NCBI GenBank assembly: GCA_018267615.1
Contig: JAFDYD010000024.1
Location: forward strand, 14,305-78,304
DNA: 64,000 bases
Reading direction: 5' to 3'
Source of the DNA: Bacteroidota bacterium
GTDB taxonomy: Bacteria > Bacteroidota > Bacteroidia > Chitinophagales > Chitinophagaceae
In this document: in pieces, positions 1 to 64,000 of the stretch
Layout of the letters: every line of letters starts with the position of its first letter
Position numbering within the stretch: the stretch's first letter is position 1
Translations under genes and position numbers: made by a program
The notes under the pieces: generated by a model
What the model was told of the DNA's origin: nothing
Seen by the model: only the letters and a program-made list of their open reading frames with translations
The model's database searches: none

Positions 1-30
1 CGCACATCGGTAAATTAGTAAATTTGCGCA

Positions 31-798
31 TTAACCATAGAGTTCTTGGTGAATCGCTTTTCTATCGTATCCCATCGCTTGTATTCGTTGCTTGGCCTCA
101 TCGATCATATTTTTCCATCCACACAAATAGAAACGGGCCGGAGTTAAATTCGCTTTCGTTTCTTCTTCCGCTGAACCAGCATTAATTTTACAGATTTCTT
201 CATAAACGGGATGTACATAACCTGTGCGGAAAAGATGGTTTGCATTATCCGGTTCTTCTCTTGAAAATGTTGGAATATATTCGAAACCCGGAAGACGCTC
301 AGCTAATTTTTCTAATTCATCCCGATATAAACAGTCTTCAAATTTGCGGCATCCAAAAATCAGGTACACATTGCCGTGAGGAATGTTATGATTGAAGATA
401 TGATGAGCCATTGAACGAAAAGGAGCTATACCTGTACCCGTGCAAATAAAGAAAAGATCATGTTGAATTTCTTCCGGCAATACAAAAACACCCTGCGGGC
501 CACGTATTGTCAATTCACTGCCGATACCGACTTCATTAAAAAGATAATTAGTTCCTGCACCGCCTTCAAGGTAAACAATCACCAATTCGAAAGTATTTGT
601 ACCGTCGGGCCATGAAGCAATTGAATAACTGCGCCAACGTTTATTTGGTTTTTCGTGAATGGGAAGATCGATTGTAACAAATTGTCCCGGCTTGAAATCA
701 AAAGATTGCATAGAAGACATTTCAATCCAAAATCTTCGTGTAGTGGGTGTTTCGTTTTCTATGCGGACTATTTTCCCGGTTTGCCAAGGCTGCACCAT
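31..798 (-). CDS. Ferredoxin-NADP reductase-like FAD-binding oxidoreductase
   Basis: This 255-aa flavoprotein reductase probably moves electrons between NAD(P)H and a small redox partner in the cytoplasm. The N-terminal FAD-binding barrel (about residues 1-100) carries the flavin motif RSYSIAS. The NAD-binding half (about 110-255) opens with CTGTGIAPFRS and contains FGCRKFEDCLYRDEL and FYLCGWKNM, all typical of the ferredoxin-NADP reductase superfamily. There is no plant-type [2Fe-2S] domain, so it is not a fused oxygenase reductase such as PaaE. The length matches stand-alone FNR proteins of the Fpr class. It starts at a well-placed ATG, and no gene follows within the 30 bases left in the window. 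The partner and true substrate cannot be read from the sequence. Confidence 0.85.
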   Translation of the reverse strand: MVQPWQTGKIVRIENETPTTRRFWIEMSSMQSFDFKPGQFVTIDLPIHEKPNKRWRSYSIASWPDGTNTFELVIVYLEGGAGTNYLFNEVGIGSELTIRGPQGVFVLPEEIQHDLFFICTGTGIAPFRSMAHHIFNHNIPHGNVYLIFGCRKFEDCLYRDELEKLAERLPGFEYIPTFSREEPDNANHLFRTGYVHPVYEEICKINAGSAEEETKANLTPARFYLCGWKNMIDEAKQRIQAMGYDRKAIHQELYG

Positions 799-927
799 GC
801 AGTTATTTTTTTAAAGGATTTGAGTTGAACAATCGATAAGGCGAATATGGATCATTAATCTGAATGCAAATTAGTATTCATTCAACTTATCAACGATCTT
901 ATTTTTTCACTCACCAGTAGGCAAAGA

Positions 928-954
928 AAGAGCGGATTGTAACAATCCGCTCCC
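928..954 (-). terminator. Intrinsic terminator of the subtilase gene
   Basis: Arms GAGCGGATTGT (930-940) and ACAATCCGCTC (942-952) form a near-perfect palindrome. Read on the minus strand the stem is followed by TTTCTTTG. It lies about 100 bases beyond the stop codon of the minus-strand subtilase gene and upstream of the reductase gene. Confidence 0.7.
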
Positions 955-1048
955 GAGGTTTGCCTCTTTATAGCAAGCAATCGAATCAGCTAATTTATAG
1001 TTTTTTTTATTCTAATGGTTTGAAAATATTTTTTTTGTATTTCCGCCA

Positions 1049-4000
1049 CTACTTGATCATGATATTCCTTGCATATTTATTGTTTCCAATCTGGATACTT
1101 AAGAAATATATTCCAGCACTCAGGCTTGGTATCCTGAGTTGTTTCGAGAATACACCCGAATAATTCGGATAACTGGCGCTATAAATTTTTTGTCCGATTG
1201 CATTTACAAAATTGATGTAAACATTACTTGCTTCGGCAAGATAGAATTGCACCGTGAAGTTACCGTTACTGGGATTTGGTCCGACAGTTAACCCAATGCC
1301 ACTGCCCGGCGTATACACGATCTCGTTAGAACTGATTGCGCAACCTATGCTGTCGGTAACTACCGTCTTATATACACCCGGAACAGATACTGTATCTGTT
1401 TGTCCTGTTGCACCCGCAATCGCTGTGTCATTTACATACCATTGATTTCCGTTTGCCACACTACTTGTCAAAATTTTTCCATCCAGTGTGATCACAGGAG
1501 CGGTAGAGTTCGTAGCAATCACAGCCTTTCTTGGGCTTGGGCAATTTGTCAATAACACCTGCATGTCATAGAAGAAGTAATAGTACTTGCGATAATAAGT
1601 CGTATCACTTGTATTCGCAGTATTTACCGCGCTATTTCCAGTAATATAAAAAGCGCCTGGAATGGCAAATGAATACGGATTCGTTGGAATATTGTTATTT
1701 CTGAATATGCTTGCTCCATCCTGGCATTCGATGATGATCGCATGGTTTCCTGCGAAAGGAACAGGAAGATTCAATAAAAATACCGCGCCGGTGTCAGACG
1801 CATTATTGCCAGTAACAGCACCTGATTGTGGATTTGGCGTTGTAGGATATACATCGAGTGTATTGCTGGAAATCGGGAAATAACTGAATGATCCGTTAGT
1901 AGGATTATAATTTACAATATCTGCAACGGTGAATTTTATTTTTCCTCCGTGACCAATATACATTCTTGCACTTTGTATTGTCAGCGGAACCTGGTTTGTG
2001 AATTTTATAAAATTACCATTGAACTCGTTATAACCACCTTCCGGGAAAACCATTTTATTTTTTGGTCCGACAAATGTGTTGATCTCATTCAATGAAAGAT
2101 AATAGACTTTGTTTGATGGAAGAACCGTAGTGGATGTTTTCGCCCCTGCCGCAATCGGTGTTGTTGAAGTTGGACTATCATACCAAACTGGTAAATCATT
2201 TGTGTCAGCGAGATCAGCCGCCAATGCAACGCTAACAGGATTGTCGCTGCAAATTTCTGCGAGTCCCTTTGCGTTATTCACTCCCGAACCAACCGTAATC
2301 GTTGTTACATTTTGATCATTCGTTGGATCCTGATCACCCACAAGATTTGTTTTGCTTGTGATCGTATAACTATTTCCAACAACAGCCTGGAAAGGAGCCT
2401 GGAAAGTATAAATAATTTCTCCAAGTGCAGGAATCGTATCCGGGCAAATGGTGTTGATTGTAAGAATTGTGGTTGCGCCATTTTGAACGGTAGTGGTTAT
2501 CGGTACATTCAACTGATTAGACGTTCCGAAATTTTTAATTCTTATAGAAACTCTTTGCGAATCATTTGCGCAAATTGCTCCAAGTGGATCCACCAACTGA
2601 GAAACACCAACATCATTGGAAGCAGCAATAATCTGCACTCGATAATCCTGCGTTTCACCATTACCGTAAGTGCCGCAAGGTGTAACACTGGCTGGATTTG
2701 TTGTTTCCATGGCAACAACACGCATCAATGTGAAATTACCTGTTTTGAGACCTGCAGGTGTCACAATATTTCCGGTGAAAGTCGCAGCACCTCCGCTTAA
2801 CACAGCGCTTTGAGCAACTTGTTCACCTGGGTCTGTAAACAATCCGTTATTATTATAGTCAATAAAAATTTTTACAATTCTTGAATTGGTTGTTCCATCG
2901 CAACCGCTCAATTTAATGGTAAATGGTAGTGTTTGGTCTGATTGAATTTGTGCAGTAACATTTGCATAATTCGTGTACGTGGTACATCCCGGAGGATTTC
3001 CATTTTGAACATTGCTCATGATCACACTATCGATTCTTGTTCCTGCACTGCTGGTAGCACCAGAAGCGCAATATGCTTGTCCGCCAACACCACTCACGAG
3101 TAATGAATATGCTTGTTGTCCTCTGTCGAGTGTTCCCTTATGTGTTACTTTGATTGTATAGGTTTGACCTGGTATCGCGTTATTGATAACTATTTTTTCC
3201 ACATTATTCAATGTATCGTCTCCATTCGTTGCCGCATTGCCGGGATGTGTGCGATCTAATACCCATGGAGTAAATGTGGTTGCACCCGAAGTAATCCGTA
3301 TGTCTAAATCATTGACGAGTTTCTTTGCGGGATTATTGAGAATATTTACATCATCCACAGGTCCCTTTGGATCTGTCCAGGAAATTGTCGCAATTAATGG
3401 ACCTTTTCCTGAAGCAACAACCGGAAGCGTAAATGAATTTCCATTGAGAAGATTATTTTCATAAATCAACTGGTCAGTATTATTGGAAGTAATTACCGAT
3501 GCGGCTTTTTCCATATTGATCAATCCCCATCCGTATTGATAATCCGGACCTGCTGAAGGGCCTGCTTCGTCAGCAGTATGAATAATAATTCCTTTCAATG
3601 TAGCGGAGCGCATAAACGCGCCTGCATGTAGTTTTGCATAATATTCCTGTAATAAATAGGATGAACCCGATGCTGCTGGAGTTGACATGGAAGTTCCACT
3701 AAAACTTGCGTAGGCATTATCTGATGTTGCTACACTTGAAAGCACATCAACACCATCAGTAACAACATCTGGTTTTATGCGACCGTCGTCAGTAGGACCC
3801 CAACTGCTGAATTCTGCCAATACTACATCTGACGGTTGCGTATAACCGCTGGGAATCGGATACACCGCTCCTACACTTAAAATATTTTTTGCGACACCAT
3901 ATGTTGGGATGATATCGTATCCATCATTATTGCTGATACCATTCGGCCTGTTACCGGCACTTGCCATCACATGACTTGCATTGAAACGATAATAAGGTTG

Positions 4001-4822
4001 TCCGACTGCCGGACCGGTTTCCTCACGGTTATTACCAACCGATTTTACGATCAGGTAAAAAGGCGCGTTATATGCAATGGAATCCCAAACCTGTGCGTCA
4101 CTTGAATAGTATCCGAATTTATAATCGACCGTGTCTCCAAAGTTTCCCCAGAATTCCCAGCGATTTTGATCGCTATTAAAATTCCATCCCGCAATACTTC
4201 CGTACGAGTGATTCGACACAAGTAAATTGGGGGATTCTCCGAGCATTTCTGATAAATGATTATTGAAATCGTATGCAGAAAGTTGGAGAGCGCCGAAAGC
4301 CATTCCTTTCGCAGCAGGATTAACACCTGTTGCTATCATAGTTCCTGCAACGTGCGTAGAGTGATCAGCAAGCGTAACCGTATTATCTTTTTGTACAATA
4401 CGATTTACCAATTCAATATGAGTAGGTCTTGGTTTGCCTTCATCCCATATAGCCAGTTTGCCCTTGGCGATGGTAGATCCATCCAAATTCAAACCAGTAC
4501 TACCCCCGGGCCAAAGCAAATTCGTTTTGATGGTTGCAGCAGAAATAATATTATCGTTCACGCGTACATATAGGGGATACCCTTTCGGATCAATACCAAC
4601 CAACACAGCACGACTTCCTTTTTTATTGGCGATTGTAAGCGGCCATCCTTTCTGTTGCGAAAGTGTAAGTAATTTTCTGGCGAGATCTTTTTCTTTCAAT
4701 GCCGCGTCCAAACTTGCTTTGCGAAGAATAGAAGTATTCGTAGAAACCTGTCCTTTTACCTGAATACACACAACAATCAAAAATATACTCAGCGCAAGGG
4801 GTACAAATTTTTTCTGCCTCAT
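1049..4822 (-). CDS. Secreted S8 family serine peptidase with GEVED and T9SS type A domains
   Basis: This large extracellular subtilisin-like protease is about 1257 aa. I chose the ATG at 4822 because it gives a clean signal peptide (MRQKKFVPLALSIFLIVV, cleavage after KGQ); the frame stays open 23 codons further upstream. The catalytic triad is visible as Asp127 (AIWDEG), His157 (DHSTHVAGT) and Ser378 (SGTSMSTPAASG), with the oxyanion Asn in SVGNN. The next region is a jelly-roll/P-domain-like stretch. A GEVED domain ends in NGETQDYRVQI, and Ig-like repeats follow. The last 80 or so residues form a T9SS type A sorting domain (VGPNPSNGNFTV, GQKIY, SAGIYFLSI) that sends the protein through the type IX system to the surface or medium. 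It is monocistronic with its own terminator. Its substrate is unknown. Confidence 0.93.
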   Translation of the reverse strand: MRQKKFVPLALSIFLIVVCIQVKGQVSTNTSILRKASLDAALKEKDLARKLLTLSQQKGWPLTIANKKGSRAVLVGIDPKGYPLYVRVNDNIISAATIKTNLLWPGGSTGLNLDGSTIAKGKLAIWDEGKPRPTHIELVNRIVQKDNTVTLADHSTHVAGTMIATGVNPAAKGMAFGALQLSAYDFNNHLSEMLGESPNLLVSNHSYGSIAGWNFNSDQNRWEFWGNFGDTVDYKFGYYSSDAQVWDSIAYNAPFYLIVKSVGNNREETGPAVGQPYYRFNASHVMASAGNRPNGISNNDGYDIIPTYGVAKNILSVGAVYPIPSGYTQPSDVVLAEFSSWGPTDDGRIKPDVVTDGVDVLSSVATSDNAYASFSGTSMSTPAASGSSYLLQEYYAKLHAGAFMRSATLKGIIIHTADEAGPSAGPDYQYGWGLINMEKAASVITSNNTDQLIYENNLLNGNSFTLPVVASGKGPLIATISWTDPKGPVDDVNILNNPAKKLVNDLDIRITSGATTFTPWVLDRTHPGNAATNGDDTLNNVEKIVINNAIPGQTYTIKVTHKGTLDRGQQAYSLLVSGVGGQAYCASGATSSAGTRIDSVIMSNVQNGNPPGCTTYTNYANVTAQIQSDQTLPFTIKLSGCDGTTNSRIVKIFIDYNNNGLFTDPGEQVAQSAVLSGGAATFTGNIVTPAGLKTGNFTLMRVVAMETTNPASVTPCGTYGNGETQDYRVQIIAASNDVGVSQLVDPLGAICANDSQRVSIRIKNFGTSNQLNVPITTTVQNGATTILTINTICPDTIPALGEIIYTFQAPFQAVVGNSYTITSKTNLVGDQDPTNDQNVTTITVGSGVNNAKGLAEICSDNPVSVALAADLADTNDLPVWYDSPTSTTPIAAGAKTSTTVLPSNKVYYLSLNEINTFVGPKNKMVFPEGGYNEFNGNFIKFTNQVPLTIQSARMYIGHGGKIKFTVADIVNYNPTNGSFSYFPISSNTLDVYPTTPNPQSGAVTGNNASDTGAVFLLNLPVPFAGNHAIIIECQDGASIFRNNNIPTNPYSFAIPGAFYITGNSAVNTANTSDTTYYRKYYYFFYDMQVLLTNCPSPRKAVIATNSTAPVITLDGKILTSSVANGNQWYVNDTAIAGATGQTDTVSVPGVYKTVVTDSIGCAISSNEIVYTPGSGIGLTVGPNPSNGNFTVQFYLAEASNVYINFVNAIGQKIYSASYPNYSGVFSKQLRIPSLSAGIYFLSIQIGNNKYARNIMIK

Positions 4823-4925
4823 ACGATTCATTAATATAATTATATAGCTTTTAAAATTACATTTTTTTCCAATCCGAATCCTTTTTGTCATAACTTACTA
4901 TTGAGGACAATAAACACGGTTTTTT

Positions 4926-5381
4926 ATGGTAAAAATGAATTTTGCGGGTTTGTTTATTGCATTGGTACCGGTTATGCATAGTGGCATTGAATCCATTCAT
5001 AAAAGCCAGGGTATCGAAGGGCATGTTTACAGAATTTCGGGCAATCAAATGCCTTCTCCCGACGTAAAACCTGCAGCTCCTAAGGGAATAAAAACAACTG
5101 TTTATATCTACGACCTCACAAATCTTAACCAAACTATCAGGAAGGATCAATCGCCGTTTTATTCTGCTGTTAAAACAAATCTCGTCAAAAAAGTAGAAAC
5201 TGATAGTAATGGTTATTTCAAGGTTAAATTACCTGTCGGATATTATTCACTCTTCACAAAAAAGGACAGCCTGTTTTATGCTAATTCGTTCGATGGAAAA
5301 AATAATATCGCACCGGTTCAGGTTCACCCTCAAAAATTTTCCAAAGTAGAATTAAAAATAGACTACGACGCTTACTATTAG
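4926..5381 (+). CDS. Small exported protein with carboxypeptidase-regulatory-like fold
   Basis: This 151-aa protein has no firm assignment. The N-terminus (FAGLFIALVPVMHSG) looks like a short export signal, and a second ATG lies three codons in. The rest contains VYIYDLTN and then TDSNGYFKVKLPVGYYSLF, the pattern of a transthyretin-like or carboxypeptidase-regulatory beta-sandwich, common in Bacteroidota surface and periplasmic proteins. It is divergent from the upstream subtilase gene, with only about 100 bases between the two starts, so they may share a control region. The sequence shows no catalytic residues. I infer a structural or binding role in the envelope with low certainty; that it is a real gene is likely because the fold signature spans the ORF. 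Confidence 0.65.
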   Translation: MVKMNFAGLFIALVPVMHSGIESIHKSQGIEGHVYRISGNQMPSPDVKPAAPKGIKTTVYIYDLTNLNQTIRKDQSPFYSAVKTNLVKKVETDSNGYFKVKLPVGYYSLFTKKDSLFYANSFDGKNNIAPVQVHPQKFSKVELKIDYDAYY

Positions 5382-5455
5382 CCCTTATTTTAGTAATACT
5401 TTTCTTTTCAACGGCGGGTTGCTTTGGAGCTGTTAACGATATCGCATGTAAGTCT

Positions 5456-5546
5456 CAAGGTGCAAGAGGCAAGGCACGAGGTACAAGGTACAAGGTACAA
5501 GATTCGAAGTCTTTCATATCTTGTACCTTGTGTCTTGTGCCTTGTA
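5456..5546. repeat. Word-type inverted repeat, vocabulary GGTACAAG
   Basis: The left arm (about 5474-5503) is a tandem of 9-base units reading GGTACAAG or GGCACGAG. The right arm (about 5518-5546) reads ATCTTGTACC then CTTGTGCCTTG in reverse complement, with a loop of about 14 bases. Pairing is imperfect because the units are near-repeats and can slip. The same words make up the much longer inverted repeat at 32103-32220. It ends 10 bases before the -7 element of mfd. Confidence 0.85.
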
Positions 5547-5555
5547 GCTTATTCC

Positions 5556-5563
5556 TATATTTG
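5556..5563 (+). promoter_or_regulatory. Candidate -7 element of mfd
   Basis: TATATTTG fits the Bacteroidota -7 consensus TAnnTTTG. No clean TTTG stands 21 bases upstream; the nearest is CTTG inside the inverted repeat. The mfd ATG follows only 8 bases later, so a transcript from here would have almost no leader. Confidence 0.5.
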
Positions 5564-5571
5564 CAGACTGA

Positions 5572-8500
5572 ATGAACAATGAGGCGTTATTAGAATTGTT
5601 TGTACGTTCCCCCCGCCTTTTTCAGCTAGCGGACAGGATTACTATGTCCGGCCCTCAAAAAGTCTTCCTCAAAAATCTTCAAGGAAGTTCTCCGGCGTTT
5701 GTAATTGGCGCCATTTTTAATAATAGTATCACCAGCCAGTACAATCACCTTGTAATTTGCGAAGATGAAGAATCAGCGGCGTATCTGCATAATACCATTG
5801 AAAATCTTACGAAGGGATTAAATATTTTTTATTTTCCTTCTTCCTTCAAAAGCAAAAAAAATTACCGCTTGCTAAATAGCAGCCACGTGATGCTCCGCAC
5901 CGAGGCGCTAACCAAATTAGGCGTTGAAGGAAATAAAAAAATAGTCGTTACATATCCCGAAGCAATATTCGAAAAAGTAGTATTGCCTGAAACTTTATCA
6001 GGAAATATTATTTCTATCAAAACCGGTGACACAATCAATCCTGATTCACTGATGGAAAAATTTGTTGAATATGGTTTTGAAAGAACGGATTTTGTATATG
6101 AACCGGGCCAGTTTGCATTGCGTGGAGGCATACTCGATATATATTCTTTCGGCAATGAAAAACCTTATCGTGTAGAGCTATTCGGGAATGAAGTGGATTC
6201 GATTCGCATATTCGATCCGGAAACACAATTAAGTGAGCGAAGGTTATTGCAAGTAAATATCATTCCCAACATTGAAACGCAATTTGATGACGCGCAGAAA
6301 GTATCGCTTTTCGATTTCATTGCTGAAAACACGGTTATATGGACGCAGGACGCGCAATATATCCAGGAAAGATTATTGATCCAGGAAGACGAACTGCAAT
6401 CATTCATTGACGCTGGGGGAAATGATAACGCTGCGTCGAATTCGGAGGAGATCACGCAAACAAAAATGGTGACAAAGGATGAATTCATCACGGCTTCTTC
6501 TTTTGAAAACTCTTTACGCGAAAAACATTTGATCGAATTTGGAAAACAAGCTCCGGTGCTTTATGCCGGTTCGTGGACAACAATCGAATTCAAGACGATG
6601 CCACAGCCCGCATTTAACAGGCAGTTTGAATTGCTGATAAAAGATCTCAAAAACTGGGAAGCAAAAAAATATGCTTTATATCTTTTTGCAGAAAATCCAG
6701 TTCAATTGGAGAGACTGCATACAATTTTTGCCGATCTCAAATCAGATATACATTTTACGCCGATCGCCACATCCATCCATGAAGGATTTATTGATGAAGA
6801 TCTCAAAATAGTTTGTTATACAGATCACCAGATATTTCAGCGTTACCATAAGTACAAGATCAAACAGGCTTATAACAAAAATAAAGCGCTGACACTGCGA
6901 ACGCTTCGCGAATTGCAGCCCGGTGATTATGTAACTCATATCGATCATGGCGTTGGACGATATAGTGGGTTACAAAAAATTGAAGCGAATGGAAAATTGC
7001 AGGAGGCCGTTCGGATTATTTACAAGGACAGCGACATTTTATATGTCAATATTAATTCACTCCATAAAATTTCGAAATACACAGGAAAGGAAGGAACTGT
7101 TCCGAAAATAAATAAACTCGGAAGCGATGTTTGGCAACGTTTGAAAGAAAAAACAAAAACGAAAGTCAAAGAAATCGCCTTCGATCTGATTAAATTATAT
7201 GCACAAAGAAAAGCCCAGCAGGGATTTGCATTTTCGCCGGATAATTATATGCAGACTGAATTGGAAGCCTCTTTTATTTATGAAGATACTCCGGATCAAA
7301 GCAAGGCGACCGCTGATGTAAAGAAAGATATGGAGTTGACATCTCCGATGGACAGGCTCGTGTGTGGTGATGTGGGATTTGGTAAAACCGAAATAGCAAT
7401 ACGAGCCGCTTTCAAAGCTTGTTGCGACGGAAAACAGGCGGCTATACTTGTTCCAACTACCATCCTTGCATTTCAACATTATAAGACTTTCAGTGACCGG
7501 CTAAAAGATTTCCCGGTTACTGTCGATTATGTAAACAGGTTTAAATCATCCAAAGAAAAAAAAGAAACACTCATCAAATTACAGGAAGGCAAAATCGATA
7601 TTATTATAGGAACGCATGCATTGTTGGGAAAGGATGTAAAATTTAAAAATCTTGGTCTTCTGATTATCGACGAAGAGCAAAAATTTGGTGTTGCTCATAA
7701 AGAAAAAATCAAAACACTCCGCACGAATGTAGATTGCCTGACACTAACGGCGACGCCTATCCCCAGAACATTGCAATTTAGTTTGATGGGAGCGAGAGAT
7801 CTCAGTATCATCAACACGCCGCCTCCCAATAGGCAACCCATTCAAACCGAAATGCATGTTTACAACGAGGATTTTATCCGGGATGCGATCTATTATGAAA
7901 CGGAAAGAGGAGGACAGGTTTTTTTTATTTACAATCGTGTGCAGGGATTGAAGGAAATGGCAGGTATTATCCAGGCATTATGTCCTGATCTTTCTATCGG
8001 TTATGCACATGGGCAGATGGAAGGGAATGAATTGGAGGAGCACATTCTCGATTTTATCGACAAGAAATATGATATACTGGTATGTACAAATATTGTGGAG
8101 AGCGGAGTGGATATCCCCAATGTAAATACGATTATCGTTAATAATGCGCATCATTTTGGTCTGAGCGATTTGCACCAGTTGCGAGGAAGAGCAGGAAGAA
8201 GTAACCGGAAAGCTTTTTGTTATTTGTTGGCGCCATCACTTGCGACACTTCCGGCAGACTCAAGAAAACGTTTGCAAACATTGGAGCAGCATAGCGATCT
8301 TGGAAGTGGTTTCCAAATAGCCATGCGTGATCTTGATATACGTGGCGCGGGAAATATGCTCGGTGGCGAGCAAAGCGGATTTATGGCAGAGATCGGTTTT
8401 GAAATGTATCAGAAAATATTGGATGAAGCCATCAAAGAATTAAAAAGAACTGAATTCAGAGATTTATTCAAAGAAGAAATTGCAAAGCAGGAAGATTATG

Positions 8501-8991
8501 TGCAGGACTGTACGATTGACACCGATCTGGAAATTCTGATTCCCGATAGTTATGTAGAAAGTATTACGGAAAGACTATCGTTATATACTCGATTGGATAG
8601 TTGTGAAACAGAAGAAGAATTGAAACATTTTCACACTGAATTGAATGATCGTTTTGGCCCTGTGCCATCTCAGGTGGAAGATCTTTTTGATACGGTACGT
8701 ATTCGTAAACTCGCAGTCGAACTTGGTTTCGAAAAAATTATTTTGAAGGATGAATTGGTAAAATGTTATTTTATCAATCGTCCCGATTCACCCTATTTTG
8801 AATCGGATATTTTTAATAATATTTTAAATTTTATACAGAAACAAACCAACAAAGCAAGATTGAAACAAACGGGAAAATCTTTTTTATTGGTAATTGAACA
8901 TATGGGATCGATGCAGGAATTGTTGCAATTTTTTCAACGAATGCTGGTATCGGTGAAAGGAACTGGTGAAAAAGAAAAAGCAAGAGTATAA
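5572..8991 (+). CDS. mfd: Transcription-repair coupling factor Mfd
   Basis: Mfd is a cytoplasmic DNA translocase that pushes stalled RNA polymerase off lesions and recruits UvrA for nucleotide excision repair. At 1139 aa it has the usual full length. The UvrB-like N-terminal region is followed by the RNA-polymerase-interacting domain at [20 protein letters not shown] (about 455-475). The translocase motor has Walker [10 protein letters not shown] (about 599-607), the DEAD-like box IDEEQKFG, motif [13 protein letters not shown] and motif [13 protein letters not shown]-terminal TRCF domain (about residues 970-1080) holds the UvrA-binding surface. It is probably monocistronic: the next gene is convergent and only 5 bases away. 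The start ATG sits directly behind a TATATTTG element, suggesting a leaderless or near-leaderless mRNA. Confidence 0.97.
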
Positions 8992-8996
8992 AAAAA

Positions 8997-9425
8997 CTAT
9001 AGAGATTTTTCCATGATATAATGCGGGATCGTTACTTCCTCGAACTCTTCGCCTTTGGCGTAATAACCCAATTTTTTATAAAATCCCAGTGCAGTTTTGC
9101 GCGCATGCATGATCAATGTTCGATAGCCCATATCCCGTGCTATATTTTCGGCGAAGATCATCAAGGCCCTTCCTATTCCTTTTCCCTGCAGGTTGTTAGG
9201 CACAGCCATTTGTCTGAGCCTGACCGTTTTTTCATCCACTTTTGTAAGCAGGCAGCAGCCGAGAATGCGGTCATCTTCAAAAGCTCCCATCAACACGTCC
9301 TGCTTTTCCATTTCCAACTCGCTTGGTTCAAAATGTAGTCCGAGTGGTTTGCGCAACATATCGTTACGCAAACGCACCATTTGCTGGTATTCTGCAGATC
9401 CGTGATCGATAATCTTAAGTGCCAT
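8997..9425 (-). CDS. GNAT family N-acetyltransferase
   Basis: This 142-aa acetyltransferase is predicted to move an acetyl group from acetyl-CoA to an amine on a small molecule or protein. I chose the ATG at 9425 (MALKIIDHG) because the frame's 25 upstream codons are not domain-like. The acetyl-CoA-binding motif A is clear at VPNNLQGKGIGRALM, followed by motif B ARKTALGFYKKLGYYAKGEEF, and the C-terminus IPHYIMEKSL completes a minimal GNAT fold resembling the ElaA/PhnO-like group. It converges on mfd with a 5-base gap and is divergent from acpP. The substrate cannot be told from the sequence. Confidence 0.88.
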   Translation of the reverse strand: MALKIIDHGSAEYQQMVRLRNDMLRKPLGLHFEPSELEMEKQDVLMGAFEDDRILGCCLLTKVDEKTVRLRQMAVPNNLQGKGIGRALMIFAENIARDMGYRTLIMHARKTALGFYKKLGYYAKGEEFEEVTIPHYIMEKSL

Positions 9426-9610
9426 TCGCGTAAATAGTTTTAAACTCCCTTTTTCCGAAGGTATTAAATATACACATTCTGGTATATAAATCGCGATCAA
9501 AAATTAATAAATCGTGGTGCACTTGCCCAACGGCTTTTATGACATTTTTTTTAAATGAACAAACTTTATTGAAAATGGCTGTTTTCCGATAAAAAATTAA
9601 AAATGGCTTG

Positions 9611-9643
9611 TTTGCTCGGTTTAACTCAAAAATTATATTTTTG
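9611..9643 (+). promoter_or_regulatory. Promoter of acpP
   Basis: TTTG (9611-9614), a 21-base spacer and TATTTTTG (9636-9643) match the Bacteroidota primary-sigma consensus exactly. The acpP ATG follows 24 bases after the -7 element. This is one of the two cleanest promoters in the window. Confidence 0.82.
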
Positions 9644-9667
9644 CAGCCGTAACTAAACTTTACAAAA

Positions 9668-9904
9668 ATGTCAGACATCGCTACAAGAGTAAAAAAGATT
9701 ATAGTTGATAAATTAGGAGTTGAGGAAGCAGAAGTTACCAACGAGGCTTCTTTTACGAACGATCTGGGTGCAGATTCCCTCGATACAGTAGAACTGATCA
9801 TGGAATTTGAAAAAGAATTTAATATTTCTATTCCAGACGAGCAGGCCGAAACAATTACTACTGTAGGTCAGGCTGTTGCATACCTGGAAGAGCACGCTAA
9901 ATAA
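9668..9904 (+). CDS. acpP: Acyl carrier protein
   Basis: This 78-aa acidic protein carries growing acyl chains as thioesters during type II fatty acid synthesis in the cytoplasm. The phosphopantetheine attachment site is Ser37 within [13 protein letters not shown], and the four-helix pattern continues through [19 protein letters not shown]. Length and sequence are typical. A strong promoter lies just upstream, as expected for one of the most abundant cell proteins. It is followed by fabF in the usual acpP-fabF-rnc order, with a hairpin between acpP and fabF that may set the ratio of the two products. Confidence 0.97.
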
Positions 9905-9936
9905 GTGAATCCTGTTCTGTGCGATAAATTTGTTTG

Positions 9937-9973
9937 ATCCGCCTTTCGATAGCTGTGGGCTTAGAAGGCGGAT
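9937..9973 (+). other. Hairpin between acpP and fabF
   Basis: ATCCGCCTT (9937-9945) pairs with AAGGCGGAT (9965-9973) across a 19-base loop; flanking GATAAAT and ATTTATC can extend it. No clear T-run follows, so partial termination, an mRNA stability element or processing site are all possible. A TAAATTTG box (9925-9932) overlaps its base and could be a secondary fabF promoter. Confidence 0.5.
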
Positions 9974-10005
9974 TTATCACTTCACACATTTTCCGGGCAA
10001 GTCAT

Positions 10006-11259
10006 ATGGAATTGAAAAGAGTTGTTGTAACAGGAATTGGTGCTTTAACACCTTTGGGCAATAATTTGAATGATTATTGGAACGGTCTCCTCAATGGTGT
10101 TTCCGGCGCGGATCATATTACCCTCTTCGACGCTTCTAAATTCAAAACCAGATTCGCATGCGAATTGAAAAATTTCGATCCGCTTAATTTTCTGGAAAAA
10201 AAAGAAGCAAGAAAAATAGACAGGTTTACGCAAACAGCGTTGGTTGCAAGTGATCAGGCCGTAGCTGATGCTGGTATCAATAAAGATAATGTCAATACCG
10301 ACAGGGTGGGTGTTATTTTTGCGAGTGGTATCGGCGGATTAATCACTTTCCAGGAGGAAGTTACAAACTTCGCGATGGGCGATGGAACTCCACGTTTCAA
10401 TCCTTTCTTCATACCAAAAATGATCCTCGATATTGCTGCGGGTCATATCTCGATGCGACATGGTTTTCGCGGTCCCAATTTTGCAGTTGTAAGTGCTTGC
10501 GCATCTTCTACCAATGCCATTATGGAAGCCTATAATATTATTCGGTTAGGCATGGCCGATATAGTGCTAAGCGGAGGTGCTGAAAGTGTAATCAAAGAAG
10601 CCGGTGTTGGCGGATTCAATGCCATGAAGGCATTGAGCGAACGTAACGACGATCCCAAAACTGCAAGCAGACCTTATGACAAAAACAGGGATGGATTTGT
10701 TATCGGTGAAGCGGCAGGCGCATTGATATTGGAAGAAATGGAACATGCAAAAGCCCGTGGCGCCCACATTTATTGTGAGATTGCCGGTGCCGGTGCAACC
10801 GCAGATGCTTATCATATTACGGCTCCACATCCGGAAGGACTGGGCGCAAAAAATGTAATGAACGCAGCATTGAGAGACGCGGGGATGAAAGCTGAAGATC
10901 TTGATTATATCAATACGCACGGAACATCTACACAACTCGGCGACGTTTCCGAAGTAAGAGCAATCATGGAAGTGTTCGGACAACATGCTTTTAATTTGAA
11001 CATAAGTTCCACAAAATCTATGACGGGTCATTGTCTGGGCGCGGCTGGCGTTGTAGAGGCTATTGCTTGCATTATGAGTGTTTGCAACGATATCGTCCCG
11101 CCTACTATCAATCATTTTACTGACGACCCGGACCTCGATTCGCGGCTCAATTTTACCTTCACGAAACCACAACAAAGAACAGTGAGGGCCGCCCTGAGTA
11201 ACACTTTTGGTTTTGGCGGTCATAATGCCTGCGTTATCGTAAAAAAGTACAAAGGTTAA
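10006..11259 (+). CDS. fabF: Beta-ketoacyl-ACP synthase II
   Basis: FabF elongates fatty acyl-ACP by condensing it with malonyl-ACP. I took the ATG at 10006 (MELKRVVVTGIGALTPLG), the canonical FabF N-terminus, rather than the frame's earlier ATG at 9934. The 417-aa protein has the Cys-His-His triad: Cys165 in VVSACASSTN, His305 in NTHGTST and His342 in SMTGHCLGAAG. The C-terminus NTFGFGGHNACVIVKKY is also standard. It follows acpP by about 100 bases and precedes rnc by about 100, the conserved bacterial fatty-acid cluster. Confidence 0.97.
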   Translation: MELKRVVVTGIGALTPLGNNLNDYWNGLLNGVSGADHITLFDASKFKTRFACELKNFDPLNFLEKKEARKIDRFTQTALVASDQAVADAGINKDNVNTDRVGVIFASGIGGLITFQEEVTNFAMGDGTPRFNPFFIPKMILDIAAGHISMRHGFRGPNFAVVSACASSTNAIMEAYNIIRLGMADIVLSGGAESVIKEAGVGGFNAMKALSERNDDPKTASRPYDKNRDGFVIGEAAGALILEEMEHAKARGAHIYCEIAGAGATADAYHITAPHPEGLGAKNVMNAALRDAGMKAEDLDYINTHGTSTQLGDVSEVRAIMEVFGQHAFNLNISSTKSMTGHCLGAAGVVEAIACIMSVCNDIVPPTINHFTDDPDLDSRLNFTFTKPQQRTVRAALSNTFGFGGHNACVIVKKYKG

Positions 11260-11362
11260 AACCAGAATGTCCAAACCTTCGTAATTTTGAATGATCCCGA
11301 TATTTTTTATAACCTGAATGGTTTTATTTTTTCTCTGAATAAAAAAATTGTAGCTTGTTAGT

Positions 11363-12097
11363 GTGGGACTTTTAGACCGAATTTTAAAAAGTGACTCTTC
11401 AGTTGTTTCTTTCAGGAAGCAACTACGTAATGTGCTGGGCTTTGTTCCCGGTAAAGCTGTGTTATATAAGACTGCACTTACACATCGTTCCGTAAAAGAA
11501 GGATCTGATCAAAATAATGAGCGCCTGGAATACCTGGGAGATGCCGTTCTAAGCGCAATCATCGCCGATTTCCTTTTCAAAAAATACCCATACAAGGAAG
11601 AAGGATTTCTGACAGAAATGAGAAGTAAAATGGTTAATCGTAATCAGTTAAATGAGATTGCGATTAAAATGGGATTGAAGAAAATCAGTTATTTCAATAA
11701 GTTTGATGGCTCATTGAAAATGAGCCAGATTTTCGGCAATACCCTCGAAGCCGTTGTTGGCGCTATTTACCTGGATAAAGGTTATGATAAGACGCGCCAG
11801 TGGGTTATTGAAAGAATTATTCAGCCATACCTGTTCATGGACGACCTCGAAAATCTTGAAATCAATCATAAAAATAAACTTTACGGCTGGGCAAATAAAA
11901 ACGGAAAGAACCTTGAATTTGAAACGCTTGATGAGCGCATAGAAGGAGGCCGCCGTTTGTTTACCGTTGGTGCCGTTGTTGACGGAGAATTGATCGCACA
12001 AGGAAGAGCTTATAATAAAAAAGATGCCAGCCAAATAGCGGCCCAAATGGCCATGGAGAAATTGGGCCTTACCAAACTCGAAGCCGAAGAAGAATAG
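11363..12097 (+). CDS. rnc: Ribonuclease III
   Basis: RNase III cleaves double-stranded RNA and processes rRNA precursors and structured mRNAs. The 244-aa ORF begins with GTG at 11363 (MGLLDRILKS). The catalytic signature NERLEYLGDAVLS includes Glu53 and Asp60, with the second acidic cluster at GNTLEAVVGAIYLDKGYD. A double-stranded-RNA-binding domain covers about residues 168-240, ending IAAQMAMEKLG. It sits behind fabF as in many bacteria. In this genome, where intergenic inverted repeats of 30-70 bp occur, RNase III is the obvious enzyme that would meet their transcripts; that link is inference. Confidence 0.96.
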   Translation: MGLLDRILKSDSSVVSFRKQLRNVLGFVPGKAVLYKTALTHRSVKEGSDQNNERLEYLGDAVLSAIIADFLFKKYPYKEEGFLTEMRSKMVNRNQLNEIAIKMGLKKISYFNKFDGSLKMSQIFGNTLEAVVGAIYLDKGYDKTRQWVIERIIQPYLFMDDLENLEINHKNKLYGWANKNGKNLEFETLDERIEGGRRLFTVGAVVDGELIAQGRAYNKKDASQIAAQMAMEKLGLTKLEAEEE

Positions 12098-12429
12098 AAT
12101 TTCTTTCCACTATCTCCCAAAAAAACTTCATAAGTGCATTCTACTAGAGCGTAAAAACCCGCAAAAGTTATTAACATTTATCATCTTCTATGTTGATAAG
12201 TCCAAAAAAACTTTCTACTTTTATGTTCCATTCCGATGAAGATTTAATGATGGCTTAGTGATCCACCCCTTTACACTTTATTCAATTTTTTTGTTGCTAT
12301 CCTAGTTTTTAATAATCAATCGTGCCCACCTCTGAGTAAAATCCATTCGTGAAAGAAACCTTTCTTCCCTACATAATCCGTTGACTATGGTTTACCGTAA
12401 CCACATTCAATCATCAAATTGTTTCTTTT
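12098..12429. other. Gene-free stretch before a T9SS cargo gene
   Basis: These 332 AT-rich bases show no ORF, no strong hairpin and no clear TTTG/TAnnTTTG promoter. A single TGTTGATAAG resembles a degenerate DnaA box, but one copy is not meaningful. It probably holds the rnc 3' end and the promoter and leader of the next gene. Confidence 0.5.
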
Positions 12430-13563
12430 ATGAAAAAGTTTTACGCGGTTTGCCTTGCTGCTTTATTTTGTTTTGTGCAAGGGGTGACGGCACAAACTCA
12501 CAATGCAATTTTCTCTGGCAATTGGAGCGACAACTCCATTTGGGGACCAAGCGGCCCACCACCTAACAATTGCAATAATTGTACAACCACAATCAATGAT
12601 GGGGTCGATGTAACGCTTGACATTTCTTTCACCATGCTCGGAACCAGTAAGGTTTTGATCGGTTCTTCGGGCGCTACTGCTTCTTCATTAACAATAACAG
12701 GCACAACGGCAGTCAATATTGCGGGAGGGCATAATTTTATTTTGTCAAACCAGGCAGGAGGAAACCCAACTGTCAAAATTGTAAGCGCCTTATCAAGTTT
12801 GCGAGTAACGATAAGCGGACCGACAGTGGGAAAGTATGATGGAGTATTTACACAAAATCTGCCGGATCTTGCTTATTCCAAGATCGTAGGTATTAAGCCG
12901 AATTTAATAGGCTCCGACAGCACTACCGTTTCACAAAATCTTCCTCCCTTCTATTCTACGTCCTTACCAAATGCGGCGAACCCAGCGCCATTTACTTTGA
13001 ATTCGGATGGAACTTTGCCGGTGTCATTGACAAGTTTCAACGCGGTTTTAAATGGGGATAAGGTGAATTTGTCATGGACAACGGCTCAGGAAATCAACGC
13101 AGGTTATTTTGGAGTCCAGCATAGTAACGATGGAGCAAGTTGGCAGGATATCGGAGTTGTGTATGCAAAAGGATTTTCGAGCACTGCGGTTAATTATTCA
13201 TATGCGGATGAATCTCCTTCTTCTAATGCAAATTACTATCGCCTACTGGTGATGGATAGAGATGGAAGATATAAATATTCTCCGATCAAAGTGGTAAATG
13301 GTACATCAACAAAGGGACTGAGTGTATTTCCAAATCCGGCTAACAACTTCGTAAATGTTACACTGGGAATTGATATGAGTACCAACACAACAATCAGGCT
13401 TCTTAACCAATTTGGACAAATATTACAGGAAAGAAAATTGACACGTGCAGCTGGTACAACGCAAACGTTGCCGGTTCAAAACTACCCGCAGGGTAATTAT
13501 ATACTTCAGATCACCGGAGAGAATGGAAGTATAGAAACCAGGAAAGTTTTAATAAGCCGTTAA
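12430..13563 (+). CDS. Secreted protein with T9SS type A sorting domain
   Basis: This 377-aa secreted protein has no assigned function. A signal peptide (MKKFYAVCLAALFCFVQGVTAQ) is followed by a beta-rich region beginning FSGNWSDNSIWG, with CNNCTTTINDGVDVTLD, reminiscent of G8-like or parallel-beta-helix adhesin domains. A fibronectin-like stretch follows (LPVSLTSFNAVLNGDKVNLS, YYRLLVMDRDGRYKYSPI), the very common linker before Bacteroidota sorting domains. The last 80 residues are a type A domain (LSVFPNPANNFVNVTL, GQILQER, PQGNYILQI). A strong terminator follows at 13601. It and the next gene are probably sister surface proteins; an adhesive or structural role is inferred only. Confidence 0.8.
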   Translation: MKKFYAVCLAALFCFVQGVTAQTHNAIFSGNWSDNSIWGPSGPPPNNCNNCTTTINDGVDVTLDISFTMLGTSKVLIGSSGATASSLTITGTTAVNIAGGHNFILSNQAGGNPTVKIVSALSSLRVTISGPTVGKYDGVFTQNLPDLAYSKIVGIKPNLIGSDSTTVSQNLPPFYSTSLPNAANPAPFTLNSDGTLPVSLTSFNAVLNGDKVNLSWTTAQEINAGYFGVQHSNDGASWQDIGVVYAKGFSSTAVNYSYADESPSSNANYYRLLVMDRDGRYKYSPIKVVNGTSTKGLSVFPNPANNFVNVTLGIDMSTNTTIRLLNQFGQILQERKLTRAAGTTQTLPVQNYPQGNYILQITGENGSIETRKVLISR

Positions 13564-13600
13564 TAGTCAACAGTAACAAATTCCCTTTTACTGATATCAC

Positions 13601-13633
13601 AAAAGATCCCGCGCAAATGCGGGATCTTTTTTT
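13601..13633 (+). terminator. Intrinsic terminator
   Basis: AAAAGATCCCGC (13601-13612) pairs perfectly with GCGGGATCTTTT (13619-13630) around a 6-base loop, followed by T's. It closes the T9SS cargo gene ending at 13563. Confidence 0.92.
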
Positions 13634-13745
13634 ACTAACTGGATCCTCTTAGATGCAAGCCAATTGTGAATTTGGTGAGATGTCAATATAATAAATCCGG
13701 GTCTTTGGGAGTTATTAGTATCGAACCCGATAATCCAATTTCCGT

Positions 13746-14906
13746 GTGAAAGCCGATCGAATAATATCCTGGTGGAAAATTGCATGCCTTGCTGGGTGCC
13801 TATCATTCATTTCCTCTTTACTCCAGGCACAATGCCTCAGTTCAACTCAAAGTATTACCTACGATACACTTGTTTCGGGAACAGGAAACGATGCTCATGT
13901 TTTTACATTACCGAAATTTGATCCGTCAATCGGTACGCTGACTTCTGTAAATATTAGTTCTGTGGTTTCAGTTAACTATGGATTTGTTCTGACTAATGTA
14001 ATAAGTACGCCGATCACTTTTACTGTTGGTGTCGGAAGAAAAGACAATATCCAAAGTGCTGCGTTAACAACGGCTTACAATAATACAATTACAGAAACGA
14101 TCGGAACTTTTACATTAGCGCCAAATCAAACAATCAGCGAAGCAGAAACTACAGTTATAGACAGGTATAACAATGAGATGAATATTACAAGTAATGTGGT
14201 TGACTTCATGGGGTCCGGAACTTTGGGATTTAATTATGCGCCTCGCACATATGCGAATAATTCGGGAGCTTCTACATTCAATTATAGCGCAACTGCAAAC
14301 GATACCATCCATTTTTCAATTACTTATTTTTATTGCAGTGGAATTGTTCTAAGCCAAGACATCACCAATTTTTCCGCGCAGAAAGAAAACAGTGAGACTG
14401 CAAAATTATTATGGACAACGGCCAACGAACAACGGGCTCGCATATACGAAATCGAAAAAAGTATTGACGGAGAAAAATTTGTTACCGCAGGAAATGTTTC
14501 GTCGCTAGAGGAAAATCAAAATGATAATTATATTTTTCACTACCTGGTATCTGCTGGTGAAAAAACAAAAATATGGTTTCGATTGAAGATAAAAGATGCT
14601 TCGGGAATGGTAAAATATTCTTCTGTAAAAATGGTAGACATGAAAGACTCTGCCTTGGGAAATATTTATCTCTATCCTAATCCTTCAGATCAATTTATAA
14701 ATATTGTTTTCAATCAACCAGATCCAAAAAATTGGTTGGTAGATATTTTTTCGGTAAACGGCTCGCTGATCCAGAAAAATATTTTCTCCAATGTTCTCAC
14801 CGCACATATCGATTTTCAACACAGGCTGGCTGCAGGTACTTATTTTGTCCGTGCTACCGACAAACAAACATTAAAAACACATCTTTTATCTTTTGTGGTG
14901 CGGTAA
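13746..14906 (+). CDS. Secreted protein with T9SS type A sorting domain
   Basis: This 386-aa protein starts with GTG at 13746 and has a signal peptide (IACLAGCLSFISSLLQAQ). The middle contains a choice-of-anchor-like beta-sandwich: FTLPKFDPSIGTLTSVNIS then NYGFVLTN and LGFNYAPRTYANNSG. This is the pattern of the choice-of-anchor E family, a module placed before surface-attachment domains. The linker with LLWTTANEQRARIYEIEKS and YFRL-like strands leads into a type A sorting domain (IYLYPNPSDQFINIVF, AAGTYFVRA). It follows another T9SS cargo gene but is separated from it by a terminator, so it should have its own promoter. Biological function unknown. Confidence 0.78.
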   Translation: MKADRIISWWKIACLAGCLSFISSLLQAQCLSSTQSITYDTLVSGTGNDAHVFTLPKFDPSIGTLTSVNISSVVSVNYGFVLTNVISTPITFTVGVGRKDNIQSAALTTAYNNTITETIGTFTLAPNQTISEAETTVIDRYNNEMNITSNVVDFMGSGTLGFNYAPRTYANNSGASTFNYSATANDTIHFSITYFYCSGIVLSQDITNFSAQKENSETAKLLWTTANEQRARIYEIEKSIDGEKFVTAGNVSSLEENQNDNYIFHYLVSAGEKTKIWFRLKIKDASGMVKYSSVKMVDMKDSALGNIYLYPNPSDQFINIVFNQPDPKNWLVDIFSVNGSLIQKNIFSNVLTAHIDFQHRLAAGTYFVRATDKQTLKTHLLSFVVR

Positions 14907-14933
14907 AAAAGCGGCAGCATAAATAATTTAACG

Positions 14934-15872
14934 TCAGTGAAAACAAGAAAGGTTATAGACCTTGTTATCGCAATTGAATTTATTGACGTAAGCATTAGAG
15001 CCATCTTTGCGCTCCAGGTCAATACAACTTTTGGTAATGTCAAAGGCATTACTAAATGCACTTGCCTGCGCGCTGAATAATGTTCTTTTTAAATCTTTTG
15101 AATTAACGGCATCGCCGTGTTTCAGTTTTACAACATTGTCGTCAACAGTTGCTACCAGCGCTTTTATTTTTGGTATATATGCTTGCAGTAATGCCGTTCG
15201 TTGGCTGTTGTAACTGTCTGTAATTTTTACAATCTGCTCCCAATATTTTCCATCGATCTCATTAGCGCATGCACACGAAGGCAATCCTGTTTTATCTTGT
15301 GGACATCCTGATTTATCTCCGGGTTTTATTTTGGCCTTTTCCGCCGACATCGCCGAATTAAGATCTCTCAATTTAGCAGCAAATTCTTCGTTCACTCTTC
15401 TCAGTTGATTCACTCCTGCATCCTGCGTCTGAAAAACAAGTTTTGTAACGTCTGCATTATCCTGAATGGTAGCGGCGCTTCCACCTCTTTGCTTCTCTTG
15501 CACCATCTGCATGGCCCATTGTTTTTGCTGCTCAGGCGTCATATTTTTTAATTTCTCAGCAAGGTCTTTGCCGCTTGCGATATCCTGCTGAGAAGGCATT
15601 TGTGCATTGATGCCGCCGAGCGAAGCCATATTAAAATCCTGGGCTGTACGTGCTATGAATGTATCCAGTTCAACTAAATCCGTTCCATAGTTCACAATTA
15701 CAGTTTGCTTCTCGTCATTCTTGGTAAGATTGCATTTACTGAAAGATGATGCCGATTGGCCTGGAGGCTCCAGTTTTCCCATTAGGGCTGTAATATTAAT
15801 TTCCATACACTTTTGCGCGTGTGATGAAGAAAAAATAAAATAACCGGCCAAAAATAAAATTGACTTTTTCAT
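14934..15872 (-). CDS. Exported protein of unknown function
   Basis: I do not recognise this 312-aa protein. It has a signal peptide (KKSILFLAGYFIFSSSHAQ) and a mature part dominated by charged helices (DLAEKLKNMTPEQQKQWAMQ). Six or more cysteines include CPQDKTGLPSCAC, suggesting disulfide-stabilised folding in the periplasm. No sorting domain, lipobox or transmembrane segment is visible. It lies about 100 bases downstream of the OmpA-family gene on the same strand, so the two may be cotranscribed and act together in the envelope. It converges on the T9SS cargo gene ending at 14906. Confidence 0.7.
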   Translation of the reverse strand: MKKSILFLAGYFIFSSSHAQKCMEINITALMGKLEPPGQSASSFSKCNLTKNDEKQTVIVNYGTDLVELDTFIARTAQDFNMASLGGINAQMPSQQDIASGKDLAEKLKNMTPEQQKQWAMQMVQEKQRGGSAATIQDNADVTKLVFQTQDAGVNQLRRVNEEFAAKLRDLNSAMSAEKAKIKPGDKSGCPQDKTGLPSCACANEIDGKYWEQIVKITDSYNSQRTALLQAYIPKIKALVATVDDNVVKLKHGDAVNSKDLKRTLFSAQASAFSNAFDITKSCIDLERKDGSNAYVNKFNCDNKVYNLSCFH

Positions 15873-15976
15873 ATTGTTTACAATTCAGTGGATAAATGAC
15901 TATTTCATCTCGATACTTTTTTCAGGATCAGGTTTAATGATTAGTGGAATTGATGGGTCCGGGCAACAGCATATTT

Positions 15977-17215
15977 TTATTGTCTTACAAATTCAACCCT
16001 GCGATTATTGGCTTTTCCTTCTGGTGTATTATTGTCTGCAATCGGTTTTGTATCTCCAAAACCTTTGCTGCTTAATCTTGCGGCGTCAACACCCATATTG
16101 AGTAACTGTAATTTTACTGCGTCGGATCTTTGTTGCGATAAAGTGAGATTATGCGAAGCAGTTCCGCTATTATCCGTATGGCCATCAATTTCAAATTTCA
16201 CATCAGGATTGTCTTTTAGAATTTGCACAATCATATTCAGGGTGCCCATGCTTTCGGGTCTGATCGTGGCTTTATCGATATCGAAATTGATTCCGTGCGT
16301 AATGATTTTTGCATCCGTGAATTTTTTTCCGATCATATTCATATTTCCACCTTCTGCCAGTCTGAAATTTTTTAAAATAATAGGATCATTGATGCTTCCG
16401 ATTCCACCCATATCCAGCGTTGTGACTTTGCAGTCTTCGCAATCGGGCATTACCAATACCCGGAATTGGTCTTCATAACATTTGATTTGATTACCTGTTT
16501 TAATAACAGCGGCGTGATGCCATTTGCCCACAAAATTATCCTGGTCGCCGGGATAGGTTGCACTTAGATTGTTTGGGAAATAACTTGTAGATACTTCTTT
16601 CCCGAAAAAAATATAACGATCACCAGTTTCTGAAGTCTTAAAAAGAATGCCAGGTGTGTAAGATCCCTCCGTTGCATAAAAATCGAATTCAATCGTGAAA
16701 TTTTCCGGAAGATAATTTTCCATGTTTTTCATCCTCGGCGAAACTTTGACGTAATTCCCTTCGGTTAGAAAAAATGCTTGTTCATTATTGAGTTTATTGA
16801 TCACGGCCTGACCACTTTGCAATTTCCAGTGACTGGGAAATTCGCCGTCCTGCTCATCTGCAAAATTATCTTCAAACAAAATTTTATCTCCCGGTACGAA
16901 ATCATAATTCTGATAAGTTTTTATTGAAGCCGCTGGTGCGCTATTGGTGTCTTGTGTATTGGTCTGATTCGCGTTTTTCCCTGTCGCCTGGTTATTGGTG
17001 TTTGTCGTTTCCTGCTTCTTATCTTTATTTTTTTTCTTAAATAGATTTCCAATACTCTGCTCTGCTTTGTCAACACCTTTATTAGCTGCGTTATCCATAT
17101 CGTTGTTGGCATGATTGGTTGCTGCATCCTTCGCAACCTGGTTTGGATCGTTCACTTGAGCACGAATCGTTTGCAGACAGATGCACGCAGCAGTCATCAG
17201 GATAATCTTTTTCAT
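15977..17215 (-). CDS. OmpA family protein with LamG-like middle domain
   Basis: This 412-aa envelope protein likely tethers the outer membrane to peptidoglycan. After a signal peptide (IILMTAACICLQTIRAQ) comes a low-complexity Asn/Lys/Thr-rich linker (about residues 25-95), then a concanavalin/LamG-like jelly roll from LFEDNFADEQDGEFPSHWKL (about 110-270). The C-terminal OmpA/MotB domain has FDIDKATIRPES, FEIDGHTDNSG and NNRRVEFV, with the Asp and Arg that bind diaminopimelate. No N-terminal eight-stranded barrel is apparent. Other Bacteroidota proteins combine such a jelly roll with OmpA, but the ligand is unknown. Possibly an operon with the Cys-rich protein downstream. Confidence 0.85.
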   Translation of the reverse strand: MKKIILMTAACICLQTIRAQVNDPNQVAKDAATNHANNDMDNAANKGVDKAEQSIGNLFKKKNKDKKQETTNTNNQATGKNANQTNTQDTNSAPAASIKTYQNYDFVPGDKILFEDNFADEQDGEFPSHWKLQSGQAVINKLNNEQAFFLTEGNYVKVSPRMKNMENYLPENFTIEFDFYATEGSYTPGILFKTSETGDRYIFFGKEVSTSYFPNNLSATYPGDQDNFVGKWHHAAVIKTGNQIKCYEDQFRVLVMPDCEDCKVTTLDMGGIGSINDPIILKNFRLAEGGNMNMIGKKFTDAKIITHGINFDIDKATIRPESMGTLNMIVQILKDNPDVKFEIDGHTDNSGTASHNLTLSQQRSDAVKLQLLNMGVDAARLSSKGFGDTKPIADNNTPEGKANNRRVEFVRQ

Positions 17216-17434
17216 ATTTTTTATTTTAAAATAATGTCGATGCCGTAGGGGCGTTGGGAGATTGAATAAACCTTACAAAGAGAAGAGAAAAATAAAACCA
17301 GGACAATCGGATGAATATATGATTTTATATCGGAGACTAGTTTGTCAGTAGAGACTTATTTTGAAATTTCCATGTGTAATTACATTTTTATGTGACTGGA
17401 TACTTTTCTATTTCGAAAATTATTACGAGTCAGC

Positions 17435-17479
17435 CCTCACCCCAACCCCTCTCCTTTAGGAGAGTGGCAAGGGGTGAGG
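17435..17479. repeat. C-rich inverted repeat of a widespread intergenic type
   Basis: CCTCACCCCAACCCCTCTCC (17435-17454) is mirrored by GGAGAGTGGCAAGGGGTGAG (17459-17478). This C-rich palindrome is, from general knowledge, scattered between genes of many unrelated bacteria. Here it lies between the OmpA gene start and the response-regulator stop, where it could act as a terminator for the minus-strand regulator gene. Confidence 0.75.
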
Positions 17480-17500
17480 AAGTCAGTCACTACTAGTTTG

Positions 17501-18139
17501 TCAGGAATTCTGAGATTTGTTTTGCAGCACTTTTGCTACTGCCTGGGATTTTGAATTGACATGGAGTTTTTCATAGATATTGCAAATATGGGTTCGGATC
17601 GTACTGATACTTACAAAATGTTTTTCAGCAATCTTCTTATAACTTAAACCGTCAACCAACGAATAAAGAATTTCTTTTTCTCTTGCAGTTAGTTCGTAAT
17701 CCTGTATCGCTGCGGGTCTTTCTGACTGGAATGATTGAATCACTTTTCTTGCAATGCTGGCCGACATGGGTGCACCACCGTGATATAAATCCCTGATAGC
17801 CTCAACAATTTCTTCGGGTGGCGTTTTTTTGAGAATATATCCTGAAGCGCCAGCGCGAATTGCATCAAAAATTTTTTCATCGTCTTCGAAAACGGTAAAC
17901 ATCATCACCAGTATCTGTGGAAAGTTTGTCTTTACAGTCCTTACCCCCTCGATTCCTGATATATGTGGCAAACCGATATCCATCAATACAATGTCTGGCA
18001 AAGCCTTGCTGATTTCGCTTACAACATTTAATAAATTTGTCAGCGATACAACACATTTCATCCCTTCGATTTTGTTGAAAAGATTTTCCAGGCTGCTACG
18101 CAAATTATTATTGTCTTCTATGATTGCTACTCGGATCAT
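17501..18139 (-). CDS. NarL/LuxR-type response regulator
   Basis: This 212-aa DNA-binding response regulator has a receiver domain (residues 1-120) with the acidic pair Glu8-Asp9, phospho-acceptor Asp54 (VLMDIGLPHISGIEG) and the conserved Lys in GYILKKTPPEEI. A C-terminal LuxR-type helix-turn-helix is clear at LTAREKEILYSLVDGLSYKK and STIRTHICNIYEKL. It lies directly downstream of a histidine kinase on the same strand with a 32-base gap, so the two almost certainly form a two-component pair: the kinase phosphorylates Asp54 and the dimer binds target promoters. Candidate targets are the envelope genes next to it (OmpA family and Cys-rich protein), which is inference. Confidence 0.93.
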   Translation of the reverse strand: MIRVAIIEDNNNLRSSLENLFNKIEGMKCVVSLTNLLNVVSEISKALPDIVLMDIGLPHISGIEGVRTVKTNFPQILVMMFTVFEDDEKIFDAIRAGASGYILKKTPPEEIVEAIRDLYHGGAPMSASIARKVIQSFQSERPAAIQDYELTAREKEILYSLVDGLSYKKIAEKHFVSISTIRTHICNIYEKLHVNSKSQAVAKVLQNKSQNS

Positions 18140-18171
18140 TTATTCAAAATTGGTTGATAATACAGATCATG

Positions 18172-20100
18172 TCAATCGGATGTTTTATTGATTTTTATTC
18201 GTAAGCGAATTGTTGTGCCTTTATTGAGAGCCGCGTCTATGTGCAACGATGCGTGCATCAATTCAGCCCGGTTTTTCATTCCCAATAGTCCATTCCCGGT
18301 AAAATATTCCTGCATGATAAATCCTTTGCCATTGTCATTTACAAGAATTTCCAGCACACCCTCTTTAAAATTTACTTCAATATATGCTTTCGTTGCATTC
18401 GCGTATTTAACGAGGTTATTAATCGCTTCTTTCAATATCAGGTAAATATGCTGTCTATAATCCATTGGCAGCTTTACTTCGCTGATATTTTCTTGTATCG
18501 TGATGTTATAATCAATATTTTTTGCTTCGAATAATGTCGTTGCGAAACGTTTCACCCGTAATAAAAGATTGTCCAGTGAGTCATTTCTAGGGTTGATGCT
18601 CCACACAATATCGTCCATTTTTTCCATCAGGTTTATAGAGCTGTCCTTAATCTCATTGATCGCTTCGAATGTTTGAGTCGTATCCTTTTCTTTTAATGCA
18701 AGATTACTCAGGATTGAAATGGAGCTTAGTGTTGATCCAATATCATCGTGCAAATCCTGCGCAATTTTGTTGCGGATATTTTGCATTTTCGATTGGAGTA
18801 ATTCATTTGCTTTTAATTGTTCGATCAATTTTTCCTGGCTTTTTATTTTCTCCTGTTCGGCAGCCTTGCTCTTATAACTCAATCCCGCGGTGAAACAAAA
18901 AATTTCCAACAATATTCCCACTTGTGAAAAAATCAGCATATTGTGAAATCCAAAATCTACATGTTTGTTTTCATCGAGGTAGGTTAAAACAAGACCTGTT
19001 ATATTTCCAAGTCCTACGAACAAACTTCCCGACAAGATATAATAGATCAGGATCTGTTTTTTTTGAAATAGATAGAAAATAAATGATGCGGCGATCACAA
19101 ATACACCGAGCAGGATATAAGTATAAAATACCCTTTGTAATTGAATATTAAAAGTGGTGAGAATAAATGCGAGATCAAAAGCAAGATATATTAGCAGAAA
19201 ATATTCTATCCGGATAATCCATTTATTCAGCACGGGGTAATTGACACGCATTTCCAAAAAACTCCTCACAAAACGAAAATAAAAATAATAGGGAAATATG
19301 ATCAGGGTTTTATTCAAATAAATTTTAAGCAGCGGATATCGTGCAAATAAAAAATCCAATCCATATACCGACTCATACTTACTTAAAAAGTAAAGCGATA
19401 TTAGAAGCAGGTATATCGAATAATAAAAGTATTCTGCCCGGCGAATGATGACCCATTGAAAAAGCATGTAGAATAATTGACACAATAAAAAGCCCTGAAA
19501 AATTACCTGGAACAAAACGAAATGCCTGTTGTTTTCATGATCACTTGCATAGGATGCATATAAATTCTCCTTGTCATAGATATCGATACCTGCGAAATCA
19601 TATTCCTGTGTTCTCTGAATTATTTTAATGAATACATTACCGGATTGTGATGGACCTACAGAAAGTGTAGTTGTGCCATAATTTTTTTCGATGAATGAAC
19701 CGTTGACCGGCGCTCTTTTCAACGAGCCTCCTTGTATCAGTTGCAGGTGATTTCCTGAAATAAAATATATATCAATATTATCCAGGTCGCCACAGTAAAT
19801 ATGTAATAGTAAAGTACTATCGGAATTATTTTGCAGGCCAAATTTGGCCCAGAACGCATGATGAAGTGGATCGTTATTCAGCAGGTCAGTAAATGCAGAA
19901 ATGGGTGTTGAGAAATTTTTTTGCCGGACCTGGGAAATATCCAGACCATTCAATGAATCTACCAGGAATGAAATTTTACTCGTAGTAACAAGTTTGCCCG
20001 CGAAGCCATGAATATTTACAACAGGAGAAATTGCATCGCCTGGTTGCGCTGACACCCGCAGACAAATAAACAAGAAGGCAATCGCCCGGATAATGCGCAC
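18172..20100 (-). CDS. 7TMR-DISM sensor histidine kinase
   Basis: This 642-aa membrane kinase starts with GTG at 20100 and a signal peptide (IIRAIAFLFICLRVSAQ). The extracytoplasmic 7TMR-DISMED2 domain (about 30-165) is typical for binding carbohydrates or related ligands. It is followed by a seven-helix 7TMR-DISM membrane block (about 190-395) and a coiled coil (about 400-440). A HisKA_3 dimerisation domain has its phospho-His near residue 448 (DLHDDIGSTLSS). The HATPase domain has N-box NLVKYANATKAY, G1 NDNGKGF and G2 GNGLLGMKNRAE. Its partner is the adjacent LuxR-type regulator. A small hairpin (CTACGC/GCGTAG, 20116-20133) lies in the leader and could end the upstream epimerase transcript. 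Confidence 0.92.
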   Translation of the reverse strand: MRIIRAIAFLFICLRVSAQPGDAISPVVNIHGFAGKLVTTSKISFLVDSLNGLDISQVRQKNFSTPISAFTDLLNNDPLHHAFWAKFGLQNNSDSTLLLHIYCGDLDNIDIYFISGNHLQLIQGGSLKRAPVNGSFIEKNYGTTTLSVGPSQSGNVFIKIIQRTQEYDFAGIDIYDKENLYASYASDHENNRHFVLFQVIFQGFLLCQLFYMLFQWVIIRRAEYFYYSIYLLLISLYFLSKYESVYGLDFLFARYPLLKIYLNKTLIIFPYYFYFRFVRSFLEMRVNYPVLNKWIIRIEYFLLIYLAFDLAFILTTFNIQLQRVFYTYILLGVFVIAASFIFYLFQKKQILIYYILSGSLFVGLGNITGLVLTYLDENKHVDFGFHNMLIFSQVGILLEIFCFTAGLSYKSKAAEQEKIKSQEKLIEQLKANELLQSKMQNIRNKIAQDLHDDIGSTLSSISILSNLALKEKDTTQTFEAINEIKDSSINLMEKMDDIVWSINPRNDSLDNLLLRVKRFATTLFEAKNIDYNITIQENISEVKLPMDYRQHIYLILKEAINNLVKYANATKAYIEVNFKEGVLEILVNDNGKGFIMQEYFTGNGLLGMKNRAELMHASLHIDAALNKGTTIRLRIKINKTSD

Positions 20101-20175
20101 GAAGAAAAATTTTTGCTACGCGGGAATGCGTAGACAATTGTTATGAAAATATAATAAAAGAATTTTTTATCGGGC

Positions 20176-20577
20176 TCAGGATTTTTCCATGCATAATTCA
20201 ATCAATACCCCATTGGTGTTTTTTGGGTGAAGAAAACACACGAGTTTATTGTCCGCCCCCGGCGTCGGTTTTTCATTCAGCAAAACAAATCCGGCCGCTT
20301 TCAATCTTTTCATTTCTGATTCTATATCGTCAACGGCAAACGCGATATGATGTATGCCCTCCCCGCGTTTATCAATATATTTTGCGATCACTCCTTCTTT
20401 GTCGCTGCTTTCGAGAAGTTCAATTTTTGTTTCTCCTTTTTGAAAAAATCCGGTGGTTACTTTTTCGCTTTCAACTTTCTCAATTTTATAGCAAGCGGTA
20501 TCGAGCAACTTCTCAAACAATGAAATGGATGCCTCCAGGTTTTTAACAGCAATTCCTATATGTTCAACTTTACGCAT
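20176..20577 (-). CDS. mce: Methylmalonyl-CoA epimerase
   Basis: This 133-aa glyoxalase-fold enzyme interconverts (2R)- and (2S)-methylmalonyl-CoA in the propionate/succinate route in the cytoplasm. Both beta-alpha-beta-beta-beta modules are visible: VEHIGIAVKNLEASISLFEK with the first metal His, then GIHHIAFAVDDIESEMKRLK with the second, and the C-terminal metal Glu in GVLIELCM. The motif PTPGADNKLVCFLHPKNTNG is characteristic of the epimerase rather than of glyoxalase I. It precedes the kinase gene on the same strand by 75 bases. No mutase gene is in the window. Confidence 0.93.
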   Translation of the reverse strand: MRKVEHIGIAVKNLEASISLFEKLLDTACYKIEKVESEKVTTGFFQKGETKIELLESSDKEGVIAKYIDKRGEGIHHIAFAVDDIESEMKRLKAAGFVLLNEKPTPGADNKLVCFLHPKNTNGVLIELCMEKS

Positions 20578-20744
20578 AAGGACAAATTAAACAATACTTA
20601 AAGTATTTGACAGCCGAATCAAACAATTCATGCTTGAAATTAGGAATAATTCAAAGTATTCCCGGATAACCTTTACTGATTTTCGTTGTTATATAAGTCC
20701 TGTTAATCTATCAGCCGGATACATAAAAATTCACCAATCCGTGA

Positions 20745-20752
20745 TAAATTTG
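20745..20752 (+). promoter_or_regulatory. Candidate -7 element of the cysteine desulfurase gene
   Basis: TAAATTTG matches TAnnTTTG, and the ATG follows 26 bases later, the same distance as at acpP. No TTTG is found 21 bases upstream, so only half of the consensus is present. Confidence 0.5.
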
Positions 20753-20778
20753 CGTTATAATATTAAAGCGTTTACAAC

Positions 20779-21975
20779 ATGCTGAAATTGCCGGTTTATA
20801 TGGATCATAATGCAACCACTCCTTGCGATCCGAGGGTTGTGGAAGCCATGATTCCGTATTTCTCGGAATATTTTGGCAACCCGGCAAGCAGGACGCATTC
20901 ATTTGGATGGCAGGCTAAAGCAGGAGTGGATATTGCCCGAGAGCAAATCGCGGCATTGATTGGTGCCGAGCCAAACGAAATCGTTTTTACATCGGGTGCT
21001 ACTGAATCGGATAACCTCGCTATTAAAGGTGTTTTCGAAGCATATGCCTCGAAAGGCAATCATATTATCACCGCGGTTACAGAGCACAAAGCAGTTCTTG
21101 ATACCTGCAAGCATCTTGAAAAATCAGGAGCCGAGATAACATGGCTCGAAGTAAATGAAGATGGTTTGATTGATTTGAAAAAATTGGAGACTGCTATCAA
21201 ATCTTCCACAATATTGATTGCATTGATGTATGCGAACAATGAAATTGGCGTTATTCAACCAATAAAAGAGATAAGCGCGCTCGCAAAAAAACATGGAGTG
21301 ATTTTTTTTAGTGACGCAACACAAGCAGTTGGGAAAATTCCTGTGGATGTAAATAATGACGGAATCGACCTGATGGCTTTCAATGCACATAAGATGTACG
21401 GGCCGAAAGGTGTTGGCGCATTGTATGTGCGCAGAAAAAATCCGAGAGTGAGATTATATGCCCAGATGGATGGAGGCGGTCATGAACGCGGAATGCGTAG
21501 CGGCACACTGAATGTACCAGGCATAGTAGGTTTCGGCAAAGCTTGCGAGTTGTGTATGCAAGAAATGGATTCAGAGATGAAACGTGTCAGTACATTGCGC
21601 GACAAATTAGAAGGCGCATTGCTGCAAACAGCACAATCGTATTTGAATGGAAGTAGGATACATCGGTTACCGCAGATAACTAATATATCTTTTAAGAATG
21701 TTAATAGTGATAATCTGATCGCAGGTATTAATAAGGATATCGCCGTGTCTTCCGGGTCGGCTTGCACATCGGCATCAGTCGAACCAAGCTATGTATTAAA
21801 AGCATTGGGACTAGAAGACGATTTGGCGTATGGTTCATTGCGGTTTGGCTTAGGAAGATTTACAAACGAAGAAGAAATTGATTTCACTATTGGGCGTGTA
21901 ATCGATACCGTTAGTCATTTGCGTGAGAGCAATCCATTGTCGGAAATCTATAAAGAAGAAAAACTGCCTATGTAG
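20779..21975 (+). CDS. Cysteine desulfurase (IscS/NifS class)
   Basis: This 398-aa PLP enzyme removes sulfur from cysteine to supply Fe-S cluster assembly and thiolation pathways. The N-terminal VYMDHNATTPCDPRVVEAM is the class signature. The PLP Lys is Lys205 in AFNAHKMYGPKG, and the persulfide-forming Cys is Cys329 in SSGSACTSAS, in the long mobile loop typical of group I (IscS/NifS) rather than SufS. Other landmarks are TSGATESDN and GTLNVPGIVGFGKA. It is followed 29 bases later by an IscA-like carrier gene, forming a compact two-gene Fe-S operon closed by a strong terminator. IscU is not present in the window. Confidence 0.95.
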   Translation: MLKLPVYMDHNATTPCDPRVVEAMIPYFSEYFGNPASRTHSFGWQAKAGVDIAREQIAALIGAEPNEIVFTSGATESDNLAIKGVFEAYASKGNHIITAVTEHKAVLDTCKHLEKSGAEITWLEVNEDGLIDLKKLETAIKSSTILIALMYANNEIGVIQPIKEISALAKKHGVIFFSDATQAVGKIPVDVNNDGIDLMAFNAHKMYGPKGVGALYVRRKNPRVRLYAQMDGGGHERGMRSGTLNVPGIVGFGKACELCMQEMDSEMKRVSTLRDKLEGALLQTAQSYLNGSRIHRLPQITNISFKNVNSDNLIAGINKDIAVSSGSACTSASVEPSYVLKALGLEDDLAYGSLRFGLGRFTNEEEIDFTIGRVIDTVSHLRESNPLSEIYKEEKLPM

Positions 21976-22004
21976 GCATTTGAAAACATATTAAAAATTG
22001 AATT

Positions 22005-22334
22005 ATGATATACGTTAGCGATAAAGCAAAAGAAAAAGTAAAGCACCTGATGCAGGAAGCGGCGGTTGAAAACGCAGGTTATTTTTTGCGCGTGTCCGTT
22101 GTTGGAGGAGGATGTTCGGGCCTGAGTTACAAACTCGATTTTGACAACGAGCAAAAACCAATGGACCAGGTATTCGAGGACAATGGCGTAAAGGTGGTAA
22201 CGGATTTAAAGAGTTTTTTATACCTCGTAAATACGACCTTGGATTTCTCAGACGGACTCAACGGAAAGGGATTTTATTTCAGCAATCCGAACGCCACGCG
22301 TACTTGCGGATGCGGTGAAAGTTTCGCGGTTTAG
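22005..22334 (+). CDS. A-type iron-sulfur carrier (HesB/IscA family)
   Basis: This 109-aa A-type carrier holds and passes on [2Fe-2S] or [4Fe-4S] clusters. The three invariant cysteines are present: Cys37 in VGGGCSGLSY, and Cys101 and Cys103 in the C-terminal TCGCGESFAV. The length matches IscA/ErpA/SufA. It overlaps no neighbour, follows the cysteine desulfurase by 29 bases and is followed by an intrinsic terminator, so the pair forms one transcription unit. Which A-type subgroup it belongs to cannot be settled by eye. Confidence 0.94.
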   Translation: MIYVSDKAKEKVKHLMQEAAVENAGYFLRVSVVGGGCSGLSYKLDFDNEQKPMDQVFEDNGVKVVTDLKSFLYLVNTTLDFSDGLNGKGFYFSNPNATRTCGCGESFAV

Positions 22335-22356
22335 CTGTAGGAATATACACAGGAAG

Positions 22357-22388
22357 GCCCTCCTCGCTCAACGAGGAGGGCTTTTTTA
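22357..22388 (+). terminator. Intrinsic terminator of the Fe-S operon
   Basis: GCCCTCCTCG (22357-22366) pairs perfectly with CGAGGAGGGC (22372-22381), loop CTCAA, followed by six T's. It lies 20 bases after the carrier gene stop. Confidence 0.95.
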
Positions 22389-22602
22389 TTTGAAATGGCA
22401 ACTATTTTATTTATAGATAGTTATGGTAGATAGGGTCAATAGTTACCCTTAAAAAAAGTTACGTTTTGGGTTGCAGGAATTACTATTATTTGGAAAAGAT
22501 ACTAGGCTTATTTGCTTGAGGTTTTACGATTTGAAAAGGTCTATTCTTTATCTACATTTACTTGGTTACGATAATCCAAATCACTGAAAACTTCCAAACC
22601 CC

Positions 22603-24906
22603 ATGAGAACAATTATACTTCAGTTGGGTATTGCTGTTCGAATCTGTGCTCTGATTACTGTGTCATTGTTTTTCTCGACCAGGTCTGAGGCCCAGCTTAA
22701 AATTGACTATGGTAAGAGTTATGTAAACGTCACAAAGGGTACAACGGGTGGTACGATCGAACCTGGTGATATTCTCGAGATCAGGGCAACCTTTGTGGTG
22801 GGCGGTTCAGGCGTTAACGACTATGCTGATAGTTGTGCCTATTTCGATGCAATTCCGGCAAATACTACTTATATCCCCAATTCACTGGCCATTCTTACAA
22901 ATGAAGGGAAAGTTTATAAAAGTTTTACTGATATTATTGGTGATGACGCTGGTTGGATAAGCGGAAGTAATGTGCAAATTAACCTGGGTTACAAGAATGC
23001 TCCAACAGCTACAGCTACACGCAGAGGCAGAATTAAATATAATGATAAGCCCTCTTTTTTCGGTGGTACATGTATTATGGTAGCTTCCTACAGGGTGCAG
23101 GTTACAGGTGCATATGGAACTAAGGTAAGCATAGGTGGTGGTACTATCAGTTATCTTCCTTTTGGTGCTTCGTTGACATCGATCACTTTTCCAATCGATT
23201 CTATCATGGTATTTAAGAATCTTGGCATTTGTACCAACACATCACCAACCAATGCGATCATCTCTGAATCGGGCGGAACTTTCGGTTCGGGAAAAGCAAA
23301 GAATAGAGGACCTTCAGGAAAGATTTCTAACAGTTATACCTACGCGAATTTTTCTTCGAACATGCCGAATGACTATTACTATAATATTTCAAATAATACC
23401 AGTACAGGTGGCGCCGGTTATTCTACATCCAACGCCTGGCCAATACCTGATAATTCGCCCACTTCGCATAGAGTATTCGGTGTTTGGGATATTATTGGCG
23501 ACCACACCGGCGCAGTAAACCCTGCTTTGGGTAATCCGCCCACAGATACTATAAATAGCACCGGTGGTTATATGGCTGTAATTAATGCTTCTTATAAAAC
23601 AGACATCGCCTTTTTGGATACGGTAAGTAATCTTTGTCCAAATACTTATTACCAGTATTACGCATGGTTTAGAAACATCTGTTCAAAATGTGCTTGTGAC
23701 TCTTCAGGAAAAGGTCCAAGTAATACTGGTTATATTCCAACAGGACCTGGAGACTCATCCGGTGTGCACCCCAATCTTACTTTTAATGTTAATGGATATG
23801 ATTATTATACCACTGGTGATATAGCATATTCGGGTCAGTGGGTGAGAAAGGGATTTACTTATTTAACCGGTCCTACTCAAACCAGCATGATCATATATAT
23901 CCGTAACAATGCTCCTGGTGGTGGTGGTAACGACTGGGCCATCGATGATATCGGAATCGCATCCTGCATTCCTAATATTTCTTTGACCCCGAACAAACCT
24001 GATACTTTATGCCAGGGTTCCGATGATACGGTTCGTTTTAAAGTAACTGCTTTCTTCGCCAACTATACCGAATGGAGATTAGAAAGAAGTATCGATAATG
24101 GAGCCACATGGTCATCACCGGGGCTCGATACATTGGGTAATCCTTCTTCTGGATCTGCTACTCCTGTCTACAACGCTTCAACTAATCTGTACGAATATCT
24201 TGTTACACGCTATTATAGATTGAATGTAATCGATACAAAAATTATTTATCGTTTGACCGTTGCGTCTACCGCTGCAAGTTTGAATAATGCGAGTTGTGCT
24301 TATATAACTTCTTCTCCAAAAATTGTATTTGCTGTAAACTGTTTGATTACTTTACCAACAACTATTGTTTTTGGAGCGCAGTTACAGGAAGGAACCGCTA
24401 TGCTTCAGTGGACGAGCACTCACGAAACCGGAAATATCAAGTATATCGTTGAGCGTAGTGATAATGATCAGTCAAGTTTTAAACCTATTGCCACAATGTA
24501 TGGCCACGCTCCGGACGGATCGGGAGATACCTATAATTTCATCGATCCCCAACCTGTCAATACGCAGTCATTCTACCGTATCCGTATAATCGAAAATGAT
24601 AAATATGCTTATAGTAAGATTGTCTTATTAAGTAACAGTACAATTATTTTTGACGTTAGGTCATTGGTCAATCCGTTTACAAACACAATATCTTTTGATA
24701 TGGTTGTTCCGGAAAATCAAACAGCGAGTTTTGTATTGAACGACGCCTTGGGAAGAATTGTAAAACAGGAAATTCAGCCGGTAAGTAAAGGCTTCAACAG
24801 CATTAGAATTTATGGACTCGAATCTATGCCAACTGGAATTTACATATTGCAGATTCGTTATGCCGATAAAATGATCACAAAACGTGTCATCAAAAGAATT
24901 GAATAA
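22603..24906 (+). CDS. Large secreted protein with T9SS type A sorting domain
   Basis: This 767-aa secreted protein has an uncertain role. The signal peptide runs through CALITVSLFFSTRSEAQ. The first third resembles conserved-repeat or isopeptide-like beta modules (VTKGTTGGTIEPGDILEIRA). The centre contains NYYAWFRNICSKC-like aromatic strands and YSGQWVRKGFTYLTGPTQTS then NDWAIDDIGIASC, the signature of a carbohydrate-binding-like jelly roll often found in Bacteroidota cargo. A fibronectin-like stretch (ATLQWTS-type, YFRI-type strands) leads to a type A domain ending LESMPTGIYILQIRYADKMI. Terminator at 24950. An adhesin or glycan-binding role is inference. Confidence 0.78.
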   Translation: MRTIILQLGIAVRICALITVSLFFSTRSEAQLKIDYGKSYVNVTKGTTGGTIEPGDILEIRATFVVGGSGVNDYADSCAYFDAIPANTTYIPNSLAILTNEGKVYKSFTDIIGDDAGWISGSNVQINLGYKNAPTATATRRGRIKYNDKPSFFGGTCIMVASYRVQVTGAYGTKVSIGGGTISYLPFGASLTSITFPIDSIMVFKNLGICTNTSPTNAIISESGGTFGSGKAKNRGPSGKISNSYTYANFSSNMPNDYYYNISNNTSTGGAGYSTSNAWPIPDNSPTSHRVFGVWDIIGDHTGAVNPALGNPPTDTINSTGGYMAVINASYKTDIAFLDTVSNLCPNTYYQYYAWFRNICSKCACDSSGKGPSNTGYIPTGPGDSSGVHPNLTFNVNGYDYYTTGDIAYSGQWVRKGFTYLTGPTQTSMIIYIRNNAPGGGGNDWAIDDIGIASCIPNISLTPNKPDTLCQGSDDTVRFKVTAFFANYTEWRLERSIDNGATWSSPGLDTLGNPSSGSATPVYNASTNLYEYLVTRYYRLNVIDTKIIYRLTVASTAASLNNASCAYITSSPKIVFAVNCLITLPTTIVFGAQLQEGTAMLQWTSTHETGNIKYIVERSDNDQSSFKPIATMYGHAPDGSGDTYNFIDPQPVNTQSFYRIRIIENDKYAYSKIVLLSNSTIIFDVRSLVNPFTNTISFDMVVPENQTASFVLNDALGRIVKQEIQPVSKGFNSIRIYGLESMPTGIYILQIRYADKMITKRVIKRIE

Positions 24907-24949
24907 TATTTTTAGAACAGCAAGCCCCACTCGTTCCCCTGATCAAAAC

Positions 24950-24977
24950 AAAAATCCCGCTATTGAGCGGGATTTTT
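24950..24977 (+). terminator. Intrinsic terminator
   Basis: AAAAATCCCGC (24950-24960) pairs with GCGGGATTTTT (24967-24977) around TATTGA. It closes the preceding T9SS cargo gene; the stem resembles the one at 13601 in using a CCCGC/GCGGG core. Confidence 0.92.
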
Positions 24978-25194
24978 CATGCAGTTGGTTTTGGTTATAT
25001 ATTAATTATACCTGAACCGTAAATATTTTTCTGAAGGAGAGGTTTGCATCTTTTTGAATGGCGAATATAGGAGAAAATGATTTGTTAAAAAAAATTTATT
25101 TTCAAGTTTTTTAACAGGGTAACTCCTTGTCTGGTTCGCCGATTTTAATATTCGATACGAGGCTAAGGATTATATCTATTATTTTCGCGCATAT

Positions 25195-25917
25195 ATGTGG
25201 GCAGTTTGTAAAAAAGAAATCAGGCAATTCTTCAGTAGCCTCACGGGATATATTGCAATTATTGTTTTCCTGTTATTAAATGGGTTATTGCTTTTTGTTT
25301 TTACCGATACAAGCATTTTGGATTTCGGTTATGCCACACTTGATAAATTTTTCGAGTTGTCTCCCTGGATATTGTTATTGTTGATTCCAGCCATTACGAT
25401 GCGCAGTTTGTCTGATGAATTCAGAGCGGGCACATTCGAGATACTTCAAACAAAACCACTTAGCAACTGGCAGATTGTGGAAGGAAAATATTTTGCAGGT
25501 TTGTTGGTAATCACAATTGCACTATTACCCACGCTGATTTATTTTTTTTCATTGCAACAACTTTCTTCTGAAGGCGGACTGGATACCGGTGCAACCATCG
25601 GGTCGTACATCGGACTGTTTTTTTTGGGAGCCGTGTTTGCATCCATTGGTATTTGTTGCAGCAGTTTTTCCAATAATGCAGTAGCAGCATTCATTGCCGC
25701 TGCCTTTGTTTGCTTTTTATTATACAGTGGATTTAATGCTATTAGCAAAATTCCTGTATTTGCTGCGGGCGCTGATTATTATATCGAAATGCTGGGAATA
25801 GATTTTCATTATCATAGCATAAGCCGTGGAGTTATCGATACCCGCGATCTTATTTATTTTTTATGTGTAATATTTTTCTTTCTCACAATAACCAAACGGA
25901 ATCTCGATAAACGCTGA
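25195..25917 (+). CDS. gldF: Gliding-associated ABC transporter permease GldF
   Basis: This 240-aa inner-membrane permease has about six hydrophobic segments, starting SLTGYIAIIVFLLLNGLLLF. The N-terminus AVCKKEIRQFFSS is typical of ABC-2 type permeases, and SDEFRAGTFEILQTKPLS is the conserved cytosolic loop of this family. In Flavobacterium, GldF forms a complex with GldA (ATPase) and GldG and is needed for gliding. gldG follows with an 8-base gap, confirming the assignment. The gldA ATPase gene is not adjacent, as in many Bacteroidota where it lies elsewhere. Whether this organism glides cannot be told, since many non-gliders keep GldFG. Confidence 0.9.
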   Translation: MWAVCKKEIRQFFSSLTGYIAIIVFLLLNGLLLFVFTDTSILDFGYATLDKFFELSPWILLLLIPAITMRSLSDEFRAGTFEILQTKPLSNWQIVEGKYFAGLLVITIALLPTLIYFFSLQQLSSEGGLDTGATIGSYIGLFFLGAVFASIGICCSSFSNNAVAAFIAAAFVCFLLYSGFNAISKIPVFAAGADYYIEMLGIDFHYHSISRGVIDTRDLIYFLCVIFFFLTITKRNLDKR

Positions 25918-25925
25918 ATACGACA

Positions 25926-27632
25926 ATGAATAAATTGCTTTCTTCAAAATATGGAATGATTTTTTTGTTGATCATTATTGTCGTGGTAACTTTTATCGCG
26001 TCTCAATGGCATTATAGTTTGGATCTCACGCAGGAGAAAAGATATACGATCAGCAAGCCGGTTAAAAGAATGTTGCGCAACCTCGACGCCAAGGTGAATA
26101 TCGATGTTTTTTTGGATGGAGATATGCCTGCAGGATTTAAAAAACTTGCGAATAGTACAAAAGAATTACTGGAAAGTTTTAAAGAAGTTGGAAAAAACAA
26201 TATCCGTTTTAATTTCAAAAAGCCATTTGAAGATTTAAACGATTCTGCAAGAGCATATTTTATGGATTCGTTGCAGCAATTAGGATTAAGTCCGATGAAT
26301 GTAAAAGCGCAAACCAAAGAAGGCGAGGGACAGGAACAGCGTTTTATTTATCCCGGCGCTATTATCTCTTACAAAGACCGTGTAACGGCTGTAGATTTTT
26401 TACAGGGACAAAGCTCCGTTGACGGAGTCAATTCATTGAATAATGCTGAGGCTTTGCTGGAATACAAAATTGCAAATGCAATTCATAAACTTACCTTGGA
26501 TAGTGTGCCGGTTGTGGGTTATCTGATAGGAAATGGAGAGGGAGCTTACGATAACGTATATGATCTTGTTGAACGGAATATCAAAAAGAATTATGGATTT
26601 GCGGCATTGCCACTTGATTCTGTACGCACAATTCCTTCCGTCTTCAACGCTATTGTGATTGTAAAGCCCACACAAAAATTCAATGACGAGCAAAAATTAA
26701 AAATTGACCAATATGTGATGCACGGTGGAAAAATATTGTGGATGATTGATAATTTATACGCTGAGATGGACAGTCTTCGCCGTTCACAAAATGAATTTGT
26801 TGCATTTGATCGCGGACTAAATCTCGAAGACCAGCTATTCAAATACGGTGTGCGTATTAACCAGGATTTGGTGCAGGATCTAAACTGTGCAAAAACGCCT
26901 TCAGTCGTCGGCACTGTCGGCGGCAAACCTCAAATTCAATTATTGCCATGGCCATATTTTCCTTTGCTGCGCAATTACAATGGCCATCCCATCGCAAAAA
27001 ACCTCGACTATGTGCTTTCTCAATTTCCCAATAGCATAGACACCGTCAAAGCCCCGGGAATAGAAAAGACTTTTCTGCTAACAACAGGCGAAACATCGAG
27101 AATATTGAACACGCCGGCAATCGTTTCATGGAATTCCATTAAAACGGAAGAGGACATTAAAAAATTCAATCAGCCTTTTATTCCCATAGCTGTTTTGTTG
27201 GAAGGCAAATTCAATTCTGTATTTACAAACAGGCTTAGCACTGCTATGCACGATTCGCTGGAAGCGGCACATCAGCCTTTTCTTGCGCAATGCCCGAGTG
27301 ATAATAAAATGATTGTTGTGTCAGACGGAGATATTGCTTCAAATGCAGTTACCCGGCAAGAAGGAAGATTGCAAATGGGAATGGATCCATACACAAAATA
27401 TAAATATGCAAATGCTGATTTTGTGATGAACTCAATCGAGTATCTTGTCGATAATTCAGGAATGTTGGAACTGCGCAGTAAAGATTATACGCTACGTCTT
27501 CTCGATAAGAAAAAACTTGAAGAAGACAAAAGCACATGGCAATTGGTCAATATCATCGTGCCTATATTAATAGTTGTTGTTTTTGGATTTATTTACCAGT
27601 ACGTGCGGAAAAGAAAATATCAGAACGGTTGA
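25926..27632 (+). CDS. gldG: Gliding-associated protein GldG
   Basis: This 568-aa ABC-transporter-associated protein has an N-terminal membrane helix (GMIFLLIIIVVVTFIASQ) and a C-terminal one (LVNIIVPILIVVVFGFIYQY). The large part between faces the periplasm and has the ABC_transp_aux fold (DLTQEKRYTISKPVKRMLRN near residue 35, IVVSDGDIASN near 460). It is translationally close to gldF (8-base gap). GldG is thought to be the accessory subunit of the GldAFG transporter; its cargo is not known. A degenerate inverted repeat begins at its stop codon. Confidence 0.92.
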   Translation: MNKLLSSKYGMIFLLIIIVVVTFIASQWHYSLDLTQEKRYTISKPVKRMLRNLDAKVNIDVFLDGDMPAGFKKLANSTKELLESFKEVGKNNIRFNFKKPFEDLNDSARAYFMDSLQQLGLSPMNVKAQTKEGEGQEQRFIYPGAIISYKDRVTAVDFLQGQSSVDGVNSLNNAEALLEYKIANAIHKLTLDSVPVVGYLIGNGEGAYDNVYDLVERNIKKNYGFAALPLDSVRTIPSVFNAIVIVKPTQKFNDEQKLKIDQYVMHGGKILWMIDNLYAEMDSLRRSQNEFVAFDRGLNLEDQLFKYGVRINQDLVQDLNCAKTPSVVGTVGGKPQIQLLPWPYFPLLRNYNGHPIAKNLDYVLSQFPNSIDTVKAPGIEKTFLLTTGETSRILNTPAIVSWNSIKTEEDIKKFNQPFIPIAVLLEGKFNSVFTNRLSTAMHDSLEAAHQPFLAQCPSDNKMIVVSDGDIASNAVTRQEGRLQMGMDPYTKYKYANADFVMNSIEYLVDNSGMLELRSKDYTLRLLDKKKLEEDKSTWQLVNIIVPILIVVVFGFIYQYVRKRKYQNG

Positions 27633-27705
27633 AAGGTTGATCCGTTGAAAAGTTGAAACGTATTAAAATTTTTAATCGACCGATCAACAATTCAACTTGT
27701 CAACT
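27627..27705. repeat. Degenerate word-type inverted repeat, vocabulary GTTGA
   Basis: The left arm (27627-27656) has repeated GGTTGA/GTTGAAA units. The right arm (27676-27705) contains TCAACAATTCAACTTGTCAAC. Pairing is imperfect and slipped. It uses the same words as the repeats at 34147 and 46986 and overlaps the last codons of gldG. Confidence 0.65.
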
Positions 27706-27745
27706 AATAATAACACGTGATCTCTAAGTTTCAAAAAAAACTCCA

Positions 27746-28681
27746 TTGACTCCTTCTCAAATAACATATTTAATCTTCGGCGTTGTTTTAGTCCTGGCGA
27801 TTACTTTTGATCTCGGACTCTTGAGCAAAAAAGGAACTGTTATCACAATCAGGAAAGCATTATATCAAACCATATTCTGGGTTTGCCTCGCATTGGCTTT
27901 TTTTGTTTTCCTATGGTTCGAGAACGGTCATAAAATGGCACTCGAATATTTTAGCGCTTACCTGATGGAATGGAGTTTGAGTATCGATAATATTTTTGTT
28001 TTCATTCTCATTTTTTCTTTTTTTGGCGTGAAGGAAAAACATTATGCCCGCGTATTGATCATCGGAATTCTACTGGCAATTTTTTTCCGGGTAATATTTA
28101 TTACGGTCGGGATCGTATTGGTCAATGAATTTCACTGGCTATTATATGTTTTTGGAGGCATTTTAATTTTCACAGGTATTAGAATGTTTATCACAAAAGA
28201 GGGTGGACAGGAAGATCTCGATACGAATCGGGTTTATAAATTTTTAAAACGTATTGTCCCGATAACTGCAGAAGATGGAAACGGTCGGTTTACTATCATA
28301 AAAGACGGAAAAAAATTTTACACCAGTATTTTTGTTGTGGTTATTCTGCTTGCTACAACGGATATCGTTTTTGCCGTCGATTCTATACCTGCTGTATTTG
28401 GTATCACCCAAAACAAACAGGTCATCTATACTTCTAATATTTTTGCCGTGTTAGGATTGCGCTCATTGTTCTTCTTATTACATGGAGCGGTAAACAAATT
28501 CGGTTACTTGCAACAGGGAATCGCAGTGGTACTTGTGTTCATCGGTTTGAAGATGCTCGCAGAAATGTTTGAAATACGGATTTCGGTTTTGGTTTCTTTG
28601 TCTGTTATAGTGGTCTGCATAACATTTTCTATCATTTATTCCGTTATTAAGCAAAAGAACATTAACCCGTCTCAACAGTAA
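27746..28681 (+). CDS. TerC/Alx family integral membrane protein
   Basis: This 311-aa protein has about nine hydrophobic helices. Family signatures are EWSLSIDNIFVFILIFSFFG and TDIVFAVDSIPAVFGIT, whose paired Asp residues are proposed to bind metal. TerC/Alx proteins are implicated in tellurite resistance, manganese export and metallation of secreted proteins. The best start is TTG at 27746, since no ATG precedes the first helix in frame; the TTG is 10 codons before the first membrane segment. It precedes murF-alr by 10 bases and is likely cotranscribed with it. Confidence 0.9.
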   Translation: MTPSQITYLIFGVVLVLAITFDLGLLSKKGTVITIRKALYQTIFWVCLALAFFVFLWFENGHKMALEYFSAYLMEWSLSIDNIFVFILIFSFFGVKEKHYARVLIIGILLAIFFRVIFITVGIVLVNEFHWLLYVFGGILIFTGIRMFITKEGGQEDLDTNRVYKFLKRIVPITAEDGNGRFTIIKDGKKFYTSIFVVVILLATTDIVFAVDSIPAVFGITQNKQVIYTSNIFAVLGLRSLFFLLHGAVNKFGYLQQGIAVVLVFIGLKMLAEMFEIRISVLVSLSVIVVCITFSIIYSVIKQKNINPSQQ

Positions 28682-28691
28682 ATAAGAAAGC

Positions 28692-31196
28692 GTGACATAT
28701 TCGATCAATCGCATCGCTGCTATTTTGAATGGACATTTCACCCAGTTTCATCATGACGATGCAATTGAACATCTTTTACTAGATAGCAGGCGGCTGATCT
28801 TTCCCGACACATCTTTATTTTTTGCACTGCCCGGGCCTCGCCGCGATGGGCATTTATTTATTGAGGAATTATATCAAAGGGGTGTAAGAAACTTTCTAGT
28901 TTATAAAGAAATTCAAATTGATCCATTTCCCGATGCAAATATTATGCTCGTTGCCGACACGCTGCAATCGCTTCAGCAATTGACCGCATATCATCGTCAG
29001 CAATTTGATATACCTATAATTGGAATTACAGGAAGCAACGGGAAAACAATCGTGAAGGAATGGCTAAATCAACTTCTTGAAGACAATTACAACATTGTGC
29101 GTAGTCCGAAAAGTTACAACTCGCAAATAGGTGTTCCTTTGAGCGTTTGGCAAATAAATGATAAACACGGACTGGGAATTTTTGAAGCAGGGATTTCGCA
29201 GAAAAACGAAATGGAAAAATTGGAAGATATTATTCACCCAACCATTGGCGTTTTTACAAATATTGGCGAAGCACACAACGAAGGTTTTGAAAACAGGCAA
29301 CAGAAGATTGCTGAGAAATTGCAATTGTTCAAAAGATCAGAAGTGTTGATATATTGCAAAAATCACAAAGAGATTGACCAGGCAGTTTTAAATTTTCAAA
29401 AAGATTTTTCTCCCAAAACTGCCAATAAAAAATTAGAACTATTCTCCTGGGGAAAATCAAGCGAAGCAACAGTCAAGATCAGTTCCATTAAAAAAAATGC
29501 TGAAGACACATCCGTAAAGGCTGACTACAACAATAATTCCTTTTCATTCAATATAGCTTATACCGACGATGCTGCTATTGAAAATATCATCACATGCGTT
29601 TGCGTGCTGTTATATCTCGGTGTGCCCATATCAGAACTACAGAACAGGTTGCAGCGATTAACATCAATTGCCATGCGACTTGAATTGAAATATGGAATCA
29701 ATCACTGTTCGGTTATCAATGATAGTTATAGCGCAGATATGAGTTCATTAAAAATTGCCCTTGATTTCTTGTCTCAGCAACAACAGCATCCAAAGCACAC
29801 GGTTATCTTATCGGATATTTTGGAAAGTGGCAAAACTGAAAAGAAATTGTACCATGAAATGGCAGGCCTTCTCCAGCAAAAAAAAATAAACAGGTTGATT
29901 GGTATTGGGGAAAGAATCAGCGCGAATAGAGACGCGTTTGAAAAATTGAAAGCGGACGAAATACTTTTCTATCCATCTACAGAAAATTTTATCCATGATT
30001 TTCCGCGCATTCATTTTAGAGACGAAACGATTTTGATCAAGGGTGCAAGAATGTTTCAGTTTGAAAAGATCGATCGGTTATTGTCACAACAGGTGCATCA
30101 AACTGTTATGGAAATAAGTTTAGATGCAATGGCGCATAATCTAAAACAATATCAGCAATTGCTAAAGCCATCCACCAAACTAATGGCAATGGTAAAAGCA
30201 TTTGCATATGGAACGGGCAGTTATGAAATCGCCAGGCTTTTACAATTTCACAAGGTCGATTATCTGGCAGTAGCTTATGTTGATGAAGGAGTGGAATTGC
30301 GAAAAGCAGGTATCAAAATGCCGATTATGGTGATGAACACCGAAGAGCATAGTCTCGATGCACTTGTACAATATAACCTCGAACCGGTAATTTATTCGTT
30401 TCGTTTGTTGGATTCGATCGATAATTTTTTTAAGAAAGAAGGCATCCGCGAAATACCTGTACATATCGAAATCGAAACCGGTATGAACAGGCTTGGATTT
30501 TCTACAAAAGATATTTCTGCGCTGATCGATAAATTAAAATTGTCCTCATTCAAATTGCAAAGTGTGTTCAGCCATCTCGCCGCGAGTGAAGAACATCAAC
30601 AAGATGAATTCACAAAACATCAGGCCGCACTTTTTTTAGATGCCGCAGAGAAATTGCAGCACTCGATGAATTATGTTTTTCTAAAACATATTGCGAATAC
30701 AGCGGCCATTATACGTCATCCTCAATTGCAATTGGATATGGTTCGACTTGGTATAGGTTTGTATGGAATCGATACTGCCATGTCGAATCATCTCGAATTA
30801 AAACAGGTAGCTGTATTGAAATCAACCATTGCGCAAATAAAAGAGCTTGATGAAAATGAAACGGTGGGGTATAACCGCAAGGGTTTGGCGACAGGTAAAA
30901 TAAGAATGGCGACTATCCGTATCGGTTATGCCGATGGGTATCCGAGAAGCCTGGGTAGCGGCGCGGGAAAAATGTGGTTGAATGGGCATCTTGTTCCAAC
31001 GATCGGCAGTATATGTATGGATATGACGATGGTTGATATAACAAATGTTCCGGATGTTCATGAAGGAGACGATATCATTGTTTTTGGAAATGAACTAAGC
31101 ATTCAACAACTCGCTGAGTGGGCAGGCACAATTGCCTATGAAATTTTAACAGGAATTTCGCAGCGGGTAAAGAGGATTTACTATGAAGGAGAATAG
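28692..31196 (+). CDS. murF-alr: Bifunctional MurF / alanine racemase fusion
   Basis: This 834-aa fusion joins two steps of peptidoglycan synthesis. Residues 1 to about 460 are MurF, which adds D-Ala-D-Ala to UDP-MurNAc-tripeptide; the ATP loop is GITGSNGKT (111-119) and the Mur ligase signature EAGISQKNEM follows. Residues about 470-834 are alanine racemase, with the PLP Lys502 in AMVKAFAYGTG, IGYADGYPRSLG and GSICMDMTMVD. Racemase output (D-Ala) feeds D-Ala-D-Ala ligase, whose product MurF then uses. The fusion is a known trait of Bacteroidota. Start is GTG, 10 bases after the TerC gene. The two halves have no intervening stop or frame shift. Confidence 0.95.
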   Translation: MTYSINRIAAILNGHFTQFHHDDAIEHLLLDSRRLIFPDTSLFFALPGPRRDGHLFIEELYQRGVRNFLVYKEIQIDPFPDANIMLVADTLQSLQQLTAYHRQQFDIPIIGITGSNGKTIVKEWLNQLLEDNYNIVRSPKSYNSQIGVPLSVWQINDKHGLGIFEAGISQKNEMEKLEDIIHPTIGVFTNIGEAHNEGFENRQQKIAEKLQLFKRSEVLIYCKNHKEIDQAVLNFQKDFSPKTANKKLELFSWGKSSEATVKISSIKKNAEDTSVKADYNNNSFSFNIAYTDDAAIENIITCVCVLLYLGVPISELQNRLQRLTSIAMRLELKYGINHCSVINDSYSADMSSLKIALDFLSQQQQHPKHTVILSDILESGKTEKKLYHEMAGLLQQKKINRLIGIGERISANRDAFEKLKADEILFYPSTENFIHDFPRIHFRDETILIKGARMFQFEKIDRLLSQQVHQTVMEISLDAMAHNLKQYQQLLKPSTKLMAMVKAFAYGTGSYEIARLLQFHKVDYLAVAYVDEGVELRKAGIKMPIMVMNTEEHSLDALVQYNLEPVIYSFRLLDSIDNFFKKEGIREIPVHIEIETGMNRLGFSTKDISALIDKLKLSSFKLQSVFSHLAASEEHQQDEFTKHQAALFLDAAEKLQHSMNYVFLKHIANTAAIIRHPQLQLDMVRLGIGLYGIDTAMSNHLELKQVAVLKSTIAQIKELDENETVGYNRKGLATGKIRMATIRIGYADGYPRSLGSGAGKMWLNGHLVPTIGSICMDMTMVDITNVPDVHEGDDIIVFGNELSIQQLAEWAGTIAYEILTGISQRVKRIYYEGE

Positions 31197-31230
31197 CTAT
31201 TGTTCAATACATGAATTTCGATAGTGTATG

Positions 31231-31326
31231 GTTAGAGATGACAGATGATAGATGACAGTTGACAGACTTTAAAAGTGTTTTACATTCAAATCTGTCAACT
31301 GTCAACTATCATCTGTCATCTCTAAC
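31231..31326. repeat. Word-type inverted repeat, vocabulary GATGACAGTTGACAG
   Basis: The 36-base arms at 31231-31266 and 31291-31326 pair with one mismatch around a 24-base loop. Each arm runs GTTAGAGATGACAG, GATGATAG, ATGACAGTTGACAGA, a chain of near-copies of (A/T)TGACAG. It lies between murF-alr and lspA and could terminate the former. Confidence 0.92.
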
Positions 31327-31355
31327 TGACCTGCTGTGCGGAATCTTAAATGAAG

Positions 31356-31363
31356 TATATTTG
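31356..31363 (+). promoter_or_regulatory. Candidate -7 element of lspA
   Basis: TATATTTG fits TAnnTTTG and stands 23 bases before the GTG start, a spacing like that at acpP. No matching TTTG is found upstream. Confidence 0.5.
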
Positions 31364-31386
31364 CCCCTTAACTTAAACTGAATATT

Positions 31387-32097
31387 GTGAAGGCCAGAAA
31401 AATTTTTTTTATTGTTTTGTTGATCATTGTTGCAGACCAGGCGCTGAAAATTTGGGTTAAAACGCACATGCCGCTGAGTCATTCATGGGATGTTTATTAT
31501 CATAATCCTGTGACGCCATACGACAACGGTATAAAAATATTCGGAAACAAGTTTCAAATTTATTTTGTTGAAAACGAAGGAATGGCCTGGGGTTGGAAAT
31601 TTGGCGGCGGGCTTGGAAAAATGGCACTCACTTTATTTCGTCTCGCTGCCGTTATATTCGGTGTATTTTATATTCGCAGCATTATTCAAAAAAAATATCA
31701 CAAGGGATTTATTATTTGTGCAGCTTTGATTTTTGCAGGGGCTCTCGGCAATTTAATTGACAGCATGTTTTACGGGTTGATATTTGAAGAAAGTACGTTC
31801 GATCACGTCGCGAAATTTTTCCCCGCAAAAGGATATGCAAGTTTTTTGCATGGGCGAGTAGTTGATATGTTGTATTTCCCGCTTGTGCGTACACACTATC
31901 CGCAATGGATGCCATTTGTCGGCGGCGATGATTTCGAATTTTTCAGCCCGGTATTTAATATTGCCGATGCATCCATTTCTGTTGGTGTTATCGCTATTCT
32001 CTTTTTTCAAAAAAGATTTTTTAAAAAACTTCCCGAAAATCAACACATCACCGTCGAAACTAATTCTACGGTTGATGATAAAGTGCAGGTGTTATGA
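31387..32097 (+). CDS. lspA: Lipoprotein signal peptidase (signal peptidase II)
   Basis: LspA cleaves the signal peptide of prolipoproteins in the inner membrane. This 236-aa protein is longer than the usual 150-170 aa; extra residues lie between the third and fourth helices (about 130-190), as in other Bacteroidota LspA. The catalytic Asp pair appears as Asp125 (GALGNLIDSMFYG) and Asp194 (FNIADASISVG), with DQALK near residue 17 and VVDML at 158-162. Position 126 is Ser where most LspA have Arg (GNLIDR). Start is GTG at 31387. Four to five helices are visible. Confidence 0.93.
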   Translation: MKARKIFFIVLLIIVADQALKIWVKTHMPLSHSWDVYYHNPVTPYDNGIKIFGNKFQIYFVENEGMAWGWKFGGGLGKMALTLFRLAAVIFGVFYIRSIIQKKYHKGFIICAALIFAGALGNLIDSMFYGLIFEESTFDHVAKFFPAKGYASFLHGRVVDMLYFPLVRTHYPQWMPFVGGDDFEFFSPVFNIADASISVGVIAILFFQKRFFKKLPENQHITVETNSTVDDKVQVL

Positions 32098-32102
32098 TGA
32101 AA

Positions 32103-32220
32103 GGAGTTAGGTATAAGATATAAGGTACAAGGCACAAGAAAAAAGGTACAAGGAATTACGACCCTTGTACTTTTTTTCTTGTGCCTTGTACCTTACGCGC
32201 TATACCCTATACCTCACTCC
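32103..32220. repeat. Long word-type inverted repeat, vocabulary GGTACAAGGCACAAG
   Basis: The left arm is 32103-32153 and the right arm 32163-32220, with a 9-base loop. Inner halves match almost perfectly (TAAGGTACAAGGCACAAGAA); outer halves (GGAGTTAGGTATAAG against GGAGTGAGGTATAGG) match after a small slip. It starts 5 bases after the lspA stop and shares its words with the repeat at 5456. Confidence 0.93.
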
Positions 32221-32348
32221 TCTTCGTATATATCCCACCGGTAGAGCTGTGAGTCTACGGCTGATCGCTTGTATTTTTGCTAATAAATTTTATTGCTTCT
32301 GGTATAAGTATTGATCATATTACACTGGAAACTAAATCCGATACCCGA

Positions 32349-34148
32349 ATGAAAAGGTGCTCTCTACTTATTTCATTGCTGATTTTTTTTGCTTGTGATG
32401 GATACACGCAGATCTATACTTATAATGGACAGAGCTTTAAAATTGACACCCTTTACCCATTATACGATATCCCTTCACATAATAAAGGATTGAGCTTCCC
32501 CTGGGAAATAACTTATGGACCAGATGATTCATTGTGGATCACAGAGGCGCATCGATATCGAATATGGAAAATTCATCCGGGTGATAAGGGAAATCGTGTA
32601 TTGCTCGACGTTAGTAGCTTATTAACTTTTAATTATTATGATCCACCCGGATCTTACGCCGCACCACAAGGTGGATTGATGGGTATGGCCATTCATCCGA
32701 ATTTGTTATCTGGCAAGCCTTATGTTTATATCGCGTTGGTGTATGATGTATATCCAAATACCGGTTCACCGAATAATAGCAGTTGCTCGGGAAGTGGTTC
32801 GTTAACCAATCAGCCTTGTTATTATAAAACAAAAATTATCAGGTACACTTATAATTTATCGACCCACTCGCTGGGTTCACCAACAATTGTAATTGATGAC
32901 CTGATGGGAAGCAATGACCATAATTCCGGTCGTTTGAAAATTAGTCCTGTTCCGGAAAGCGACGGCGAGTATCATTTGTATTATACAATCGGCGATCAGG
33001 GTGCGGGGCAATTCAACAACGCATTCCGAACAAATAATGCGCAGAATAAAGATATTTATGAAGGAAAAATTCTTCGACTGAATACAGAACCAGACGGTGA
33101 TGCTGATGACGGCGCTTACAGCCAATGGATACCGAATGACAATCCGATCACGAACTCAGTATCAGGAAAAGTAAATGCAGTTTATTCATATGGCCATAGA
33201 AATAGCCAGGGACTTGTATGGGCGAATGTAAATGGAAGTTGGAGATTGTATAATTCTGAACATGGAGATAAATCAGATGATGAAGTAAATATCATCGAAG
33301 CAGGAAGAAATTATGGATGGCCAAAAGTCGCCGGTATGTGTGATGACAATTACAACGATACAGATGCGAATTCTAACAATGATAAACTCGCCAACCAGGT
33401 AATCCATAACGAGACATCTTTTTGTGCAGCAAATAATGTAAAGGAACCGGCTTTTTCTTTTTTTAATGTAGATGGACCAAAAGTACCATCGAGTGGTGCA
33501 AGCAATTTTACATGGCCAACTATTGCTCCGTCGAGTATCGACTATTATGATAAGATGTACATTCCCGGATGGAATAATTCCCTGCTCGTTACTTCATTAA
33601 AATTAGGATTGTACAGGTTGAAATTAAAAACGGATGGAAGCGCTATCGATAGTTCAAGTACTCCGCAGATAACAGATACGATTGCATACCTGCACGAATA
33701 TCGCATAAGAGATATTGCAATTGCGCCAACAGGGGACACTATTTTTTTGGCGATTGATAGTTCCGGATCAACTTCAGGTCCAACCGGTGGATTTAGCGGT
33801 GCGCAATCTGCAACAAAAACACCGGGGCATATTTTGCGAATGGTTTTTTTGCAAACGCTTCCTTATACAAATAATTATATTCCTGCCAAGGCTGTAAATA
33901 ATCGTGAAGCGACTGTAGTGTATCCAAATCCAACGTCAAAATATATTCATGTTATTGTAAGAAGCGGATTGCATAAGCCATTTTTTGCACAGCTTTATGA
34001 TATATCGGGTCGCACCGTTTTACAATACACAACCGACCAGGAAAACTTTGCGCTCGATGTGGGAAATTTCAGAGCAGGCGTTTATATTCTGCGAATATAT
34101 AATGGGTATGATGTGAATATAAACACGCAGAAAATAATTATCCAGTGA
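32349..34148 (+). CDS. Secreted PQQ-type sugar dehydrogenase-like protein with T9SS domain
   Basis: This 599-aa protein starts at the ATG at 32349 (MKRCSLLISLLIFFACDG signal peptide); the frame runs 24 codons further upstream without signal character. The mature part is a six-bladed propeller of the soluble glucose/sorbosone dehydrogenase family: GLSFPWEITYGPDDSLWITE, DHNSGRLKISP, YSYGHRNSQGLVWA, SEHGDKSDDEVNIIEAGRNY. These regions supply the catalytic His and PQQ/calcium ligands in the family. A type A sorting domain follows (ATVVYPNPTSKYIHVIV, RAGVYILRI). It probably oxidises an extracellular sugar; PQQ dependence is inferred from family. A TATTTTTG box at 32272-32279 could be its promoter. 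Confidence 0.87.
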   Translation: MKRCSLLISLLIFFACDGYTQIYTYNGQSFKIDTLYPLYDIPSHNKGLSFPWEITYGPDDSLWITEAHRYRIWKIHPGDKGNRVLLDVSSLLTFNYYDPPGSYAAPQGGLMGMAIHPNLLSGKPYVYIALVYDVYPNTGSPNNSSCSGSGSLTNQPCYYKTKIIRYTYNLSTHSLGSPTIVIDDLMGSNDHNSGRLKISPVPESDGEYHLYYTIGDQGAGQFNNAFRTNNAQNKDIYEGKILRLNTEPDGDADDGAYSQWIPNDNPITNSVSGKVNAVYSYGHRNSQGLVWANVNGSWRLYNSEHGDKSDDEVNIIEAGRNYGWPKVAGMCDDNYNDTDANSNNDKLANQVIHNETSFCAANNVKEPAFSFFNVDGPKVPSSGASNFTWPTIAPSSIDYYDKMYIPGWNNSLLVTSLKLGLYRLKLKTDGSAIDSSSTPQITDTIAYLHEYRIRDIAIAPTGDTIFLAIDSSGSTSGPTGGFSGAQSATKTPGHILRMVFLQTLPYTNNYIPAKAVNNREATVVYPNPTSKYIHVIVRSGLHKPFFAQLYDISGRTVLQYTTDQENFALDVGNFRAGVYILRIYNGYDVNINTQKIIIQ

Positions 34149-34338
34149 GTGGTTGATTGGTTGATAAGTCGATAAGTTGAGAACCATGATTAAAAGGATT
34201 GAAGGATTGCCATGAAGTTCTATTAATTTCGAAAGTATACGTCAATGATCAGAATGTCGTTTGTAAACTTCATGATAATCCTTCAATCCTTTTAATCATG
34301 GTTCTCAACTTATCGACTTATCAACCAATCAACTACTC
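34147..34338. repeat. 73-bp-arm inverted repeat between convergent genes
   Basis: The arms at 34147-34219 and 34266-34338 are 73 bases each and differ at only three positions (one G/A, one GC/AT pair). They contain GTTGATTGGTTGATAAG, then GTCGATAAGTTGAGAACC and AAAAGGATTGAAGGATT. The 46-base centre is unrelated AT-rich sequence. The element starts in the stop codon of the sugar-dehydrogenase gene and ends 8 bases before the fumC stop, filling the convergent gap. Confidence 0.96.
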
Positions 34339-34346
34339 AACTCTCC

Positions 34347-35741
34347 TCAAAATCCAACCATCTTGCTCGGATCAACCCATTGATCAAATTCTTCCGGAGT
34401 TACATAGCCTAATTTCACAGCCATTTCTTTCAGCGTAGTATTTTCTTTGTGTGCTTTTTGCGCGATCTCGGCAGCTTTATAATAACCAATTTTTGTATTG
34501 AGTGCAGTCACCAGCATCAGTGAATTGTCAACATGCTTTTTAATATTTGCTTCGATAGGTGCAAGTCCAATGGCGCATTTATTATTAAAGCTCACACAAC
34601 CATCTCCGATCAATCTGGCGCTGTGGAGGAAATTATAAATCATCACCGGTTTAAAAACATTCAATTCAAAATGCCCCATTGCACCTCCTACATTAATCGC
34701 AACATCATTGCCCAAAACCTGTGCTGCAATCATGGTAAGCGCTTCGCACTGTGTCGGATTTACTTTTCCTGGCATGATAGAAGAACCAGGTTCATTATCC
34801 GGAATAAAAATTTCTCCAATACCACTGCGTGGGCCGGATGATAACATGCGAATATCATTTGCAATTTTCATCAAACTTACTGCTACTGTTTTCAGCGCCC
34901 CGTGCGATTCTACAATCGCATCATGTGCCGCAAGTGCTTCAAATTTATTTTCGGCAGTTACAAATGGAAGCCCAGTGAGTTTTGCAATATTTTTTGCAAC
35001 ATTTTCCGAATAGCCTGGAGGAGTATTGATGCCAGTACCCACAGCAGTTCCGCCAAGCGCGAGCTCTGAAAGATGCGCTAGCGTATTTTTGATAGCTTTC
35101 AATCCGTGATCTAACTGTGAAACATAACCGCTGAATTCCTGTCCAACTGTAAGCGGAGTTGCATCCATAAAATGTGTTCGCCCGATCTTCACTACACGCA
35201 TAAACTCCTTGCTCTTTGCTGATAAAGTGTTCCTGAGTAATTCAATACCGGGAATTGTTTTTTCTATCAGTATTTTATACGCGGCAATATGCATTGCTGT
35301 TGGAAAAGTATCATTCGATGATTGTGATTTGTTGACATCATCATTTGGATGCAAAAATTTTTCTTTGTCAGTCAACTTGCCTCCATTGATCACATGTCCG
35401 CGATAAGCGACCACTTCATTTACATTCATATTGCTTTGCGTGCCACTTCCTGTTTGCCATACAACAAGCGGAAAATATTCATCCAGTTTGCCTTCTAATA
35501 TTTCATCGCAGACCTTTCCGATCAAATCTGATTTTTCTTTTGGCAGAACGCCTGCATCCAAATTGGTTATCGCTGCCGCTTTTTTCAGGTAAGCAAAAGC
35601 CCTGATAATTTCTTTCGGCATTTTGTTGATGTCTTCGGCAATGCGAAAATTATCAATACTGCGCTGGGTTTGCGCTCCATAATAAGCTTCAACGGGCACT
35701 TTTACTTCACCCATGGTGTCTTTTTCTATTCTGTATTCCAT
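34347..35741 (-). CDS. fumC: Class II fumarate hydratase
   Basis: This 464-aa enzyme interconverts fumarate and malate in the TCA cycle. The start at 35741 ([16 protein letters not shown]) is the canonical FumC N-terminus; the frame's first 23 codons upstream are not. Family motifs are [41 protein letters not shown] and the fumarase/aspartase signature [16 protein letters not shown], which carries the catalytic Ser loop. [17 protein letters not shown] supplies the His. The gene is divergent from the glycosidase operon and ends in the 73-bp inverted repeat, which may terminate both convergent transcripts. Confidence 0.97.
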
Positions 35742-35807
35742 ATTGTTTTTTTGAAAGAGAAAATGATGAACTGCTGGCTGCGCGATCACGCACAGATAAT
35801 AAAGGAC

Positions 35808-35815
35808 CAAAATTA
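35808..35815 (-). promoter_or_regulatory. Candidate -7 element of fumC
   Basis: On the minus strand this reads TAATTTTG, fitting TAnnTTTG, 66 bases before the fumC ATG. No clear TTTG lies 21 bases upstream. Confidence 0.45.
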
Positions 35816-35862
35816 AGCGATAAGTGCCAAGGAATATTTATTTTACTGAAGAAATAACAAGT

Positions 35863-38058
35863 ATGCGGAAATACATATTCGTCGCCTTACTATATGCTCC
35901 TTATTGTTTTTCACAAACCCATCAGTTGCCACTCCCGGTATATAATCCGGATGCGCCGCAAGTAACAAAAGACTGGTTGCTCTACCCGGTTTCTATAAAG
36001 GCTGAAGTATATAAAAGTATCGACAACAAATCCATCATCTTGTCGAATGGCTTATTACAAAGAGTTTTTCGTTTAAAACCCAATATGGCTTGCACCGAAT
36101 TTAAAAACCTGGTTAATGGAGAGCAGATGATTCGGGCAATAAAACCAGAAGGTCGATTATACATCAATGATAGGGTTTATAATATTGGCGGTTTATACGG
36201 ACAAAAAGAAAATGCATATCTGCAAACAGAGTGGATCGATAGCATGAAATCCGGCTCGCAAGATTTTATGTACGATGATTATGCGATTCAACCTGCACAA
36301 GCCTCTCTCCGATGGAAACCGACAACATGGACGTTGAACAAACAACAGGCGACAGGAATAGAAATCATTTTTAATTATCATTCTCCCCTCCAGGAATTGG
36401 AAGGTCTGCATGTTCAGGTTCATTATGTATTGTATGATGGATTGCCATTGATCAGTAAATCTATAACGGTAACCAATAATGGAAATAAAAAAATTAAATT
36501 AAACCGTGTCGTAAACGAAATACTCGCTACACCCGAGGAAGAAAGTGCCGTTGTCGGTAGCGTCGAGCAAATGAAAAAGCCTCAGGGTATTTATATTGAA
36601 AGTAATTATGCTTTTAATAACGCCATGCGTTATGATATTTCAGATCAAACCACACATTGGCGCATCGACAGCTCTTATACTTCGCAGGTGAATTATAATT
36701 TTCAAACGCCATGCTTATTGGAAGTGTATGTAGAGAGGGGACCCGGTGTTGAATTGAAATTGGGTGATGTTTTTAATTCTATCAAAACATATGAATTGTT
36801 ATTGGATAGCTATGATCGCGAACGAAGAGGATTGAGTATTCGCAAAATGTATAACACCATTGTTCCGTGGACAACGCAGAATCCAATCTTCATGCACCTG
36901 GTGAGCAAAAATGATGAAGAAGTGAAAACTGCAGTTGATCAATGCGCAAATACTGGCTATGAAGCTTTGATTTTAAGTTTCGGGAGTCATTGCGATATAG
37001 AAGATACTTCGGCAAGAAATATTGCAAAATGGAAATCACTTGCAGATTATGCGCATCGAAAAAATATTTTGATTGGAGGATATTCTTTATTCAGCAGCCG
37101 GCGCATTAGTGATGAGGATGATGTGATAGATCCCGTAACGGGAAAACCGGATGCCGGGGCTTTTTTTGGCCATGCTCCGTGTTACGGCAGCAAATGGGGA
37201 CTTACTTATCTTGCTAAAATTAAATTCTTCTTCGAGAAAACCGGCTTTAATATTTTTGAAAATGATGGACCATATCCCGGTGACGTTTGCGCTTCGACAA
37301 CTCATCCGGGACACCATGGACTCGACGATTCTCAATGGAAGCAAATGGAACTGCAGAAAAGTCTTTATCACTGGTGCAATGAAAATGGAATTTATGTAAA
37401 TGCACCCGATTGGTATTTTTTGGATGGAACAAATAAGATCGCTCTTGGATATCGTGAGGTAAATTTTTCTTTGCCAAGAGAACAGCAACTTGTTTTGAAT
37501 CGTCAGAATATTTTTGATGGAACCTGGGAAAAAACTCCTTCGATGAGTTGGGGCTTTGTACCATTGACGAAATATCAGGGTGGTGGACCAGAAGCAGTGC
37601 TCGAACCACTCAACGAACATTTAAAAGAATATGAGGCATTGATGATGCAATATTATGGCGCGGGTGTGCAGGCATGTTATCGCGGTCCACGTTTGTATGA
37701 TACCGAGAAAACAAAACAATTGGTAATTCAAGTTATCAAATGGTATAAAGAATACAGGGAGATATTAAATGCTGATATCATTCATTTGCGTCGTGCGGAC
37801 GGCAGGGACTGGGATGGCTGGATGCATGTAAACCCAACATTGAAAACAAAAGGAATTATGTTTCTTTTCAATCCATCAAAAAATAAAATTGAGCGCAAGG
37901 TTGATATACCTTTATATTATACAGGATTGAATGACCAGGCGATTGTGAGTGAAAAAGCATCGAATCCTAAAGTTTATAAATTAAACAGAGAATATAATAT
38001 TCAACTTGATTTTACAATAGCGCCGGAAAGCTTCACATGGTTCACCATTGAAAAATAG
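35863..38058 (+). CDS. Exported glycosidase-like protein, family not recognised
   Basis: This 731-aa protein starts at the ATG at 35863, which gives a signal peptide (MRKYIFVALLYAPYCFSQ). Its layout is an N-terminal beta-sandwich (about 20-280) followed by a probable TIM barrel (about 330-600) and a small C-terminal beta domain. The barrel has acidic motifs at strand ends, FNIFENDGPYPGD and NAPDWYFLDGTN, plus HPGHHGLDDSQW; this resembles clan GH-D alpha-galactosidases, but I cannot match it to a numbered family. It is followed 3 bases later by a GH29 fucosidase, so a role in trimming a fucose- and possibly galactose-containing glycan fits. Catalytic residues are not established. Confidence 0.65.
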   Translation: MRKYIFVALLYAPYCFSQTHQLPLPVYNPDAPQVTKDWLLYPVSIKAEVYKSIDNKSIILSNGLLQRVFRLKPNMACTEFKNLVNGEQMIRAIKPEGRLYINDRVYNIGGLYGQKENAYLQTEWIDSMKSGSQDFMYDDYAIQPAQASLRWKPTTWTLNKQQATGIEIIFNYHSPLQELEGLHVQVHYVLYDGLPLISKSITVTNNGNKKIKLNRVVNEILATPEEESAVVGSVEQMKKPQGIYIESNYAFNNAMRYDISDQTTHWRIDSSYTSQVNYNFQTPCLLEVYVERGPGVELKLGDVFNSIKTYELLLDSYDRERRGLSIRKMYNTIVPWTTQNPIFMHLVSKNDEEVKTAVDQCANTGYEALILSFGSHCDIEDTSARNIAKWKSLADYAHRKNILIGGYSLFSSRRISDEDDVIDPVTGKPDAGAFFGHAPCYGSKWGLTYLAKIKFFFEKTGFNIFENDGPYPGDVCASTTHPGHHGLDDSQWKQMELQKSLYHWCNENGIYVNAPDWYFLDGTNKIALGYREVNFSLPREQQLVLNRQNIFDGTWEKTPSMSWGFVPLTKYQGGGPEAVLEPLNEHLKEYEALMMQYYGAGVQACYRGPRLYDTEKTKQLVIQVIKWYKEYREILNADIIHLRRADGRDWDGWMHVNPTLKTKGIMFLFNPSKNKIERKVDIPLYYTGLNDQAIVSEKASNPKVYKLNREYNIQLDFTIAPESFTWFTIEK

Positions 38059-38061
38059 AAA

Positions 38062-39495
38062 ATGAAAACACTGATCATTACCACTTGCATTGTTTTTTTC
38101 TTTTTAATATCGTTTGCACAGACGAGTGATTTAAAAAATCCTGTTCCATCCGATCGACAATTGGAATGGAATAAAATGGAATATTATTTCTTTGTGCATT
38201 TCGGTCCGAATACATTTACTGATTTGGAATGGGGAAAAGGAACGGAACATGAAGAAGTGTTTGATCCTTCGCAATTGGATTGCCGGCAATGGTGCCGTAT
38301 CGCGAAAGCCGCCGGTGCGGAAGGTATCATCATCACAGCAAAGCATCATGATGGATTTTGTTTGTGGCCAAGCAAATATTCAACACACACGGTTCGCGAA
38401 AGTAAATGGAGAAATGGAAAAGGAGATGTGTTGAAAGAACTATCAGAAGCATGTAAGGAGTATGGATTGAAGTTCGGCGTTTACTTATCACCGTGGGATC
38501 GCAATCATCCTAAATACGGCACGCCCGAATATAATGATGTATTTGTAAATATGATGAAAGAGATCGTCACGAATTACGGACCGTTGTTTGAATTTTGGTG
38601 GGACGGTGCAAATGGTGAAGGTCCGAACGGAAAGAAACAAATTTATGACTGGCACCGGTTTGAAAAAACCATGCGCGATCTTTCTCCGCAAACAGTTGTG
38701 TTCAGCGATATCGGTCCGGATATCCGTTGGGTTGGAAATGAAAACGGTATTGCGGGAGATCCAAATTGGAATTTGTTAGACACGGCAGGATTCAAACGCG
38801 GTGAAGGGGCGCCGCCAAATGATACATTGAATCACGGTAATGCATATGGGAAGAATTGGATTCCGGCAGAATGCGATGTGAGTATTCGCCCGGGATGGTT
38901 TTATCATCAGCAGGAAGACGGTAAAGTGAAAACGCCTGAAACACTATTTGATTTGTACTTGAAGTCAATTGGCCGTGGAGCACATTTAATATTAAATGTC
39001 CCTCCGGATCGGCGCGGTTTGATTAATGAGCATGATAGTATTAATTTGATTGGTTTCAAAAAATTACGAGATCAGAGTTTCAATACTAACCTTTCAATAA
39101 AAGCTAAACCATATTTCCTGGGACAAGATGGACGAAGGCTGGCTCCTGCTTTGAATGATAACAATACAAATACTTTCGAGTCGATCGAATTGACAAAATT
39201 CGAACCGGCAGAAATTATATTTGAAAAAGATCAACCAGTCAATTGTATAATATTAAAAGAAAATTTAATCAAAGGACAATATTGCGCCAGGTTCCATATG
39301 ATGTTGCGAAATGAAAAAGGTGAATTAGTCAAGCGAATCGACGGAACTACAATCGGGAGAAAAAAAATAATAACTTTTCCGGCGATCAATATCTCAAAAA
39401 TCGGTATTGTCATTGACGATCAAAAAGCTAATACATCGATGGCCGAAATTGAAGCCTACCATATAGATGATCAACTTGTAGAGCACTTGCCATAG
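38062..39495 (+). CDS. GH29 alpha-L-fucosidase
   Basis: This 477-aa exported enzyme hydrolyses terminal alpha-L-fucose. After a signal peptide (LIITTCIVFFFLISFAQ) comes a GH29 barrel with FFVHFGPNTFTDLEWG, the substrate-binding AKHHDGFCLWPSKYS (about 93-107) and the nucleophile Asp181 in FEFWWDGANGEG. A C-terminal beta-sandwich follows. The length and the WWDGANGEGP context match the subfamily with relaxed specificity (GH29-B) rather than the general type, which is inference. It starts 3 bases after the upstream glycosidase-like gene, so the two are cotranscribed. No SusC/SusD pair lies nearby, so this is not a classical polysaccharide-utilisation locus. Confidence 0.92.
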   Translation: MKTLIITTCIVFFFLISFAQTSDLKNPVPSDRQLEWNKMEYYFFVHFGPNTFTDLEWGKGTEHEEVFDPSQLDCRQWCRIAKAAGAEGIIITAKHHDGFCLWPSKYSTHTVRESKWRNGKGDVLKELSEACKEYGLKFGVYLSPWDRNHPKYGTPEYNDVFVNMMKEIVTNYGPLFEFWWDGANGEGPNGKKQIYDWHRFEKTMRDLSPQTVVFSDIGPDIRWVGNENGIAGDPNWNLLDTAGFKRGEGAPPNDTLNHGNAYGKNWIPAECDVSIRPGWFYHQQEDGKVKTPETLFDLYLKSIGRGAHLILNVPPDRRGLINEHDSINLIGFKKLRDQSFNTNLSIKAKPYFLGQDGRRLAPALNDNNTNTFESIELTKFEPAEIIFEKDQPVNCIILKENLIKGQYCARFHMMLRNEKGELVKRIDGTTIGRKKIITFPAINISKIGIVIDDQKANTSMAEIEAYHIDDQLVEHLP

Positions 39496-39664
39496 TAAAC
39501 TAACGGCAATGCTTGCAGTATTTTCCCGATAAACGCCAAGTAATATTTCTAATTCTGTAAAATTATTTTCAGGTCGTTACGTTTTTGTTAATGTGTGAAG
39601 CAATTTGGAACATTAATTGCAGATACAGCAGCGTAAAATCCATTCCTTCAAAACTAACCGATCT

Positions 39665-41323
39665 ATGGAAAAAATAGTTTCTACCAGTCTTGAAAACAGT
39701 CGGGTTAAAAAATCATTTTTTGATGGTAATGGCCTGAATGAATATACCGGTTCATGGGACACAACCGATGTTGTACATCTTCTTAAAAGAACCATGTTCG
39801 GCGCTACGATTGACAATGTCAATTATTTTAAATCATTAACCATGTCGCAGGCGGTTGATGAATTATTGACACCTACTCCAGCTCCAACTTCTCTTCCTCT
39901 TAATAATTATAGTTCGGATGGATATACAGATCCTACTGGTGTTGCTGCATGGGATACATGGATCAACACGGGTATCGATTATCCGGATGATGAAATGAAT
40001 CAGAAAAGAGTTAATTCAATGCAATGCTGGTGGACGGGGCAATTGGTGAATCAACAAAGAAGCATTCATGAAAAGATGACCATCTTCTGGCATAACCATT
40101 TTGGTGTTGATGCTGGTCAGCATCTCGCGGATATTCCTGCAAAACTCTGGTTTGATCATTATCATACATTACGCGCAAATGCATTGGGTAATTTGAAGCA
40201 ACTTGTAAAAGCAATTACGCTGAATCCTGCAATGCTTATTTACCTCAATGGTAATACAAATAAAAAAACTGCACCCAACGAAAACTACGGGCGTGAGTTG
40301 CAGGAATTGTACACTATCGGAAAAGGATCCGGTTCGCATTATACGGAAGATGATGTTCGCTCTGCTGCAATTGTTTTAACAGGACATGCAGTTGATACAA
40401 ATTTTGCGTATTATTTTGACGCCGGCGGGCATGAAGATAAAAACAAATCTTTCTCCAACTTCTATGGCGGCACTATGATTACCGGTCGCTCGGGCGCAGC
40501 AGGTGCCAATGAACTGGACGATTTGATCACGATGCTCTTTGCAACTACCGAATGTGCAAAATTCATCTGCAGAAAAATATATAGCTTCTTCGTGTATTAT
40601 AAAATCGATGATTCAATAGAGAACACGATCATCACACCACTTGCACAGGTTTTTCGTGATAGCGGTTATGATATACCAACTGTACTTTCTGTTCTTTTTA
40701 AAAGCGAACATTTTTATAACCTTGCTTATTCGAGTGCTTGTATTATTAAAAGTCCTCTCGATTTTGTTCTCGGATTAACACGGGAATTTGAAGTGAAGCT
40801 TCCTGACTCTACGGATATGCCTTCCAGTTATACAGCATGGGGAATGCTGAATCAGCATTCGGCTACTTTGCAACAGCAGATTTTGGGAATTGAACAAGTG
40901 GCTGGCTGGTTCCCTTACTATGAAGGTCCGGTTTATCACGAACTATGGATCAATTCGGTTACCTACTCCGAACGAAATGCATATACCGACGTCATGATTA
41001 CCGTTGGCGATATGATGAGCATGATTACAATGATTATCGACCCGCTTGCATTCGCTGCAAAATTGCCGAATCCTTCCGATCCCACATTACTCATCGAAGA
41101 TTCATTGAATATCTTATATCGTGTGCCTTTATCTGATGATTCGAAATTATATCTCAAACAAACGATATTATTAACCGGCCAAACAACAGATTATTATTGG
41201 ACGCAGGCATGGAACGATTATATCGCCAACCCCAGTGATATGGTGGCAAAGGAAACCGTGCTTACACGCTTGCAGAGTTTGTATAAATATTTGATGAATT
41301 TGCCAGAATACCATTTATCATAA
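39665..41323 (+). CDS. DUF1800 family protein
   Basis: This 552-aa protein belongs to the DUF1800 family, whose biochemical role is unknown. I chose the ATG at 39665 (MEKIVSTS); a further 16 codons are open upstream. Family motifs are HLLKRTMFGAT, EKMTIFWHNHFGVDAG, NPAMLIYLNGNTN, NYGRELQELYTIGKG and AKFICRKIYSFFVYYK. No signal peptide is apparent. It is followed 17 bases later by a DUF1501 gene, its regular partner in many phyla, and then by a T9SS type B protein. The consistent pairing suggests the two act together, perhaps in envelope or extracellular assembly; that is inference. Confidence 0.9.
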   Translation: MEKIVSTSLENSRVKKSFFDGNGLNEYTGSWDTTDVVHLLKRTMFGATIDNVNYFKSLTMSQAVDELLTPTPAPTSLPLNNYSSDGYTDPTGVAAWDTWINTGIDYPDDEMNQKRVNSMQCWWTGQLVNQQRSIHEKMTIFWHNHFGVDAGQHLADIPAKLWFDHYHTLRANALGNLKQLVKAITLNPAMLIYLNGNTNKKTAPNENYGRELQELYTIGKGSGSHYTEDDVRSAAIVLTGHAVDTNFAYYFDAGGHEDKNKSFSNFYGGTMITGRSGAAGANELDDLITMLFATTECAKFICRKIYSFFVYYKIDDSIENTIITPLAQVFRDSGYDIPTVLSVLFKSEHFYNLAYSSACIIKSPLDFVLGLTREFEVKLPDSTDMPSSYTAWGMLNQHSATLQQQILGIEQVAGWFPYYEGPVYHELWINSVTYSERNAYTDVMITVGDMMSMITMIIDPLAFAAKLPNPSDPTLLIEDSLNILYRVPLSDDSKLYLKQTILLTGQTTDYYWTQAWNDYIANPSDMVAKETVLTRLQSLYKYLMNLPEYHLS

Positions 41324-41340
41324 CCAACCAACTGATACCT

Positions 41341-42921
41341 ATGGAAAGAAGAAAATTTTTAAAAAACCTGCTTCCTGCGTCAGCAATTTTTCCTTCTCTA
41401 TTGAATGGATTTACTGTAAAAGCTTATGGAGCTGGTTTTTTTGAAGCGTTGACTGGAGCCGCAGATAACGATCATGTGCTGGTATTAATACAATTGTCTG
41501 GTGGGAATGACGGATTGAATACATTGGTTCCAATCAGCAATTACGGCGATTATAATAATGTCCGAACCAATATTGCTATTCCGCAAGATAAAATTCTCCG
41601 ACTCGATAATTATGAAAAGGCAGGACTTCATCCGTCGATGACGGGAATGCAAAAATTATACAACGAGGAAAAGTTAGGTGTTCTGACTTCTGTTGGATAT
41701 CCTTCTCCCAATCAATCACATTTTCGATCAACAGATATTTGGCTGACAGGTGCAGATGAAAATCAGTATTTAAATACCGGATGGACCGGAAGATTTTTAG
41801 CCAACACATATTCTAATTATCCCATCGGATATCCAAATGCAGAAATGCCGGATCCATTAGCTATTCAGATTGGTTCGGTATTATCACCAGTGTTTATGGG
41901 GCCCGGAGGATTTACGGCGATGGCTGTTCCGACCGACACTGATTTTTATAATCTCATCAACGGAATCGCTGATCCTGCACCAGATTCACCAATGGGAACT
42001 GAGTTGACATACTTGCGTGCCATCGCGCGACAAACAAATAAATATGCAGATGCAATTATCAACGCTGCAAAAAAAGTAACTAATCAAAGTACATATCCTG
42101 CTAATAATTATCTCGCGGCTCAATTAAAAACTGTAGCAAGATTGATCGGTGGCGGATTGAAAACAAGAGTTTATATGGTGAGTATGGGAGGTTTTGATAC
42201 GCATGGTGGACAAGTGCAGGCTGGCAATACGATTGCAGGTAATCATGCGGGTTTACTCAAACAACTTTCAGACGCAATCACTGCATTTCAAACCGATCTG
42301 GCTGGTCTCGGAGCAAGTAAGCGCGTAATGGGAATGACATTTTCAGAATTCGGCCGACGTATTAAATCAAATGGTAGTGCAGGAACAGATCACGGTGCCG
42401 CACAACCGGTGTTTGTATTTGGTGATTATATTAAACAAGGTGTATTGGGAAATCCTCCCGACTTATCTTCGCAGATAGGCGTAGAGGATAGTCTACCGAT
42501 GCAGTATGATTTTCGTTCCGTGTATTCTTCGATTCTTCGTGATTGGTTTTGTGTTGATCCTAACGATATCACCACAATGCTCTTCAAAAATTATCAATAC
42601 TTGCCATTCATCCAGGGAACAGCTTGTAAAGTTATCAACCCGGATGTGTTAGGATTTAACCTGATCACCAATTATCCAAATCCATTTGATCAGTCGACTA
42701 CAATTACATTCAAGACAAACGGCGGACATACACTCATCCAGATATTTGATACTGCAGGTAGATTGATTGCGGTGCCGATCGATAAAAATTACGACGGTCC
42801 CGGTGAATATACTATCACATTTTATGCTGGACAATTAGCCGGCGGTGTTTATTATGGACGCTTGCAGAACGGATCAACGCAACAGGTAAGAACGATGTTA
42901 AAAATAAGGTCAGGACATTAA
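41341..42921 (+). CDS. DUF1501 family protein with twin-Arg signal and T9SS domain
   Basis: This 526-aa protein is a DUF1501 member. It begins MERRKFLKNLLPASAIFPS, a twin-arginine (Tat) type signal, so it is probably exported folded, perhaps with a metal cofactor. Family motifs are LIQLSGGNDGLNTLVPI, MGGFDTHGGQ and TFSEFGRRIKSNGSAGTDHG, with metal-ligand-like His and Asp residues; the fold is related to the alkaline phosphatase/sulfatase group. A type A sorting domain closes it (LITNYPNPFDQSTTITF, LAGGVYYGRL). Combining Tat export with a T9SS tail is notable. It lies between the DUF1800 gene (17-base gap) and a T9SS type B gene (3-base gap). Confidence 0.9.
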   Translation: MERRKFLKNLLPASAIFPSLLNGFTVKAYGAGFFEALTGAADNDHVLVLIQLSGGNDGLNTLVPISNYGDYNNVRTNIAIPQDKILRLDNYEKAGLHPSMTGMQKLYNEEKLGVLTSVGYPSPNQSHFRSTDIWLTGADENQYLNTGWTGRFLANTYSNYPIGYPNAEMPDPLAIQIGSVLSPVFMGPGGFTAMAVPTDTDFYNLINGIADPAPDSPMGTELTYLRAIARQTNKYADAIINAAKKVTNQSTYPANNYLAAQLKTVARLIGGGLKTRVYMVSMGGFDTHGGQVQAGNTIAGNHAGLLKQLSDAITAFQTDLAGLGASKRVMGMTFSEFGRRIKSNGSAGTDHGAAQPVFVFGDYIKQGVLGNPPDLSSQIGVEDSLPMQYDFRSVYSSILRDWFCVDPNDITTMLFKNYQYLPFIQGTACKVINPDVLGFNLITNYPNPFDQSTTITFKTNGGHTLIQIFDTAGRLIAVPIDKNYDGPGEYTITFYAGQLAGGVYYGRLQNGSTQQVRTMLKIRSGH

Positions 42922-42924
42922 TTT

Positions 42925-44646
42925 ATGATTCAATATCGGCATATTCAATATATCAGGCGATTCATAACGGGTATGCTCATACTCTTTTTAAGTGTGCATG
43001 TTCATGCGCAACAAAAAGATAGTATCACCTATAATTCAACTTGCGTGAATTATAAAATACAATTCAGCACTTCCATATACGCCATGATTGAATTTCCAGA
43101 TAAAGTGATTTGGAATTTTGGTGATCCTGCTTCTGGCTTCTATAATACCGCTGCTACAAAATATCCGACACATGCTTTTGCGAGTCCCGGCTCTTACTAT
43201 ATAAACGTAGCGGTAATAAATGCTGGCGATACAACAAAATTGCAGGATACTATCACAGTGGTTGCTCCTTTAGCGTATAATTTCGGCCCGGATATTTTTT
43301 TATGTGAAAAGGGCGACACGACAATCGTAGGTCCCACGATTCCCGGAGCTGTGTATGAATGGAATGATGATAGCCTGACAAAAACTCCGTCGCTTCATGT
43401 AACGAAAACAGGTGAATACACTTTGAAGATTGATGGCTGCGCTGTTACTGACAGTATTGGTGTTTACTTCAGTGAACAGCCAAAAATAAAATTGGGAGAT
43501 GATCATGTGCTCTGTGCAAACGAAATTCTTACATTGAATGCCACAAGTCAGAATGGAACTTATACATGGAGATTGAATGGAACCATTTTGTCAGACACAA
43601 CCGGGCAACTGCCCGTTGTTGATCCCGGTGGTCAATATATAGTTGTTGTAACCGTTCCAGGATGCGGAACTTTTTCTGACACTGCAAATATCACTTTCGC
43701 ATCTTTGCCCGCACCACCTTTTTCCTTGGGACCAGATACATTATTATGCCCAAAACAAATATATCCTTTAACAGCATCAGTAGCCGGAGCAACTGCTTAT
43801 AATTGGAGTACAGGTGCGAGAGACAGCACAATCCAAATTACAGATCCCGGTGTGTATTGGGCATTTGTAACTGTGAGTGGACAATGTGAAGTAGTGGATA
43901 CCGTCGAAGTCACTTACAGAGGAGATAAAAATCTCGATTTCCATGACACTGCAGTATGTAAAGGAAGTACTTTAATTCTGAATGCAGATTTTGGTACAGG
44001 AACTTATAACTGGACATCTGACCCGCCGCAGCGAAATGATCAGAATCAAACTGGTCAATCGACTTATTATGTGTATGAACCCGGGTTGTATAAAGTGATC
44101 GCTTCGGTTGGACAATGCGTTTATACCGACAGTCTGCATGTTGCTTTTGATGATAGTTTGAAAACAGACATCGGACGCGATACTTCATTATGTATTGGTG
44201 AAGAATATATTTTACATGTAAAATCAAATGCCAATACATTCTCATGGCAGGATGGAAGCGTAGCCACTTCGTATTTAGTAACCGGCCCTGGAACGTACAC
44301 GCTTGTTTCGCAAAATGGTTGTGGACTTGATACTGTGAGTGTGAAAATAGATATGCGTCATTGTGAGTGTGAGCTGACCGTACCAAATGCGTTTACGCCT
44401 AACGGTGATGGACGCAACGAAACGTTCAGACCACTACATCCTTGTAAGATGACAGATTTTACTTTCAAAATATTTGATCGTTACGGAGAACTCGTTTTCC
44501 AATCTTCCGACTTCTCGAAAGGATGGGATGGTACATTCAATGGCTTAAAAGTATCCAATGGAACTTATGTGTGGATGGCCACCTATATCAATTCAGATAC
44601 ACAACAGAAAAAATTCAAGAAGGGATTTGTGGTGTTGATACGATGA
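42925..44646 (+). CDS. Secreted protein with T9SS type B (gliding-associated) domain
   Basis: This 573-aa surface protein has a signal peptide (FITGMLILFLSVHVHAQ) and a PKD-like first domain (VIWNFGDPASGFYNTAAT). Four or so repeats follow, each with a phrase such as LGPDTLLCPKQIYPLTAS and a C-x-G strand motif (DIGRDTSLCIGEEYILHV), about 85 residues apart. The C-terminal type B sorting domain is clear: VPNAFTPNGDGRNETF, FKIFDRYGELVFQS, GWDGTFNGLKVSNGTYVW. Type B cargo is normally loaded onto T9SS through PorP/SprF partners. It is the last gene of the DUF1800-DUF1501 operon (3-base gap) and may act as the surface-anchored scaffold of that set. Confidence 0.9.
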   Translation: MIQYRHIQYIRRFITGMLILFLSVHVHAQQKDSITYNSTCVNYKIQFSTSIYAMIEFPDKVIWNFGDPASGFYNTAATKYPTHAFASPGSYYINVAVINAGDTTKLQDTITVVAPLAYNFGPDIFLCEKGDTTIVGPTIPGAVYEWNDDSLTKTPSLHVTKTGEYTLKIDGCAVTDSIGVYFSEQPKIKLGDDHVLCANEILTLNATSQNGTYTWRLNGTILSDTTGQLPVVDPGGQYIVVVTVPGCGTFSDTANITFASLPAPPFSLGPDTLLCPKQIYPLTASVAGATAYNWSTGARDSTIQITDPGVYWAFVTVSGQCEVVDTVEVTYRGDKNLDFHDTAVCKGSTLILNADFGTGTYNWTSDPPQRNDQNQTGQSTYYVYEPGLYKVIASVGQCVYTDSLHVAFDDSLKTDIGRDTSLCIGEEYILHVKSNANTFSWQDGSVATSYLVTGPGTYTLVSQNGCGLDTVSVKIDMRHCECELTVPNAFTPNGDGRNETFRPLHPCKMTDFTFKIFDRYGELVFQSSDFSKGWDGTFNGLKVSNGTYVWMATYINSDTQQKKFKKGFVVLIR

Positions 44647-44682
44647 CATATCTTATTAAAAAAGATATCTGCAAACTAAAAT

Positions 44683-44752
44683 TTTCTTCGTGCCTTTGTG
44701 CCTTAGTGGTTCAGGTTAAATTGAACCACTAAGGCACAAAAGCACGAAGAAA
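44683..44752. repeat. Word-type inverted repeat, vocabulary CGTGCCTTTGTGCCTTAG
   Basis: The 31-base arms at 44683-44713 and 44722-44752 differ at one position, with an 8-base loop. Words are near-copies of GTGCCTT. It separates two convergent genes (stops at 44646 and 44782), an ideal place for a bidirectional terminator. Confidence 0.94.
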
Positions 44753-44781
44753 ACATAATTATTTTTTATTCATCGCGCAGA

Positions 44782-45222
44782 CTAACTCACACCAATCACA
44801 ATAAATATAACAGCCATCAGTGCAACTGTGAAGTATAAAAAAATTCTGATCCAATTCGTAGATATCAGGAAGCTGATTCTTTCTTCATTGTAACCCGTCT
44901 CCTCCATTTCAGTTTGAATTTTTCGCTGACCTATCAAGGTTGATGTCAACCCGATGATGTTTAATATCAAACAAAATATTGTCTCTGTTATTGTCATAAA
45001 CGCGGGCCTGGAAAAAACGAGAATAAAATTTACAAGTATCAACAAGATGGATGGTATTAAAGAGGAAATGATGCCCGCTTTATTATTGGCTCGCATGTAA
45101 TCTTTAAAATGCTCTTTGCCAACAAGGTTATAAATACTATAATGCTGAATATGCAGTGCAGTTATAATTCCTGCTGTGAAGACAGCAAGAAATAAAAATA
45201 TTCCGTAAAAAATTAATTGCAT
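44782..45222 (-). CDS. Small four-helix membrane protein
   Basis: This 146-aa protein has four hydrophobic segments: residues 3-25, about 50-72, 77-97 and 122-145. The loop before the last helix is polar (IQTEMEETGYNEERISFLIS). The arrangement resembles the DUF1772/anthrone-oxygenase-like membrane family, but the match is weak by eye. It follows the HerA-like gene on the same strand, separated from it by an inverted repeat, and so may have its own promoter. Function unknown. Confidence 0.65.
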   Translation of the reverse strand: MQLIFYGIFLFLAVFTAGIITALHIQHYSIYNLVGKEHFKDYMRANNKAGIISSLIPSILLILVNFILVFSRPAFMTITETIFCLILNIIGLTSTLIGQRKIQTEMEETGYNEERISFLISTNWIRIFLYFTVALMAVIFIVIGVS

Positions 45223-45244
45223 ATAATTTTATTTTCAGAGATGC

Positions 45245-45324
45245 TTTCTATGTGTGCCTATGTGTCTATGTGCCTATGTGGTGAAAAAAAAATTACCCCA
45301 TAGACACATAGGTACACAAAGAAA
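45245..45324. repeat. Word-type inverted repeat, vocabulary CCTATGTGTCTATG
   Basis: The 26-base arms at 45245-45270 and 45299-45324 differ at two positions. Words are near-copies of CTATGTG, continuing unpaired in the loop as CCTATGTGG. It lies downstream of the minus-strand HerA-like gene. Confidence 0.88.
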
Positions 45325-45375
45325 TACATATCAGTATTACCCTTCCTTAAATGAACTTTTTACGAACGCAGGTTT

Positions 45376-46923
45376 TTAAAACCATCCCGATTTTTTACTG
45401 CTACTACTTCTTCCCCCCAATCCCAATGCACCGAGCAAACTGCGTGTAATCATACTGGCCGCTGTTCGTTCAACTTGTTTGGCAGCGCCGCTGTTGAGAA
45501 TTTTTTCGATGGTTGATGGTTCTGGTTTAGCACCCGGTTGTTGTTTGGCGCCACCGCCTTTTTCATCGGCTTCCTGGAGTTTTGCAGTAAGAATTTCATA
45601 TGCGCTCTGACTATCGATGACCTGGTTATATTTTGCAACGAGTTTTGATTTGCCGGTGATCGCATCTATCTCCGCTGGAGAAAGAATATCCATGCGGCTT
45701 TTCGGAGGAGACATCATGCAATGTACAAGCGGAGTGGGAACACCTTTTTCGTCGAGCATGGTTACCAGCGCTTCACCAATACCAAGTTGTGTGATGAGGT
45801 CTTCCGTTTTATAGAAAGCTGTTTCAGGATAATTTTCAGCAGTCTGCTTAATTGTTTTTCTATCTACGGCAGTGAATGCTCTCAATGCATGTTGCACTTT
45901 CAATCCTAATTGTGCCAACACACCTGAAGGAACATCCATCGGGTTTTGTGTACAAAAGAAAATACCAATTCCCTTCGAACGAATGAGTTTTACAATGGTT
46001 TCGATTTGTTTGAGCAATGCATCACTAGCTTCCTGAAACACAAGATGCGCTTCATCGATAAACATCACCAGTTTTGGTTTATCGAGATCACCTTCTTCAG
46101 GACATGATGCATATAATTCTGCCAGCATTTGCAACATGAAAGTCGAAAATAATTTTGGACGATCCTGCAAGTCCGTCACACGCAAGACACTTACCATCCC
46201 TCTGCCATCATCGCTGATGCGCATCAGATCACTCACTTCAAAACTTTTTTCACCAAAAAAAACATCTGCACCTTGTTGCTGCAATTCTATTACTTTACGA
46301 AGAATGGTTCCGGTGGAAGTGGTTGCCACTTTCCCATATGTTTTTTCGATGTCATCTTTCCCCTGATCGCTGATGTACTGCAACACTTTTGTAAAATCTT
46401 TCAGATCTAGCAATGGAAGTTTATTATCGTCGCAATATTTGAAGATCATCGCAACCAGTCCTCCCTGCACATCATTCAATTCAAGAATCTTGGAAAGCAA
46501 TATTGGACCGAACTCACTAACGGTGGCCCTTAACCGAACTCCTTTTTCGTTACTCAAAGTCAAAAACTCTACCGGGTAGGCAGCGGGTTTATATTGTATA
46601 CCGATTTTGTCACAGCGATCTTTTACTTTATCATTTGCAGTTCCTGCGGCTGCGATGCCACTCAAATCACCTTTGATATCCATTAGCAATACCGGAACGC
46701 TTGCATCACTCAATGCTTCACTGATCATTTGCAGGGTTTTTGTTTTACCTGTACCTGTAGCGCCCGCAATCAGTCCATGACGATTCATTGTCTTCAGTGG
46801 TAAATTAATATCCGCGCCAGTCACTGGCTGTCCATCTAACATACCGATGCCGATCTTTACTGATTCACTTTTGAATGTATAGCCACTCTTAACTGCTTCA
46901 AGAAATTTTGATTGGTCTGCCAT
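45376..46923 (-). CDS. HerA-like ATPase (DUF853 family)
   Basis: This 515-aa P-loop ATPase of the HerA/FtsK superfamily belongs to the DUF853 group. Walker A is GATGTGKT (54-61), a sensor-like MDIKGDLSG follows near 80-90, Walker B is KLVMFIDEAHLVF near 285, and a glutamine-rich C-terminus (AKQQPGAKPEPSTIEKI) closes it. Related proteins pump or remodel DNA, but this subgroup is not biochemically defined and no NurA-type nuclease partner lies next to it. A Ser/Gly/Lys-rich tail (GGRSSSSKKSGWF) is typical. Inverted repeats flank it on both sides. Confidence 0.88.
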   Translation of the reverse strand: MADQSKFLEAVKSGYTFKSESVKIGIGMLDGQPVTGADINLPLKTMNRHGLIAGATGTGKTKTLQMISEALSDASVPVLLMDIKGDLSGIAAAGTANDKVKDRCDKIGIQYKPAAYPVEFLTLSNEKGVRLRATVSEFGPILLSKILELNDVQGGLVAMIFKYCDDNKLPLLDLKDFTKVLQYISDQGKDDIEKTYGKVATTSTGTILRKVIELQQQGADVFFGEKSFEVSDLMRISDDGRGMVSVLRVTDLQDRPKLFSTFMLQMLAELYASCPEEGDLDKPKLVMFIDEAHLVFQEASDALLKQIETIVKLIRSKGIGIFFCTQNPMDVPSGVLAQLGLKVQHALRAFTAVDRKTIKQTAENYPETAFYKTEDLITQLGIGEALVTMLDEKGVPTPLVHCMMSPPKSRMDILSPAEIDAITGKSKLVAKYNQVIDSQSAYEILTAKLQEADEKGGGAKQQPGAKPEPSTIEKILNSGAAKQVERTAASMITRSLLGALGLGGRSSSSKKSGWF

Positions 46924-46985
46924 GAGAAAAAAATTTGATGGGAAGTTACGGAGAAAATGTGCGAGTTGGATTGTTTGGTTGATTT

Positions 46986-47118
46986 GTTGATTTGTTGAAA
47001 AGTTGATTGGTCGATAAGTCGGTTAGTTGACTTGTTAATAGGCGTGGTTCGAAACAACTTCTCAAAAACGCTAAGGACATATCGATGTATCGACCAATCA
47101 ACTCTTCAACCAATCAAC
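46986..47118. repeat. Word-type inverted repeat, vocabulary GTTGATTGGTCGATA
   Basis: The 31-base arms at 46986-47016 and 47088-47118 differ at two positions. Words (GTTGATTTGTTGAAAAG, GTTGATTGGTCGATA) are shared with the 73-bp repeat at 34147. The right arm touches the lpxD stop codon. The 71-base centre holds further GTTGA/CAACTT pieces. Confidence 0.9.
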
Positions 47119-48164
47119 TAAACTTTCTCACCTAATAATTGGCGTATCAAATTCTCCAGCTCGAGGATTCTTTTTTCAAGATCAGGTAGTTTGCGGCTGA
47201 TTGCCTGGCTTCGTAACGCGCTTGTATAGTCGAAAGCCGGCGAACCGGTAACGGCTGAATTTGGAATTTTGATTGATTTGCTTACTCCACTTTGTGCATT
47301 GATCTTACTTCCATCTGCGATCTGGATATGACCTACAATACCTGCTTGTCCGCCGATCATAACATTGCTACCAATCTTCGTGCTTCCACTTACGCCAGCC
47401 TGGGCTGCTATCACAGTATTCTGCCCCACTTCCACATTATGCGCTACCTGGATGAGATTATCCAGCTTGGCTCCCGATCTGATTATCGTGGATCCAATTG
47501 TTGCGCGATCGATCGTTGCATTGGAACCTATCTCCACATTATCTTCAATGACGACATTTCCCATCTGCGGCACTTTTTTAAAACTGCCATCAGCCTGCGG
47601 TGCAAAACCAAATCCATCACTCCCAATTACACTTCCTGCGTGGATCGTAACATTTTTCCCGATCACACAATCATGATAAATTCTGACACCTGGAAGCAAA
47701 GTACAGTTATCATCTACTTTCACATTATCACCCAAAAAAACCTGCGGATAAATTTTTACATGATTACCAATCACCACCTGTTCGCCGATATATGCAAACG
47801 CACCAACAAAAATTTTCTCTCCGAGTTTTGCCGTTTTAGAAATATAAGACGGTTCTTGGATGCCAACCATCTGCTGCGATAATATTTCCTGGTATTTTGA
47901 AAGTAGTGCGGCAAATGCGGAATATGCATCAGGCACTCGTATCAAAGAGGCATTCACTTTTTGCTTCAGCTCGAGTGTATCATTTACGATAACAATAGAA
48001 GCGCCAGTGGTATAAATATATTCTTCGTATTTGGGATTGGCTAGAAATGATAATTGCCCAGCAACAGCTTCTTCAATTTTTCCAAAAGAAGCAACGGCCA
48101 CATCAGCATTTCCTTCAACCTTACCATTTATCATAAATGCTATTTGCGTGGCAGTGAATTGCAT
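47118..48164 (-). CDS. lpxD: UDP-3-O-acylglucosamine N-acyltransferase LpxD
   Basis: LpxD adds the second acyl chain, from a hydroxyacyl-ACP, to UDP-3-O-acylglucosamine in lipid A synthesis. The 348-aa protein has the N-terminal uridine-binding domain (about 1-100), then a left-handed beta-helix of hexapeptide repeats (about 105-310, for example VVIGNHVKIYPQVFLGDNVK) and a C-terminal helix. The catalytic base is His242 in LIQVAHNVEVGQ, and DGFGFAPQADG is the pantetheine-binding loop. It confirms an outer membrane with lipid A. The downstream HerA-like gene is separated by an inverted repeat; the HD hydrolase gene lies 59 bases upstream on the same strand. Confidence 0.96.
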   Translation of the reverse strand: MQFTATQIAFMINGKVEGNADVAVASFGKIEEAVAGQLSFLANPKYEEYIYTTGASIVIVNDTLELKQKVNASLIRVPDAYSAFAALLSKYQEILSQQMVGIQEPSYISKTAKLGEKIFVGAFAYIGEQVVIGNHVKIYPQVFLGDNVKVDDNCTLLPGVRIYHDCVIGKNVTIHAGSVIGSDGFGFAPQADGSFKKVPQMGNVVIEDNVEIGSNATIDRATIGSTIIRSGAKLDNLIQVAHNVEVGQNTVIAAQAGVSGSTKIGSNVMIGGQAGIVGHIQIADGSKINAQSGVSKSIKIPNSAVTGSPAFDYTSALRSQAISRKLPDLEKRILELENLIRQLLGEKV

Positions 48165-48223
48165 GGTTTAATAAGTTTGATTGCTTTTTGAGCCCTTCCC
48201 AAGTTTTAAATTCGGTTAGAATT

Positions 48224-49435
48224 CTATTTCAGGTAACAAATATAAAATTTTTTCACGGGGCTCGATAATGTTTGATGAATAAGCGCATTGTCAACCTGCG
48301 ATATATCTTTTACACTTCTGTCCTTGAACAAAATATTTATGCGCTCGTCAGACGGATCGTATGTCGTGTTACTTGCTTCGCCCGTAAACACAAAATACTC
48401 CGCTTCTGTTTCTGAAATCTTTAGTTGCTCAGCAACATTAACGCGCATTTTTTTTACTTCATATTCATCAAAAGGATTTGCCTGAAATTTAACTTTTAAT
48501 AAACGTCTGTTGATAAGAGAAGTGCAGAGCAGCGACAATATTTTATCTTCCGCAAACATCCAGCTTTTTACAGCACCCATCACATCGTAGTCGTCAAGCA
48601 GACAGAATTTGGGTAGATAGGTTTCTGGGTCTGTGTAATTTTCTGAAAGAAAAAAATCCAATATGGCAGAGCAGGTATTGAGTTTTTTTCCTGCTGTCAA
48701 CAGTTGCTTCGCGCGTTGAATAATTTTGATAAGCATTTTTTCGGCGCTTACTACAGCTTTGTGGAGATATACCTGCCAATACATGAGCCGGCGCGCGACC
48801 AAAAATTTTTCTATCGAATAAATTGCTTTTTCTTCTACCATCAATACACCTTCATGAACCGTAAGCATTTTGATAATACGATCGTATCCAATTACTCCTT
48901 CGGAAACGCCGGTAAAAAAACTGTCCCGGTTCAGATAATCCATTCGATCAACATCGAGTTGTCCGGATATCAACTGGTATAAAAATTTTTTTGGATGATT
49001 ATTGGTGAAGATATCAATGGTCGTTTTCAATTGCCCGTGAAATTCCTCATTCATAATACGCATGATCAAAATGGAGATGGCTTCATGTCGTACACCCCTG
49101 ATCAAAATATTTTCCAAAGCATGCGAATATGGACCATGGCCGATATCATGCAATAGTATTGCAACCTTTGTGCTGAGATCTTCTTCCGGCGTGATATCAA
49201 CTCCTTTGTTTTTCAAAACATCAAGTGCGTTACACATTAGGTGATATGCGCCGAGAGAATGGTGTAACCTGGTATGAACCGCACCCGGATAAACAAGGTG
49301 CGCAAAGGCCATTTGATGGATGCGCCTCAGTCGTTGATAATATGGATGCGCGATGATTTGTAATAATAATGGATGATCCACAGTAATAAATCCATACACC
49401 GGGTCGTTGATGATTTTGCTAAGTGCTGCAGGCAT
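48224..49435 (-). CDS. HD domain phosphohydrolase (SAMHD1/dGTPase-like)
   Basis: This 403-aa metal-dependent phosphohydrolase shows the HD signature: RRIHQMAFAHLVYPGAVHTR with His58-His59 nearby, then ILLHDIGHGPYSHALE (His96-Asp97) as the central metal pair. The later DRMDYLNRDSFFTGVSEGV supplies the third ligand. The arrangement matches the YdhJ/SAMHD1-like group that hydrolyses dNTPs or related nucleotides, but dGTPase activity is inferred by family only. It lies upstream of lpxD on the same strand, likely cotranscribed, and divergent from porX. Confidence 0.88.
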   Translation of the reverse strand: MPAALSKIINDPVYGFITVDHPLLLQIIAHPYYQRLRRIHQMAFAHLVYPGAVHTRLHHSLGAYHLMCNALDVLKNKGVDITPEEDLSTKVAILLHDIGHGPYSHALENILIRGVRHEAISILIMRIMNEEFHGQLKTTIDIFTNNHPKKFLYQLISGQLDVDRMDYLNRDSFFTGVSEGVIGYDRIIKMLTVHEGVLMVEEKAIYSIEKFLVARRLMYWQVYLHKAVVSAEKMLIKIIQRAKQLLTAGKKLNTCSAILDFFLSENYTDPETYLPKFCLLDDYDVMGAVKSWMFAEDKILSLLCTSLINRRLLKVKFQANPFDEYEVKKMRVNVAEQLKISETEAEYFVFTGEASNTTYDPSDERINILFKDRSVKDISQVDNALIHQTLSSPVKKFYICYLK

Positions 49436-49533
49436 CCTGTTTTAAATTTGTTAAAACGAAACAAAAGCGCAGGCAAATCTACAAATGCACAACGGATAAA
49501 TTAAATTTGAATCGCAGATGAAAAATAATTGAT

Positions 49534-49627
49534 CTGTTTGAGATGACAGATGGCAGTTGACAGACTCATAAAGTAGTTTTGCCTGGAAGTCTGTCAACTC
49601 CCATCTGTCAACAGTCAACTCAAACAG
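49534..49627. repeat. Word-type inverted repeat upstream of porX
   Basis: The left arm (49534-49565) is CTGTTTGAGATGACAG then ATGGCAGTTGACAGAC. The right arm (49589-49627) is its reverse complement, with one extra 7-base unit. The vocabulary matches the repeats at 31231 and 60437. It lies between the divergent HD-hydrolase and porX genes, ending 41 bases before the porX ATG. Confidence 0.9.
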
Positions 49628-49667
49628 GCACTTCAAAATCGGGGACATTACAAACGAAAAACACGAC

Positions 49668-51218
49668 ATGGCTTTAGCAAGAATACTTTGGGTAGATGAT
49701 GAAATTGAAAGTTTGCAATCGCAGATATTATTTCTTCAGAACAAAGGATACGAAGTAAATGCAATGACCAATGGTTTTGACGCCATTGAATTTGTTAAAG
49801 AGAATCCCGTGGATGTTGTGTTACTGGATGAAACGATGCCAGGCATCACCGGCCTTGAAACACTTGCAAAGATCAAAGAATTATATCAACAGGTACCTGT
49901 TGTGCTGATCACAAAAAATGAAACGGAGAATTTGATGGATGAAGCGATCGGCAGCCAGATCAGCGACTATCTTATCAAACCAGTAAATCCCAACCAGGTT
50001 TTATTAAGCCTGAAAAAAATAATCGATAACAAAAGACTTGTTGCTGAAAAAACGACGACTGCATATCAGCAGCAGTTCCGTGATTTGTTCATGGCGTTGA
50101 ATGATAATCCTGACTATAATCAGTGGATGGATATCTACAAAAAACTTGTTTTTTGGGAATTGGAAATGGAAAAAAGTGATAGCCCCGAAATGCGGGAGAT
50201 ATTGCAGTCACAGAAACAGGAAGCGAATAATGAATTTTTTAAATTCATTTCTAAAAATTATTCGCGTTGGATAAAATCGGGTGATGCACCTGTGCTGTCT
50301 CACTCATTATTTCAATCGAAAGTATTTCCGCATCTTGAAAAAGGAACGCCTTTATTTTTTGTATTGATCGATAATTTGCGTTTCGATCAGTGGAAAGCAA
50401 TCCAACCGATTTTTGCGGAGAGTTTTCGGATAATCAGTGAAGATAGTTTTTATAGCATATTGCCAACTGCAACGCAATATAGCCGCAATGCCGTGTTCGC
50501 TGGGTTACTGCCTGTTGATATAGAAAAGCAGTCACCAACGCAATGGAAAAATGACGACGAAGAAGGTGGAAAGAATTTGCATGAAGAAGAATTTTTCAGG
50601 GGTCAGTTGAAGAGGTTGAAAAAAGACAATCTGCGTTTTTCTTATACAAAAGTTTTAAATCACCAGGCGGGCCAGGATCTTGTGAATAATATCCATAACA
50701 TGATGAATAATGATTTAAATATCATCGTGTATAATTTTGTGGATATGCTTAGTCATGCGCGCACAGAAATGGAAGTATTGAAAGAACTGGCGAGTGATGA
50801 AACCAGTTATCGTAGCATCACTGCAAGCTGGTTTGAACATTCGCCCTTGCACCAGGCCTTGAAAAAAATTGCAGATAAAAAAATCAATATCGTACTTGCT
50901 ACGGATCATGGAACGGTTCGTGTTAAAACGCCGTATAAAGTGATCGGGGATAAACAAACAACCACAAATCTTCGCTATAAACATGGTCGTAATTTGAATT
51001 ACGAAGCCAAAGACGTATTGGCTTTTCGTGATCCCAAAGAAGCAGGATTGCCGGTACCCACCGTGAATTCATCTTTTATATTCGCACGTGGTGATGGATT
51101 TCTATGTTACCCCAACAACTACAATTATTACGCGAACTATTATCGCAACACATTTCAACACGGCGGTATCAGTATGGAAGAAATGATCGTGCCGGTGATA
51201 AGAATGACAAACAAATAA
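49668..51218 (+). CDS. porX: T9SS response regulator PorX (receiver-PglZ)
   Basis: PorX is the orphan-like response regulator that controls the type IX secretion system together with PorY and SigP in Porphyromonas. The 516-aa protein has a receiver domain (1-120) with Asp10-Asp11, phospho-Asp54 (VVLLDETMPGITGLE) and Lys104 (DYLIKPVNPNQ). A helical linker leads to a PglZ/alkaline-phosphatase-like domain (about 205-516) with LIDNLRFDQWKAI, LPTATQYSRNAVFAGLLP, DHGTVRVKTP, and QHGGISMEEMIVPV. Known PorX hydrolyses cyclic oligonucleotides with bound zinc; the metal ligands seem intact here. It fits the seven T9SS cargo genes in this window. PorY is not nearby. Confidence 0.94.
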   Translation: MALARILWVDDEIESLQSQILFLQNKGYEVNAMTNGFDAIEFVKENPVDVVLLDETMPGITGLETLAKIKELYQQVPVVLITKNETENLMDEAIGSQISDYLIKPVNPNQVLLSLKKIIDNKRLVAEKTTTAYQQQFRDLFMALNDNPDYNQWMDIYKKLVFWELEMEKSDSPEMREILQSQKQEANNEFFKFISKNYSRWIKSGDAPVLSHSLFQSKVFPHLEKGTPLFFVLIDNLRFDQWKAIQPIFAESFRIISEDSFYSILPTATQYSRNAVFAGLLPVDIEKQSPTQWKNDDEEGGKNLHEEEFFRGQLKRLKKDNLRFSYTKVLNHQAGQDLVNNIHNMMNNDLNIIVYNFVDMLSHARTEMEVLKELASDETSYRSITASWFEHSPLHQALKKIADKKINIVLATDHGTVRVKTPYKVIGDKQTTTNLRYKHGRNLNYEAKDVLAFRDPKEAGLPVPTVNSSFIFARGDGFLCYPNNYNYYANYYRNTFQHGGISMEEMIVPVIRMTNK

Positions 51219-51295
51219 TAATTTATTATCCCCCTCGATCGAATTCTCTGTGGATAATTTAATTCCCATGAAATTTATTATGCTTGTGAATAGGT

Positions 51296-51303
51296 TAAAT
51301 TTG
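51296..51303 (+). promoter_or_regulatory. Candidate -7 element of the 90-aa gene
   Basis: TAAATTTG fits TAnnTTTG and stands 23 bases before the ATG at 51327, the same geometry as at acpP. No TTTG at the right upstream distance. Confidence 0.45.
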
Positions 51304-51326
51304 TAGCCGTAGTTACAATGTAGATT

Positions 51327-51599
51327 ATGAAATACAATCAATCCAGTTTAGATAGGATAGAGAAATTGATGGACGAAACAGATTATATCATCCGTTATGA
51401 ACGCGGCACATTTCAAAGTGGTTATTGCATCCTGGAACAGAAAAAAGTTGTAGTGCTTAATAAATTTCTTCCTGTAGAAGGCAGAATCAATACGCTTATC
51501 GATATCATTCCCCAACTTTCAATTCAGCCGGAATTACTTTCTCCCGAAGGCAAAAAAATTTATGATGAAGTGATTGCCAGGTATGAAGCAGCGCAATGA
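51327..51599 (+). CDS. Conserved small protein of unknown function
   Basis: This 90-aa cytoplasmic protein has no signal peptide or membrane helix. It opens with a helix (NQSSLDRIEKLMDETDY), then strands IIRYERGTFQSGYCILEQKK and VVVLNKFLPVEGR, and ends in a helix-rich stretch. It is compact and coding-like, with its own candidate promoter. I do not recognise a family. It lies between porX and the MBL hydrolase gene, separated from the latter by an inverted repeat. Confidence 0.75.
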   Translation: MKYNQSSLDRIEKLMDETDYIIRYERGTFQSGYCILEQKKVVVLNKFLPVEGRINTLIDIIPQLSIQPELLSPEGKKIYDEVIARYEAAQ

Positions 51600-51605
51600 T
51601 AAATG

Positions 51606-51708
51606 TCTGAACCGGGATTTTAAACGATTCAACTCATTATTCTGAGCTTAATTATTTCATCTCACACATCAGTTGAATCATGATAATCGTTTAAAATCCC
51701 GGTTCAGA
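51606..51708. repeat. Inverted repeat with nine-base asymmetry, GAACCGGGATTTTAAACG type
   Basis: The left arm (51606-51634) and right arm (51671-51708) share 24 perfect pairs (TCTGAACCGGGATTTTAAAC plus GATT). The right arm then carries nine extra bases flanked by GATT on both sides before the last five pairs. It looks like a small deletion between GATT copies in the left arm. It fills the gap between the 90-aa gene and the MBL gene. Confidence 0.93.
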
Positions 51709-51731
51709 TATTTGTTTCTTATTTTTGATAC

Positions 51732-52508
51732 ATGACTTATCCTTCTCTGAAAATAACTTTTTTAGGAACCGGTACCAGCAGCGGAGTGCCAATGATTGCC
51801 TGCGATTGTGAGGTATGTACATCTACCAATAAAAAAGATAAGCGACTTCGTTCAAGCATCATCGTGGAATCGAAAAATACTGTGCTTGTTGTTGATTCCA
51901 CACCCGATTTCAGATATCAAATGCTTCGGGGAAAAGTTAAGCATCTTGATGCAATTATTTTTACGCATCCTCATAAAGACCATATTGCGGGACTCGATGA
52001 TATCAGGGCATTTAATTATTTTTCCAAGAGGCCGATGCAGATATATGCAAATGAGATGACCCAGGAAGTGATCATCAGGGAATTTCCATATGCGTTTACG
52101 GACACCAAATATCCGGGTCTTCCAGAAATTGCTTTGAATACAATTGCGATGGATCCGTTTGTAGTAGGAGATATACCTGTAACACCTATTCTGGTATGGC
52201 ATTTAAAAATGCCGGTGTTGGCATTTCGATTTGGAAAGTTTACATATATCACAGACGCGAATCGTGTTGATGAAATCGAAAAAGAAAAAATTCGCGGCAG
52301 CGAAATCGTTGTTGTAAATGCTTTGCGCAATGAAAAACATGTTTCGCATTATAATTTGGAAGAAGCAATTCACTTGGTAAGAGATCTCCAGGTTCCGCAG
52401 GCATACTTCACACATATCAGTCACCAGTTGGGTAAACACGATGCTGTAAGCGCCAATTTGCCTCCCGGAATATACCTCGCATACGATGGATTGGTTTTGC
52501 ATGTTTAG
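51732..52508 (+). CDS. MBL-fold metallohydrolase (PhnP-like)
   Basis: This 258-aa metallo-beta-lactamase-fold hydrolase resembles PhnP, a cyclic phosphodiesterase, and RNase Z-like proteins. The opening ITFLGTGTSSGVPMIACDC with CDCEVC is the PhnP-type structural-zinc segment. The catalytic metal motif is THPHKDHIAG (His79, His81, Asp83, His84), and later ligands are the Asp in YITDANRVDEIE and the His in YFTHISHQLGKHD. It occurs in most Bacteroidota as a stand-alone gene without phosphonate genes, so its physiological substrate is open. A TATTTTTG box 4 bases upstream is too close to be a convincing promoter. Confidence 0.88.
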   Translation: MTYPSLKITFLGTGTSSGVPMIACDCEVCTSTNKKDKRLRSSIIVESKNTVLVVDSTPDFRYQMLRGKVKHLDAIIFTHPHKDHIAGLDDIRAFNYFSKRPMQIYANEMTQEVIIREFPYAFTDTKYPGLPEIALNTIAMDPFVVGDIPVTPILVWHLKMPVLAFRFGKFTYITDANRVDEIEKEKIRGSEIVVVNALRNEKHVSHYNLEEAIHLVRDLQVPQAYFTHISHQLGKHDAVSANLPPGIYLAYDGLVLHV

Positions 52509-52627
52509 TCGGCGCATTACTCCGTCGTTTACCAGTCATTAACATATCTCCTTCTATCTTCCCGATTTTCGTTTTAAACTTTTGTTTTTTTGCTTGGTCT
52601 TAATGTGACCTCGTGAAAATTTGTTTT

Positions 52628-53338
52628 ATGAAAAAATTATTCCTGCTATCAATGACATTGGTGATTATCCGAATGAATTCTACGGCCCAAACCACCATTG
52701 AAATAATTCCCAGCGGTGGATATACGTTTGCCGACCAGGTGAATTTTTATAATTATTATGGAAGAATTGAAAGCGCACCCAACTGGGGCGGCTCACTGAT
52801 GTTTAATGTAAATCGGAACTTTGGTATTGAACTCATGTATCAAAGAATAGATGCCTCTTCGGGACTGTATGATTATGGAAATACATATCATCCTCCATTC
52901 AAGACAACAGATGTAGGCATTAATTATATTATGGCAGGTCCTGTTCAATCATTCAATCCCGCAGGATCGGTTCATCCCTTTATTGGGGCGTTATTGGGCG
53001 CGGCCGTTTTTAATCCGGGACCAGATGATTATTCCAGCAATACAAAATTCGCTTGGGGTGCACAGCTCGGCGCGAATGTTTATGTTAGTCCACGCATTGG
53101 AATCAGGTTGAAAGCGCAATTATTATCTCCGGTTGAGACAGGGAATGGAGGATTTTATTTTGGCAGCTTCGGCTCGGGAGTTGGTAATTCAACATATTCT
53201 TCCATATATCAGTTTGGTTTTAGCGGAGGATTGATTATTGGACTTGGAAATATTTTACCCGCACCAAAGCATCGAGTGATCATTCATCGTCGTCCGCCTC
53301 CTAGAAGATACTATTATTCACCGTATCCACCGTATTGA
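52628..53338 (+). CDS. Outer-membrane beta-barrel protein
   Basis: This 236-aa protein uses the ATG at 52628 (MKKLFLLSMTLVIIRMNSTAQ signal). A GTG five codons upstream also fits but weakens the signal peptide. The mature part alternates hydrophobic and glycine/aromatic residues (IIPSGGYTFADQVNFYNYYG, WGAQLGANVYVSPRIGIRLK), as in eight-stranded Bacteroidota barrels. The C-terminus is unusual: a Pro/Arg/Tyr tail (HRRPPPRRYYYSPYPPY) extends past the last strand GGLIIGLGNIL. It may bind another envelope component. Function unknown. Confidence 0.75.
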   Translation: MKKLFLLSMTLVIIRMNSTAQTTIEIIPSGGYTFADQVNFYNYYGRIESAPNWGGSLMFNVNRNFGIELMYQRIDASSGLYDYGNTYHPPFKTTDVGINYIMAGPVQSFNPAGSVHPFIGALLGAAVFNPGPDDYSSNTKFAWGAQLGANVYVSPRIGIRLKAQLLSPVETGNGGFYFGSFGSGVGNSTYSSIYQFGFSGGLIIGLGNILPAPKHRVIIHRRPPPRRYYYSPYPPY

Positions 53339-53456
53339 GGTTTGAGGAGTATGGCAGAGGGTTTAAACACCCTTTGCTATACTCATTTTATCCTACACGA
53401 TAAATGGTATTTTTTTCACATTCACCCGCACTTACCTTGAATGCATAATTCATTTT

Positions 53457-54428
53457 ATGATTTGTGAAAAGTTGCGGGATTATTTTTCATTTACCCGGAA
53501 AGAACGCATTGGTATTTCAATATTAGTTGCGCTTGTTATTTTGATTTTTATACTTCCCCATTTTTTTGAATTGAAGAAAAATAGAATTGACCAGGCTGAA
53601 TTGGATCAATTCAAAAAAGAAATCGATCGGCTAAAAGACGCGCAGGGAAATGATGCTGCGGGTTTGAGCAACACAGAAAATAATAGTGATAACGAGCATC
53701 GCAAAAATTATTATGAGGATAAGAATTCGTCTGAAGTTGATAGAAAATATTCGTTGCATGATTTTGATCCTAATACTATTTCTCAGAATCAATGGAAGCA
53801 ATTTGGTATAAGAGACAAGACAATTCATACCATTCAAAATTATCTTGCTAAGGGAGGGAAATTTAAAGTTGCAGCAGATTTAAAAAAAGTGTACGGAATA
53901 AGAGAAGAAGATTTTAATCGGCTTGCTCCTTTTATTCAGATTAAAGATTCAAAGAGTCATGATCGTTCCTATATGTATGATAAGGTTATAAGAAAAGAAA
54001 ACACGGCGAATATTTACAGCGCAAAGCGTTTTTCAATAATCGATATTAACACTGCAGACTCAGTAGATTTCACTTCACTTCCGGGTATTGGTAATAAACT
54101 TGCTTCGCGTATTATCCATTTTCGCGAACGGCTCGGTGGGTTTTATGCGATTGAGCAGATCGCCGAAATTTATGGATTGAGCGATTCAGTATTTCGTTTG
54201 CTAAAGCCTTTTCTTAGTATTAGAAATGATTCTGTTCGAAAAATAGATATCAACGCTGCTGATATCGAAACATTAAAACAACATCCATATATCCGTTGGG
54301 AACTGGCAAAGGCAATTGTGCAATATCGAAACCAGCATGGCATGTTCAAAAAACCAGAAGATTTGTTGCAGATAGCAATCATTACTACAGATAACTATAA
54401 AAAAATGACTCCCTATATAAAATGGTAG
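53457..54428 (+). CDS. Membrane-anchored helix-hairpin-helix protein (ComEA-like)
   Basis: This 323-aa protein has one N-terminal membrane helix (IGISILVALVILIFILPHFF, about residues 19-38) and a charged coil (about 45-85). Three ComEA-type helix-hairpin-helix repeats follow: a degenerate one at FDPNTISQNQWKQFGIRD, then IDINTADSVDFTSLPGIGNK and DINAADIETLKQHPYIRWEL. ComEA proteins bind incoming double-stranded DNA during natural transformation; Bacteroidota have this longer anchored version. No other competence gene lies nearby. The first repeat's Asn-Ala to Asn-Thr change makes its DNA binding doubtful. Confidence 0.88.
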   Translation: MICEKLRDYFSFTRKERIGISILVALVILIFILPHFFELKKNRIDQAELDQFKKEIDRLKDAQGNDAAGLSNTENNSDNEHRKNYYEDKNSSEVDRKYSLHDFDPNTISQNQWKQFGIRDKTIHTIQNYLAKGGKFKVAADLKKVYGIREEDFNRLAPFIQIKDSKSHDRSYMYDKVIRKENTANIYSAKRFSIIDINTADSVDFTSLPGIGNKLASRIIHFRERLGGFYAIEQIAEIYGLSDSVFRLLKPFLSIRNDSVRKIDINAADIETLKQHPYIRWELAKAIVQYRNQHGMFKKPEDLLQIAIITTDNYKKMTPYIKW

Positions 54429-54525
54429 CAATGCCATTATTAAGGCCCTGGAGGTATCCTTGTTGTTCTGTGTAACGATCACCTATGGGGGGCACTTGTC
54501 CCTGATTAGTTATAGCTGCCTATCA

Positions 54526-54552
54526 AATTAACTAACGTTTGTTAGTTTAATT
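54526..54552. promoter_or_regulatory. Palindromic operator, TetR type
   Basis: AACTAAC (54530-54536), the 4-base centre GTTT, and GTTAGTT (54541-54547) form a perfect inverted repeat, extended by AATT and AATT with one extra T. Its shape matches TetR-family operators, many of which control fatty-acid degradation genes. It stands 140 bases before the acyl-CoA dehydrogenase ATG, and its TTTG could serve as a -33 box. Confidence 0.75.
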
Positions 54553-54628
54553 AAATAATTCTTTTTATCTTGCTCTTGCATTGGTCTTTAGCACGGATAG
54601 TTTATTTCCAATGATTGTTTGCATTTTT

Positions 54629-54665
54629 CAGGCAATAATCTAAATGGTTGTTGCCTGTTTTTTTT
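54629..54665 (+). terminator. Terminator-like hairpin in the leader of the acyl-CoA dehydrogenase gene
   Basis: CAGGCAA (54629-54635) pairs with TTGCCTG (54651-54657) across a 15-base loop and is followed by eight T's (54658-54665). It lies between the operator and the ATG, so a transcript started at the operator would meet a terminator before the gene: attenuation or a small RNA. Confidence 0.75.
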
Positions 54666-54672
54666 AATAATA

Positions 54673-54696
54673 ATGAATATTAATTTTAACCTATGA
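54673..54696 (+). other. Possible 7-codon leader ORF overlapping the gene start
   Basis: ATGAATATTAAT begins a 7-codon frame (MNINFNL) whose TGA overlaps the acyl-CoA dehydrogenase ATG as ATGA. It could couple translation or may be chance, since the region is AT-rich. Confidence 0.3.
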
Positions 54697-55835
54697 ATTT
54701 TCAGACAGACGAATTAACCCTCCAGGTTGCTCAAACAGCGCATGATTTCGCCATTCAGCATATCAAACCAAATGTCATGAAATGGGATGAGTCCCAGGAA
54801 TTTCCTGTTTCTGTTTTTAAAGAATTAGGAAAATTGGGAATGATGGGCGTATTGGTTCCGGAGAAATATGACGGAGCGGGACTCAGCTATATTGAATACA
54901 TCAGTATCATTCGTGAAATATCCAAAGTGTGTGGTTCAATCGGGTTAAGTGTTGCGGCGCATAATTCGCTTTGCACGGGACATATTCTCGCTTTTGGTAA
55001 TGAAGATCAAAAGAAAAAATATCTGCCGAAATTAGCAACAGCAGAATGGATAGGATCGTGGGGATTGACCGAAGCCAATACCGGAAGCGATGCTGCGAAT
55101 ATGAGATGTGTTGCAACAAAGGATGGAAACGATTGGATCCTCAACGGAACAAAAAACTGGATCACTCATGGTATCAGCAGTGATGTAACGGTGGTGATTG
55201 CACGAACAGGAGAACCGCGCACAAGAAATAATGCAACGGCTTTTATTGTAGAGCGTGGTACACCGGGTTTCTCGGGCGGAAAAAAAGAAAACAAGCTTGG
55301 CATGCGTGCCAGTGAAACGGCAGAAATGATATTCGATAATTGCAGAATACCGGATAGTAATCGCATGGGAGAAGTTGGCTCGGGATTCAAACAATCATTA
55401 TATGTGTTAGATGGCGGCCGTATTTCTATTGCGGCTCTTTCGATTGGTATTGCTAAAGGCGCTTATGAGGCCGCTCTTCAATATTCAAAAGAACGTCACC
55501 AGTTCGATCAGCCGATTTCTAATTTCCAGGGAATTTCTTTTAAGCTCGCCGATATGGCCACAGAAATCATGGCAGCAGAATTGCTAACCATGCAGGCCGG
55601 CGATAAAAAAAATAGAAACTTACCGATGACAAAAGAATCGGCAATGGCAAAATATTACGCCAGTGAAGTGGCAGTAAAAGTTGCAACTGACGCCGTTCAG
55701 ATTTTTGGCGGTTATGGATATACGAAAGATTTCCCCGTCGAGAAATTTTATCGCGATAGCAAACTCTGCACCATCGGAGAGGGGACCTCAGAAATTCAAA
55801 AAATAGTTATTGCCAGGGAAGTGCTTGAAAGGTAG
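54693..55835 (+). CDS. Acyl-CoA dehydrogenase
   Basis: This 380-aa flavoenzyme takes the first step of beta-oxidation, or of branched-chain amino acid breakdown, making a trans-2-enoyl-CoA. Signatures are GSWGLTEANTGSDAANMRC (FAD and substrate loop), the C-terminal QIFGGYGYTKDFPVEKFYRD and the catalytic base Glu363 in TIGEGTSEIQ. The length and GTSEIQ form match the short/branched-chain group rather than the long-chain type. Electrons pass to ETF. No ETF or thiolase gene lies nearby. The leader holds a palindromic operator and a terminator-like hairpin, suggesting tight control by a TetR regulator responding to acyl-CoA. Confidence 0.95.
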   Translation: MNFQTDELTLQVAQTAHDFAIQHIKPNVMKWDESQEFPVSVFKELGKLGMMGVLVPEKYDGAGLSYIEYISIIREISKVCGSIGLSVAAHNSLCTGHILAFGNEDQKKKYLPKLATAEWIGSWGLTEANTGSDAANMRCVATKDGNDWILNGTKNWITHGISSDVTVVIARTGEPRTRNNATAFIVERGTPGFSGGKKENKLGMRASETAEMIFDNCRIPDSNRMGEVGSGFKQSLYVLDGGRISIAALSIGIAKGAYEAALQYSKERHQFDQPISNFQGISFKLADMATEIMAAELLTMQAGDKKNRNLPMTKESAMAKYYASEVAVKVATDAVQIFGGYGYTKDFPVEKFYRDSKLCTIGEGTSEIQKIVIAREVLER

Positions 55836-55842
55836 AGGGTAT

Positions 55843-55874
55843 AAGGCTGTAAGGTATGACATGCCTTACACCTT
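55843..55874. repeat. Short word-type hairpin, vocabulary GTAAGG
   Basis: GTAAGGTAT (55849-55857) pairs with ATGCCTTAC (55861-55869) over GAC, with AAGGCTGTAAGG-type repeats outside. It starts 8 bases after the acyl-CoA dehydrogenase stop and faces the small minus-strand gene, so it may terminate both convergent genes. Confidence 0.7.
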
Positions 55875-55879
55875 CCTAA

Positions 55880-56053
55880 TTATGGCATGAAATCATCTTC
55901 ATCTTTCTTACTGTATTTATCGAATAATTTATCAATTGCTCCTCCGAATAAAGGAAATTTTTCTCTTGCAAAATTTTTTATGATCTCGATGGCCTTGTAA
56001 GCCTGTTGTTCTGTGAGGCCTTCTGCCTTCAAACGATCTATCAATTCTTTCAT
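55880..56053 (-). CDS. Small 57-aa helical protein
   Basis: This small gene runs from the ATG at 56053 to a TAA at 55880. The protein begins MKELIDRLKAEGLTEQQAYK and continues with AIEIIKNFAREKFPLF, then ends KYSKKDEDDFMP. The pattern of an amphipathic helix, the GLTEQQA turn, a second helix and a proline-capped third resembles small DUF2267/DUF2780-like proteins. Codon choice and the conserved-looking turn argue that it is real. It follows clpX on the same strand, separated by a terminator hairpin that ends about 15 bases before its start, so it likely has a separate promoter or depends on read-through. Function unknown. Confidence 0.7.
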   Translation of the reverse strand: MKELIDRLKAEGLTEQQAYKAIEIIKNFAREKFPLFGGAIDKLFDKYSKKDEDDFMP

Positions 56054-56068
56054 TATAATAAAATTAAA

Positions 56069-56090
56069 AGCCGGATAAAATTATCCGGCT
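56069..56090 (-). terminator. Intrinsic terminator of clpX
   Basis: AGCCGGATAA (56069-56078) pairs perfectly with TTATCCGGCT (56081-56090); read on the minus strand it is followed by TTTTAATTTTATT. It lies 33 bases after the clpX stop and directly before the small 57-aa gene. Confidence 0.85.
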
Positions 56091-56122
56091 CAAATATCCT
56101 AAAAACTTATTAAGTAAAAGAA

Positions 56123-57358
56123 TTATGCCACTTTCAAAAGACTCATCTTGCTTGTATCGAATTTCTTCCTGGCATATTCGAGACTTAAATTGAATTTATT
56201 TTCCTTGGAAGATGGTAATTCAAACATAGCGTCAGTCAATATGCTTTCACAGATACTACGCAATCCACGTGCGCCGAGTTTATATTCAACCGCTTTGTCA
56301 ACCATAAAGTCCAACACGTTGTCTTCGATGCTCAGTTGAATTCCTTCCAGCTCGAATAATTTTTTATACTGGCGTATCAAGGAATTTTTCGGCTCAGTAA
56401 GAATGGAACGCAGTGTTGTTCTGTCTAACGGATTCAAATGCGTAACCACCGGCAAACGGCCAAGCAATTCAGGAATCAATCCAAACGATTTAAGATCCGG
56501 TGCATTCACATATTGCAAAAGATTCTTTTTTGTGAATTCCTGTTGCTCCTTGTTTACATTGAAACCGATGGCGTTTGTATTGACTCTGCGTGCAATGATT
56601 TTGTCCACGCCATCAAAAGCACCACCACAAACAAATAAAATATTCTGCGTATTGATCTTGATAAGCTTTTGTTCAGGATGTTTTCTTCCACCCTGAGGTG
56701 GCACAAGAACATCTGTTCCTTCGAGTAATTTCAACAAACCTTGTTGAACACCTTCACCACTTACATCACGCGTGATAGAAGGGTTATCACCTTTTCTCGC
56801 GATCTTATCTATTTCATCGATATATACAATTCCTCTTTCGGCCGCAACCACATCATAGTTGCAAACCTGCAGTAACCTGGTAAGAATACTTTCCACATCT
56901 TCACCAACATAACCAGCTTCAGTGAAAACAGTCGCATCAACAATTGCGAAAGGAACATTCAATAATTTGGCGATTGTTTTTGCAAGCAATGTTTTTCCGG
57001 TACCTGTTTCGCCAACCATGATGATGTTACTCTTTTCAATTTCAACATCATTATCCGCCACTTTTTGTTGCAGGCGTTTATAGTGATTGTAAACAGCAAC
57101 TGCCAATACTTTTTTTGCTTCATCCTGACCAATCACATATTCATCAAGAAATCTTTTTATCTCGATTGGCTTTTTTACTGTGAGCTTGAATTGGGATGCG
57201 GGAGCGTTATCTTCCCTGATGATTAATTCCTGTTGAATAATTTCCTGCGCATGTTCTACACAGTTTTCACAAATATGACCTTCCTGTCCGGCGATAAGAA
57301 TTTTCACCTCATCACGGCTGCGGCCACAAAACGAGCAATGCAGGGTATTTTTTGCCAT
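56123..57358 (-). CDS. clpX: ATP-dependent protease ATP-binding subunit ClpX
   Basis: ClpX is the hexameric AAA+ unfoldase that feeds tagged proteins into ClpP. The 411-aa protein has the N-terminal zinc domain with Cys8, Cys11, Cys30 and Cys33 ([17 protein letters not shown]), Walker [11 protein letters not shown] (Lys122), the pore loop [11 protein letters not shown], Walker [14 protein letters not shown] and the RKH-type loop QGGRKHPEQ. The IGF-type ClpP-docking loop and the C-terminal sensor-2 [10 protein letters not shown] are present. It lies downstream of two clpP genes on the same strand but after a terminator, and has its own promoter at 57380. Confidence 0.97.
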
Positions 57359-57379
57359 CTATATTTAGTTGGATTACTA

Positions 57380-57412
57380 CAAATTTAGTCAACTTATATG
57401 CCAAATCCCAAG
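57380..57412 (-). promoter_or_regulatory. Promoter of clpX
   Basis: On the minus strand CTTG, a 21-base spacer and TAAATTTG give one mismatch to the Bacteroidota consensus. The -7 element ends 21 bases before the ATG, so clpX can be transcribed separately from clpP. Confidence 0.7.
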
Positions 57413-57422
57413 GAAAAACAAT

Positions 57423-57449
57423 AAAAACTCCCAATAACCGGGAGTTTTT
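57423..57449 (-). terminator. Intrinsic terminator after the second clpP
   Basis: AAAAACTCCC (57423-57432) pairs with GGGAGTTTTT (57440-57449) over a 7-base loop. It lies 20 bases beyond the stop of the minus-strand clpP gene and upstream of the clpX promoter. Confidence 0.9.
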
Positions 57450-57469
57450 ATGTCTCTATTTTGGAACAA

Positions 57470-58111
57470 TTATAAGTTGGTCATGATATGATCAACGATG
57501 CCATATTCTACAGATTCAATCGCATCCATCCAATAATCGCGATCAAAATCCTTCATGATCTGGTCAACTTTTTTTCCGCAATTCTCCGCAAGAATTCTCG
57601 CGCCAATTTCCTTTACTCTCTTAGTTTGTTTCGCTTGAATTTCCAGATCTACACTCACACCCTGAATATATCCACCAAGGCTTGGCTGATGAATCATCAC
57701 TTCGGCATGCGGATAAATAAAACGTTTTCCTTTCACACCACCACTTAACAATATAGAGCCCATCGAAGCGGCCAATCCGATACATACTGTGCTTACCGGA
57801 CTCTTGAGCATCTTCATGGTGTCGTAGATTGCCATACCACTTGTCACAACCCCACCAGGGCTATTGATGAAAAATTTTATTTCTTCGCCTGGCTTATCAG
57901 CATCGAGTAATAAAAATTTGTTTACGATTTCTTTTGCTGAACGGTCTTCTACAGGTCCCCATAATTGCACCGCCCTGCTTTCAAAAAAATATTTCTCTAG
58001 TTTCTTTGACAACATTCCAAGATCAGAACTCTTTTCTTCTTTTGGTTCTTGTTCTTCCGGTTCATCGTCGGAACGTAATGGTTTAAAAAAATATTTTGAA
58101 TAATTCATCAT
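57470..58111 (-). CDS. clpP: ClpP protease subunit, second paralogue
   Basis: This 213-aa serine protease subunit starts at 58111 (MMNYSKYFFKPLRSDDEPEE); the frame extends upstream into the preceding gene and that part is not ClpP-like. The triad is Ser116 (GLAASMGSILL), His141 (VMIHQPSLGGYIQG) and Asp192 (DFDRDYWMDA). The N-terminus is longer and more acidic (DDEPEEQEPKEEK) than in its neighbour, and the handle region (LEIQAKQTKRVKEI) differs. It may form a mixed barrel with the first ClpP, as paired ClpPs do in other bacteria. It follows the first clpP by 46 bases and ends in a terminator. Confidence 0.92.
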   Translation of the reverse strand: MMNYSKYFFKPLRSDDEPEEQEPKEEKSSDLGMLSKKLEKYFFESRAVQLWGPVEDRSAKEIVNKFLLLDADKPGEEIKFFINSPGGVVTSGMAIYDTMKMLKSPVSTVCIGLAASMGSILLSGGVKGKRFIYPHAEVMIHQPSLGGYIQGVSVDLEIQAKQTKRVKEIGARILAENCGKKVDQIMKDFDRDYWMDAIESVEYGIVDHIMTNL

Positions 58112-58157
58112 ATAGATTTTATGTTGAAACGTTACGAATAAAATAATGCCTGACCTA

Positions 58158-58865
58158 TTAACTTTCTTTCTTTTCTTTTTTTGGATTGAGCACAAGCACT
58201 TCGTCAACCAATCCATACTCTTTTGCTTCCGTTGCAGTGAGCCAGTAATCACGATCACAATCTTTTTCTACCTGCTTTGCAGTTTTCCCCGTGTGAACTG
58301 AATATATTTCATAAAGTTCTTTCTTGATCTTTTTTATTTCGTTGACTGTAATTTCGATATCACTAGCTTGTCCACCGATGCTGCCGCTCGGCTGGTGCAT
58401 CATAACCCGACTATGTTTTAATGCGGTTCGTTTTCCTTTGGTGCCGGCGCACATCAATGTGGCTGCCATGGATGCCGCCATGCCGATGCATATGGTAGCA
58501 ACATCAGGTGTAACATATTGCATCGTGTCATAAACACCGAGACCTGAGTACACGCTTCCGCCCGGGCTGTTAATGTACATTTGAATATCTCTGTGACGAT
58601 CGGTGCTGTCTAAAAACAATAACTGTGCGGTAATAATATTTGCTACCTCATCATTGATTGGATAACCGAGGAAGATGATTCGATCCATCATCAAACGGCT
58701 ATAAACGTCCATAACGGCTACGTTCATGGGACGTTCTTCAATGATATTCGGTGTAAGGCTTGTTACTAAATATTTGTTGTAATCATACAATGTATTGCTG
58801 GAAATGCCCCTATGTTTTACAGCATACTTCTGAAATTCGGCTTCTGGATTCATAGTATTTTTCAA
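58158..58865 (-). CDS. clpP: ClpP protease subunit, first paralogue
   Basis: This 235-aa ClpP has the triad Ser132 (GMAASMAATLMCAG), His157 (VMMHQPSGSIGGQ) and Asp206 (DCDRDYWLTATEAKEYG). The N-terminal extension (about 30 residues) may be processed, and a second ATG lies 4 codons in. Its HQPSGSIGGQASDIEI handle and C-terminal tail EKKEKKES-like match the main ClpP of Bacteroidota. It is followed by a second clpP 46 bases later on the same strand; the two likely make one operon. ClpX is close by with its own promoter. Confidence 0.95.
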   Translation of the reverse strand: MKNTMNPEAEFQKYAVKHRGISSNTLYDYNKYLVTSLTPNIIEERPMNVAVMDVYSRLMMDRIIFLGYPINDEVANIITAQLLFLDSTDRHRDIQMYINSPGGSVYSGLGVYDTMQYVTPDVATICIGMAASMAATLMCAGTKGKRTALKHSRVMMHQPSGSIGGQASDIEITVNEIKKIKKELYEIYSVHTGKTAKQVEKDCDRDYWLTATEAKEYGLVDEVLVLNPKKEKKES

Positions 58866-58978
58866 TTTTTCTTCCTTTCGAAAAAATGGAATGTGATTTA
58901 ATTTGAAGTAGGAATATATCTTTCAAATCTCCGTCCAAACTTTTAAACTTCCAAAAAACTGACAGAGTTGCAGAAATA

Positions 58979-59003
58979 AAAAATCCTGCATGGCAGGATT
59001 TTT
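58979..59003 (-). terminator. Intrinsic terminator of tig
   Basis: AAAAATCCTGC (58979-58989) pairs with GCAGGATTTTT (58993-59003) over a 3-base loop. It lies 20 bases after the trigger-factor stop, so clpP transcription starts separately downstream. Confidence 0.92.
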
Positions 59004-59022
59004 AAAAATTTTGATTTATTTA

Positions 59023-60399
59023 TCAATGATGATGATGGTGTTCCTCTTGCATCTTGGTGAATTCCTCGCTGCCGATTTGCTTCTCCACCGGCTTCACCTG
59101 CGATTCCGTCCATGCCAGAATTTTATCAGTTCTTATTCTGTGAACAGCATCTTCCACAAATCTTCTGTCCTGCATCATGCGGCTGATATAATCGGCTACC
59201 CATGGCTGTGTTTCATCAACGGCTTGCGCACCCATATAACCCAACAATTGCTGGCGTGCAAAATTTTTGATATCATCCGCCGCAACTTCGATATTATTTT
59301 CGCGAGCAACTTTATCGAGTATTAATGTCCATTTTAATTGATCTGTAAACGAAGGAAATTCCTGTTCCACTTCTTCCTGTGTTTTTGGTTTTTCTCCACC
59401 ATTCAACAACCAACGTTTTAAGAAAGATTCTGGAAAATCTATTTTTGTATGATTCAATAGTTCGTGATAAAGTGTATGTTGAAGCTGACTGCGACTTTGA
59501 TTATTCCAATACTGCTCAATTTCTTCTTTTACCGTTGCACGAAACGCTTCTTCAGTAGTGATGTCCTTATCGGGGTAAACAGTCTTAAAAAATGTTTCGT
59601 TCAATTCAGATTTTTCAACCAATCCAATTTTAGTAATTAAAACTTTGAAAAATTTATCGGCTGCCGCAATATCGTCTTTGGCGAATCCAAGATCATGAGT
59701 GATCCAATCTCTTTCTTTTTCATCGAAAGCTTTTGACAATTGTAACACTACGCTGTCATCTTTCTTTTTGCCAATCCATTCCTTCCGAAAAGATTCATTG
59801 AAATATTTTACAAGTACGGAATTTTCTTTGTGTACTCCGCCTTCAATGGGATTACCATTCTCATCAGATTCCGTAAAACTAATATTGAGAACGTTGTCAT
59901 CACCGGTTACGGTTTCAGGTTCAGTCATTTTGCCGTTACGCAATTGCAATCTTTCAATCTCTTCGTTCAACATCTGATCAGTAACAGTGATCTTATATCT
60001 GGTAGGAGTCAGTTTATCCAATTCTGGCAAAGTGAATTCAGGTTTTAATCCAACTTCGAATGCAAAGGAATATTCTTCGGGTTTGCCCATATTGATTTGG
60101 CGCGCATCGTTCTCCGGAAGAGGCAATGGCTGCGCAAAAATATCCAGCTTTTCTTTTGTCATGTAATCAGTCAATTCTTTTTCTACGCTCTTTAAAACCT
60201 CGTCAGTAAAAACGGAATTGCCGTACATTTTTTTTATAAGGCCTGCTGGAACCATGCCTTTTCTAAAACCAGGGATATTTGCTTTTTTGCTGTAGTCTTT
60301 TAATGCTTTTTCGAATGAAGGGAGATAATCATTTTTTTCAACTTTAACGATGATCTTATCATTCAACAGCCCGATGTTTTCTCTTAACACTGTACCCAT
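59023..60399 (-). CDS. tig: Trigger factor, with a natural C-terminal penta-histidine
   Basis: Trigger factor is the ribosome-bound chaperone that shields nascent chains. I chose the ATG at 60399 (MGTVLRENIGLLNDKIIVKV); the frame's 28 earlier codons come from an inverted repeat. The 458-aa protein has the ribosome-binding segment IPGFRKGMVPAGLIKKMYG in the N-terminal domain; the central domain is more like the PPIase-less or degenerate type, and the C-terminal helical cradle follows (ARQQLLGYMGAQ). It ends EEHHHHH, five natural histidines. The tig-clpP-clpP-clpX order is conserved in bacteria, though here each unit has its own terminator. Confidence 0.93.
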   Translation of the reverse strand: MGTVLRENIGLLNDKIIVKVEKNDYLPSFEKALKDYSKKANIPGFRKGMVPAGLIKKMYGNSVFTDEVLKSVEKELTDYMTKEKLDIFAQPLPLPENDARQINMGKPEEYSFAFEVGLKPEFTLPELDKLTPTRYKITVTDQMLNEEIERLQLRNGKMTEPETVTGDDNVLNISFTESDENGNPIEGGVHKENSVLVKYFNESFRKEWIGKKKDDSVVLQLSKAFDEKERDWITHDLGFAKDDIAAADKFFKVLITKIGLVEKSELNETFFKTVYPDKDITTEEAFRATVKEEIEQYWNNQSRSQLQHTLYHELLNHTKIDFPESFLKRWLLNGGEKPKTQEEVEQEFPSFTDQLKWTLILDKVARENNIEVAADDIKNFARQQLLGYMGAQAVDETQPWVADYISRMMQDRRFVEDAVHRIRTDKILAWTESQVKPVEKQIGSEEFTKMQEEHHHHH

Positions 60400-60436
60400 A
60401 ACTGAGTTATTTAAAATTGATCTAATTGAGGTGATA

Positions 60437-60497
60437 GATGACGAATGACAGTTGACAAACTCAAACGTGCTGTCAACTGTCATCCTCTAATCGTCAT
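60437..60497. repeat. Word-type inverted repeat, vocabulary GATGACAGTTGACA
   Basis: The left arm (60437-60457) GATGACGAATGACAG plus TTGACA pairs with the right arm (60470-60497), which holds one extra unit. Same vocabulary as 31231 and 49534. It lies between tRNA-Leu and tig on the minus strand and covers the upstream part of the tig reading frame. Confidence 0.85.
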
Positions 60498-60507
60498 CTT
60501 TTTTTGT

Positions 60508-60588
60508 GCGGGTGATAGGACTCGAACCTACATGCCTCGCGGCGTCAGATCCTAAGTCTGATGCGTCTGCCAATTTCGCCACACCCGC
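60508..60588 (-). tRNA. tRNA-Leu (anticodon UAG)
   Basis: An 81-nt class II tRNA. The acceptor pairs GCGGGTG with CACCCGC. The anticodon loop CTTAGGA lies between TCAGA and TCTGA, so the anticodon TAG (plus positions 60552-60554) reads CUN leucine codons. A variable arm CGCCGCGAGGCA-like and the T-loop GGTTCGAGTCC are present, and D-loop GG is visible. CCA is not encoded. Confidence 0.96.
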
Positions 60589-60640
60589 AATCGCTTATTA
60601 TGAAATTCTTCAGCTTCAATACTAATTCTGAAAACGGCTG

Positions 60641-60674
60641 CAAAAGTAGCATATTTTAATTAAGAAAACACAAG
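60641..60674 (-). promoter_or_regulatory. Candidate promoter of tRNA-Leu
   Basis: On the minus strand CTTG (60671-60674), a 22-base spacer and TACTTTTG (60641-60648) come close to the TTTG-N21-TAnnTTTG consensus. It would start the transcript about 45 bases before the tRNA. Confidence 0.6.
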
Positions 60675-60702
60675 GTTCAGAACCTGATAGTGAATCAGTT
60701 TG

Positions 60703-60849
60703 ATTTTTTTGAGAGGTGTAAGGTGTAAGCTGTAGGGTGTAAAATATGGCAGAGATCAGTTTCTCACGGTTTTTATTTTCAGCCTAAGCAACAATATTGA
60801 TTAACAGCTGCTATGCCTTATGCCCAAACCTTACACCTCTCAAAAAAAT
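60703..60849. repeat. Word-type inverted repeat, vocabulary GAGGTGTAAGGTGTAAG
   Basis: The outer 21 bases pair perfectly: ATTTTTTTGAGAGGTGTAAG plus G at 60703-60723, complementary to 60829-60849. Inside, further GGTGTAAG/GTAGGGTGTAAA words on the left face TATGCCTTATGCCC on the right only loosely. It fills the gene-free stretch between tRNA-Leu and the RelA/SpoT gene (60589-60970), with no ORF. Confidence 0.9.
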
Positions 60850-60894
60850 TAAATGGAGACACGATCCAGAATCATTAATATCTTGTACACAAAG

Positions 60895-60940
60895 ACATTA
60901 AACGTTAGACATTGAACGTTAAACGCTTAACGACGCTTAA
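60895..60940. repeat. Short word repeat, vocabulary ACGTTAGACATTGAACGTT
   Basis: Near-copies of AACGTTA (AAACGTTAG, GAACGTTAAACG, CTTAACGACG) run through this stretch, allowing a weak hairpin TAAACGTT/AACGTTAA. It looks like a short or decayed member of the word-type repeats, about 30 bases before the RelA/SpoT start. Confidence 0.5.
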
Positions 60941-60970
60941 TTACCGATGCTATTTCGTAAATTCGTATGA

Positions 60971-63202
60971 ATGGAAACAGTAGCTGCAATACCGAAGTAT
61001 AACTTGACCGGGGAACAGGAAAAAAAGCTCATTTTAAGGGAGTATCGCGGCTTGTTGCGCTCACTTAAACCCAAACTTAAGTCCGGCGATAAGGAGCTGG
61101 TGCGAGATGCATTTGAGATGGCCGCTGAAGCTCATAAAACCATGCGTAGAAAAAGTGGCGAACCTTATATTCTGCATCCATTGGCGGTTGCAAGAATATG
61201 CGTGGAAGAAATAGGTTTGGGAATTCGTTCAACCATTTGCGCATTGTTGCATGATACGGTTGAGGACACCGATATCACATTGGAAGATATTGAACGCGAT
61301 TTTGGAAGTGAAATCGCAAGAATTGTAGATGGACTTACAAAAATTTCGAATGTCATCGATGTAAATGCATCGCAGCAGGCAGAAAATTTTAAGAAAATTT
61401 TGCTGACGCTCACAGATGATCCACGTGTGATCCTGATCAAATTGGCCGATCGTGTGCATAATATGCGAACGCTCGACAGCATGAAAAGGGAAAAGCAATT
61501 GAAAATCTCCTCCGAAACGGTTTATGTATATGCACCGCTTGCTCATCGAATGGGTCTTTATAATATCAAAACGGAATTGGAAGACCTGGCGATGAAATAT
61601 CTCGAGCCCGATGAATACAAAGAGATCGCGCGAAAACTTTCAGAAACAAAACGCGAGCGATCGAGATACATCAACGAATTTATCAAGCCACTTAAAGAAA
61701 AACTCGACAAGGGACAATTTGAATTTGAAATATACGGACGGCCAAAAAGTATTCACTCTATCTGGAACAAAATGCGAAAAAAGGCCGTAGCATTCGAAGA
61801 AGTGTATGATCTTTTTGCCATCAGAATTATTATCAACGCTCCACCCGAGAGAGAGAAAGAAGATTGTTGGAAAGTATATTCTTTAATAACGGATGAATAC
61901 ACTCCATCACCAGAACGTTTACGTGATTGGCTTAGCAATCCGAAGTCTAACGGTTATGAAGCTTTGCATACGACCGTGATGGGCCCACAGGGTAAATGGG
62001 TTGAAGTGCAGATTCGATCAAAGAGAATGAATGAAATCGCCGAAAAAGGATTAGCTGCCCATTGGAAATATAAAGAAGGTGGCAATGATGAAAGCCGTTT
62101 TGATAAATGGTTTCAACAAATCCGGGAAGTGCTGAGTACGGAAGACAATGATTCAATCAATTTTCTGCAGGATTTTAAAACAAGTTTTCTTGTTGAAGAA
62201 ATTTATGTGTACACACCAAAAGGAGATGTAAAAATGCTTCCAGTTGGATCAACAGCATTGGACTTTGCTTTTTCGATTCACAGCGCGATCGGTGTACAGT
62301 GTATCGGCGCAAAAGTGAATCACAAACTTGTTCCAATCAGTCATAAATTAAGAAGCGGCGACCAGGTTGAGATCATTACATCCAGCAAACAAAAACCAAG
62401 TGAGGATTGGGTGAACATTGTAGTGACAGCAAAGGCAAAGAGTAAAGTAAAAGACGCGTTGAAGGAAGAAAAAAGAAAAATTGCCGATGAAGGAAAATAT
62501 ATCATTCAAAGAAAATTAGAAAATTTCGGAGCAGCATACAATCAACATAATATCGACGTACTCACATCTTATTATAAATTCAATTCATCACTTGATTTTT
62601 TTTACCAGGTGGCGGTAAAAAGTATCGACCTGAGAGAGTTAAATGAATTCCATTTGCTTGGCGACAGGTTGGAAGCGCCGAAACCGATTAGGCCAATCGC
62701 TGATGTAAAAGTTGATCAGGGTGCGGCTCAGCGCAAGGACGCAGAGTTGATTATTTTTGGAGAGAGCAGCGATAGAATTGTTTACACATTGGCAAATTGT
62801 TGTAAGCCGATTCCTGGTGATGACGTTTTTGGTTTTGTTTCCACCGGAAAAGGATTGACAATTCACCGAACCAATTGTCCAAATGCAGCAAAACTATTAT
62901 CTAATTATGGTCATCGTGTAGTAAAAACAAAATGGGCAAAGAATAAAGAGATATCTTTCTTAACAGGGATACGCATCGTGGGATTGGATGATGTTGGTGT
63001 CATCAATAAAATCACGAATCTTATTTCCGGAGAATTGAGATTAAATATTAACGCACTTACAATTGAAGCGAAAGAAGGAATTTTTGAAGGGAATATAAAA
63101 ATTTATGTACACGATAAAGAAGAGTTGGATGAATCTGTAAAAAGATTAAAACAATTAAATGGAATACAATCTGTAGACAGGTATGATACGGAAAATGGAT
63201 GA
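60971..63202 (+). CDS. Bifunctional (p)ppGpp synthetase/hydrolase (RelA/SpoT family)
   Basis: This 743-aa Rsh enzyme makes and destroys the stringent-response alarmones. The HD hydrolase domain (about 45-200) has RRKSGEPYILHPLAVARI, ALLHDTVEDTDIT and RVHNMRTLDSM, all intact, so hydrolysis is expected. The synthetase domain (about 240-370) has FAIRIIINAPP and NPKSNGYEALHTTVMGPQGK. Then come TGS (VYTPKGDVKMLPVGSTALDF, about 405-465), a helical/zinc-finger region with NCCKPIPGDDVFGFVSTG, and a C-terminal ACT domain. The whole layout is a full-length bifunctional Rel as usual in Bacteroidota. Start ATG at 60971. Confidence 0.96.
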   Translation: METVAAIPKYNLTGEQEKKLILREYRGLLRSLKPKLKSGDKELVRDAFEMAAEAHKTMRRKSGEPYILHPLAVARICVEEIGLGIRSTICALLHDTVEDTDITLEDIERDFGSEIARIVDGLTKISNVIDVNASQQAENFKKILLTLTDDPRVILIKLADRVHNMRTLDSMKREKQLKISSETVYVYAPLAHRMGLYNIKTELEDLAMKYLEPDEYKEIARKLSETKRERSRYINEFIKPLKEKLDKGQFEFEIYGRPKSIHSIWNKMRKKAVAFEEVYDLFAIRIIINAPPEREKEDCWKVYSLITDEYTPSPERLRDWLSNPKSNGYEALHTTVMGPQGKWVEVQIRSKRMNEIAEKGLAAHWKYKEGGNDESRFDKWFQQIREVLSTEDNDSINFLQDFKTSFLVEEIYVYTPKGDVKMLPVGSTALDFAFSIHSAIGVQCIGAKVNHKLVPISHKLRSGDQVEIITSSKQKPSEDWVNIVVTAKAKSKVKDALKEEKRKIADEGKYIIQRKLENFGAAYNQHNIDVLTSYYKFNSSLDFFYQVAVKSIDLRELNEFHLLGDRLEAPKPIRPIADVKVDQGAAQRKDAELIIFGESSDRIVYTLANCCKPIPGDDVFGFVSTGKGLTIHRTNCPNAAKLLSNYGHRVVKTKWAKNKEISFLTGIRIVGLDDVGVINKITNLISGELRLNINALTIEAKEGIFEGNIKIYVHDKEELDESVKRLKQLNGIQSVDRYDTENG

Positions 63203-63272
63203 TCGCAACCCATTGATGCAGAAAACAAACAATAACCCATATCACTATTACTTTAAGGTTAACAGAAAATCC

Positions 63273-63305
63273 TTTGGCATTGCAATATCAATTCACTTAT
63301 TTTTG
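63273..63305 (+). promoter_or_regulatory. Promoter of purA
   Basis: TTTG (63273-63276), a 21-base spacer and TATTTTTG (63298-63305) match the Bacteroidota consensus exactly. The purA ATG follows 36 bases later. Confidence 0.82.
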
Positions 63306-63341
63306 CTGCTTCCAAATAAATAAACCTGCAAATCAGAATTA

Positions 63342-64000
63342 ATGGTTGATGTAATTTTAGGGATGCAATGGGGTGATGAAGGAAAAGGTAAAATAGTTGA
63401 TTACTTCGCTCCGAGATATGATATCATAGCCCGATTCCAGGGCGGCCCAAATGCCGGTCATACCTTATATGTAAATGACAAGAAAATAGTTTTACACCAA
63501 ATACCTTCCGGTATTTTCCATGAATCCACAATTAATCTGATTGGAAACGGAGTCGTGCTGGATCCGGTTACTTTAAAGAGAGAATGTGAATCCGTTGCCG
63601 GATTTGGTGTCGATTACAGAAAAAATCTCTACATTTCCCAACGAGCTCATCTTATTCTACCTACACATCGTGCATTGGATAAAGCATCGGAAATGTCTAA
63701 AGGGGTCGAAAAAATTGGTTCAACACTAAAAGGAATAGGCCCGGCTTATATGGATAAAACCGGTCGGAACGGTTTGCGTGTGGGTGATCTGCTCGACAAA
63801 AGTTTTACAACTGAATATATAAAATTGCGATTAAAGCATCAGCAGCTGTTGGATGGTTTTCATTTCAAAGAAGACATGTCGGCATGGGAAGAAGAATTTT
63901 TTGAAGCGCTGGAGTTTATGCGGCAGTTTAAAATTGTGAACGGCGAATATTTTATCAACGATAAAATTCAACAAGGAAAAAAGGTATTGGCAGAAGGTGC
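63342..64000 (+). CDS. purA: Adenylosuccinate synthetase, 5' part (cut by window end)
   Basis: PurA joins IMP and aspartate using GTP, the first committed step to AMP. The first 219 codons are present, from the ATG at 63342. The GTP loop GMQWGDEGKGK (7-17) holds catalytic Asp12, and GGPNAGHT (34-41) holds His40. LPTHRALDKASEMSKG, STLKGIGPAYMDKTGRNGLR and VGDLLD follow the usual order. The reading frame stays open to the window edge, so the gene continues. It has its own clear promoter. Confidence 0.96.
   Translation, partial: MVDVILGMQWGDEGKGKIVDYFAPRYDIIARFQGGPNAGHTLYVNDKKIVLHQIPSGIFHESTINLIGNGVVLDPVTLKRECESVAGFGVDYRKNLYISQRAHLILPTHRALDKASEMSKGVEKIGSTLKGIGPAYMDKTGRNGLRVGDLLDKSFTTEYIKLRLKHQQLLDGFHFKEDMSAWEEEFFEALEFMRQFKIVNGEYFINDKIQQGKKVLAEG

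Follow-up and report, generated by a model that had tools for sequence, protein, structure and literature searches.

A DUF1800–DUF1501–type B gene set with a predicted Tat signal and a T9SS sorting domain on one protein

Cargo of the type IX secretion system (T9SS) is described as exported by Sec in the available parts of three sources (PMC10202324, PMC5445135, PMC12618676). The accessible text of a T9SS review has all cargo leaving unfolded through a pathway other than Tat, and that of one source has the cargo folding in the periplasm. The type A sorting domain is given as the kind handled by PorV (in the available part of PMC12618676). For Pseudomonas aeruginosa PlcH and PlcN, the accessible text reports secretion by Tat and then by the type II system (T2SS) (PMC4899797); Tat hitchhiking, with the signal on one subunit, is reported in that on Ni-Fe hydrogenases and formate dehydrogenases (PMC10924467). 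A DUF1800–DUF1501 pair has been reported beside bacterial chitin synthases in proteobacterial hosts, with a twin-arginine motif on DUF1501; the available part of that paper mentions neither a sorting domain nor T9SS (PMC5122149). In the PMC open subset, no title or abstract start among the matches listed described a Tat-exported T9SS cargo, and none of those matches described a folded multi-subunit relay from Tat to T9SS.

The locus analysed here lies in a 64,000-nucleotide stretch of Bacteroidota DNA (the window) and resembles each of these systems in part. The DUF1501 protein shares its type A domain with T9SS cargo, but the inner-membrane signal is Sec there and Tat-type here. With PlcH and PlcN it would share a two-step route in which Tat is succeeded by another machine across the outer membrane, the second step being T2SS for them and, as proposed, T9SS for DUF1501; the Foldseek search with the DUF1501 model also matched PlcN (9gy2), with 11% identity in the alignment. 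The two families stand in one operon, as in the chitin-synthase-linked pair, but the scanned neighbours in the window include no chitin synthase. As in Tat hitchhiker complexes, the signal is confined to one subunit, but the window pair has no known redox cofactor, an additional outer-membrane step is proposed, and DUF1800, unlike hitchhiker partners, carries a coreless twin-arginine motif in about a third of its relatives.

Gene order and its conservation

Three open reading frames on the + strand, at 39665-41323, 41341-42921 and 42925-44646, are separated by gaps of 17 and 3 bases, the spacing given in an initial annotation of this DNA. They encode a DUF1800 protein of 552 aa (PF08811, 292.1 bits against a cut-off of 26.1), a DUF1501 protein of 526 aa (PF07394, 68 bits against 27) with a C-terminal type A sorting domain, and a type B T9SS protein of 573 aa that is rich in repeats; the profile scores bear out the family calls made there. 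The host is a soil-type bacterium, and the set is centred on DUF1501, a putative enzyme.

The DUF1800–DUF1501–type B order is shared by 11 other genomes of the genus, by locus L120 and, as far as the contig extends, by L047. Because of this recurrence, the arrangement exceeds chance. A functional tie to the upstream glycoside hydrolases (35824-39495) was considered and dropped, as the upstream genes vary in length and strand among relatives. Neighbours that recur in the named loci, with one member scanned per group, are a thiolase, DHO_dh, TerC, an ABC transporter and a TonB-dependent receptor; we read the first four as local synteny.

The DUF1501 protein: signal, sorting domain and fold

The N-terminus of DUF1501 reads MERRKFLK and thus contains the twin-arginine motif RRKFLK (41347-41364) that had been picked out earlier. 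It lies in a predicted Tat-type signal peptide (residues 1-28, 41341..41424, + strand) with a weak hydrophobic core and a V-x-A cleavage site to residue 28 that was assigned by eye; residues 10-39 have pLDDT <50 in the model. RR or RK occupies the signal position in 79 of 79 aligned DUF1501 proteins, the window included. The fuller RRx[FLIM] is present in 76 and RK in two; the remaining one, L116, lost its RR from the alignment through start trimming, its ORF starting MKRRDF. The signal was called from the motif together with hydrophobicity, used as a proxy for Tat versus Sec. Core hydrophobicity had a median of 1.36 over 139 motif-bearing DUF1501 ORFs (1.35 in the window) versus 2.11 (1.54-2.43) over 11 T9SS proteins of Sec type from the window's own genome, hand-picked for clear starts, and the two ranges overlap, the DUF1501 99th percentile being 1.93 and the lowest Sec-type value 1.54. 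By this proxy the window protein has the twin-arginine motif and weakly hydrophobic core of a Tat substrate, and a motif scoring as Sec only, the finding that would have counted against the initial annotation, was not seen. Since a Tat-type start replaces the N-terminal Sec signal of ordinary type A cargo, the window DUF1501 is best described as a variant of such cargo.

The type A sorting domain (residues 445-521, 42673..42903, + strand) is recognised by PF18962 Por_Secre_tail (31.7 bits against a cut-off of 27) and TIGR04183 (27.7 against 23), and Foldseek matches the C-terminal part of the model to the mirolase C-terminal domain, 8qb1. Across the 79 named loci, 75 of 82 DUF1501 ORFs carry a sorting domain, so the combination of predicted Tat and T9SS signals extends far beyond the window. 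The genome encodes TatA, TatC and SprA; its PorU family match scores below the cut-off.

DUF1501 is predicted to have an alkaline-phosphatase-superfamily fold. VIA-align superimposed the model on 7mw8 with Z 19.3 and rmsd 3.3 over 245 aligned residues, whilst Foldseek, scoring the whole model, gave low TM-scores of 0.43 at most against targets of this superfamily. The core fold is that of the nucleotide pyrophosphatase/phosphodiesterases to which 7mw8 belongs, with Asp/His motifs conserved after strands, but identity across the aligned part is 16%, and a counterpart for one His ligand of the classical two-metal site was not located among the conserved DUF1501 residues. Invariant in 79/79 proteins are the candidate metal ligands Asp57 of the GGND motif (41509..41511), Asp286 and His288 of GFDTH (Asp286-x-His288, 42196..42204) and Asp350-His351 of TDHG (42388..42393), together with Ser126, a candidate nucleophile at a helix start, and its neighbour His127 (41716..41721), all on the + strand. 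The putative chemistry is that of phospho- or sulfo-esters.

The DUF1800 protein and the proposed export route

No hydrophobic stretch precedes the DUF1800 domain in the window (best 15-residue Kyte-Doolittle mean -0.25), and an alternative TTG start at 39617 supplies none, in line with the earlier view that this protein has no visible signal. The predicted fold is mainly helical. Residues E206, N207, R210, E211, E214, D230 and H256 are invariant in 73/73 DUF1800 proteins, and no convincing structural relative emerged (best E 0.041 with Foldseek, best Z 4.6 with VIA-align, best profile E 0.84), which is no proof of a new fold; no PDB match was found. The description of the pair as functionally unknown can be narrowed for DUF1501, through its predicted fold.

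Among 160 DUF1800 genes, 140 have no signal, 19 are Sec-like and one (L159) is Tat-like. A hydrophobic-start cut of 1.6 gave 18 before correction by hand: L033 was removed, since the likely start comes after its hydrophobic stretch, L073 and L074 were counted as Sec-like, and L159 was kept separate. Starts at 1.3-1.6 (L018, L048, L062, L079, L116) and the first DUF1800 of L053 (1.56, short) were counted as having no signal, and ten ORFs (duplicates, contig-edge pieces and fragments) were excluded from the 160. DUF1800 adjoins DUF1501 in 155/160 cases. Of the 136 paired DUF1800 proteins that lack a signal, 92 have a DUF1501 partner with a sorting domain, versus 0 of 18 paired ones with Sec-like starts, the latter not being 18 independent cases because they are mainly confined to two genome groups. 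This distribution suggests hitchhiking, that is, co-export with DUF1501, and the window DUF1800 has the form of a Tat hitchhiker, a co-encoded partner with no signal of its own. L159, where the DUF1501 has a sorting domain and the DUF1800 is itself Tat-like, is an exception that counts against it.

We propose a route that would accommodate what is read directly from the sequence, namely the gene order, the domains, the conserved twin-arginine motif, the sorting domains, TatA, TatC and SprA, and the signal-less DUF1800. DUF1501 would reach its fold before export, most probably in company with DUF1800, while still in the cytoplasm, and RRKFLK would route it through Tat with DUF1800 carried along. 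On the periplasmic side, the type A domain would pass DUF1501, possibly with its partner still bound, to SprA, the T9SS translocon, which would in that case have to let through a complex of ~1,000 residues. The type B protein would arrive separately by Sec and T9SS, and could be a scaffold or adhesin at the surface or else a client of the enzyme. That the operon delivers a metal-dependent phospho- or sulfo-ester enzyme to the surface in this way, with DUF1800 hitchhiking, is in our judgement moderately probable.

The gene of a dedicated cytosolic chaperone stands next to that of many a Tat substrate, and DUF1800 might be of this kind, staying in the cytoplasm as a proofreading or maturation partner whilst DUF1501 alone takes the Tat-to-T9SS relay. 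The 140 of 160 signal-less proteins would fit this, as would a coreless twin-arginine motif, found at the start of 25/75 DUF1800 proteins versus 1/426 control genes, if it acted at the Tat recognition site. However, 19 of the 160 are Sec-like, and DUF1800 starts in Vibrio, Sphingomonas and Agarilytica are lipoprotein-like, so that the protein looks extracytoplasmic there, and in L159 the DUF1800 beside a sorting-domain DUF1501 seems to bear a full Tat signal of its own. We regard a purely cytoplasmic DUF1800 as unlikely, though a credible possibility. On a tree, the coreless motif required 18 changes versus a mean of 37 in shuffles; these figures show clustering with repeated change and imply neither cause nor selection.

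Co-export, the reading we prefer, has a stronger form, in which DUF1501 and DUF1800 assemble in the cytoplasm, go through Tat bound to each other and exit by T9SS with a single sorting domain between them. In many lineages both partners would then offer twin-arginine motifs to the Tat receptor, DUF1501 as a full signal and DUF1800 as a coreless RRxFL motif for docking. Such a folded two-subunit cargo is a doubtful proposition at present; if real, the coreless motif would be a new handle on Tat recognition of complexes.

The type B protein and the inner-membrane route

The third protein has a Sec-type start, five repeated Cys-containing units, which in our own reading are Ig-like, and a type B sorting domain at residues 485-572 (44377..44640, + strand), with 69 bits for PF13585 CHU_C (cut-off 27) and 63.2 for TIGR04131 (cut-off 35); a weak PKD match falls below its cut-off. 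Six PorP/SprF matches were found in the genome, none on the contig of the type B gene and hence none directly downstream of it. Orphan type B proteins are known, a PorP/SprF-like neighbour being common and not universal (in the available part of PMC12618676).

Conservation of this gene beside the pair, the lack of which would have counted against the initial annotation, holds inside the clade of the window (13 loci, window included) but fails elsewhere, where a type B neighbour is missing from the majority of sorting-domain pairs. L053, of the same genus, has a second sorting-domain pair without one, and for these reasons we take the type B protein to be accessory. It is rather unlikely, in our estimate, that the pair has this protein as its substrate or client and that the enzyme modifies this adhesin itself or a glycan on it. 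Direct adjacency in the 13 loci of one clade favours such a role, as does enrichment beside pairs in the named loci, where type B genes are 6/147 of the pair-adjacent genes versus 1/385 of the others (Fisher p 0.002, the rows not being independent) and adjoin pairs in two further groups (L113-L115, and L163 with L165); the second DUF1800–DUF1501 pair of the genome also has a type B gene two genes away. Against it stand the many pairs without this neighbour and the wide spread of third-gene relatives, present in 142/149 genomes of the class.

An incidental twin-arginine on DUF1501, with export by Sec as for other T9SS cargo, would agree with the route given in the accessible text of reviews (PMC10202324, PMC5445135) and with the overlap in core hydrophobicity, but is improbable given that RR or RK is universal in the alignment ahead of a weak core, that only one of 30 type A matches in the genome, the window DUF1501 itself, starts Tat-like, and that the same start is seen on DUF1501 proteins with no sorting domain, among them the paralogue in this genome. 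The earlier reading of Tat plus T9SS on DUF1501 is thus supported, as a predicted route, by motif, hydrophobicity, conservation and this in-genome control, and we infer export through Tat and then passage through T9SS. Given the Sec-exported cargo of the T9SS sources, DUF1501 would be a new class of cargo. T9SS would then also take cargo folded in the cytoplasm, and a large, easily recognised family with Tat signals would offer a natural test of what SprA can let through; a widespread two-gene module of unknown function would gain a location, the cell surface, and a probable enzyme class. On the other side of the argument, an Arg pair also occurs in two further type A proteins of the genome (RRLF in L203, RRVY in L182), in each case ahead of a strongly hydrophobic stretch.

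Operon layout and spread of the sorting-domain pair

An ORF and domain scan recovered the three genes of the initial annotation with the same order, spacing and domains: a DUF1800 gene (39665-41323), a DUF1501 gene 17 bases further on (41341-42921) and, after another 3 bases, the gene of a T9SS protein with a type B domain (42925-44646). Contig C16, which includes the window, belongs to a genome of 5.37 Mb. Immediately before the operon (35824-39495, +) the same strand carries a GH36-like gene, scoring below the cut-off, and an alpha-L-fucosidase gene, 3 bases apart; in relatives this place is taken by other genes, judged by length and strand. About 5 kb from the operon, 49668-51218 (+) encodes a response-regulator receiver and a PglZ domain, the domain make-up of the T9SS regulator PorX.

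The finding is real and more general than was first described, and the third gene is its least general part. Relatives were examined mainly in loci from named database records, which come from Bacteroidota and a few named Ignavibacteria, Kapaibacterium and Chlorobiota; these are the best 80 of 589 confirmed stretches, picked by similarity to the window, and thus not a census of the DUF1501 family. The T9SS type A sorting domain was found on 75 of 82 DUF1501 ORFs in 79 named loci (purpose-built profile, E up to 0.01; ORFs of at least 350 aa; L131 omitted as a duplicate) and on 102 of 164 across all loci. A group of ∼800-aa genes is represented in 13 named loci (e.g. L089-L093, L095), the L090 member being a TonB-dependent receptor; in 10 of these 13 it is encoded on the same strand, one or two genes downstream.

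The genome has a second pair (L033), whose DUF1501 has a twin-arginine start and lacks the sorting domain. Two more strong DUF1501 matches (>480 bits) lie at C17:34877-36148 and C53:54241-55515, and no DUF1800 match was found on these two contigs. Two genomes from another family of the order, G035 (L070-L077) and G055 (L078-L080, L088), have eight DUF1800 matches each; four of those in G035 have Sec-like starts and several in G055 are fragments.

Probable export route of DUF1501

The proposal is that DUF1501 is exported by Tat through its RRKFLK motif and then passed through T9SS (SprA). Tat and Sec were weighed by comparison of motif, core hydrophobicity and an in-genome control. In an alignment of 79 DUF1501 sequences (the window and 78 from the 80 named loci), RRx[FLIM] stands near the start in 76 and RK in two; in the last, L116, the RR is missing through start trimming. 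Behind the motif comes a core of weak hydrophobicity, with a median best 15-residue mean of 1.36 across 139 motif-bearing ORFs (three duplicate loci included) and a value of 1.35 in the window. Eleven T9SS proteins of this genome, hand-picked for clear Sec-type starts, have a median of 2.11 (range 1.54 to 2.43), which overlaps the range of DUF1501. A V-x-A follows the core, as read by eye, and residues 10-39 have low confidence in the structure model, as expected of a signal peptide. All 30 matches to the type A sorting domain in the genome (E up to 0.001) were inspected at the N-terminus, and only DUF1501 has a Tat-type start. In two of the others, L203 (RRLF) and L182 (RRVY), an arginine pair precedes a strongly hydrophobic stretch, and these starts are read as Sec signals.

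Family profile searches found TatC, TatA and SprA encoded in the genome, with six PorP/SprF-type matches and a PorU-like protein scoring under the family cut-off. The sole TatA/B/E match (C16:83591-83731) shares its contig with the operon and lies about 5.3 kb past the window end. A 2023 review gives every T9SS effector a Sec-dependent signal and an unfolded passage across the inner membrane (PMC10202324), and a 2017 review (PMC5445135) and a 2025 paper (PMC12618676) describe Sec-dependent signals on T9SS cargo. In the part of the long Tat and T9SS result lists that was covered, no title or abstract start described Tat-exported T9SS cargo. Tat export followed by T2SS, rather than T9SS as proposed here, is established for PlcH and PlcN (PMC4899797). 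Judged from the sequence features, DUF1501 probably follows the Tat-then-T9SS route.

DUF1800 without a signal

Among 160 DUF1800 starts (10 duplicates, edge pieces and fragments omitted; L033, L073, L074 and L159 classed by hand), 19 are Sec-like and hydrophobic, one is Tat-like (L159) and 140 are neither. DUF1800 directly precedes DUF1501 in 155 of the 160, and 153 of these partners carry an RR or RK motif. Of 136 paired DUF1800 without a signal, 92 have a partner with a sorting domain; of 18 with Sec-like starts, none has (Fisher p 1e-8). The related sequences behind this test are not independent cases, since a single change on the tree accounts for the signal-bearing state, represented there by 9 rows. 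L159, from a Chlorobiota record, contradicts the pattern, since its DUF1501 has a sorting domain and its DUF1800 an apparently complete Tat signal.

A plasmid check covered 11 of the 40 matches listed, ten from other phyla and one from Bacteroidota. An arginine pair lies near the DUF1501 start in ten, the Paraburkholderia start being ambiguous. The DUF1800 start is lipoprotein-like in Vibrio, Sphingomonas and Agarilytica, Sec-like in Paraburkholderia, without clear signal in Persicobacter, Miltoncostaea, Paracoccus and Rhizobium, and ambiguous, cut off or interrupted in Azospirillum, Acidisarcina and Thermus. On Thermus thermophilus plasmid 4 (L242), the neighbour of a DUF1501 gene is a DUF1800 annotated as two pieces that flank an IS982 transposase. 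On these grounds DUF1800 seems to act outside the cytoplasm. The simplest route for a signal-less DUF1800 would be to ride on the back of DUF1501; we rate such hitchhiking at even chances or a little better, and the combination with Tat-then-T9SS export of DUF1501 is slightly favoured.

In the named loci, 27 of 75 DUF1800 begin with M-x(0-3)-RR-x-[FL], and 25 of these are coreless, with polar or weakly hydrophobic sequence after the motif (best 15-residue mean ≤0.69). The median for the 27 is −0.01, compared with the 1.36 of DUF1501. L116 has an intermediate between this form and the apparently complete Tat signal of L159. Among 426 other genes of the named loci the motif occurs in five, of which two look like ordinary Tat proteins and one is coreless. 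The coreless motif is absent from the window's own DUF1800. On the DUF1800 tree (n = 150), motif presence requires 18 changes against a shuffle mean of 37, counted with a broader pattern (43 rows positive). The motif could be either what is left of a former Tat signal or a docking aid for the complex at the Tat receptor.

Predicted folds and the third gene

The DUF1501 model (mean pLDDT 88.0; 79 sequences) has a predicted alkaline-phosphatase-superfamily fold. Its best VIA-align match is 7mw8, a nucleotide pyrophosphatase/phosphodiesterase (Z 19.3, rmsd 3.3, 245 residues), and Foldseek matches were to sulfatases, alkaline phosphatases, LtaS and PlcN (E from 7.8e-6, with low full-length TM-scores). 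Profile search found no solved structure for the DUF1501 domain; for the C-terminal domain, T9SS sorting domains of solved structure came up as matches. D57, S126, H127, D286, H288, D350 and H351, invariant in all 79 sequences, would by motif and secondary structure sit at metal-ligand and nucleophile positions of the superfamily, forming a candidate site, with the NPP ligands taken by us as the reference; one classical-site His was not located. For DUF1800, a confident model (mean pLDDT 90.4, pTM 0.90) had no convincing match in fold and profile searches of the PDB; E206, N207, R210, E211, E214, D230 and H256 are invariant (73/73). The chemistry is a guess at class level.

Co-occurrence of the third gene with the pair held within the genus, where 11 other genomes have an orthologue (>700 bits, phmmer) after the pair. 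L120 has one as well (profile score 781), and most sorting-domain pairs elsewhere have none. The L047 sequence ends before the third-gene position, and L053, a second sorting-domain pair in the genus, lacks the gene. Our reading is that one lineage acquired the gene as an accessory and that its product would be a client or a scaffold at the surface. No PorP/SprF match was found on its contig. In the whole genome there are 16 type B matches (two under the cut-off), one of them two genes away from the second pair. Among the named loci, two other groups also have type B genes next to pairs; over these loci, type B genes make up 6 of 147 genes adjacent to pairs versus 1 of 385 others. Type B genes beside or near pairs in other groups, or beside second pairs, lie in varied orientations at L041, L113, L114, L115, L163, L165, L033, L069 and L022.
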